39,850 bases of DNA from Candidatus Coprenecus avistercoris (GTDB taxonomy: Bacteria; Bacteroidota; Bacteroidia; Bacteroidales; UBA932), in assembly GCA_018712275.1 (NCBI GenBank), contig DVHI01000082.1, positions 1 to 39,850 of the forward strand, read 5' to 3'. The number at the start of each line of letters is the position of its first letter. The stretch's first letter is position 1. This document shows positions 1 through 39,850 of the stretch, one piece after another. The notes beneath the pieces are model-generated. The model was not told where the DNA came from and made no database searches. It was given only the letters and a program-made list of their open reading frames with translations. The translations under genes and the position numbers were made by a program.

Positions 1-989
1 GCTTTCAGCTTCTTGTTGCAAGTCGTGTTACTCGGCATGGGGAATACTTTATTATCTCTTGTCATACCCCTGTACTTCTCTATTATCTTTCGGGGAACAT
101 CCAACAATCGGATATTGGATTCCGTGTTAGTTTTCTTTCTTCGGGTGATAATCCACAGATTTCCGTCAAAGAATGTTTGCAGGTTGTCTTCCGTAAGGTT
201 CTTGACATCGGAATATGCCAAACCTGTAAAGGTGGAGAACAGAAATAAATCCCTGACAAGCTCGTGTGTCTTGTCGGGCATATCGGTGTTCATCATTGTG
301 TGTATCTCCTCTCTCGTAATATACCCTCTGTCCACGCTTTCGGGAGAGTTGATGTACCCTGCAAAGGGATTGAACGGCAGACGACCGTCATTCCTCGCTA
401 TGGAAATAATGTGTTTCAGCACAATCATGTAGCCCCAAATGGTATTGGTGCGGCATTTTTTCTCAGTACGCAGGAAATACTCGAAGTCGTTGATGAACGA
501 GAGGTTCAACTCTTTTAACGGAATATCTTCACGCTTGTAGGTATGGGGTAGGAACTCACGGATGTGCTTGCAGACGGTAACATAACGTCGGAATGTTCCT
601 TTTGCCCTGCTGTGTCCCACTTTCTTGGCAAATTCGCTGTTGTGTTGTTCAAACAGTTTTAGCAAGGTTTCCTGTTTGATACCGATGCCGAGATAGGCAT
701 CTTTCAACTTGGCAGCAGTGACATAACCGTCCGTCTGCATCAACTCTTGATAACGGCGGTTTATCTCCACTCTGATTTTGTCAACGGCACGGTTGATTCT
801 TTGCGCTTCGGCACTCTTACCCGAAGCACGGTTGTTCTTCACGTCCCACAGGCGCAAGGGAACATCCATCTTGCAACTGAACTGCTTAATCTCTCCGTCC
901 ACCGTAATGCGACACATCAAAGGCAGGTTGCCGTTGGGTTTCTCACTGCCTTTCTTCACGTAGAACAATACCTTAAATGTACTTCTCAT
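1..989 (-). CDS. Tyrosine recombinase / site-specific integrase, C-terminus cut off by window edge
   Basis: Reverse strand reads MRSTFKVLFYVKKGSEKPNGNLPLMCRITVDGEIKQFSCKMDVPLRLWDVKNNRASGKSAEAQRINRAVDKI...TFTGLAYSDVKNLTEDNLQTFFDGNLWIITRRKKTNTESNIRLLDVPRKI without a stop. Typical Bacteroidetes integrase with arm-binding, SAM-like and catalytic domains. Absent from the ORF track because it runs off the edge. Confidence 0.9.
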   Translation of the reverse strand, partial: MRSTFKVLFYVKKGSEKPNGNLPLMCRITVDGEIKQFSCKMDVPLRLWDVKNNRASGKSAEAQRINRAVDKIRVEINRRYQELMQTDGYVTAAKLKDAYLGIGIKQETLLKLFEQHNSEFAKKVGHSRAKGTFRRYVTVCKHIREFLPHTYKREDIPLKELNLSFINDFEYFLRTEKKCRTNTIWGYMIVLKHIISIARNDGRLPFNPFAGYINSPESVDRGYITREEIHTMMNTDMPDKTHELVRDLFLFSTFTGLAYSDVKNLTEDNLQTFFDGNLWIITRRKKTNTESNIRLLDVPRKIIEKYRGMTRDNKVFPMPSNTTCNKKLK

Positions 990-1183
990 AACTCACTTTT
1001 TTTTGGTTACAAAATTAATTCATAGTGAGTTACCGACAGATACGACACATAACGCCAAACGATGCAAAATTTAGGTTTCGCAAGAAATTTGCATCATCGC
1101 ACGGGTAATGATAAAGTAACTGAACTTTTGCTGCGTTTGTCCATATTCTGTCTCTTCTTGGCTTTTGAACAAGAGAAAAATAT

Positions 1184-1220
1184 AGCGTAACGAACGCTTT
1201 TTCAGTCTGTTCGCTACGCT
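1184..1220. repeat. Imperfect inverted repeat AGCGTAACGAAC / GTTCGCTACGCT (11 of 12 positions), 13-nt loop
   Basis: Read directly; lies between the integrase start and the first chromosomal gene. Possible terminator or recombination-end structure. Confidence 0.6.
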
Positions 1221-1276
1221 TTACTCAAATTTGCTATTCCGTTAGGTGTTTATTTTAAAAAAAAGCAGATATTATA

Positions 1277-1284
1277 TAATTTTG
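1277..1284 (+). promoter_or_regulatory. Putative Bacteroidetes -7 box TAATTTTG (TAnnTTTG)
   Basis: Consensus match 44 nt upstream of the ompH-like ATG at 1328. Confidence 0.45.
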
Positions 1285-1327
1285 TGTGTTTTTTGAAATT
1301 TACAATTTATACCAACAATTAGCAGAT

Positions 1328-1936
1328 ATGAAGAAAGCCAATCTTATCATCAACATCGTACTGATTATTGCAGTAGCAGCATTGTTCGTCCTGCATTTCA
1401 CCGGGAGCGGAAAGGCTTCCAAGCCCCAAACAACAGGAAATGAGAACGTAACAGCGGTAAAGGGAGACATCGTGTATATCAACCTGGACACCCTTGTCAA
1501 CCAGTATGACATGTACAATGACCTCCGATCAGAGCTGCAGGGCAAGCTCAGCGCGATAGAGAACGATATCAACAAGCAGGGACGCGCACTCGAGAACGAC
1601 ATCAAGAGCTTCCAGGAGAAGATGCAGAAAGGCCTGCTGACCCGCTCCCAGGCCGAGAGCATGAACAATGACCTCGCCCAGCGCGACCAGGACCTGAGGA
1701 ACCTCACCCAGCAGAAACAGATGGAGATGGCCGAGGAGGAGAGCGTGATGCTCAACAAGGTCATGGACGCCATCACCACATACGTAGCGGAGTACAACAA
1801 ACAGAAGCAGTACTCCCTCATCCTGACCACCACTACCGCCACCACTACCGTCATCAACGGAAACTCCGGTCTGGACATTACTCAGGAGATTCTGAACGGC
1901 CTCAACGCTGAATATATCAAGAACAGAAACAAATAA
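1328..1936 (+). CDS. OmpH/Skp-family periplasmic chaperone-like protein
   Basis: MKKANLIINIVLIIAVAALFVLHF signal/TM followed by VKGDIVYINLDTLVNQYDMYNDLRSELQ... coiled coil, typical of OmpH. ORF-track start 1286 lies too close to the predicted promoter; ATG at 1328 preferred. Confidence 0.8.
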   Translation: MKKANLIINIVLIIAVAALFVLHFTGSGKASKPQTTGNENVTAVKGDIVYINLDTLVNQYDMYNDLRSELQGKLSAIENDINKQGRALENDIKSFQEKMQKGLLTRSQAESMNNDLAQRDQDLRNLTQQKQMEMAEEESVMLNKVMDAITTYVAEYNKQKQYSLILTTTTATTTVINGNSGLDITQEILNGLNAEYIKNRNK

Positions 1937-1942
1937 CCCACT

Positions 1943-3061
1943 TTGAGAATCGCCATCCTATCGTGCTTTCCTCCCTACCGCGGAGGCATCTCCCAGTTCA
2001 ACACATCCCTGTATCAGGAACTGGCGGGGAGATGCACGGTAGGAGCGTTCAATTTCAAGAGACAGTATCCGGAGTTCCTCTTCCCGGGCAAGACCCAGTA
2101 CATCGAGGACGGCAGCCGTCCTCCCTTTGAGACATCCCGCGTACTGGACACGGCCAATCCGCTGTCCTACATCTCCACGGCCAGGACCATCCGCGCATGG
2201 AAGCCGGACCTGCTGCTGATGAGATACTGGATGCCGTACTTTGCCCCGTCCCAGGGATACGTGGCCAGGCACATGGCCCCCGGATGCAAGGTCATCTCGA
2301 TACTCGACAACGTCATACCGCACGAGCACCATTTCTTCGACCGTCCGCTGACTACCTATTATATAAATGGTCACGACGGTTTCGTCGTACTGTGCAATGC
2401 CGTCCGCGACGACCTCCTGCGCCTGAAGCCGGACGCCCGCCACATAGTCTCCCCCCACCCGATATACTCCAACTTCGGAGAGAAGGTCCCGAGGGAGCAG
2501 GCCTGCCGGACCCTGGGCATAGACCCCGGAAAGAAGACACTGCTGTTCTTCGGGCTCATACGCGAGTATAAGGGACTGGACATCCTCCTGGAGGCCTTCT
2601 CCACCCTGGACGACAGCTACCAGCTGGTCATCGCAGGAGAGCCCTACGGTTCCTTCGAGCCGTACGCCAGACTGATTGAGGCCAGTCCCAACCGCAGCCG
2701 CATCCACCTCTTCGACCGCTTCATAAGCGACAGCGAGGTGGCCCCCTTCTTCTGTGCCGCGGACCTCTGCGTCCTCCCCTACCGCTCGGCGACCCAGAGC
2801 GGCATCAGCTCCATAGCCTACCATTTTGACCTCCCAATGGTCACCACCTCGGTCGGCGGCCTGAAGGAGATGATCGGAGACTCGGGCACGGGAATTGTAA
2901 CAGACAGCATCAGCCCGGAGGCAGTCCGGGAAGCCGTCATCAGGTATTTCTCCGACGACAGTATCCGCCGCGGATGCCTGGAGGCCATAGCCGGAGAGAA
3001 GGACAGACTCTCGTGGAAGAGATTCTGCTCGAACCTGCTGGATTTTTACAACAGTCTATAA
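1943..3061 (+). CDS. Glycosyltransferase family 4-like (GT-B)
   Basis: [28 protein letters not shown]... [23 protein letters not shown]... [38 protein letters not shown] start. Confidence 0.85.
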
Positions 3062-3077
3062 TAAAACACCATACACC

Positions 3078-4031
3078 ATGAAAGCAATTACACAGACCGC
3101 ATTCAGTTTCAGCCATCAGACGGGCAAGTACGAGGGGAAAGTCCGCGACGTCTACACTATCGACGACCGCTACATCGCGATGATAGCTACTGACAGGATC
3201 TCGGCATTTGACGTCATCCTGCCCAAGGGAATACCTTATAAGGGACAAGTGCTCAACCAGATAGCCTCCATGTTCCTGGATGCCACAGCCGACATCGTAC
3301 AGAACTGGAAGATAGCCTCGCCCGATCCCATGGTGACCGTAGGCTACAAGTGCCAGGGTCTGCCCATAGAGATGATCGTCAGGGGCTACCTGACCGGCAG
3401 CTCGTGGAGGGCTTACAAGAACGGAGCCCGCGAGATCTGCGGAGTACCCATCCCCGACGGCATGCGCGAGCACCAGAAGTTCGAGCACCCCATCATCACC
3501 CCGACCACCAAGGCCGAGATAGGCACCCACGACGAGGACATCTCCAAGGAGGAGATCATCCGCCGCGGTCTGGTATCAGCCGAAGACTACGCCAAGCTCG
3601 AGGACTATGCCCTAAGACTCTTCCAGAGAGGCACCGAGATGGCCGCCCAGCGCGGTCTGATACTCGTGGACACCAAGTACGAGTTCGGCAAGAGAGACGG
3701 AGAGCTCTACCTCATCGACGAGATACATACCCCCGACTCATCCCGCTACTTCTACGCGGACGGCTACGAGGAGCGATTCGCCAAGGGCGAGCCCCAGAGG
3801 CAGCTCTCCAAGGAGTTTGTCCGTGAGTGGCTGATGGCCAACGGATTCAGCGGTCAGGCCGGACAGCAGGTGCCCGAGATGACCGATGAGATCGTAGGCA
3901 GCATCTCCGACCGCTACATCGAGCTGTTCGAGCACATCACCGGAAAGAAGTTCGAGCCAGCCGAATACGGAGAGGATCCTTACGCCCGTATCGAGGCCAA
4001 CATCAACAACACTCTCGCCCGACTGGTATGA
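3078..4031 (+). CDS. purC: Phosphoribosylaminoimidazole-succinocarboxamide synthase
   Basis: [47 protein letters not shown]... [16 protein letters not shown]... [18 protein letters not shown] synthetase signature. Confidence 0.95.
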
Positions 4032-5836
4032 GACTGCTGCTGACCGTCCTGCTGGGCCTGATGCTCGCAGCTCCGGCCGCCGTTAGAGCCGGCGCCCAGG
4101 AATTCGTGGCCACGCCCGTGGAGATATCCGCCGACAAGGTCAATGTCAAGGGCACCGTCTACTACCTCCACAAAGTGCTCAAGGGCCACACCCTGTACTC
4201 CATCTCGAAAGCCTACGGTGTAGACATAGACGCTATCAAGGCTGCCAATCCGTCCCTGTCCGAAGGACTGAAGGCCGGCATGCTGCTCTACATCCCGGAA
4301 CTCCCCGCCCGGACGGATGCATCCGCGGATACAGCCGTTCCCGCAGTCAAGGTTACGGCGGAGAACTCCGTACCGGCCGATTCTGAGGTACGCGCCGATG
4401 ACAAGAAGACCGCCCCCGCCGGAAAGGCCAGGGCCGCAAAGCAAAAGAAATACAGGAAGTACAATGTAAAATGGTACGAGACCCTGGACGACGTGGCCGT
4501 CAAGTTCAATGTCACCACAGAGGCCATCATAGCCCTCAACGGCATAGACCCTGACTCCGGCAAGCGCATCCGCTCCGTCATGATTCCGGACAGCGCCTAC
4601 ATGCAGGAGTTCAATGCGGGAAGAATACCGGAAGACGGAGAGCCCGGGACCGACCGGGAGGAGCGGACCGCACGCCATGCTGAAGTGCTCGCCCCCACAG
4701 AAGAGTCCGTTCCGGCTGAGACCGCGGTCCGGGAATGGGAAGTAATCCCCGACCCCAGCGGCACCGAACGCCGGATAACCCTGGTCCTGCCGTTCAATGC
4801 CAGCCGCCTTACGGGTAGCCTGAACGCCTATACGGCCGACTTCTACGCCGGAGCGATGATTGCAGCGGCGGACCTCAAGGAAAGGGGACTTTTCTCCAAC
4901 TTCCACCTCAACGTCATCGACATCAACCGCTACGGCAGCGCCTGGGAGCTGGTGGCGGACAACGCCCTCAGCGGCAGCGACCTCATCATCGGCCCCATAT
5001 CCGAACGGGACATGCAGCCCATAGCCTCATGGGCCCGGAGCAGGAGAGTGCCGGTGGTATCCCCGCTGGACCTGAAAACAGCCTCCCTCCTGCAGGACAA
5101 CCCCTGCCTGTACCTCTTTCCCCCTCAGTCGGACCTGGCCCTGGGACATCAGCTGGACAAGATAGCGGAGGCCTCCCTCAACTCCGACACCACCGAATCC
5201 GTGACTGTCATCTACGAGCAGGGCTATGAGCGTTCCGACCTGGTCCTCCAGACCATGAGCGGGCTGGCGGAGAGAGGCATAGCCTTCAAGACCTTCAAGT
5301 ACGACTTTCTCAGCGGCCGCGGCATCGACTCGCTGATGAGCCTGTCTCTGGACACTGTCCTGGTCAACCGGGTGATCATCCCCTCCATGAGCGAGGCCTT
5401 CATCACCGACGCCCTCCGCAACCTCAGCCTCATCCAGAGTTCCCGCGGATACATCATTGACGTCTACGGCCTGAGCCGCTGGAAGAGCTTCGAGACAGTG
5501 GAGCAGGACTATTTCCATGCCCTCGACCTGCGCCTGGCCATGTCCTACCACATAGACTACAACTCCCCGGAGGTCATGGACTTCATCCACAAGTACAGGG
5601 CCGCCTTCAACACAGAGCCCACATCCTTCGCATTCCAGGGATACGACATCATGACATTCTTCGTGGAGGCCATGAACACCCTGGGCAGGGACTTCCCGGA
5701 CGGCATAGCCCGGGTAAGGAGAAGCCTGCTGCAGTCGGACGTGATGTTCGAGGAAGTCAGTCCGGGCTCCGGCTACCAGAACACGGCGTTCAAGGACATC
5801 TGCTTCACCTCGGGATGGAGAGTCCTCAACGAATAA
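4028..5836 (+). CDS. LysM-domain protein with type-1 periplasmic-binding-protein-like C-terminal domain
   Basis: Signal peptide, LysM ([33 protein letters not shown]...LYIP), second LysM-like segment ([28 protein letters not shown]), then [10 protein letters not shown]...[40 protein letters not shown] overlap with purC. Confidence 0.85.
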
Positions 5837-5842
5837 ATGAAA

Positions 5843-5877
5843 GAAGGTCCGCCACACGACGAATGTGACGGACCTTC
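5843..5877. terminator. Hairpin GAAGGTCCG...CGGACCTTC between convergent genes
   Basis: Perfect 9-bp stem between the stop at 5836 and the convergent stop at 5902. Confidence 0.75.
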
Positions 5878-5901
5878 ATGTTTTTCAGACGCCGGAGGAG
5901 C

Positions 5902-7638
5902 TTACTTGACGCAGTTGCGGTTGAAATCCTCTATCCACTGCTTCTCGGCAGCGTCCAGCATGTCATAATTGACCGGAGACATGTCTATGGGAGCGACTGT
6001 CAGGGTCTCGAAGGCCAGGAACTCCCCGAACACATTACGCACGTGAGGCACTACCAGTACCGCATTCTCATGACGGATACCATACTCACCCTCCACATAT
6101 AAAGCCGGTTCGTTGGACATCACCATGCCCTCGGCAAGCTGCACCGGGTTCTCCTCCATCCTTACGCTCTGAGGTCCCTCGTGCACACAGAGGTTGTGTC
6201 CTATACCATGACACGTTCCATGCCAGTACATCCTGCCGGCCTTCATGATAGGACCACGGGCCAGAATATCCAGCAGACACCCTCTCATACCCTTATAGAA
6301 TACAGCCATACTCAAGTCTATCATGCCTTTCAGTGCGACTGTATAATCGTCTTTCTGAACCTGTGTAAGGGGGCCGAGCGGAATAGTACGGGTTGTGTCC
6401 GTAGTACCGTAGGTATATTGCGCACCTGTGTCGATCAACAGGAAGCCTTCCGGACGGATGACAGCACTGCTCTCAGCCGTGGGCACGTAGTGAGGCAGGG
6501 CTGCATTCGCTCCGAAACCCACTATCGCGGGGAAACTCTCGCCCAGATAGTCCGGACACTCGCTGCGGTACTCTATCAGCTTGAGAGCCACGTCGTACTC
6601 CTTTATACCCTTGTCGGCATTGGCCTTTACCCAGTCTATCGTCTTGACCAGAGCCTTGGCGTCCTCCTGGAAAGCGCGGCGGTATCCCTCTATCTCCACG
6701 GGATTCTTTATCGCCTTCATGAAGTTAAGTGTGCCGCCCGCCGTGGGATCGGCCATGTAGGGCCGGAAAGGTGCACGCTGATGGATGTTGTCCATAGCGG
6801 CAAAGAAATACTTGGCCGTAATCTTCCCTGACGAGAAAATGCGGACACAGTCCTTGGGCAAAGCCTTCAGGAAACGGCCGAACTCCTCATAGTCCTTGAG
6901 GATCACACCCTCCCTGAGCAGGGCCGACATAGCGTCATGCTCCAGCATCTCCTGACGCAGAAAGAGGGTGATACACTCGGGAGTGACCACGGCATAGGAG
7001 AGGGGCAGCGGGTTATATTCGATGTCCGTACCGCGGATGTTGCAGAGCCACGCCACCTCGTCCATACAGGTGATGATATAGGCAAACGGCATTCCCATTT
7101 CCAGTTTCTCCACCAGACGACGGTGCTTGGACTGCACGCTCTCACCGCTGATGCTGTCGGGGACGAAGCGCACAGGGTTGAACTCCAGGGCCGGACGGTC
7201 CTTCCAGATCCTGTCGAAGGGATCCTCGATAAGAGTAACGTTAAGCGGAGCAAGAGCATCCAGCATGTTCTGGTACTCCGCATAGGAAAACAGGTCCTCA
7301 TCCATAGCCACGATATCCTCGTCGGACAGATGCTCCTTGATCCACTGCGGTACAGTAGGCTCGCCCTCCACGCGAAGTTTCCTCATCTCTATACCTGAGC
7401 CTTCCAGCTGCTTGGCAGCCTGTATGAAGAAACGGGAATCAACCCACAGGGCCGCTTCCTTCTGGGTCACCACGAGAGTGGCAGCCTCACCGGTAAAACC
7501 TGAAAGCCACTCAAGTATCTTATAATGCGCGGGAATATACTCCCCGAAATGAGGGTCAGTCGAAGGGATTATCATTGCCGAGATATCGTCCTCGGCCAGG
7601 ACCTTGCGCAGAAGGTCCAGTCGCTGGGTTCTTTCCAT
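5902..7638 (-). CDS. Xaa-Pro aminopeptidase (M24 family)
   Basis: LLRKVLAEDDISAMIIPSTDPHFGEYIPAHYKILEWLSGFTGEAATLVVT..., GFLLIDTGAQYTYGTTDTTRTIPLG, HGTCHGIGHNLCVHEGPQ, MVMSNEPALYVEGEYGIRHEN: M24 metal ligands. ORF track begins at TTG 7647; ATG at 7638 preferred. Confidence 0.93.
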   Translation of the reverse strand: MERTQRLDLLRKVLAEDDISAMIIPSTDPHFGEYIPAHYKILEWLSGFTGEAATLVVTQKEAALWVDSRFFIQAAKQLEGSGIEMRKLRVEGEPTVPQWIKEHLSDEDIVAMDEDLFSYAEYQNMLDALAPLNVTLIEDPFDRIWKDRPALEFNPVRFVPDSISGESVQSKHRRLVEKLEMGMPFAYIITCMDEVAWLCNIRGTDIEYNPLPLSYAVVTPECITLFLRQEMLEHDAMSALLREGVILKDYEEFGRFLKALPKDCVRIFSSGKITAKYFFAAMDNIHQRAPFRPYMADPTAGGTLNFMKAIKNPVEIEGYRRAFQEDAKALVKTIDWVKANADKGIKEYDVALKLIEYRSECPDYLGESFPAIVGFGANAALPHYVPTAESSAVIRPEGFLLIDTGAQYTYGTTDTTRTIPLGPLTQVQKDDYTVALKGMIDLSMAVFYKGMRGCLLDILARGPIMKAGRMYWHGTCHGIGHNLCVHEGPQSVRMEENPVQLAEGMVMSNEPALYVEGEYGIRHENAVLVVPHVRNVFGEFLAFETLTVAPIDMSPVNYDMLDAAEKQWIEDFNRNCVK

Positions 7639-7662
7639 AGATCTCAATATATTAAGTTGTTA

Positions 7663-9291
7663 TTAATTGCCTGCCTTCGCCAGCAGCTCCCGCGCATTCT
7701 CGACCGCTGCGGACGTAAGCTCCGAGCCGCTGAGCATACGGGCCACCTCGGCGACCCTCTCTTCCCCATCCAGCCTGCGGATGCCGGTAGCAGCCGTGCC
7801 GTCCGTCCCGAACTCCTTGTACACCAGATAGTGTGTCCCTTTCTTTGAAGCTATCTGCGGAAGATGAGTGATGGCGAATATCTGCATCCTCTCCCCCATC
7901 CGGCCTATCATGTCTCCCATCTTATCCGCGATTCTGCCTGAAACTCCCGTATCTATCTCATCGAATATCATGGTCGGAAGAGAGGTATAGCGGGCCAGCA
8001 GCCCCTTAAGGGACAGCATTACCCTCGAAAGCTCGCCGCCGGAGGCTACCTTCGAGATATCCCGGAGGGATGCCGGACCATTGGCCGAGAACATGAAATC
8101 CAGCCTGTCGCCCCCCGAAAGAGTCAGCTTCTCCGTCGGAGTGACCACGGCCCGGAAGACAGCATGAGGCATCTCCAGGGAACGTATATCCTCCTGCAAC
8201 TCAGATGAAAGGGCGTCGCAGGCCCCGCGGCGCTGCTCCGACAGACGGTCCGCAAGTTCCCTGCGGCGCCTGCCCAGCACCTCCAGCTCTTTTTTCAGCT
8301 CCGCCAGGCGCTCCTGCTGCTCCTCCGTACCGCTGAGAGAGGCGGCAAGGCTGTCGCGGAGCGCGATCAGGGCATCCACGCTGTCGCAGCCGTATTTTCT
8401 CTGGAGGGAATATATCAGGGACATCCTCTCCTCGACCGCCTCAAGACGCTCTGGAGATACGGTAATGCCGGAGGATATGTCCTCTATCTCCCGCTCTATG
8501 TCCGAGACTTCTATCCTGCAGGAGTCCAGGCGGTCAGCCAGAGGCTGCAGACGGGAGTCGTAGGAAGAATACTTTGAAAGGCGGGCGGCAGCATCCTTGA
8601 GGAGCTGAGCCACCGAAAGTTCCTCAGGATTGAGGGACGAATATGCCGACTCGAGCCCGCTGCGGATATCCTCCGCATGGGCCAGGGCCTTCTGCTCCGA
8701 CTCCAGGGCCTCCTGTTCCCCGGATACCAGCCGGGCTTCCTGCAGACGGCCGAGCTGGAACTGCCGGTACTCGGAGTCTCTCTCCGCTTCGGCTATGGAG
8801 TCCTCGAGGGAGCGTATTTCACTGTCCTTGGACTCATATTCTCCGTACACCCTCCTGTACTCCTCCAGGAGCGGTGCAGTGCCGGCGAAATGGTCTATCA
8901 CACCCAGACGGAAATCCGGGTCAGTCAGGAGCAGATGCTGATGCTGCTCGTGTATGTCAATGATTCTGGAGGATATGGCTGCAAGATCTGTCAGGGAGAC
9001 CGGTTCATCGTTCAGAAATGAACGGGAGCGGCCGGCTGGTGTGATAACCCGGCGAAGGATGTACTCCTCTCCAGTACGGCGGTCATGAAACTCTGCTTCC
9101 ACCACACAGTTGCGGGAGGTATCACTGAATACGGACGAATCCGCCCGTTTCCCAAGAATAAGGGACAGGGCTCCCAGCAGAATGGATTTGCCGGCACCTG
9201 TCTCACCCGTAATGATAATCAGGCCATCGGGGAAGGTGATGTCCAGGGAGGAAATCAGCGCATAGTTGGATATGGACAGACGGGTCAGCAT
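7663..9291 (-). CDS. recN: DNA repair protein RecN
   Basis: MLTRLSISNYALISSLDITFPDGLIIITGETGAGKSILLGALSLILGKRAD... ASGGELSRVMLSLKGLL... MIFDEIDTGVSGRIADKMGDMI. Confidence 0.95.
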   Translation of the reverse strand: MLTRLSISNYALISSLDITFPDGLIIITGETGAGKSILLGALSLILGKRADSSVFSDTSRNCVVEAEFHDRRTGEEYILRRVITPAGRSRSFLNDEPVSLTDLAAISSRIIDIHEQHQHLLLTDPDFRLGVIDHFAGTAPLLEEYRRVYGEYESKDSEIRSLEDSIAEAERDSEYRQFQLGRLQEARLVSGEQEALESEQKALAHAEDIRSGLESAYSSLNPEELSVAQLLKDAAARLSKYSSYDSRLQPLADRLDSCRIEVSDIEREIEDISSGITVSPERLEAVEERMSLIYSLQRKYGCDSVDALIALRDSLAASLSGTEEQQERLAELKKELEVLGRRRRELADRLSEQRRGACDALSSELQEDIRSLEMPHAVFRAVVTPTEKLTLSGGDRLDFMFSANGPASLRDISKVASGGELSRVMLSLKGLLARYTSLPTMIFDEIDTGVSGRIADKMGDMIGRMGERMQIFAITHLPQIASKKGTHYLVYKEFGTDGTAATGIRRLDGEERVAEVARMLSGSELTSAAVENARELLAKAGN

Positions 9292-10508
9292 CCTCTCTCC
9301 AGCAGTTTTTCGATATTGTCGGCTATGGCAGAGGCCACTTCCTGCTTGGAGGCCAGGGGTATATCCTGGGAGCTACCGTCACGGCGGAAGACGGTGACCT
9401 TGTTGGTGTCCACTCCGAAACCGGCTCCGGGATCGCGCATGGAATTGAGGACTATCATGTCCATGTTCTTGCGGTGGAGTTTCGACAGGGCGTTTTCCCT
9501 GACATTGTCAGTTTCCAGGGCGAAGCCTACTATGACTCCCCCAGCCCTGCGGCGCTCTCCTATGGCCGCGGCTATATCCTTGGTAGGTACCAGTTCCAGT
9601 GTCATACGGCTGCCGTCCTTCTTGATCTTGGTATCGCTGGGAGAGGCGGGAGTAAAATCCGCAACGGCCGCACAGAGCACCGTGATATCGCAGCCCCTGT
9701 CATACTCCGCGACTGCAGCCTGATACATTTCCTCCGCTGTAGTGACTTTCCGCAACTCCACTTGCGGAACCGAGGGATAGACTGCGGCCGGGCCCGAAAC
9801 CACTGTCACCTGCGCTCCGCGGCGCGACAGTTCATCGGCAATGGCGGAGGCCATTTTCCCGGAAGAGTGATTGGAGATGAAACGGACGGGGTCGATGGCC
9901 TCGCGGGTGGGGCCTGAGGTGACCACGGCCCTGCGGCCTGCGAGGGTCTGCGCAGGGAGGGATGACCCCAGCATTTTTACGACATGCTCCAGTATTTTTT
10001 CCGGCTCCTCCATCCTGCCCTTGCCCTCCAGTCCGCTGGCCAGCTCTCCGGAGGCAGCCTCGACGATGCTCACTCCCCTTTTCCTAAGAATCCTGAGGGA
10101 CTCCTGGGTGGCGGGATGAGCGTACATGTCCAGATCCATGGCCGGCGCCGCCATTACCGGACAGCGGGCCGAGAGATATGTCGTCAGCAGGAGATTGTCG
10201 GCTATGCCGTGGGCCATCTTCGAGAGGGTGTTGGCCGAAGCCGGGGCAATCAGGTAGAGATCGGCCCAGATGCCGAGGGAGACATGACTGTTCCACTGGC
10301 CGTTCTCGGGATCGAAGAACTCCACCAGAATAGGATTGCGGGAAAGAGTAGCCATGGTCAGGGGTGTGATGAACTGCTTGGCGGCAGCTGTCATGATGAC
10401 CTTGACCTCAGCCCCTTCCCTGACCAGCAGACGAGTAAGATACGCCGCCTTGTAGGCAGCTATGCTTCCGGTTATTCCGAGAAGTATGTGCTTGCCTTTG
10501 AGTTGCAT
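9285..10508 (-). CDS. coaBC: Bifunctional phosphopantothenoylcysteine decarboxylase / phosphopantothenate-cysteine ligase
   Basis: GKHILLGITGSIAAYKAAYLTRLLVREGAEVKVIMTAAAKQFITPLT... PAMDLDMYAHPAT... VVTSGPTREAIDPVRFISNHSSGKMASAIADEL. Confidence 0.95.
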   Translation of the reverse strand: MQLKGKHILLGITGSIAAYKAAYLTRLLVREGAEVKVIMTAAAKQFITPLTMATLSRNPILVEFFDPENGQWNSHVSLGIWADLYLIAPASANTLSKMAHGIADNLLLTTYLSARCPVMAAPAMDLDMYAHPATQESLRILRKRGVSIVEAASGELASGLEGKGRMEEPEKILEHVVKMLGSSLPAQTLAGRRAVVTSGPTREAIDPVRFISNHSSGKMASAIADELSRRGAQVTVVSGPAAVYPSVPQVELRKVTTAEEMYQAAVAEYDRGCDITVLCAAVADFTPASPSDTKIKKDGSRMTLELVPTKDIAAAIGERRRAGGVIVGFALETDNVRENALSKLHRKNMDMIVLNSMRDPGAGFGVDTNKVTVFRRDGSSQDIPLASKQEVASAIADNIEKLLERGC

Positions 10509-10523
10509 GACTGTGGACGGAAA

Positions 10524-10841
10524 CTACTGCCGGTCCTCGGCCTTGCGATAGTAAATCTCGTTGTTGCGGAACTCCTCGATAGCGACGAGGGTCGGCTTGG
10601 GCAGCCTCTCGTAGTGCTTGGATATCTCTATCTGCTCGCGGTTCTCGAAGGTCTCCTCGAGGGTGTCCGCGTAGTTGGAGAACTCTTCGAGTTTCTGGCT
10701 GAGCTCCTGCTTTACGTTGGCGGAGATCTGGTTGGCCCTCTTGGCGATGATCATTACGGTCTCGTAGATGTTGCCGGTGGGCTTTGCCAGCTCGGAGAGG
10801 TTGCGGGTGATGGTGTTGGTAGGTACCTGTTTGATTTCCAT
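10524..10841 (-). CDS. Bacteroidetes RNA polymerase omega / Rpb6-like subunit
   Basis: MEIKQVPTNTITRNLSELAKPTGNIYETVMIIAKRANQISANVKQELSQKLEEFSNYADTLEET...; located between bamD and coaBC as usual in Bacteroidetes. Confidence 0.8.
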   Translation of the reverse strand: MEIKQVPTNTITRNLSELAKPTGNIYETVMIIAKRANQISANVKQELSQKLEEFSNYADTLEETFENREQIEISKHYERLPKPTLVAIEEFRNNEIYYRKAEDRQ

Positions 10842-10861
10842 GGTTGTATCTATTGCTTTAA

Positions 10862-11686
10862 CTATTTGTTCTTATTCAGGAAGTTCTGTGCCCGGTGGGC
10901 CAGTCCGTCCAGTTCCTTGCGGTATCCGGACTCTGGATACTCACTGACGAATGTGTAGTAATCGTCTGTAAAGGTTACAAATCTCTCCCTCTGCTTTTCA
11001 GGGACACTGTTGTCAGCGTACTTATAGGCCGCCAGGACGGTATAATACATGATATCCTCACGGTAGATGTTGGAGGCATCCTCCTTGAGCACCAGACGGA
11101 GAGCATAGTGGGCCGCCTTGTAGTCCTCTATCGTATAGTACAGCTTGGCTGACTCATAGGCCTTGCGGTCCAGTCTCTCCTCCAGGTCCTCGATCATGGC
11201 ACGGCACTGGGGGGTATAGTCATTGTCAGGATAGTCAATCAGATACTCATTGATGGCCGAAAGTGCCTTGTACGTGGGAGTCTGGTCCAGTTCATACCTG
11301 TAGGTGCCCTGGTACAGGCAGTCCAGATACATGAAGCGGGCCTTGTCTACAAAAGGACTGCGGGGGAACATGCTGATATAGGAGTCGAACGCCTGTTCGG
11401 CAGCCATCATGTCACCGAAACAGTAGTGTGAGTATGCGGTATAGTACTGGACAGTGTCATCCTGGAGGGTTCCTCTGACACCCAGCTTCAGGGACTCGAA
11501 CATGGATGCGGCCTTGGAATACTTGCCTGCGTCGAACAATTCGAATGCCATCTTGTACTTGGCGGGAATGTCGTTGCCCTCCAGCATCAGTTCGTACTGG
11601 CTTTTGCATGAAAGGGTCATCAGCGCCGTCAGAGACGCAGCCAGCAGCACCGGCTTACGGAATATATTCTTAATCATCTCAAACAT
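10862..11686 (-). CDS. bamD: Outer membrane protein assembly factor BamD
   Basis: Lipoprotein-like start (..LMTLSCKSQYELMLEGND), TPR repeats YKMAFELFDAGKYSKAASMFESL..RSPFVDKARFMYLDCLY. Confidence 0.88.
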   Translation of the reverse strand: MFEMIKNIFRKPVLLAASLTALMTLSCKSQYELMLEGNDIPAKYKMAFELFDAGKYSKAASMFESLKLGVRGTLQDDTVQYYTAYSHYCFGDMMAAEQAFDSYISMFPRSPFVDKARFMYLDCLYQGTYRYELDQTPTYKALSAINEYLIDYPDNDYTPQCRAMIEDLEERLDRKAYESAKLYYTIEDYKAAHYALRLVLKEDASNIYREDIMYYTVLAAYKYADNSVPEKQRERFVTFTDDYYTFVSEYPESGYRKELDGLAHRAQNFLNKNK

Positions 11687-12647
11687 TTCGTTCAGAACTT
11701 ACAAAGATACAATATTTCTTTCTAATATATACTTCCAATCTATAACCCCACACCAATATTATCGCCCATATCCACCTGGACAGCAGGAGCACCCACCATA
11801 CGGCACCTACGGACGACAGCAGGATTACATCTTCCAGATTGCTGTGGCTGATACCTATATGGGTGTTCAGTCCGTCTATGTCCTCCTTGCGGAGCTTGCC
11901 GGTGGAAGCCTCGTCTATCATCGCCGCAGCCCCGTAGGCCAGGCCAAGGGTGTTGGCGATGATCCAGAGGACAGCGCAGCGCGACGACAGGCCGAAGACA
12001 TGCATCACCGGACGCAGGGCCCTGGAGATGGCGCGGATGATGCCGAACTCGGCCATCACCGCCTGCAGGATGTTGAGCGCGAAGATGATTATCAGCATCT
12101 TGGGCACAAGCACCGCGGTATTCCTGAGCCAGTCCGTCAGTTCTGTCCCGAACTCGTGGACCGCAGCGCCCTGCACTGCCCCTCCTGCGGCCGGAGCCTC
12201 ACCCGGAAGGATCATGTTCAGCAGGTATGCAAGAATTATTCCCGAAAGTGTCCGCACGAGCACAACCCGGAGGGTGGAACTGCCCGTCTTATGCTGTACC
12301 GCACTCTCCACTATCATGTTATGAGAGCAAAGAGCCATTACGCCCATTATGGTCATGGCCCTCGGACCGAGGTCCAGGGTGACCGCAGCGGCTATGGCCG
12401 AGTACATATTCACAAAATAGCCGGAGACGTAGGCCAGGGCGGCCTCACCGGGCAGACCGAAGTGGATGAAAACCGGCGAGAGGACCTTCGAAATCCACTC
12501 TATCACTCCGAAATGACCCAGCAGCATGATGGCGAAGGAGACCGCCACCGTGATCTTCACCATCCACAGGGCCGTCTTCTTAGTGGAGGGCAGGCACCTT
12601 TTTACCGCCGCCCAGCTGCGCGTTCTGAACTCCTTGCCGGTCATCAT
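11679..12647 (-). CDS. Nucleoside-recognition (Gate) domain membrane protein, SpmA/SpmB-like
   Basis: Multi-TM; FGVIEWISKVLSPVFIHFGLPGEAALAYVSGYFVNMYSAIAAAVTL ... HVFGLSSRCAVLWIIANTLGLAYGAAAMIDEA. Confidence 0.8.
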   Translation of the reverse strand: MMTGKEFRTRSWAAVKRCLPSTKKTALWMVKITVAVSFAIMLLGHFGVIEWISKVLSPVFIHFGLPGEAALAYVSGYFVNMYSAIAAAVTLDLGPRAMTIMGVMALCSHNMIVESAVQHKTGSSTLRVVLVRTLSGIILAYLLNMILPGEAPAAGGAVQGAAVHEFGTELTDWLRNTAVLVPKMLIIIFALNILQAVMAEFGIIRAISRALRPVMHVFGLSSRCAVLWIIANTLGLAYGAAAMIDEASTGKLRKEDIDGLNTHIGISHSNLEDVILLSSVGAVWWVLLLSRWIWAIILVWGYRLEVYIRKKYCIFVSSERNV

Positions 12648-12689
12648 TCCTGTCTTTTCTTTTCCGACTCCTGTCCTCCTTGTCCGGCA

Positions 12690-13499
12690 CTACTTCAGAT
12701 TCCACTTGCGGGTAACCTTCCGCTCTATCGGGCCTATAAGGGAGGGCCTCAGCAAAGGGGCCACGAACCAGGCTATCTTGTTGACCAGTCCGGGGATTCT
12801 GCCGCTGCGGCCGCGGAACATCATGTTCAATGCCTTGCGGGCCGCTGTCTCCGGGCGGATCATCACTCCAAGATGACGCGCGATACGGCTCAGCCTTGGC
12901 GTGAGACCTACCAGGGGCGTATCCACCGCGCCGAAATAGATAGAGCAGACCTTCACACCGGTCTTCTGGCACTCGGTCCTGAGGGCGCGGGTGAATATCC
13001 TGGTGAAGGACTTGGTAGAAGCGTAGGTGGTCAGGAAGGGGAAGGGGAACCAGGCCGCCAGCGAGGAGATGTTCATCACATAGCCTTTCCGACGCTCCAG
13101 CATGGCCGGCATGAAATAACTGCACAGCATGGCCGTAGCGTGATTGTGGACCATGATGATGGAGGATACCTGGGCAGGTGAGATATTGCGGAAGTGTCTG
13201 GCATGGAGCAAGCCCGCGTTGTTGATAAGCACCTCCACCTCGGCATTGGGACGCTGCTCCTTCACCGTGTCGTAGACCTTTTTCGGAGCCTCCACCGTAG
13301 AGAGGTCAATGCCTATCGACAGAAAATCCAGGTCCGGATGGGCCTGCCTCATCTCCGCCGCCACAGCATCGGTCTCGTCCTGGAACAGGGCCACTATGAT
13401 CACATTGTAGCCCCGCTGCGCCAGCATCCGCACATATTCCAGTCCCATACCGGAGGAGCCTCCGGTCACCAGCGCATATTTGTTGTGTAACTGTTGCAT
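12690..13499 (-). CDS. Short-chain dehydrogenase/reductase (SDR) family oxidoreductase
   Basis: YALVTGGSSGMGLEYVRMLAQRGYNVIIVAL, LINNAGLLHARHF, TYASTKSFTRIFTRAL. Confidence 0.9.
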   Translation of the reverse strand: MQQLHNKYALVTGGSSGMGLEYVRMLAQRGYNVIIVALFQDETDAVAAEMRQAHPDLDFLSIGIDLSTVEAPKKVYDTVKEQRPNAEVEVLINNAGLLHARHFRNISPAQVSSIIMVHNHATAMLCSYFMPAMLERRKGYVMNISSLAAWFPFPFLTTYASTKSFTRIFTRALRTECQKTGVKVCSIYFGAVDTPLVGLTPRLSRIARHLGVMIRPETAARKALNMMFRGRSGRIPGLVNKIAWFVAPLLRPSLIGPIERKVTRKWNLK

Positions 13500-13592
13500 T
13501 CCTACACCTTAATTAATTACAGGCCGCAAAAATAAGACAATTTTGACTTTCCGCAAATCTGATTCCATCACCTTCCGCTAAAGAATTTTTCC

Positions 13593-13600
13593 TATCTTTG
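13593..13600 (+). promoter_or_regulatory. Putative -7 box TATCTTTG upstream of rubrerythrin
   Basis: TAnnTTTG match 42 nt upstream of the ATG at 13642. Confidence 0.45.
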
Positions 13601-13641
13601 CCCTAGTTTAATATTTTTTCACCTTTTAACAATACTACACC

Positions 13642-14217
13642 ATGGCATCAATCAAAGGAACCAGAACAGAGAAGAACCTCCTCGCCTCATTCGCAGGTGA
13701 GTCCCAGGCCCGCGGCCGCTACACCTACTTCGCAAGCGTAGCCAAGAAAGAAGGCTACGAGCAGATAGCCGCCATCTTCCTCGAGACCGCCGAGCAGGAG
13801 AAGGAGCACGCCAAGAAATTCTTCAAATTCCTCGAGGGCGGCATGGTAGAGATCACCTCCACCTACCCCGCCGGCATCATCTCCACCACACTTGAGAACC
13901 TCCGCGCAGCAGCCGAGGGCGAGAACGAGGAGTGGACAGTCCTCTATCCCGAAGCAGCCAAGGTGGCCCGCGAGGAAGGCTTCACCGAGATCGCAGTAGC
14001 CTTCGAGATGATTGCCCGCGTCGAGGCCGAGCACGAGGCCCGTTACCGCAAGCTCCTCGAAAGAGTCGAGAGTGGCCGCTTCTTCGAGCGCGACGGCGAG
14101 ATCTACTGGCAGTGCCGCAACTGCGGTTACGTTCACAAGGGCAAGAAAGCTCCGCAGAAATGCCCCGCCTGCCAGCATCCTCAGGCCTACTTCGAGCCCA
14201 AGAAGGAGAATTATTAG
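13642..14217 (+). CDS. Rubrerythrin
   Basis: GTRTEKNLLASFAGESQARGRYTYFASVAKKEGYEQIAAIFLETAEQEKEHAK plus C-terminal rubredoxin-like CRNCGYVHKGKKAPQKCPACQHPQAYFE. Confidence 0.95.
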   Translation: MASIKGTRTEKNLLASFAGESQARGRYTYFASVAKKEGYEQIAAIFLETAEQEKEHAKKFFKFLEGGMVEITSTYPAGIISTTLENLRAAAEGENEEWTVLYPEAAKVAREEGFTEIAVAFEMIARVEAEHEARYRKLLERVESGRFFERDGEIYWQCRNCGYVHKGKKAPQKCPACQHPQAYFEPKKENY

Positions 14218-14240
14218 TGCTGGCCTGCTGTATCACACTT

Positions 14241-14271
14241 AAGGCTGCCTTTCCGGGCGGCCTTTTCTTTT
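14241..14271 (+). terminator. Rho-independent terminator after rubrerythrin
   Basis: AAGGCtGCC...GGCgGCCTT stem followed by TTCTTTTT. Confidence 0.7.
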
Positions 14272-14284
14272 TGCAGGGAATTAC

Positions 14285-14292
14285 TATATTTG
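14285..14292 (+). promoter_or_regulatory. Putative -7 box TATATTTG upstream of prfB
   Basis: TAnnTTTG match 41 nt upstream of the ATG at 14333. Confidence 0.45.
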
Positions 14293-14332
14293 CGCACAGA
14301 AACATTTACGACTAACCAAATAACCACGGAAG

Positions 14333-15425
14333 ATGATTACCACAGAACAGGTGAGAGACTTGCGTCAGCGTATCGATACGCTGGGGAGGTGTCTTTGACA
14401 TCGCTGCGAAGAAGGAGCAGGTAGCTCAGATGCAGCAGCACAGTGCCGGGCCCGGATTCTGGGACGACCCGAAGGAGGCCGAGGCATTTCTTAAGAAAAT
14501 GTCGGGCGTGAAATTCTGGACCGATGCCTACGACGAACTCAGGAAAATGGACGAGGACTTAGAGGTTCTCCTGGAATTTGCCCGGGAGGACGAGTCCGCC
14601 CAGCAGGACGCCGACGCCCAGTTCGAAGCCCTCACCGGGAAGGTCGAGGACCTGGAGCTGCGCAATATGCTCGGCGAGGAAGGGGACAATCTCGGGGCCA
14701 TCCTCAAGATCAATTCCGGAGCCGGCGGTACCGAGAGCAACGACTGGTCGGCCATGCTCATGCGCATGTACGTCCGCTGGGGCGAGCGCAACGGCTACAA
14801 GGTGGCGGTCAGCGACCTCATCGAGGGGGACGAGGCCGGCATCAAGTCGGTGACCATCGAGTTCGAGGGGGACTACGCCTTCGGCTACCTCAAGGGCGAG
14901 AGCGGAGTACACCGCCTGGTACGCATCTCCCCGTTCAATGCCCAGGGCAAGCGGCAGACGACATTCTCCTCCGTCTTCGTCTACCCTCTCGTGGACGACA
15001 CCATCGAGATAGAAATCAACCCGGCCGACCTCGAGTGGGACACCTACCGCTCGTCCGGAGCCGGCGGCCAGAACGTCAACAAGGTCGAGACCGGTGTCCG
15101 CGTGCGCCACATCCCCACCGGCATAGTGGTCGAGAACACCGAGACCCGCTCCCAGCTCGACAACAGGCAGCGTGCCCTCCGCATCCTCAAGTCGCACCTC
15201 TACGACCTGGAACTCAAGAAACGCCAGGAGAAACAGGCAGAGCTCGAAGGCAAGAAAAAGAAAATCGAATGGGGCTCCCAGATCCGCAGCTACGTCCTGC
15301 ACCCCTACAAGATGGTAAAAGACCTGCGTACCGGATATGAGACTTCCGATACGCAGGGCGTTCTCGACGGAGACCTCAACGCCTTCATGAAGTCCTTCCT
15401 CATGGAAGCCGGCTCCGCTTTGTAA
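14333..15425 (+). CDS. prfB: Peptide chain release factor 2, programmed +1 frameshift at in-frame TGA (14396-14398)
   Basis: Frame 0: MITTEQVRDLRQRIDTLGRCL-TGA; slip at CTT TGA C, continuing DIAAKKEQVAQMQQHSAGPGFWDDPKEAEAF... to TAA 15423-15425. GGAGG-like stimulator just upstream; SGAGGQNVNKVETGVRV contains GGQ. Confidence 0.95.
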
Positions 15426-15428
15426 ATC

Positions 15429-16403
15429 TTACAGTTCCCAGGCAAGGGCCGAGGCGCCGAGGATGGCGGCGTCGGAGTCCTTCAGGGTGGAATACAGGAG
15501 GCGGATCTTGCCTTTCCAGACATCCAGCAGGTTCTCGTTCATGGCGTCGAGGATGGACTCGGTCAGGAACTCCTTCGAGCGGGCCAGTCCTCCGAAGAGG
15601 ATGATGGCTTCGGGAGCGCTGAATGCCACGAAGTTGGCAAAGGCCTCACCCATGATGCGGCCGGTGTAGTGGAATATCTCGATGGCCAGTTTGTCTCCCT
15701 TGGTGGCAGCGTCGTAGATGTCCTTGGACGTAATCTCCTCGACATCGAGGGACCTCAGCAGACTCTTGTCCTTGCGCTCGGCGAGGAACTCACGGGCAGT
15801 GCGGGCCACGCCGGTAGCCGAGGTGTAGGTCTCCAGACAGCCCTTGCGGCCGCAGTTGCACTGTCTGCCGCCCCGCATGATGATAGTGTGGCCGAGCTCG
15901 CCTGCGAAGCCGTCATGGCCGTAGACGATATTGCCGCCTATCACTATACCGCTGCCTACACCTGTTCCGAGGGTGATCATGATGAAATCCTTCATGCCCT
16001 TGGCTATGCCGTAGGTCATCTCGCCGACAGCCGCAGCGTTGGCATCGTTGGTGATGGCCACGGGGATGCCGACTATGTCCTTGATCATCTTGGCGAAGAA
16101 GATGACCATCGGTTTGTCGTTCTCGTCGTATGCCCACTTGAGGTTGGGCGCGAACTCGATGGTGCCCTTGTAGTAGTTGCCGTTCGGGGCTCCGATACCG
16201 ATACCCTTCACCTCACCGTCGTTCTCGGCCTTTTTGATAAGGTCCTTGATGGCTGTGGTCAGATCGTCCACATACGCGGACAGTTCCCTCTGGAGAGAGG
16301 ATATCACACTCTGATACAAGATGTTGCCGCGGGCATCGACTACACCGAGCTTAGTGGACTGACCGCCCACGTCGATACCCATTACCAGTGCCTGTTTTGC
16401 CAT
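15429..16403 (-). CDS. ROK family protein (glucokinase-like)
   Basis: ALVMGIDVGGQSTKLGVVDARGNIL..., FAGELGHTIIMRGGRQCNCGRKGCLETYTSATG: ROK Zn-binding signature. Confidence 0.92.
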   Translation of the reverse strand: MAKQALVMGIDVGGQSTKLGVVDARGNILYQSVISSLQRELSAYVDDLTTAIKDLIKKAENDGEVKGIGIGAPNGNYYKGTIEFAPNLKWAYDENDKPMVIFFAKMIKDIVGIPVAITNDANAAAVGEMTYGIAKGMKDFIMITLGTGVGSGIVIGGNIVYGHDGFAGELGHTIIMRGGRQCNCGRKGCLETYTSATGVARTAREFLAERKDKSLLRSLDVEEITSKDIYDAATKGDKLAIEIFHYTGRIMGEAFANFVAFSAPEAIILFGGLARSKEFLTESILDAMNENLLDVWKGKIRLLYSTLKDSDAAILGASALAWEL

Positions 16404-16415
16404 AATACCTAGTAT

Positions 16416-17750
16416 TTATTCTGTTACAATATCCTTGTTGACATTCTTATAACCCACCAGCGCATAGAAGAGGATGTATGCCGCGCATACCAGAGGCACG
16501 AGGAAGCTGGTCAGGAAGGAGCCGGTGACATCGGCGATGGCGCCCTGGAGCGGAATGAGGATACCGCCGCCGCATACCATCGTCATGAACATGCCGGAAG
16601 CCACCGAGGTGTACTTGCCCAGACCCTCGACGGCCATGTTGAAGATACCGCCCCAGCATACCGAGGTGCACAGGCCGCAGAGCACGAGCAGCATCATGCC
16701 CACAGGGATGTCAGCCGACACGAAATGTCCGGTCGAGCCCTCGAAGCCGAAGAAACGCACGGTCGAGGTAGTCGGCAGCAGCATGCCCAGGATGATGAAC
16801 AGGATGCAGACCGAAGACACGAAGAGTATCTGCGCCCGGCTGGAGAAGCGTCCTCCGAGCAGACCTCCGCACAGACGGCCGATGAGCATCATCAGCCAGA
16901 ACACACCGGCGATGGAGGCAGCCACACCGGAGTCCATTCCGAAACCGGGAGTAGCGGCGTCTGTAGCGGTGGACAGATACTGGAGCACGTAGGTAGGTAT
17001 GCCCACCTCGACGCCCATATACAGGAAGATGGCGATGATACCCAGGTTGAAATGACGGAAGGAGAATGCGCTGTAGCGCTTACCGGCAGCAGACACGGCC
17101 GGTTTCTCAGCCGCAGCCTCCGAGGCCTTCTCGAGCTCAGGCTCGGGAATCCTGACGAAGGACAGCACGATGAACACCAGCAGGAAAATGCCCAGTGCGA
17201 TGAAGAGAGCCGGAGTGGCGTCGGATATCTGCGCCTTCGAGGCATCCCCCACGAGGGCACCTACGAAGATAGTCACGAAAGTAGCCGCCAGGGAGTTGCC
17301 CACGCCGCCGAACTGAATCAGCTGGTTGCCCCTCTTGCCGCCTCCTCCGAGGGTGTTCAGCATAGGGTTCACGACAGTGTTCAGCATGCACATGCAGAAT
17401 CCGGCGATGAAGGCTCCGGCGAGATACACGCCGTAGCTCTGTACGGCATTCCATCCGGAGACATACTGCAGGAAGACTCCGAGGAAGCCCACTGCGATAG
17501 CGGTCAAGGCCGTCTTCTTATAGCCTATCCTCTTGAGGAGTATGCCGGCGGGGATACCCATCACGGCGTAGGCGATGAAATTGGCCGCGTTGCCGAGCTG
17601 GGCCATGGCGTTGGAAACTTCAAATTGATTTTTCACGATTACCGCCATCGGGTTGCAGAGATTGGTCACGAAGGCGATCATGAAGAACAGCAGGTACATC
17701 ATTGCGATGGGGAGCGCATAGTTCTTCTTCACGGTTTGAGTTGTAGACAT
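16416..17750 (-). CDS. MFS sugar transporter (FucP/GluP-like)
   Basis: About 12 TM; AMMYLLFFMIAFVTNLCNPMAVIVKNQFEVSNAMAQLGNAANFIAYAVMGIPAGILLKRIGYKKT; adjacent to ROK kinase. Confidence 0.85.
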   Translation of the reverse strand: MSTTQTVKKNYALPIAMMYLLFFMIAFVTNLCNPMAVIVKNQFEVSNAMAQLGNAANFIAYAVMGIPAGILLKRIGYKKTALTAIAVGFLGVFLQYVSGWNAVQSYGVYLAGAFIAGFCMCMLNTVVNPMLNTLGGGGKRGNQLIQFGGVGNSLAATFVTIFVGALVGDASKAQISDATPALFIALGIFLLVFIVLSFVRIPEPELEKASEAAAEKPAVSAAGKRYSAFSFRHFNLGIIAIFLYMGVEVGIPTYVLQYLSTATDAATPGFGMDSGVAASIAGVFWLMMLIGRLCGGLLGGRFSSRAQILFVSSVCILFIILGMLLPTTSTVRFFGFEGSTGHFVSADIPVGMMLLVLCGLCTSVCWGGIFNMAVEGLGKYTSVASGMFMTMVCGGGILIPLQGAIADVTGSFLTSFLVPLVCAAYILFYALVGYKNVNKDIVTE

Positions 17751-17805
17751 CTTTCTTAAAGGTTAGTGTTTGTTTTACAAACTACAAAGTTAGTAATTTT
17801 TCCAA

Positions 17806-18282
17806 TTACTCCTCCAAAGAATCCAGAACTTCCGTCACCCTCTCATAATCATATCCGCGGGAAAGAGCGAAGCGCAGGACCTTCTGACGCCGTTCGAAGG
17901 GCGTGGCGGCCTTGACACTCCTCCATTTGACCTCAACGACCTCCCGCATGCGGCGGGCACTCTCCCCCTCATCCACCTCCTCCAGCGCAGCCTTCACGAC
18001 ATCAGGGGCAATACCCTTCGCGCTCAGGGCAAATGCTATCTTCCGGGGGCCCCACCCGGAAAGAGCGGCCTTGTCCCTTGCGAAGGCGCGGGCATAGCGG
18101 GCATCGTCGACATACCGCTCCGACCGCAGGCGTTCCAGCACGGCGGCGGCCTCCTCCCCCGTGACGCCCTTGCGGCGCAGCAGGTCCAGGACACCGCGGC
18201 TGCAGTATTCCCGCCGGGAGCACAGCCAGGCCATACGGTTGAACAGAACGTCAGAAGTAGTATCCGAGGCTGACATACACAC
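17806..18282 (-). CDS. recX: RecX family regulatory protein
   Basis: RREYCSRGVLDLLRRKGVTGEEAAAVLERLRSERYVDDARYARAFARDKAALSGWGPRKIAFALSAKGI. Start uncertain (18282 overlaps the patatin gene; internal ATG at 18234 possible). Confidence 0.82.
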   Translation of the reverse strand: MCMSASDTTSDVLFNRMAWLCSRREYCSRGVLDLLRRKGVTGEEAAAVLERLRSERYVDDARYARAFARDKAALSGWGPRKIAFALSAKGIAPDVVKAALEEVDEGESARRMREVVEVKWRSVKAATPFERRQKVLRFALSRGYDYERVTEVLDSLEE

Positions 18283-20644
18283 CCATTTTCTTAGTCAGGT
18301 CCGACCAGGAGAAATCCACGTCCACGGGCCCTATCGGCAGGTCGTACGAATACCGCACTCCGAAGCCCCACCAGTTGCCGGCACTCATGCGGCCGTCGTC
18401 GAGCTGATGCCGGGATGCGAAGAAATTCTGCAGCCCGTCCGACTCCCTGGCGTAGTTGACCATGCCGGTGACATAGTGCTTGCCGTAGACATTGACCCGG
18501 AAGTCGCTGCGGAGGATGACCAGCGAGTTGTCCATTATCTCCGGACGGTTGAAGCCTATGAAGGGCAGCTGGTGCGAAGCATACCTCCCGGGCATGACCC
18601 CGCCCATTATCGTATTGTAGGCCCTGAAATAACTGCCTCCTATCAGGAACCTGGAATACACCTGCGGGGATATCACCAGCCTCTCCCCGAATGCCGGTAT
18701 ATACGAGGTGAAGGAGAGCGTCACGTCCCCGAACGTGCCGAAGTCTCCGGAGGCATTGAAATCATGGAACTTCCAACTGCCGTCCAGGGTCAGGTCCACG
18801 CCTTTGGTCGCGAAGGAAGAACGGTTCTTGCTGTCAAACCGAATCCGTGTATAAAGTCCCAGATACGAACTCCTGAGAGTCTCGTCCCCCTCTACTGGCG
18901 TGATTCCTCCCTCATCGAGAATCGGCTGGAGATAATGCTGGTAGATGTAGTTCTCATAGCAGAGGCCGAGTTCCGTAGTCATGAACCGGGAGTGGTACTC
19001 GGAAAAATATGCCTTGACCTTCTGGTTGTAGAACAGGGCGTTGGCATAGGTCCTCCCGCCGTCGGTGATATTGGTCTCCTCCTTGCGGAAGGAGTAGGAT
19101 ATGTTGAAGCGCGGTATGACACGGGGTACGAACGAGACCTGCACCTTGGCCCAGGGGTTGTAGCTCAGGCGGGTGGAGACATTGAATTTCACTCCGGTCA
19201 GTTTCTGCTCGTTGATGCCCAGTCCGAGCAGGATGGCGGCCGCTTCCTGGGAGTCAAAACGGAAGCCGAAACCGAAGTTGTGCGGCACGTCGGGCACCAG
19301 CGCGATATTGACCTGCCAGGTGCTGTCCACGGGATCGGGCTGAAGGGTATAGCTGATCTTGGAGAAGGCATTGGTCCCGTAGAACATGGCCACGGCCTTC
19401 TCTATCTCCCTGCCGGTCATCCTCTTCTTCTTCAGCAGTCCGGACTTCCTCAGCAGCCATTCCCCGTCCTTGAGCCCCACTCCGCTGACCGAGATGGAGC
19501 TGACGGTCAGGGTATCACTGTCCATATTCCTGGCCCGGGGAGCCTGCAGCTGCTTGCCGCAGGGACCGTAGGAGTCCAGCATCTCCTTGAGAGCCCGGAG
19601 TTCCTCCCTGTGCCGGTCCGCAGCCGCATAACCGTTGCGCACCAGGGTGCGGATGCTCGCCTTGTCGAAACTCATGGGTCCGAATCCGGTCACGTCCGGC
19701 TCGATGAAGATATCGCACGAGGCTATGTTGTCGTTGGACTTGCGCTGCGTCACCACGCCCATGAGCTGGTCTATGAGCTGCGGCAGGGAGTTGAGCGCGT
19801 CTGGATCGCCCCTCAGCGTACTGGACACCCTCACACCTATTATTATATCGGCACCCATCGCCCGGCATATATCCACGGGGAAGTTATTGAGCATCCCTCC
19901 GTCGACCAGCACCATATTGCCCATCCTCACCGGCGAGAACACCCCGGGGATAGCCATGCTGGCCCTGATGGCCTTGGACAGATAACCGCTGTGGAAGACC
20001 ACCTCCTGCCCGGTGACCATATCGGTGGCCACGCAGGCGTATGGTATGGGCAGTCTGTTGAAATCTATCGAGTCCTGATAGCCGACCGAAAGGGAATTGA
20101 GCAGATTCTCCACATTGTTGCCGTTGATGAAGCCGGCCGGCAGCGAGCCCACGAAGGTATTGATTCCCTCTCCGTGCGCCGACCGCTCTCCGGACGCCTC
20201 CTGGTCCCTGCGGCTGCGTCCCGCCTCCATCTGCCTCTCCAGGGAAGCCGCCGTGGTGAACGGCACGGTCAGCAGATACTTGGAACTGTGCTCCTTATCC
20301 TGAAACGAGAGCTGGTCCCGGGTGACGCTGTTGCTCATGATGACCGACCAGTCCACACTGCTGATGAGCGAGTCCATCTCGTCCGGCGAGTAACCCATGC
20401 AATACAGCCCGCCGATGATGGAGCCCATGCTGGTGCCCGCCACGAAATCCACCGGAATGCCCATCTCCTCGATGACCTTCAGCGCCCCGATGTGAGCCGA
20501 GCCCTTCGCCCCTCCCCCGCTGAGCACCACTCCCACCTTGGGACGGGTACGTCCGAGGGAGTCCGCCGCAGACGCAGGAGCGGCCGCTGTACACGCCAGC
20601 AGCAGGAATGACGCCGGGAACAATATTTTCCTGAAAAACCCCAT
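18251..20644 (-). CDS. Patatin-like phospholipase with C-terminal BamA-like beta-barrel
   Basis: RPKVGVVLSGGGAKGSAHIGALKVIEEMGIPVDFVAGTSMGSIIGG (oxyanion hole plus GxSxG), VDGGMLNNFPVDICRAMGAD, and C-terminal barrel ending GVYVSLGYYF. Confidence 0.92.
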   Translation of the reverse strand: MGFFRKILFPASFLLLACTAAAPASAADSLGRTRPKVGVVLSGGGAKGSAHIGALKVIEEMGIPVDFVAGTSMGSIIGGLYCMGYSPDEMDSLISSVDWSVIMSNSVTRDQLSFQDKEHSSKYLLTVPFTTAASLERQMEAGRSRRDQEASGERSAHGEGINTFVGSLPAGFINGNNVENLLNSLSVGYQDSIDFNRLPIPYACVATDMVTGQEVVFHSGYLSKAIRASMAIPGVFSPVRMGNMVLVDGGMLNNFPVDICRAMGADIIIGVRVSSTLRGDPDALNSLPQLIDQLMGVVTQRKSNDNIASCDIFIEPDVTGFGPMSFDKASIRTLVRNGYAAADRHREELRALKEMLDSYGPCGKQLQAPRARNMDSDTLTVSSISVSGVGLKDGEWLLRKSGLLKKKRMTGREIEKAVAMFYGTNAFSKISYTLQPDPVDSTWQVNIALVPDVPHNFGFGFRFDSQEAAAILLGLGINEQKLTGVKFNVSTRLSYNPWAKVQVSFVPRVIPRFNISYSFRKEETNITDGGRTYANALFYNQKVKAYFSEYHSRFMTTELGLCYENYIYQHYLQPILDEGGITPVEGDETLRSSYLGLYTRIRFDSKNRSSFATKGVDLTLDGSWKFHDFNASGDFGTFGDVTLSFTSYIPAFGERLVISPQVYSRFLIGGSYFRAYNTIMGGVMPGRYASHQLPFIGFNRPEIMDNSLVILRSDFRVNVYGKHYVTGMVNYARESDGLQNFFASRHQLDDGRMSAGNWWGFGVRYSYDLPIGPVDVDFSWSDLTKKMGVYVSLGYYF

Positions 20645-20645
20645 A

Positions 20646-21683
20646 TCAGCTGTCTTTTTTACCTCCCTTGCCGCTGAGCATCCCGCAGGCCGCGAGAATA
20701 TCCTCTCCGCGGGAGGCCCTCAGGGTAGTCAGCACCCCGGCCGAATTCAGCCTCTCCTTGAACTGCTCGATGACAGGCATCGGCGAGGGGGCCAGGGGCG
20801 AGTCGGGAATGCGGTGGAAACGGATCAGATTGACCCTGCACTCCAGTCCGCGCAGCATCCGGGCCAGGGCATCGGCATGCCGCTTGTCGTCGTTCACCCC
20901 GGCGAACATGATGTATTCGAAGCTCACCCTCCGCTGCCCCGTAAAGTCGTATTCCCGTATCAGGGACAATGTCTTACTCAGCGGGAAGGGCTTCTCCATC
21001 GGCATCAGCTCCGCCCTTTCCTCCGGGAAGGGGTCATGCAGGCTCACGGCCAGGTGGCAGGAGCACTCGTCCATGAAGCGGCGCAGAGGCGACTCTCCGG
21101 TGCGGGGATCGGACGTCACTCCTATGGTCGAGAGGGTTATGCGCTTGGGGCTCCATCCGAACCCCCAGGGGGCTGTGAGTATGTCAATGACGCGGCGGAC
21201 GCTGTCCCAGTTGTCCAGGGGCTCGCCCATGCCCATGAACACGGTATTGGTCAGTTCCGCGGCCTCGTCCACCTCCAGGAACTGGGAAAGAATCTCTGCG
21301 GGAGTCAGGTTGCCGTGCCATCCCCCGCGTCCGGTCATGCAGAAGCGGCAGCCCATGCGGCAGCCCTTCTGGGAGGAGACGCAGAGGGTACTGCGGTCCT
21401 TGTCGGGAATCATCACGGCCTCCACCCCGGGACCGAAGGGGAAGAGGTACTTCTTCGTACCGTCCGCCGAGGAAATCAGGTCCACATAGGCAGTGCGTCC
21501 CACCTCAAAGTCACGGGCAAGGGCCGTCCGGGCTGCTTTCGGCAGGTTGGTCATCTCATCTATCGAGCGTACCCGCTTACGGTAGAGCCAGTCAGCCATC
21601 TGCGATGCCGCAAAAGATTTGAGGCCGTACTGCGCGCAGACGGCCTTGAGCTCTTCTATATTTTTTCCTAAAAGCGGTTCCAT
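20646..21683 (-). CDS. rlmN: 23S rRNA (adenine(2503)-C(2))-methyltransferase RlmN
   Basis: TLCVSSQKGCRMGCRFCMTGRGGWHGNLTPAEIL radical-SAM CxxxCxxC; NTVFMGMGEPLDNWDSV. Confidence 0.93.
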   Translation of the reverse strand: MEPLLGKNIEELKAVCAQYGLKSFAASQMADWLYRKRVRSIDEMTNLPKAARTALARDFEVGRTAYVDLISSADGTKKYLFPFGPGVEAVMIPDKDRSTLCVSSQKGCRMGCRFCMTGRGGWHGNLTPAEILSQFLEVDEAAELTNTVFMGMGEPLDNWDSVRRVIDILTAPWGFGWSPKRITLSTIGVTSDPRTGESPLRRFMDECSCHLAVSLHDPFPEERAELMPMEKPFPLSKTLSLIREYDFTGQRRVSFEYIMFAGVNDDKRHADALARMLRGLECRVNLIRFHRIPDSPLAPSPMPVIEQFKERLNSAGVLTTLRASRGEDILAACGMLSGKGGKKDS

Positions 21684-21684
21684 A

Positions 21685-23028
21685 TCAGTTTCTGTATTGG
21701 AAATATACAGGGAAATTGTACGTCACATCCACCGGTCTGCCGTCCGTCTCTCCAGGAGTCCAGCGAGGTGAGCGTTCCAAGACTTTCAGCACGGCATCTG
21801 TGAAGACATTGTAATCGAAACTTTCCAGGCGTTCACCCCGGACATCCAGACGGGCCAGCCGTATGTCCGAGACCTCGCCGGTACTGCGTATCCGGAACTG
21901 GACGGTCACTCTGGCGCTGGCACCGTTTGCCTTTGCCTCCGGAGGATACTCCAGGGACGAGAACACCCAGCGCGTAAACTCTTCGGCGTCCTTGCCCATG
22001 AATAAGGGTTTCTTTTCCACCAAGGAATACGGCACCGGCTTATTCTCGGGCACATTCTCGGACACATTCTCCTGCACCGTCACCGGCTGCATCCGGGCAG
22101 CGGTCAGCGGTCTGGCGAAAAGAACCGCAGCCGCCAGGGCCACAGGTATCACATACAACAGGCGGAGACAGACCCTCCATCCTTCGGGTGCCGGTTTCTG
22201 AATCATGGCAATACGGCGGTAGAGACTGGAATTGCGGAACGGGTTGGCCAGCGATACGGCCATACCCCTCGCAGCCTGGCCCACCAGGGAGAGCTGATAG
22301 CCCTTGCGGTCAGCCCCGGAGGAAAGCACCGCGTTGTCCGCCTCGAACTCGCAGTTCTGACGGAGATCCCGGAGCAACAGCCATGCGGCGGGATTGAACC
22401 ATTGGAGGCAGAGCAGCAGCGAGGCGTTGAGCAGCAGAAGCGAATGCCGCATACGGACGTGGGCCATCTCGTGCCTGATAACGTAACTGTCACTGGTGAA
22501 ATCCTCCTCCGCAGGAAGGAAGATGACGCCGAACCAGCTCATCGGCTCCACCCTGCGTCCCCTCCGGACCGGAACAGAGACCACGGTCACCGCCCTTCCT
22601 CCTACCAGAGTCCTGTAGCGGCGGCCCCTGAAAAGCAGGACGACAGCCGCCGCGACCGGCAGTATCACCTGCGTCAGCAGAGTAAGCGCCACTCCCGCCA
22701 CATACACCGTCGTCAGCGCCTCCGGCAGCCATGAGACGAGCCGGGCGCCTGAAGCCTCCTCCATTGCCGGGGAGGAACCTCCGTCGGAGAACACGGTCTG
22801 CCCGGAGAGGGTCATCAGACCCACCACCCCGGGAGCACGGCCATCAGGTATGGGGATGCTCAGACGGGACAGCAGCAACGGTGCGCACAAGGCGAAATAC
22901 AGAATCAGATTGAGCAGTACCCTATTGACCCTGAATGTCTTCTGCGAGCGCAGCAACAGCCTGAACCCGACCCAAAGCACCGCCAGCACCGCAGCCGAAC
23001 CGACAGCGTATGTCAGCAGAGCGTTCAT
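21685..23028 (-). CDS. M56 (BlaR1/MecR1-like) membrane metallopeptidase with C-terminal TonB-like domain
   Basis: N-terminal TMs, VIRHEMAHVRMRHSLLLLNA (HExxH), C-terminal FSSLEYPPEAKANGASARVTVQFRIRSTGEVSDIRL...TYNFPVYFQYRN. Confidence 0.87.
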   Translation of the reverse strand: MNALLTYAVGSAAVLAVLWVGFRLLLRSQKTFRVNRVLLNLILYFALCAPLLLSRLSIPIPDGRAPGVVGLMTLSGQTVFSDGGSSPAMEEASGARLVSWLPEALTTVYVAGVALTLLTQVILPVAAAVVLLFRGRRYRTLVGGRAVTVVSVPVRRGRRVEPMSWFGVIFLPAEEDFTSDSYVIRHEMAHVRMRHSLLLLNASLLLCLQWFNPAAWLLLRDLRQNCEFEADNAVLSSGADRKGYQLSLVGQAARGMAVSLANPFRNSSLYRRIAMIQKPAPEGWRVCLRLLYVIPVALAAAVLFARPLTAARMQPVTVQENVSENVPENKPVPYSLVEKKPLFMGKDAEEFTRWVFSSLEYPPEAKANGASARVTVQFRIRSTGEVSDIRLARLDVRGERLESFDYNVFTDAVLKVLERSPRWTPGETDGRPVDVTYNFPVYFQYRN

Positions 23029-23037
23029 TTTCAGAGA

Positions 23038-23403
23038 CTACTTGCCTTCCTTCTCTATCATCTCGATGATGGACTTCAGGTCGTCCACGCTCAGGCGCTC
23101 GCTCTCCACGAACTGGGATACGACCTTCTTGTAGGAGTTGTCCAGATAGTCGCGCACCACTCCGCCCAGATATCTCTGGCCGTACTGCTCGCGGTTCATG
23201 GTGGCGGCATAGCGGTAGGACAGGCCTTCCGGCTTGTGGGTGGTGAAGCCCTTCTTCTCCAGGGAGCGGACCATCGTGGATACAGTGTTGAAATGAGGCT
23301 TGGGCTCGGCATACAGGCTGAGCATCTCGGACACTGTCAGCGGGCCGTTGTCCCAGAGGAGGTCCATTACCTCTTCCTCTCTTTTTGTGAATTCGCTTCT
23401 CAT
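23038..23403 (-). CDS. BlaI/MecI/CopY family transcriptional regulator
   Basis: MRSEFTKREEEVMDLLWDNGPLTVSEMLSLYAEPKPHFNTVSTMVRSLEKKGFTTHKPEG; ATG at 23403 preferred over track start 23430. Confidence 0.92.
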   Translation of the reverse strand: MRSEFTKREEEVMDLLWDNGPLTVSEMLSLYAEPKPHFNTVSTMVRSLEKKGFTTHKPEGLSYRYAATMNREQYGQRYLGGVVRDYLDNSYKKVVSQFVESERLSVDDLKSIIEMIEKEGK

Positions 23404-23466
23404 TGTATTGCAGATTAAATACGTTTCCAATTAACACGACAAAAATAATAAATTTTTCCGTAAAAT

Positions 23467-25818
23467 TCATCTGCGCCTCCTTGTGAGAGCGATTATTCCG
23501 GCAGCTGCCGCTACTGCCGCCGCAATCCCGAGAACCAGCCACGGCACCGGACGGTCCTTTTTATCTGCCGCGGCATCCACTTCGGCGAAATAGTCCTCTC
23601 CGAGATACTTCCCCTCAGCTATGAGCTCCAAGGCACGGTCCAGGACGAAATCCTCCTTCGCGGTGAAATATTCCTCGTAGGTGGCGGGCACCGGATAGTC
23701 GGGCATCAGGCCCCTGCCGGCGGGAGTTCTGGGCGTGACGGCCGTGTCGAAGACCTCGCGGACCAAAGGGATGTGGAGGACAATCTTGGAGTTGGGCAGA
23801 CGCACCTCATTGTATTTCAAGGCTGTCATGAAATGATAGCAGGTCTGGGTCTCGCGGCCTACGGTCACGGCCCGGCGGTTGCGCACCAGGACGGACGGGA
23901 AGAGGGAAGCCGCGGAGCAGGAAGTCTCGTCGGTGAGGATGTAGAGACGGCCCCGGTAATTGACGGTCGAGTCCGGATACAGCACCCGGCTGTTCTCGGA
24001 GGGGGCGAAATAGCCTTCCTTGCCCTCGACCGGCTCATAGTCGGGAAAGACGATCTGGTCCGGAGTGTAGTTGAGCGAGTGCCTGAGCGGGCCTCTGGTC
24101 TTGACCCAGGAATAGCCGCCGAGGTCGCGGGTAGGAGCGTTGATGAACATCGACAGCAGCTCGTTGGTAAAGAAGACATCCCCTCCCGGATTGTCCCTGA
24201 GATCCATGACCATGTAGGGCACATCGAGGTGAGCGGCTATCGAGTCGCGGACGGCATCCCTGTCCACCTTGGAGATATCGAATGAGCTCAGGCCGAAATA
24301 CACGGTGGAGTCGTTGAGCATCCGGAAACTGTACGGACAATCCTTGTACCGTAGGAGGTGGCTGTAGTGAGCCATCTCCAGGGAAGGCTGCGGCCAGAAG
24401 CCCGTAGCCCTGCGCGGGGACACCCATCTGTCGCGGTACACCTCACCGTCCGCGAATTCTATTACCGCCTCCTTCTTGCCGCTGCTGCTGTACACATCCC
24501 TGTCATCGTAGTACCAGTTCCAGCCCTGGCTCATCCTATAGTCCCTGAGACTCTCGCTGCGGCCGTCGTATCCATCCACCTTGAACGTCCTGACCTCCTC
24601 TATGATATCTTCGGCAGGCCGGCCGTCTATAGCCGCAATCCTGCGGCCGACATACTTCTCCAGCCCCTTGCCGTTCATCACCCTGGTTACTATGAGGCTG
24701 TCTCCTATCACGCCGGGGAATATATTGGCGACATTCAGTTCACTTGTATTCAGAGCTGTCATGATCCAGGTGTGGCTGTCATGCACCAGTGCGACCGTAC
24801 GTTTCAAGATAAGCCAGAACTCAGTATAGGAAAGGTCCTCCGCCAGGTCCCGGCTGACAGTCAGCGAGTCGAACCGGGCTATCTCCTGAGGAGAGACCAC
24901 ATCGTAAAGCGACGGATATTCGTTATAGATCACGTCCATCAGTGCCCGGAAATCTTCCTGAGCCTGCTCCGCCGTAAGGCTGTCGGGAATAACCAGCGCC
25001 TCCGGCTCGATGAAAGTCGTCTCAAGCCCGAAAGGAGTCATGGGATCCTTTCCGGCATTGTTTTTACCGCTCATGGAAAAGCAGATATGAGGCACATCTA
25101 CTGACGGTTCATAATAAGCCACATAACCTAACGTATCTCCCTTGCGTATCTTCTGCCCGTCCTTGAGCACCATGTCCCCGTTCAGACCCGAGAACCAGAG
25201 CTTGTCCCCGTCAGCAGTGCGTATTCCGAGAGTCATGCTCACGCATCTGTCCGGGACAGCGTACCCTCCCTCAGCCACCACACTGGCTATCTGTTCATTC
25301 CATGTCCGGTCCTCGTCCGTGCGGTATGACTGCATACCTGTCCCCCATTTCACCGCCACCCCGGGACGATGAATCACCCCGTCCACCGGAGCCACCACCG
25401 GAGTCCCCTCAGGCGCACCGATAATCAGATTCCCGAAATTGAGTTCGCCGTCCACATACTGCTGCGGCCGGAAGAGGATATTGTCCCCTGTCTTTGCCCC
25501 GGCTATGGGCCAGAGATAGAGTTGCGGCTGAACTTGAGTCCGGGACTGAGCTGCGTTCTGGGCCTGCTCCTGATGGGACGATTCTAGTGCTGCGTTCTGG
25601 GCCTGCCCCTGACGGGACGATTCTAGAGCTGCGTTCCGAGCCTGCTCCTGACGGGACGATTCTAGTGCTGCATTCTGGGCCTGCCCCTGACGGGACATTG
25701 CAGGACCCGCCTGAGCCACCTGCACAGACAGACCTATCGACATAAAAAATGCGACAACTGCAACCAGAACCATAATCGCAGTTCCCGTAAAACGGCGTAC
25801 ATTACTATTATTTTCCAT
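23467..25818 (-). CDS. Degenerate M23 (LytM-like) domain fused to S41 peptidase, C-terminal TM anchor
   Basis: N-terminal TM, low-complexity repeat, LNFGNLIIGAPEGTPVVAPVDGVIH..DTLGYVAYYEPSVDVPHICFSMSG (M23-like), then S41 region ..YMVMDLRDNPGGDVFFTNELL..LYILTDETSCSAASLFPSVLVRN, C-terminal LVLGIAAAVAAAAGIIALTRRRR. Confidence 0.8.
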   Translation of the reverse strand: MENNSNVRRFTGTAIMVLVAVVAFFMSIGLSVQVAQAGPAMSRQGQAQNAALESSRQEQARNAALESSRQGQAQNAALESSHQEQAQNAAQSRTQVQPQLYLWPIAGAKTGDNILFRPQQYVDGELNFGNLIIGAPEGTPVVAPVDGVIHRPGVAVKWGTGMQSYRTDEDRTWNEQIASVVAEGGYAVPDRCVSMTLGIRTADGDKLWFSGLNGDMVLKDGQKIRKGDTLGYVAYYEPSVDVPHICFSMSGKNNAGKDPMTPFGLETTFIEPEALVIPDSLTAEQAQEDFRALMDVIYNEYPSLYDVVSPQEIARFDSLTVSRDLAEDLSYTEFWLILKRTVALVHDSHTWIMTALNTSELNVANIFPGVIGDSLIVTRVMNGKGLEKYVGRRIAAIDGRPAEDIIEEVRTFKVDGYDGRSESLRDYRMSQGWNWYYDDRDVYSSSGKKEAVIEFADGEVYRDRWVSPRRATGFWPQPSLEMAHYSHLLRYKDCPYSFRMLNDSTVYFGLSSFDISKVDRDAVRDSIAAHLDVPYMVMDLRDNPGGDVFFTNELLSMFINAPTRDLGGYSWVKTRGPLRHSLNYTPDQIVFPDYEPVEGKEGYFAPSENSRVLYPDSTVNYRGRLYILTDETSCSAASLFPSVLVRNRRAVTVGRETQTCYHFMTALKYNEVRLPNSKIVLHIPLVREVFDTAVTPRTPAGRGLMPDYPVPATYEEYFTAKEDFVLDRALELIAEGKYLGEDYFAEVDAAADKKDRPVPWLVLGIAAAVAAAAGIIALTRRRR
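25549..25698 (-). repeat. Tandem ~39-bp (13-aa) repeat inside the S41 protein, about 4 copies
   Basis: Protein SRQGQAQNAALES-SRQEQARNAALES-SRQGQAQNAALES-SHQEQAQNAA directly after the TM segment. Confidence 0.85.
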
Positions 25819-26246
25819 GATCCCCTAATTATTAATTATTTGTTTATTATTTACATTTCCATTATCTGTTTGCGTTGCCTATACTGCCTGCGATGGGCCT
25901 GTGCTGTGCGCGCTGCTGCACTCGTGATGTGCTTATTAAGCTCGCACTTTGCCTGTGCTGCTCTCGTGAAGCATGCACTGTACATCCGTTACATATGTTC
26001 CCGCACTGTGTCCATGGTCGCTCGTGAAGTTTGCGTCACTCAGCATACATGCCACGTGACAAATTTAACAATCTTTTTTCGATAAAGAAAAAAAATCGTT
26101 TTACTTTACCAGGATCCATTCCTGGAAATCCTCCTTAACTCGTCACCGCACCTAGGACAACATCGGATATCATCGCATCTGACAAGTTGGAAGGTGCTTT
26201 TCAGTTAACCTGACTCAAAAAAATAATGGTTGACAGACCGCGCCCA

Positions 26247-26385
26247 CAACGGCACCGAATTGCGGGATTCTCTGCCGTTGCGGAACGGCTCAGCACGGAG
26301 AACTGGCGCTGAACGGCATCTCGAAGGGGGCACAGCGAGACGGGGCGAACACAACGGCACCGAATCGCGGATTTCTCTGCCGTTG
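26247..26385 (-). repeat. Pair of 34-bp palindromic elements (26247-26280, 26352-26385), spaced 105 bp
   Basis: CAACGGCACCGAATTGCGGGATTCTCTGCCGTTG and CAACGGCACCGAATCGCGGATTTCTCTGCCGTTG; 8-bp perfect terminal arms. Confidence 0.85.
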
Positions 26386-26664
26386 CGGAACGGCTCAGCA
26401 TGGAGAACCGGCTCTGAGGCAGTCATCGCCCCGGTCTTCAGTCAGGCTAGTCCGTGCACGACTATCTTCACAAGGTAGTTTTCAGTACTTATCCATTCCA
26501 TCCTACTGCGGTGAGACGGAGCATCTTCATAACCGATAAGCCACCTGCCCAACAATATGCTTGAGGCCAATAATGTCAGAATCAATCTGCCCTTGCAAAT
26601 CTCATAAGGGAATCGCTGACAAAAGATTTTCCTACTTCGAATCGCAAGCCGTAAACTCCTTCGG

Positions 26665-26913
26665 AAGGTGCCGATAAAATGCCACTTTTGTCGGCACCTT
26701 CTGAATGGAAAAATGGATGTTAAGGCTGTCAGAAGTGCATGTGGACGGGGACGCATAGCTGTGTGTGCCGGAAGGTGCCGATGAAATGCCACTTTCGTCG
26801 GCACCTTTTCGGAGGGGGCGTGGAGATATGCCTGTGAGAATGGCCTGCGGACGGGCTCGCACAGTTTCGGGTACCGGAAGGTGACGATGAAACGCCACTT
26901 TCGTCGGCACCTT
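26665..26913. repeat. Three 36-bp hairpin elements (26665-26700, 26771-26806, 26878-26913), spaced 106/107 bp
   Basis: AAGGTGCCGATAAAATGCCACTTTTGTCGGCACCTT; AAGGTGCCGATGAAATGCCACTTTCGTCGGCACCTT; AAGGTGACGATGAAACGCCACTTTCGTCGGCACCTT. Confidence 0.9.
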
Positions 26914-26985
26914 CTGGAAGAAGTGAAAGGGGATGGCAAACGGAAAACGGATCCACAGCACCTATGGAGGCACCGCGGCTATTCC

Positions 26986-27002
26986 ACTCCTTCGGAAGGA
27001 GT
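26986..27002. repeat. Solo 17-bp palindrome ACTCCTTCGGAAGGAGT
   Basis: Perfect dyad apart from central base; same motif at 38194-38210. Confidence 0.8.
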
Positions 27003-27012
27003 AAAAACTTAG

Positions 27013-27240
27013 AAATGCACTGCGTTTTCCAAGTCGCAGAGAATGAGGATGTTGAAAAAGTGCTTGCATTTCTCGGCTTACTGATATGGCGTGTGAATTA
27101 CACGTCGTTTTTCAAAGCTCTACTAATCAGCGCATTGCAAAACCCGCTGCATTTTTCACAACCTCAGAAACGGCCATGAATTGCAGGTTGTTTTGCAGAC
27201 TCCTAACAATCAGGCACTTGCAAACGGGATTGCATTTCTC
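27013..27240. repeat. Cluster of alternating inverted TGCA...GTTTTGCA-type repeats
   Basis: aaatgcactgcgttttccaag, ttgcatttctcgg (27065 and 27230), cattgcaaaacccgctgcattt, attgcaggttgttttgcag, cttgcaaacgggattgcattt: degenerate copies in both orientations. Confidence 0.5.
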
Positions 27241-27338
27241 GGGCAGACAGAATGAGAAGGAGAAGTAGGCACCGGCGAGGATGTTGAGCGGGCAGAGAGA
27301 ATCAGAAGGAGAAGTAGACCCCGGCGAGAATGTTCAGC
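27241..27338 (-). repeat. 49-bp direct duplication covering the 3' end of the beta-barrel gene
   Basis: gggcagacagaatgagaaggagaagtaggcaccggcgaggatgttgagc (27241) versus gggcagagagaatcagaaggagaagtagaccccggcgagaatgttcagc (27290). Confidence 0.85.
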
Positions 27339-29968
27339 GGACGGATACGGTACTCGCAGGAGAACTGCTGGAGGGCGTTGAATATGGAGTAGGCGTAGGT
27401 GCGCTGGTTGAGCAGGTTGCGGGCGGTGAGGCTGAGCTCTACCTCGCCCTTGAGGCGCCAGGCTACGGAAGCGTCGAGCAGGACGGTGTTCTTGGCCTGG
27501 TCGGCAGTGAGCATGGTGTAGTAGTGCTCGGCGGACAGCTTCAGGTCCAGGCTGCGGTGCGGGGAGAGGTTCAGGGAAAGGGTGTGGCTGAAATTGTCCT
27601 TGGACTCGGAGGTGCCGGTGCCGGGCAGGGAGAGAATGTAATGCGAATAGCCGAGTTCGTAGGAGAGGCTCATCCAGCGGGTCAGGCGGCCGTTGAAGGT
27701 CGGGCGCAGGGAAATGGTCTGCGAGAGGTAGGGGGTGCGGACCCCGTCCTGCAGGATGGAGGTGGTGGAAAAATCCATGTAGGACAATGTCACTCCGACC
27801 TTGCCGTTGATGCCGTATATGCCGATGCTGCTGCTCAGGGAGGCGTACCAGCTCTCGCCGCGGCTGGGGGCATACTCCGTGCCGGTGACGATGTAGTCAC
27901 CGAGGAAGTCCTGGGTGGAGGAGGTCTGGAGGATGTTCCAGGAGCGGTTGACGGTACCGTCGATGTAGAACATGTTCACCGGGTCCTTGAAGTTGATGCG
28001 GCCGGTGACGCTGTAGGACTCGTCCTGGGCGGTGTTCAGGGAGCCGGCGGTGAGGTAGCGGTAGTTGCGCAGGATGTAGCCGCTGTAGAAATAGTGAATG
28101 TCCAGGGCGGAGTTGGACGCGCTGCCGGAGACGGTCAGGCTCAGGCGCGGGCCTGGCATGTACTTGACGGAGCCGGAGGCGCGGTAGATGAAATGGTCGG
28201 TGTCCAGGCCCCAGTACCTGGCCCAGCTGACGGGGACGGAGAGACGGGCTTCCCAGCTCTTGGAGTCATACTCCAGAGAAGGGGTGACGTAAGGGCGGAT
28301 GTATGCGGCGGTCAGGTCGTTGCGGAAATTCCCGAAGGCACCGGAGCCGCCCACCCCCTCCAGCCGGCTGTCCAGCCTGCGGACCGAAGCATCGAGGCCG
28401 CCCCGGAGGCCGATGGTCAGGCCGCGGGACACCCGGAAATCCGTCGAGACGTAGGTATCCGTATTGAAGTCCAATATGCCCACGCGCTGCCGCTGGACGC
28501 TGTCCGCACTCCCGTTCCCGCTCCCGTCGCGGAGCACCGTCAGCCGCTGGTCGTACTGCGTGAAATCGTTCTGCGACATCAGGGTCAGGGAGCGGCCGCC
28601 CTTCCGGTGGATGTATCGGAGGTCGTCGCTGACGGTGATGTACGGCAGGCGGGCCGTCTGGGTGTTGGGGTACTGGCCCGTCATAGTCTGGAGGGCGTCC
28701 TGGAACTCCCCTTCTGCCCGGAGCACGTTGCGGAAGAAATATTCGTCGCGGTTGGCCTCCGCCTCCACCCGGGCCTGGACGTTGTGCTGCCTGGTCATGG
28801 CCTCCTCGCTCTCCTCTATGGTGCGCTCGCCGTCCTCGAAATAATAGGTGGTCTCCGAGGAATTGGAGGACTCCAGACGGTCAAATACGTAGGAGGCAGA
28901 GGCATTGAACTTCCAGTCATCGCGGAGTTTCCAGGTATTGGAGGTATTGGCCAGTGCCGAGGTATTGAAGCGCACGCGGTCCGCATCCAGCGGAGCCTCG
29001 CTGGTCCCCACGGAGATGAAGCCGTCCTCTCCCCCGCCGCCGGAACGGTCGTAGATGCTCAGGCCGCTGAGTTCCCCCGAAAGGTCCTCCCCGGTATTGT
29101 TCGTCTTGATATTGTTCACGCTGTTCCACTTGCGGCCAACCCGCATCAGGAAGAGGTTTCCGTCCCAGAGTGCCTGAGGGTCAGAAGTGACACCGCCCGA
29201 GAGAGCCGCCGAGCCTACCCATTTGCCCCGGGCATGGTCCTGCAGCACCAGGTTGATGGCCGGCTTCTCCCCCGAGGTTATGCCCTTGAGGGCCTTGACC
29301 GGCTGATGCTTCTCGATGATCTCGACCTTCTTCACGTCCTGAGCCGAGAGATTCCTGGTAAGCAGCGAGTAACGGCCGCCGAGCAGATCCATGCCCTCCA
29401 CGTAGAGATTGCCGATGGACTCCCCGTTGTAGTAGATGTCCCCGCCCTCGCGCACCTCCACCCCCGGCATCCGCTTCAGCACGTCCGAGATACTCTTGTC
29501 CTGCTGCTCCACGAAACTCTGCACGTTGTACTCCACCGTATCGCCGAACAGATTGACCTTCGGAGCCCGCACCACCACCTCCCTGATATTCAGGGCCTGC
29601 GGCTGCAGTTCCACCTGAATGTTCTGCCAGTCCGTGACGCTATTCCCGTCAGGGACCAAGGCCAATGTCACCGTAGCGTAGCCCAGCATCGACACCCTTA
29701 CCGAATCCCCGGCAGCCGGCATCCCGCTTACCTGCAACTCGAAGCGCCCCTGCACGTCCGTCAGCGCATACTCCGTACCCTCCTGCCCTGCCGGCACATA
29801 CAGCACCACTGCTCCAGCCACCGGCGTGCCTTTCCCGGCTTCCACCACCACGCCGCTTATCCTGCGCTCGTCATCCCCTGCCGCCCACTGCTGCCGGGCA
29901 TATCCATTTGCCGGCAATTCCTCCGCCCTCGACTGATAGTCAAAACTTACCGCACACAATAAAAGCAT
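27302..29968 (-). CDS. Outer membrane beta-barrel protein with carboxypeptidase-regulatory-like and TonB-plug domains (TonB-dependent-receptor-like)
   Basis: RRISGVVVEAGKGTPVAGAVVLYVPAGQEGTEYALTDVQGRFELQVSG, VNLFGDTVEYNVQSFVEQQDKSISDVLKRMPGVEVREGGDIYYNGESIGNLYVEGMDLLGGRYSLL, C-terminal PLNILAGVYFSF. ORF is open to 30598; ATG 29968 is the first Met after the repeat array, so the true start is uncertain. Confidence 0.82.
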   Translation of the reverse strand: MLLLCAVSFDYQSRAEELPANGYARQQWAAGDDERRISGVVVEAGKGTPVAGAVVLYVPAGQEGTEYALTDVQGRFELQVSGMPAAGDSVRVSMLGYATVTLALVPDGNSVTDWQNIQVELQPQALNIREVVVRAPKVNLFGDTVEYNVQSFVEQQDKSISDVLKRMPGVEVREGGDIYYNGESIGNLYVEGMDLLGGRYSLLTRNLSAQDVKKVEIIEKHQPVKALKGITSGEKPAINLVLQDHARGKWVGSAALSGGVTSDPQALWDGNLFLMRVGRKWNSVNNIKTNNTGEDLSGELSGLSIYDRSGGGGEDGFISVGTSEAPLDADRVRFNTSALANTSNTWKLRDDWKFNASASYVFDRLESSNSSETTYYFEDGERTIEESEEAMTRQHNVQARVEAEANRDEYFFRNVLRAEGEFQDALQTMTGQYPNTQTARLPYITVSDDLRYIHRKGGRSLTLMSQNDFTQYDQRLTVLRDGSGNGSADSVQRQRVGILDFNTDTYVSTDFRVSRGLTIGLRGGLDASVRRLDSRLEGVGGSGAFGNFRNDLTAAYIRPYVTPSLEYDSKSWEARLSVPVSWARYWGLDTDHFIYRASGSVKYMPGPRLSLTVSGSASNSALDIHYFYSGYILRNYRYLTAGSLNTAQDESYSVTGRINFKDPVNMFYIDGTVNRSWNILQTSSTQDFLGDYIVTGTEYAPSRGESWYASLSSSIGIYGINGKVGVTLSYMDFSTTSILQDGVRTPYLSQTISLRPTFNGRLTRWMSLSYELGYSHYILSLPGTGTSESKDNFSHTLSLNLSPHRSLDLKLSAEHYYTMLTADQAKNTVLLDASVAWRLKGEVELSLTARNLLNQRTYAYSIFNALQQFSCEYRIRPLNILAGVYFSF

Positions 29969-30112
29969 CCCGACAACGGCCGCTGCCCTGACCCTAATAC
30001 CCGCTGCCCTCCGGCATTGCTTCCAGCCTGTCCGCCGGTCTGTCCGCCGAAGCACCCGCCAACCCACTTCCTGATTCACCTTCTGGTCCTCTTTCCAGTC
30101 CACCTTCTGTTC

Positions 30113-30516
30113 CACCTTCCGAAGGCGGGCGTTTTCCTGCGTTTTCCGCACACCTTCCGAAGGTGAGCAGATGCTGCACCGCCACGAGAGACGCCTGTCA
30201 CCGCATTTCTCCGTCCACCATACCCTTTCCACCTTCCGAAGGCGGGCATTTTCCTGCGTTTTCCGCACACCTTCCGAAGGTGAGCAGATGCTGCACCGCC
30301 ACGAGAGACGCCTGTCGCCGCATTTCCCCGTCCACCATACCTTTCCCACCTTCCGAAGGCGGGCGTTTTTCCGCGTTTTCTGCCCACCTTCCGAAGGTGG
30401 GCAAATGCAGCACCGCCACGAGAGACGCCTCTCGCCGCATTTTTCCGTCCGCCGTACCTTTCCCACCTTCCGAAGGCGGGCATTTTCCTGCGTTTTCCGC
30501 ACACCTTCCGAAGGTG
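30113..30516 (-). repeat. 117-bp-period array of CACCTTCCGAAGGTG/CACCTTCCGAAGGCG palindromes, 8 copies
   Basis: Palindromes start at 30113, 30151, 30230, 30268, 30347, 30385, 30464, 30502 (spacing 38/79 alternating). Confidence 0.93.
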
Positions 30517-30601
30517 AGCAAGGTCTGCAAACGGAGAATTCAGAAATATTGTCAGATAAATGCATCATATCGTTCATTACGTCTCGCAACTCGACCATTA
30601 C

Positions 30602-31519
30602 CTATTCAAATATCTCCTGAAACTCATACCTCAGCGCATTGACCAGCTTCGGGTCATTGGGATCCACCTCCTTGCCCTCCGAAGTGGTGAGCCGGATGCT
30701 CGTCACGTCCATTCCGGCGGTAACGAAGCCGATCGGATCCTCGATATAACGGCGCAGGGTGCGGTAGTACTTGCGCAGATCGGTGCGGACATACTGCTCG
30801 TCCGGCATCATCACCGGCAGACCGGTCACCTGACGGATACCCGTGAGCAGATACACATACTGACAATCAGTATCGTACACGTGCATCACCAGCCCGGGCA
30901 GACCGCAGAACTTCCAGGGCCCTTCGGACAGCGGCAGCTCAGGCGCGAACCAGGCCACATAGTCCCGGCCCCGGAATGAGCATTCCGCCCGCCGCACCCG
31001 GTACCCCAGCAGTTCCTTCCACTCGTCAGTCACGACCCAGCCGAAATCCGGCACGGCCTCCACCACCTCGAACCAGTCCAGCATCTTGTCTATCATCGTC
31101 ATCCGCCCGGTCTTAGGCCAGTTCTTGAACAGCTGCATGCTTGTGCCGCCCTTCACGTCCCCGACCGAGGAAAAATCATTAGTTCCGGACTGCACCAGCG
31201 AGGTTATAAGCGAATCGCGGTAATACTGGCTGTAGCTGTAGAACCGCGATATCCCGTCCGGGCCGCCGCACTGCAGCAGCATCACGTCCTCGGCGATATC
31301 GGTACTGTCGCCCGAGAGCAGGGTCCCCTCCGGAGTCATCCGCGTCCCCGAGGTCGTGTCCTGCAGCCAGGCATAGCGGTATGTGCACTCTATCAAGGCC
31401 GTACCAATCCGCTCATAGCCCTGTGTCTCCTCCGAGAAAATGGTCACGGTGTTCTGTCCGGCTGCGGCAGGCGGGAACAATATCAGCATCCAGGCCACGA
31501 CAGCGACTGTATTTACCAT
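30602..31519 (-). CDS. GLPGLI family protein
   Basis: ..EAVPDFGWVVTDEWKELLGYRVRRAECSFRGRDYVAWFAPELPLSEGPWKFCGLPGLVMHVYDTDCQYVYLLTGI. ORF open to 31753; ATG 31519 gives a signal peptide MVNTVAVVAWMLILFPPAAAGQ, but ATG 31753 gives MRKYIVDFIFAFSGAL. Confidence 0.85.
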   Translation of the reverse strand: MVNTVAVVAWMLILFPPAAAGQNTVTIFSEETQGYERIGTALIECTYRYAWLQDTTSGTRMTPEGTLLSGDSTDIAEDVMLLQCGGPDGISRFYSYSQYYRDSLITSLVQSGTNDFSSVGDVKGGTSMQLFKNWPKTGRMTMIDKMLDWFEVVEAVPDFGWVVTDEWKELLGYRVRRAECSFRGRDYVAWFAPELPLSEGPWKFCGLPGLVMHVYDTDCQYVYLLTGIRQVTGLPVMMPDEQYVRTDLRKYYRTLRRYIEDPIGFVTAGMDVTSIRLTTSEGKEVDPNDPKLVNALRYEFQEIFE

Positions 31520-31562
31520 TCCCAGGGTCCTATAGCGCTCACCCCCGCTGCCACCCATACCG

Positions 31563-31701
31563 CAACGGCACCATTTCCCGCGATTCGCTGCCGTTGTGGT
31601 AGAGCGGGATGCAAAGTATCGCGCATACAGAGCCTGTAGAGAGGCCACCGCAGAAACACCCATGCCGCAACGGCACCTTTTCCCGCGATTCGCTGCCGTT
31701 G
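31563..31701 (-). repeat. Second pair of 34-bp palindromes (31563-31596, 31668-31701), spaced 105 bp
   Basis: CAACGGCACCATTTCCCGCGATTCGCTGCCGTTG and CAACGGCACCTTTTCCCGCGATTCGCTGCCGTTG; same family and spacing as 26247-26385. Confidence 0.88.
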
Positions 31702-31764
31702 TGGAAAGAGCACCGGAAAATGCGAAGATGAAATCAACGATATATTTTCTCATAAACTGTGACT

Positions 31765-32691
31765 TTAAAGTATCTCCTGAAAATCAAACTTGAGCTTGAA
31801 CGGATCGCTCCCGTCCGCCGGCTTTGAGACCCGCACCGAGGAGATGGCCGAAACATCGACCTCGGAGATTATCAGCATCGGATTCTCATTGTAGCGGCGC
31901 AGGGTGCGCAGGTACTTCTCCACATCGGTCCGGATATACTGCGCGTCAGGCATTTCCACCCGTATACCGCTGTCCGCCACCGACAGCCCCTGCAGCACGT
32001 AATGGTACTGCAGCCGGGTATCGTACACCTCCAGAATCAGTCCGGGCAGACCGCAGAACTTCCAAGGTCCCTCGGACAACGGCAGTTCCGGAGCGAACCA
32101 TGCCACATAGTCCCTGCCACGGAACGAGCACTCCGCCCGCCGCACCCGATATCCCAGCACCTCCTTCCATTCGTCCAGCACCCTCCAGCCGAAGTCCGGT
32201 ACCGCCTCCTCCATCAGATAGTTCTCCGTGCCAATGATATCGGTCGAAGTCATCCGCCCCGGCTCCGGGAAATTCTTGTACACGGTAAATGCCGTACCAG
32301 CCGGCAGCGACCATACATCCAGCGCCGCCCCGCCGCCTCCGTCCGCAGCCAGCATCAGCGAATCCAGGTAGAACCGGTCATAGCTGTAGAACCGCGACAC
32401 CCCGGAAGGCCCGCCGCACTGCAGCAGCATCATTCCCCGCTCCACATCCGCACTGTCTCCGGAGACCAGCCCGCCGTCCGCAGACATCCGCGCAGTCGTA
32501 TCCCGCAGCCAGGAATATCCGTAGCGGTACTCGATCCGTGCAGTCCCTATACTGTCCATCCGGTAAGCCGCCGGCTTGAACATCACCTGTATCGACTGGC
32601 ACCTGCCGTCTGTGGGCGAAAATACCATCGGCAGCAGGCCTCCGAGAGACCATGCCGCAGCATAAAAGATTACAAGCGAGATTTTTCTCAT
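31765..32691 (-). CDS. GLPGLI family protein (paralog)
   Basis: Signal peptide MRKISLVIFYAAAWSLGGLLPMVFS; shared block EAVPDFGWRVLDEWKEVLGYRVRRAECSFRGRDYVAWFAPELPLSEGPWKFCGLPGLILEVYD. Confidence 0.9.
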   Translation of the reverse strand: MRKISLVIFYAAAWSLGGLLPMVFSPTDGRCQSIQVMFKPAAYRMDSIGTARIEYRYGYSWLRDTTARMSADGGLVSGDSADVERGMMLLQCGGPSGVSRFYSYDRFYLDSLMLAADGGGGAALDVWSLPAGTAFTVYKNFPEPGRMTSTDIIGTENYLMEEAVPDFGWRVLDEWKEVLGYRVRRAECSFRGRDYVAWFAPELPLSEGPWKFCGLPGLILEVYDTRLQYHYVLQGLSVADSGIRVEMPDAQYIRTDVEKYLRTLRRYNENPMLIISEVDVSAISSVRVSKPADGSDPFKLKFDFQEIL

Positions 32692-32723
32692 ATCATCATT
32701 CGGTTTTGATTGTTTTCCGACAG

Positions 32724-32731
32724 CAAAATTA
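32724..32731 (-). promoter_or_regulatory. Putative -7 box TAATTTTG for the GLPGLI operon
   Basis: TAnnTTTG on the minus strand, 33 nt upstream of the ATG at 32691. Confidence 0.45.
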
Positions 32732-32766
32732 CCCTACGCACGCCATCCCGAACGTCAACAGATGCC

Positions 32767-32790
32767 TAACAAATGTTAACAACTCTTAAC
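32767..32790. promoter_or_regulatory. Three TAAC direct repeats with 10-bp period
   Basis: TAACAAATGTTAACAACTCTTAAC: TAAC at 32767, 32777, 32787. Confidence 0.5.
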
Positions 32791-32810
32791 CCCCCGGGAA
32801 GGCATCTGCA

Positions 32811-33179
32811 CACCTTCGGAAGGTGGGACGGGCACAATGTAGGGAGAAACGCAGCTACAGCAGGCTCTCGTGGGGGTTCCGATTCTGCGCACCTTCGGAA
32901 GGTGAGATGAAAACGCGGGGAAATTGCACACCTTCGGAAGGTGGAACGGGCACAATGTAGGGAGAAACGCGGCTACAGCAGGCTCTCGTGGGGGTTCCGA
33001 TTCTGCGCACCTTCGGAAGGTGGGACGGAAATGCGGAAAAACAGCACACCTTCGGAAGGTGGGACGGGCACAATGTAGGGAGAAACGCAGCTACAGCAGG
33101 CTCTCGTGGGGGTTCCGATTCTGCGCACCTTCGGAAGGTGAGGCGAAAATGCGGCAAAACAGCACACCTTCGGAAGGTG
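32811..33179 (+). repeat. 118-bp-period array of CACCTTCGGAAGGTG palindromes, 7 copies (3 units plus 1)
   Basis: Palindromes start at 32811, 32890, 32929, 33008, 33047, 33126, 33165 (spacing 79/39 alternating). Confidence 0.95.
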
Positions 33180-33226
33180 TGCAGGTTAACGAATGTTAAT
33201 TTCTGCTGATGTCCGGAAACCATGCG

Positions 33227-33234
33227 TATATTTG
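33227..33234 (+). promoter_or_regulatory. Putative -7 box TATATTTG for kinase/regulator operon
   Basis: TAnnTTTG, 57 nt upstream of the ATG at 33291; argues against the ORF-track start at 33222. Confidence 0.5.
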
Positions 33235-33290
33235 CAGTGCGGCACGTACCACGTACAACGTATCGCCCCACATACACAAACCACCGGACC

Positions 33291-34826
33291 ATGAAGACCA
33301 CACAGAGCAGACACACATTCATCCTCATCGGCACAGCCGTCGGAGCGGCCCTCGTCGCAGCCATCACCCTTACGATGGTGTGGCTCGTGGACTCGTACCG
33401 CGACCGGCAGCGGGAATTCGAGGGCAGGATAAACTCCGCCCTGGACGAGGCCGTCGCCGCCGAGAGGGAGGCCCGCACGACAGAGAAGAGGAGCCTCATC
33501 CTGCTCGAGACCGACACCACGGACGGATTCGACATTTTCAAGGACGTGATCGAGAACATACCGGTCGAAGAGATTGCCTCCATCAAGGTCTACAAAAGCG
33601 GGACAACCTACACCGACGCCATCCGCCGTATCATGACCACCGTCCCCGACTCCGACAGCCTGAGCGGTTTCCACACCTCCAACTTCCTGCTGACATTCTA
33701 CGCCATGCTGCGGTACAAGGACATATCCCGGCCCTGCTCTGTCACAGTCGGGACAGAAGCCATAGACACTGCCGGCATAAACATATCGATGGATTCTCTG
33801 ATGCATTTTCTCGAAGGATTCGGCCCGGACATAAAAATCACCGGATCTTTCACCGTCACGCCTGACAGGGACTCAGTGTCAAGAATCCTGTACTCCGACA
33901 GCACAGTCATAGACCGGCCGCTCACATTTACCCGCACGATACTCATCGGTGACTCCACGCCCCGGATAGTCTGCACCGTACAGATGACCGACCCCTCCCG
34001 GGACTTCCTACGGGAAATGGCAGGCCTCATCGCCAGCATCCTCGCCATCACCGCCATCCTCTGCTTCAGTTACATCTACCTGCTGCACACCGTATTCCGC
34101 CAGAAGACCCTAAGCGAGATGCGCCGCGACCTGACCCACAACATCACCCACGAGCTCAAGACCCCGATAGCCACCGCCTCCGCCGCCAGCGAGGCCCTGC
34201 TCGACTATTCAGCCGACGAGGACCCCGAACGCCGCCGCCGCTACCTGGAGATCATCCGCGACCAGCTCGGAGCACTCTCCGCAATGGTCGGCCGCATCCT
34301 CGACATCTCCCTCCAGGAACGGGACGACCTGGCATTGACCCCCTCCCACTGTGACTTGCAAGAAATGCTCCACCGCCTATGCACCGAACTGACCGTCAGC
34401 ACCGCCGGCCGCGCCCGCATCACCGAGGACTACCCCGAAGGCCCCGCACCAGCCATCACCGCCGACACCTTCCACCTCTCCGCCGCCATCTCCAACATCC
34501 TGGACAATGCGGTCAAATACTCCACCGCCACCCCCGAAATCACCGTCCGCCTCCGGAGAGCAGCCGCCGACGGCAGCATCCGCATCGAGGTGCAGGACAA
34601 CGGCATAGGCATCCCCGCCTCCCAGCGCCGCCGCATCTTCGAGAAATACTACCGCATCCCCACCGGGGACGTACAGAATGTCAGGGGCTTCGGCATCGGC
34701 CTCTACTACAGCCGCCTCGTGGTGGAAAAGCACGGTGGGACCATCAGCGTCAGTCCCGCTCCGGGCGGCGGCTCGATATTCACCCTCACTCTCAAAGGCA
34801 TTCAGGACAATGGAAAACGCGGATAA
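33291..34826 (+). CDS. Sensor histidine kinase (HisKA/HATPase_c)
   Basis: Two TMs; RRDLTHNITHELKTPIATASAASEALLDY (H-box), ISNILDNAVKYS (N), DNGIGIPASQRRRIFEKYYRIPTGDVQNVRGFGIGLYYSRLVVEKHGG. Confidence 0.93.
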   Translation: MKTTQSRHTFILIGTAVGAALVAAITLTMVWLVDSYRDRQREFEGRINSALDEAVAAEREARTTEKRSLILLETDTTDGFDIFKDVIENIPVEEIASIKVYKSGTTYTDAIRRIMTTVPDSDSLSGFHTSNFLLTFYAMLRYKDISRPCSVTVGTEAIDTAGINISMDSLMHFLEGFGPDIKITGSFTVTPDRDSVSRILYSDSTVIDRPLTFTRTILIGDSTPRIVCTVQMTDPSRDFLREMAGLIASILAITAILCFSYIYLLHTVFRQKTLSEMRRDLTHNITHELKTPIATASAASEALLDYSADEDPERRRRYLEIIRDQLGALSAMVGRILDISLQERDDLALTPSHCDLQEMLHRLCTELTVSTAGRARITEDYPEGPAPAITADTFHLSAAISNILDNAVKYSTATPEITVRLRRAAADGSIRIEVQDNGIGIPASQRRRIFEKYYRIPTGDVQNVRGFGIGLYYSRLVVEKHGGTISVSPAPGGGSIFTLTLKGIQDNGKRG

Positions 34827-35529
34827 CAGAATACGGCTGCTCCTCGTCGAGGACGAGCGGACCCTGGCGGGCATCATCGCCGACACCCTCTCGGAGAAGG
34901 GCTTCGAGGTGCGGTGCGCCTACAACGGTGCGGACGGGCTGCGGGCAGCGGCGGACTTCAGGCCGGAGGTCGTGGTCACCGACATCATGATGCCCACGAT
35001 GGACGGCTTCACCTTCGTCAAGCGGCTGAGGCAGGAGGGAATATGCGGCGAGAACGTCCCGGTGCTCTTCCTCTCGGCCCGTTCCGGAGCGGAGGACGTG
35101 GTCCGCGGCTTCGAGCTCGGAGCCCAGGACTACATCCGCAAGCCCTTCGCCATGAGCGAGCTGATAGTTCGCATCCATGCCCTGCTCGGACGGCAGAGGG
35201 CCAGGACGGCAGCAGCGCAGAGTTCCTCCCCCATTGTCCTGGGACTGTACACCTTCGACCCTTCCACCGCCGTCCTGAGCCTGAGCGACGGCAGCAGCAC
35301 CGTCCTGCCCGCCCGGGAGGCGGAACTCCTAGCCCTGCTCGCCTCACACCTCGGAGAGACCGCCCCCAACACCCTCATCCTCAAGCAGCTCTGGGGCGAT
35401 GACGACTATTTTTCCACCCGCAGCCTCAACGTCCACATCACCCGTCTGCGCAAGCGTCTGGCCGCCGACCCCGCAGTTTCCATCATCAGCCACCGGGGCG
35501 TAGGCTATTGCCTCAGGGTCTCAGACTGA
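34810..35529 (+). CDS. OmpR/PhoB-family response regulator
   Basis: RLLLVEDERTLAGIIADTLSEKGFEVRCAYNGADGL...VVTDIMMPTMDGFTFVKRLR; C-terminal winged helix EAELLALLASHLGETAPNTLILKQLWGDDDYFSTRSLNVHITRLRKRL. ATG 34810 overlaps the kinase stop; track start 34678 is too early. Confidence 0.93.
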   Translation: MENADNRIRLLLVEDERTLAGIIADTLSEKGFEVRCAYNGADGLRAAADFRPEVVVTDIMMPTMDGFTFVKRLRQEGICGENVPVLFLSARSGAEDVVRGFELGAQDYIRKPFAMSELIVRIHALLGRQRARTAAAQSSSPIVLGLYTFDPSTAVLSLSDGSSTVLPAREAELLALLASHLGETAPNTLILKQLWGDDDYFSTRSLNVHITRLRKRLAADPAVSIISHRGVGYCLRVSD

Positions 35530-35542
35530 CACCGGCAGCCGA

Positions 35543-35560
35543 ATCACGGAAAACCGTGAT
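35543..35560. promoter_or_regulatory. 18-bp dyad ATCACGGAAAACCGTGAT, candidate operator
   Basis: Perfect 7-bp arms, 4-nt centre; 23 nt upstream of TATCTTTG (35583-35590). Confidence 0.65.
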
Positions 35561-35582
35561 ACTCCTATATGCAGGATTTTCC

Positions 35583-35590
35583 TATCTTTG
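35583..35590 (+). promoter_or_regulatory. Putative -7 box TATCTTTG
   Basis: TAnnTTTG upstream of the TPR kinase ATG at 35620. Confidence 0.5.
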
Positions 35591-35619
35591 CATCCATATC
35601 AAAATCGATTGGAACCACT

Positions 35620-37401
35620 ATGCACCGCTTACTCCTGACAGGACTTCTGCTCCTGACCCTCACCGCCGGCAGCTCTTCCCTGAATGCCGGGCCCGTGCGG
35701 GATTTTCAATACGCCCTACAGATTGACAGCCTAGCCGAGATATCCTTTGCCGAGGGAGACATGAGAGGCTGCATCAGCCTCTGGCTCGAAGCGGCGGAGA
35801 TTGCCGACCGGTATGCCGCCACAGAGCAGGACTCATTGATCTACAGCGGATTTCTCCAGTCTCTCGGAGTATGCTACCGCCGTATCTCGATGATGGACTC
35901 GACCCTGTACTACTACAACCGGGCCTGGGACATCATCCAGGACAAGACCTCCCCTGCGGCCGTCTCCGAGAAGACCCGACTGCTCACCAGCATGGCCATC
36001 CTGCTGACGTTCATGGGCCGGGACGAGGAGTCGATGCAGTACGCCGACCGGGCAATGCAGATGGCTGAGCATGACTCCGACATGGAGATGGTCATGTACG
36101 CGGCCACCAACGCAGGAGGCATCTACGCCCGCAACAGGCAGTTCGACAAGGGCACGGAGGCCCTGCGCACGGCAATGGCCAAGGCCGGAGAGAGCGGACT
36201 GCCGGACAAACAGCTCTCTGCCCTCACCATGATCGTAACGCTGCACAAGCTCTCCGGCCAGCGGGATTCCGTCGACTACTACATGGCACGGGCGGAAAAG
36301 TTCGCGGAGCAGCTGCCTCCCGAATCGGTGGCCGTCCTTGGATTCCGCGAGACCCAGGCCCAGATACTCAGGGACATGGGACGCTATGCCGAGAGCAATG
36401 CCATCTTCCGCAAGCTCCTTTCCGCGGCAGGCGAGAACTCCTCCGTCCGGGAGGATACGGGCTGGCTCAACATCGCCCGCAACTACGCCGACATGGGACA
36501 ATGGAGCAACGCGGCCGACTCCTACGAGAAAGCCTATTTCGCCGTGGACAGCTTCTACAACGCCGACATCACAGCCCAGGTTTCCGAGTGGTCGGCCAAA
36601 TACGGAGCGGCCGAGAAGGAGTTAGAGATATCCCGGTTGGAGCAGGAATCCCTCCGGAACCGGGCGGCCCTGCAGCTGTGGATAATCATAGCCGTGGTGC
36701 TGGTCGCCGTCCTGGCCGGAGTGGTGCTGACAGTGGTCTTCAGGCGCAGGCACCAGAAGAAAGTGGAGGAGCTGCGGCTCGCTCAGAAATACATCGACGG
36801 ATTGGAGAAAGAGAGGGCCCGGGTAGCACGCGACCTGCACGACGGGGTGTGCAACGACCTTCTGGGCATCGGAATGCAGCTTTCGGCCATGGGGCCGGAC
36901 TCCCCGGAAAGGGAGGAGGTGCTGTCAATGCTGGAAGGGCTGCGGAGCGAGGTGCGCACCATCTCCCATGACATGATGCCCCCGCAGTTCAATCTCTCCG
37001 ATATCGAGGAGGTAATGGAAATGTACACCGAGCGCTTCCGCTCCCAGACCTCCGCCGGCATAGAGTTCAATGCCTCCCTCGAAGGCTCCCGCACCTGGCA
37101 GCAGGTCCCCGAGCGCATCGCCTACGAGGTCTACAGGATATTCCAGGAACAGATGGGCAATATCATCCGGCACTCCGGCGCCACCCGCATCGAGGCTGCG
37201 CTGAAACTCTCCGACACGGTGCTGTCGCTGACCATCAGCAACGACGGACGGGCCTTCGACCCTACCCCTTCCCGGGAGGGCATCGGCCTGACAGTCATGT
37301 CCGAAAGGGCCAAGGCCATCGGCGCGGTCATCTCCGGCTCCGCTTCCGGGGAGATGCAGGTATTCCGGCTCGACGTTCCCCTGCCTTCCTCCGGCCAATA
37401 A
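35620..37401 (+). CDS. TPR-containing sensor histidine kinase (HisKA_3, NarX/DesK-type)
   Basis: Signal peptide MHRLLLTGLLLLTLTAGSSSLNAG, TPR-like repeats, TM LWIIIAVVLVAVLAGVVLTVVF, ARVARDLHDGVCNDLLGIGMQLSAM, HATPase DGRAFDPTPSREGIGLTVMSERAKAIGA. ATG 35620 preferred over 35569. Confidence 0.92.
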   Translation: MHRLLLTGLLLLTLTAGSSSLNAGPVRDFQYALQIDSLAEISFAEGDMRGCISLWLEAAEIADRYAATEQDSLIYSGFLQSLGVCYRRISMMDSTLYYYNRAWDIIQDKTSPAAVSEKTRLLTSMAILLTFMGRDEESMQYADRAMQMAEHDSDMEMVMYAATNAGGIYARNRQFDKGTEALRTAMAKAGESGLPDKQLSALTMIVTLHKLSGQRDSVDYYMARAEKFAEQLPPESVAVLGFRETQAQILRDMGRYAESNAIFRKLLSAAGENSSVREDTGWLNIARNYADMGQWSNAADSYEKAYFAVDSFYNADITAQVSEWSAKYGAAEKELEISRLEQESLRNRAALQLWIIIAVVLVAVLAGVVLTVVFRRRHQKKVEELRLAQKYIDGLEKERARVARDLHDGVCNDLLGIGMQLSAMGPDSPEREEVLSMLEGLRSEVRTISHDMMPPQFNLSDIEEVMEMYTERFRSQTSAGIEFNASLEGSRTWQQVPERIAYEVYRIFQEQMGNIIRHSGATRIEAALKLSDTVLSLTISNDGRAFDPTPSREGIGLTVMSERAKAIGAVISGSASGEMQVFRLDVPLPSSGQ

Positions 37402-37435
37402 TTCCAACTCCGACATCCCAACCATACAGCCAGCC

Positions 37436-38101
37436 ATGACAATACTCCTCATAGACGACCACGACCTGGTGCTGAAAGGCCTGCTCTCAGTGCTCCGCAG
37501 CGCCTTCCCCAAAACCGGATTCATCACGGCCCGCAGCGGAGAGGAAGCCCTCGATGCAGTACGCGGCACACATGTGGACCTCGCCGTCCTGGACCTGGAA
37601 CTGCCGGACATCCCTGGCTTCCGGCTCATCGAACTGCTGCGCGGCGAGGCGCCCGGCATACACATAGTGGTCAATACCGTACACGAAGAGATCTGGACCA
37701 TCCGGCAATTGGAGCAGAGCGGCGTAGACGGAGTCGTCTTCAAATCCGTCAACTCCTCGCAGCTGGTCCAGACCGTCCGGCGGGTGCTCGAGGCCTCTGA
37801 GCAAAGACATTCAGGACAGCAGCCGCAGACCGCTCCCGGACAGCGACAGCCGTCACAGACCGCATCAGGCAGCAAAACTGGGACCGGACACTCCCCCCTC
37901 TCCCCGAAAGAACTCGAAGTACTCCAGCTGGTAGCCGACGGCAAGGACTCCCGCGAGATCGCATCCAGCCTCTACATCACCGAGAACACCGTCGAGTCCC
38001 ACCGCAGCCACATCATGCGCAAGCTCGGGGCCACCAACGCCGCCGACATGGTCATGAAAGCCATCACCCTCGGCCTCATACCCCCCGCCCGCCTGCAGTA
38101 G
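37436..38101 (+). CDS. LuxR/NarL-family response regulator
   Basis: ILLIDDHDLVLKGLLSVLRSAFPKTGFITARSGEEAL..LAVLDLELPDIPGFRLIELL; LSPKELEVLQLVADGKDSREIASSLYITENTVESHRSHIMRKLGATNAADMV. Confidence 0.95.
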   Translation: MTILLIDDHDLVLKGLLSVLRSAFPKTGFITARSGEEALDAVRGTHVDLAVLDLELPDIPGFRLIELLRGEAPGIHIVVNTVHEEIWTIRQLEQSGVDGVVFKSVNSSQLVQTVRRVLEASEQRHSGQQPQTAPGQRQPSQTASGSKTGTGHSPLSPKELEVLQLVADGKDSREIASSLYITENTVESHRSHIMRKLGATNAADMVMKAITLGLIPPARLQ

Positions 38102-38193
38102 GCCTGCCCCACCCCCTTCCACCACATTCCTCCATACCCCCTTCCGTCCTTTCCACTCCTTCAGAAAGAGTACGGTTTGCCTGCTTTTCAGCT

Positions 38194-38210
38194 ACTCCTT
38201 CCGAAGGAGT
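38194..38210. repeat. 17-bp palindrome ACTCCTTCCGAAGGAGT (imperfect copy at 38155-38171)
   Basis: Reverse complement of the copy at 26986-27002; lies 3 nt from the candidate operator at 38214. Confidence 0.8.
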
Positions 38211-38213
38211 AAA

Positions 38214-38231
38214 ATCACGGTTTTCCATGAT
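38214..38231. promoter_or_regulatory. 18-bp dyad ATCACGGTTTTCCATGAT, candidate operator
   Basis: Same motif as 35543-35560; 23 nt upstream of TATATTTG (38254-38261); overlaps a TTG -33-like triplet. Confidence 0.65.
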
Positions 38232-38253
38232 TGACGCGCATTGTTATTTTTCT

Positions 38254-38261
38254 TATATTTG
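38254..38261 (+). promoter_or_regulatory. Putative -7 box TATATTTG
   Basis: TAnnTTTG upstream of the ATG at 38307. Confidence 0.5.
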
Positions 38262-38306
38262 CATGAATCATATTGAGACTTCAACACTAATACTAAAATA
38301 AAGACC

Positions 38307-38993
38307 ATGAACACACTGAACGAAAACTCATCCTGGTCGCAGTACACAGGCATGATCATCAAGGCCATCTGGATCTACACCATCGCAGGCATCTTCGGAG
38401 CCATCTTCGGAGCCATTGACCGCATCCTCAATCCTGTCAGCATTCTGGCAGCCCTCTCCGGGGAGGATGCACCAGGAAGTGCATTCGGCACACTGGACAC
38501 CATCTGCCAGATACTCGTTATCGTCGGATATGTACTGTTCTTCCTGAACATCAAGAAATTCGTCGATATTCAAACGACAGATGCAGACCGCAAGGCAGCC
38601 AAGGACATCTACATCGCCTACATCCTTCTGATAGTCGCTATCGTGGCCGATTTCATCCCCGTAATCGGAGGCATCGCCTGGCTCGTTCTGATGATCATCG
38701 GATACGTCAAGCTGCTTTCCGGATTCAAAGCCCTCAAGACTTCCGCAACATGGACAGATGACGCCAGAAGCGGCGCCGGACTCATCTACTCCAGCACCAT
38801 CTGGCTCCTCGTCGGCGCAGTCATCAGCATCATACCCTTCGTAGGCGGCTTCCTCAACGCCCTCATCACCCTCGTCATCTTCTTCACCATCCTCCGCGGC
38901 TGGAAGAAGATACAGGCCGGCGCACCCGCGGAGACTGCTGCTCCCGCACAACCGAAGCCCGCTGCCGCTGACAGCACCACCGACACCAAGTAG
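38307..38993 (+). CDS. Multi-pass membrane protein of unknown function
   Basis: About 5 hydrophobic segments (MIIKAIWIYTIAGIFGAIFGAI, ICQILVIVGYVLFFLNI, IYIAYILLIVAIVADFIPVIGGIAWLVLMIIGYV, TIWLLVGAVISIIPFVGGFLNALITLVIFF) and a C-terminal AP-rich tail. Confidence 0.85.
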   Translation: MNTLNENSSWSQYTGMIIKAIWIYTIAGIFGAIFGAIDRILNPVSILAALSGEDAPGSAFGTLDTICQILVIVGYVLFFLNIKKFVDIQTTDADRKAAKDIYIAYILLIVAIVADFIPVIGGIAWLVLMIIGYVKLLSGFKALKTSATWTDDARSGAGLIYSSTIWLLVGAVISIIPFVGGFLNALITLVIFFTILRGWKKIQAGAPAETAAPAQPKPAAADSTTDTK

Positions 38994-39023
38994 CACCGCA
39001 CCTGCATCCGCAACCAACGACCG

Positions 39024-39059
39024 AACCGGCAGAGAGTCCCGCACTCCTGCCGGTTTTTC
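39024..39059 (+). terminator. Rho-independent terminator AACCGGCAG...CTGCCGGTTTTTC
   Basis: 9-bp perfect stem plus inner AGT/ACT pairing, T-tract. Confidence 0.8.
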
Positions 39060-39129
39060 ATTTCCACACACGAAATCCTCCTTCTATGTCCCCGCCCACC
39101 TTCCGAAGGTTGGCAGAATCATGAGTAAA

Positions 39130-39147
39130 ATCACGGTTTCCCGCGAT
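39130..39147. promoter_or_regulatory. 18-bp dyad-like ATCACGGTTTCCCGCGAT, candidate operator
   Basis: Third copy of the motif; 23 nt upstream of TTACTTTG (39170-39177). Confidence 0.6.
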
Positions 39148-39199
39148 TGACAGAAGCCATTATTGTTCCTTACTTTGCATAAACAAAATTTCTACAGAA

Positions 39200-39850
39200 C
39201 ATGAGACATTTTACACTTATTCTTACTACTGCCGCCGTTGCCGCGCTGATGGCTGCCGGCTGCCAGGAGAAGCCGGAGGGCGGAGATGGTTCGGTATCCC
39301 TGCACTCCGAGGCTGAGATGACACTGCCCGCCGCCGAGACAGATTCCGTCATTTCCTTTACCGCTACCGCTGACTGGACCGCTACCGTCGAGGGAGGGGA
39401 CTGGCTGAGTGTTTCGCCTGCTTCAGGTGAGGCAGGGGAGATCTCCGCAACTCTGTCGGCTTCGGCAAACAGTGATGCTGATGCCCGCACAGCCACCGTC
39501 CGTATCACCTGCGGAGCTGACGAAGCTACTGTAACTGTCACTCAGGAAGGTGCTGCCGGGGAAGAGCCGGAAGAGCCCGAAGAGCCGGAACAGCCGACCG
39601 GGAAGATGCCCAGGAGCATCTCGATGGTTCTGGACGAAGACGGATATCTCTATCACCACGATTACACCTTCGGATATGATGAGGTAGGAAGAGTCGTATC
39701 CATGCTGTTCAAGACTGATAACGGAAACTTCGGCTGGCCAGAGAATGACTATAAATTTGAGTACGGGCAGAATTCTGTTAACATCAACATTGAATTTAGA
39801 AGCGATGAACTCTCCGGCTTATCTGTCGTGGAATGGACGCTGGACTCTGA
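39200..39850 (+). CDS. BACON-domain lipoprotein, truncated at window end
   Basis: MRHFTLILTTAAVAALMAAGCQEKPEGGDGSVSLHSEAEMTLPAAETDSVISFTATADWTATVEGGDWLSVSPASGEAGEISATLSASANSDADARTATVRITCGADEATVTVTQEG; lipobox LMAAGC. Absent from the ORF track. Confidence 0.85.

Follow-up and report, generated by a model that had tools for sequence, protein, structure and literature searches.

REP/BIME elements and REPINs with their RAYT transposases are short extragenic hairpin repeats with short and long linkers that form multi-unit clusters, as in E. coli BIME-2, Pseudomonas and the REPtrons of Stenotrophomonas. In a REPtron a single-copy HUH/Y1 gene is flanked by its own repeats, and several such pairs exist in parallel within a genus. 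How a RAYT recognizes its repeats and where new REP families come from have yet to be settled, and most work on both has dealt with REPs of Proteobacteria that have a GTAG tag and a short loop. In the dRS3 arrays of Neisseria, palindromes alternate with longer spacers. The dRS3 element is filed as CGTC-1, and CGTC repeats are without a reported dedicated transposase (PMC3733652). The enzymes of E. coli and of Stenotrophomonas/Marinomonas read bases of the stem bulge or of the loop (PMC8266576). A RAYT subclass of Bacteroidetes, 2.6/group 5, with a median length of 179 aa and the motif YIH[QN]NP, is flanked by "atypical secondary structures" that have copies elsewhere in the genome (PMC6006769). 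Among the papers listed for palindromic repeats or transposases of Coprenecus, none names this genus.

The window analysed here (39,850 nt) is an entire contig, C64, of Candidatus Coprenecus avistercoris, a fragmented metagenome-assembled genome (MAG) of 108 contigs and 2.0 Mb that is 86% complete. Gene calling was mechanical, the relatives compared are likewise fragmented MAGs, and the searches were run by pattern and by locus. The window carries two arrays of one palindrome family. With a probability of roughly 0.8, we regard them as repeats that are not autonomous themselves and belong to a REP/RAYT system of Bacteroidales, which is best read as a new variant without the GTAG tag.

Structure of the repeat unit

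The unit, P-s-P, is 53–54 nt long and consists of a palindrome P (CACCTTCGGAAGGTG), a spacer of 23–24 nt and a second P. Array 1 (30113..30516, minus strand) contains four such hairpin units, in minus-strand order at 30464–30516, 30347–30399, 30230–30282 and 30113–30165, with three linkers of 64 nt between them. Its eight palindromes follow at steps of 38, 79, 38, 79, 38, 79 and 38 nt, and all have C at the centre on the plus strand. Array 2 (32811..33179, plus strand) begins with a lone P (32811–32825), followed three times by a linker and a unit (32890–32943, 33008–33061 and 33126–33179, all plus). Its seven palindromes are spaced by 79, 39, 79, 39, 79 and 39 nt, with G at every centre. These coordinates, palindromes and spacings reproduce those of the initial annotation in full, and its GAAAACGC-GG-GAAA motif in the short spacer is correct. 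The 38/79-nt spacings that it took as the pattern of the palindromes are real, but the natural unit is the P-s-P followed by a linker of about 64 nt, and not the bare palindrome. When all arrays of the genome are read in one orientation, P-s-P is the minimal element, and it stands alone at several loci.

Once reverse-complemented, array 1 matches array 2 by 72–77% across 117–137 nt. The two arrays are therefore homologous units in opposite orientation, in agreement with the earlier description of homologous composite, REP-like elements. The 2.0-Mb genome contains 73 copies of the core palindrome ACCTTCNGAAGGT and 0 of the reversed control pattern, a frequency far above chance. A degenerate solo P (AACCTTCGGAAGGTG; 39097..39111, minus) lies near the contig end.

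Folded as single-stranded DNA, P-s-P gives one hairpin of 7 bp, a mismatch and another 7 bp, closed by the large loop of 23–24 nt, with a z of −4.1 to −6.3 against dinucleotide shuffles. The two P centres within a unit are mostly equal (GG 101, CC 20 and GC/CG 10 among 136 distinct units), so that a central G.G or C.C mismatch results when the two P pair. Because P is self-complementary, compensatory changes between the two arms are uninformative. The core of the loop in the 136 units is GAAAAYGCGGGRAA. The loop consensus was built on 115 distinct 24-nt loops, of which AGATGAAAACGCGGGGAAATTGCA (32905..32928, plus) is an example with this core.

The linkers that join the units are about 64 nt long (range 63–66 nt). 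An example of 64 nt at 32944..33007 (plus) is unstructured and array-specific, and folding of the linker revealed no structure (z = +1.84). Linker identity is 91% within an array, 61% between arrays (50% for shuffled sequences) and 85–92% between orthologous arrays of sister species, showing that homogenization acts within arrays. High identity within arrays, low identity between them and the lack of a fold are what tandem duplication and homogenization are expected to produce. These values give no support to the proposal of a functional, conserved long spacer. Between linkers of different repeat families, similarity exceeds that of shuffled sequences by only about one standard deviation, and the linker was rejected as an RNA or conserved element. 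An Rfam search gave no match.

The P-s-P hairpin is similar to the E. coli REP, with its bulge, in having an unpaired position within the stem (PMC8266576). The P family combines a mismatch at the stem centre with conservation of the loop core, to be compared with the features read by the enzymes in that study. Other features in common with REP/BIME elements and REPINs are the short hairpins outside genes, the two kinds of linker, the multi-unit clusters, a single-copy HUH/Y1 gene amid its own repeats and several parallel pairs in a genus. The hairpins of this genus differ from REP/BIME elements in the lack of the GT[AG]G tag and in a loop of about 14–26 nt with a conserved core in place of a short loop; those of the P family also have arms that are themselves palindromes. 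The units of one array are all in one orientation instead of alternating, and the loop cores of successive units point the same way. A 5′ GTAG/GTGG tag within 6 nt of the hairpin foot was found in 0 of 97 units on either strand, and a CGTC tag in only 12 of 97 on one strand. Both tags were rejected for the P family on these counts. The clustering of palindromes in large intergenic arrays is shared with dRS3 of Neisseria (PMC3733652), from which the P family is set apart by the scarcity of the CGTC tag and by a probable dedicated transposase.

Distribution and gene context

The host genome, of the Candidatus Coprenecus type (Bacteroidales), contains 69 exact P copies, which form intergenic arrays. 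Judged by DNA similarity, more than 20 contigs carry members of the family, in several cases at the end of a contig. Within the genus the exact P count per genome ranges from 0 to 114, and the exact P-s-P pattern is present in 11 of 19 members, the host included, and in 0 of the 41 genomes searched outside the genus. Counting copies in this genome and its relatives, a check suggested in the initial annotation, places the family genome-wide. Ordinary tandem or CRISPR-like arrays grown by slippage, with no link to a transposase, would explain the uniformity within arrays and the variation in copy number. Such an origin was already disfavoured and is highly improbable, given the dispersal on more than 20 contigs, the confinement, in the set of relatives searched, to a single genus, and a specific transposase flanked by the same family (see below). 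The spacers recur within an array and are not unique, as those of CRISPR type would be.

Arrays 1 and 2 are present at the same places in the sister species G008, G013 and G016, with different unit numbers. The sensor histidine kinase gene downstream of array 2 (HisKA + HATPase_c; 33222..34826, plus) served as the syntenic anchor for locating the locus in relatives. At the array-2 locus the copy number goes from 10 down to 1 P; G002 retains the single P, and G006 has no P and retains the kinase, which is 80% identical. G006 does not show a clean empty site at the junction, so no target duplication is defined. As the window arrays share their loci and locus-specific sequence with sister species, the recent change looks like a change of copy number in place rather than jumping.

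Array 1 occupies the gap separating two co-directional minus-strand genes, and array 2 a divergent gene gap. The two arrays do have the same orientation relative to the downstream gene, as had been pointed out, but the meaning attached to this finds no support in a wider count. Using a simple hexamer-based gene call, with double-family entries removed by hand, 22 elements were oriented. All 22 are intergenic, every gene-pair context occurs (−− 7, ++ 5, −+ 5 and +− 5), and the downstream gene is on the loop strand in 12, a ratio of 12:10 without orientation bias. The hypothesis of an orientation effect or a leader was rejected on these grounds. It could still be argued that the arrays, whatever their origin, have been co-opted to regulate the outer-membrane-protein gene and the kinase, either as leaders or by binding protein at multiple sites, since both lie upstream of a gene start and their positions are kept in three sister species. 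The balanced orientation, the linkers without a fold or Rfam match, the reduction to a single P in G002 and the retention of the kinase without array 2 in G006 make this unlikely. The arrays near the two genes are best explained as placements of the family and not as gene-specific control devices. Nothing marks the two window arrays out as special regulators.

An ORF of 1098 aa (27302–30598, minus) runs through array 1 and is probably spurious. The array keeps the frame open, its period of 117 nt being divisible by 3. Coding statistics put the gene start near 29917, and array 1 was rejected as a coding repeat. Automatic annotation would give the outer-membrane protein a false repetitive N-terminus from array 1. 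Elsewhere in the window, a 39-bp tandem repeat (GCTGCGTTCTGGGCCTGCCCCTGACGGGACGATTCTAGT, about 3.8 copies) is found at 25548–25712, at the start of an M23/S41 peptidase-like gene, and two tandem paralogous Porph_ging (PF09697) genes at 30602–31753 and 31765–32691 have DNA segments that are 70–83% identical.

The RAYT-A gene

No RAYT is present inside the window, as was correctly stated before. The idea that a RAYT-type gene matters is supported. The implied lack of a linked RAYT is not, since four sister species have a P-flanked gene close to the chromosomal position of the window. This gene, RAYT-A, encodes a divergent RAYT-like HUH/Y1 transposase of 315–317 aa, and its members (L105, L094, L092 and L178) are 94–95% identical. 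It is present in one copy per genome in G008, G011, G013 and G016 and is flanked by inverted P arrays in all four, with exact P copies on the 5′ and 3′ side numbering 4 and 6 in G016, 3 and 6 in G013, 4 and 4 in G011, and 5 and 0 in G008. In the three two-sided cases the first P starts 38 nt after the RAYT-A coding frame; in G008 a degenerate P lies 29 nt past the gene. Y1-transposase matches exist in 15 of the 19 genus genomes, and among more than 50 RAYT-like ORFs collected, P arrays adjoin only the RAYT-A clade. Candidatus Coprenecus species (Bacteroidales; classed by NCBI under Rikenellaceae) are among the named records for the RAYT loci that match best.

On contigs that contain both genes, RAYT-A follows 4–11 kb after the window's kinase. 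The position matching the solo P at 39097..39111 is a few kb short of the P-RAYT locus in relatives, and the window aligns continuously in G002 up to 4 kb short of the RAYT. In the host genome the first 42 codons of RAYT-A are found at the left end of contig C36 (C36:2–127), 100% identical to G013, with a P array (C36:1317–1606) 1.2 kb upstream of this N-terminus. The rest of the gene was not found in the host's 86% complete assembly of 108 contigs. The host's own full-length RAYT-like genes on C96 and C79 were rejected as partners, with no P array within 2.5 kb; one stray degenerate P lies near the C79 gene. L091 (G000:C79), a RAYT-like gene different from RAYT-A, has direct repeats of about 170 bp starting AACGAAAAAGAATCGG on both sides, possibly another repeat system.

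RAYT-A matches the family NF047646 (REP-associated tyrosine transposase) over residues 6–132 only (E 3.7e-12). The score of 46.3 bits is below the 80-bit cut-off, which makes RAYT-A a divergent relative and not the NF047646 equivalog. Residues H55 and H57 of the HUH motif and Y112 and N116 of the single-tyrosine (Y..NP) motif are invariant in the alignment. The predicted structure has a mean pLDDT of 66, with a good N-terminal domain and low confidence for residues 132–209. The best PDB match of the model is 4er8, E. coli TnpA-REP bound to a REP hairpin (E 2.4e-5), followed by the transposases of IS608 and then ISDra2. The likeness to IS200/IS605 elements thus lies in the predicted Y1/HUH fold and presumed hairpin recognition; unlike them, RAYT-A has one copy in each genome and lacks the look of an insertion sequence that spreads by itself. 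A search for carriage on phages returned a single partial match of 31% identity. RAYT-A shares with subclass 2.6/group 5 the Bacteroidetes host and the flanking secondary structures (PMC6006769), and it is set apart from that group's published length and motif by its 315–317 aa and its YVLRNP. A C-terminal extension of about 180 residues distinguishes it from the RAYTs of REPtrons.

P is abundant in the five genomes with RAYT-A (47–114 copies) and scarce in 12 others (0–8). The exceptions speak against the REP/RAYT reading: G004 has 18 P with no RAYT-A found, and G002 keeps 60 P although the RAYT at its locus is of another, ACTCC type. Against the same reading stand the copy-number change in place at the array-2 locus, the missing GTAG/GTGG tag, the NF047646 score below cut-off, the incomplete RAYT-A gene of the host, and the many RAYT-like ORFs with no repeat family at their side (see below).

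Parallel enzyme-repeat pairs and a natural mosaic

A de novo hairpin scan and a count table of RAYT flanks, covering seven repeat families, identified six further families, with the stems ACTCC, GGTGCCG, AACGGCA, GTGTAC, GGTGAACC and GGAAAGTG, and each of them adjoins a RAYT subclade of its own. Each flanked RAYT matches one stem family only, without cross-matches. Against shuffles, the loops of five of the six resemble the core of the P family with z of 3.8–21.7; for GGTGCCG, z is 2.0. Most RAYT-like ORFs in the genus, chiefly of other clades, adjoin none of the seven families. One such clade (L090, L158, L159 and L162) has an upstream TTTACAGACT...AGTCTGTAAA hairpin. In Merdivivens and Muribaculum, related genes are flanked by similar hairpins.

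Three of the six families also occur inside the window. The second family, with the stem GGTGCCG...CGGCACC, forms a tandem array at 26662..26916 with a period of about 106; its cognate RAYT is L163/L164/L168 of sister species. The third, with CCGCAACGGCA...TGCCGTTGTGG hairpins at 31560–31599 and 31665–31704 (31560..31704, plus, period 105) and a further copy at 26244–26283, has the cognate RAYT L195/L196 and 10–94 matches in P-rich genomes, both strands counted. The fourth is represented by an ACTCC-type hairpin at 38155..38210 (minus) and a solo ACTCCTTCGGAAGGAGT at 26986–27002; its cognate RAYT is that of G002.

The G002 gene, located at the RAYT-A locus, is a mosaic. Its residues 1–100 are 93–96% identical to RAYT-A and its residues 135–317 only 44–45%, and the DNA identity falls sharply after about nucleotide 250–350 of the gene. 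The C-terminus is closer to that of the ACTCC-flanked G006 gene at the same locus, with 77% identity over residues 135–195. ACTCC repeats are present in both flanks of the G002 gene. The G006 gene (L194, G006:C3, 4053–4559) is a degenerate remnant with an open frame of 169 aa, yet G006 holds 49 ACTCC copies. The simplest reading of the G002 locus is that the C-terminal module was replaced together with the flanking repeats. The RAYT C-terminus may then be the reader of the stem, a suggestion that comes mainly from this one natural mosaic.

The association could be turned around: the palindromes would attract insertions, and the RAYT gene would only be located among clustered repeats on which it does not act. 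In other bacteria, REPs are reported targets of insertion sequences (PMC1525189), and G002 has kept P copies next to a RAYT of a different type. A mere landing site would hardly account for the one-to-one pairing of RAYT subclade and stem family, for inverted repeats that often lie on both sides of the gene, or for a locus where the stem family changes along with the protein C-terminus, and we consider this explanation very unlikely.

Under the REP/RAYT reading the P family would be mobile. The conserved N-terminal HUH domain would handle the common loop core and cut single-stranded DNA, and the C-terminal extension would recognize the family-specific stem. RAYT-A may have copied or moved hairpin units into new intergenic sites, after which the arrays could have been lengthened, shortened and homogenized via recombination between units. 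A wider model, to which we give an even chance, supposes a modular build of the RAYTs of Bacteroidales: their conserved HUH domain would act on a common loop core, an exchangeable C-terminal module would read the stem, and recombinational swaps of the module with its flanking repeats would found new REP families, with at least seven enzyme-repeat pairs in one genus.

With seven parallel pairs that differ in the stem and largely agree in the loop core, and with a natural chimera, exchanges of the two halves of the protein and of the two parts of the hairpin offer a way to map specificity. The REP/RAYT reading would also explain where one class of intergenic repeats in Bacteroidales comes from, a class at which metagenome assemblies break.
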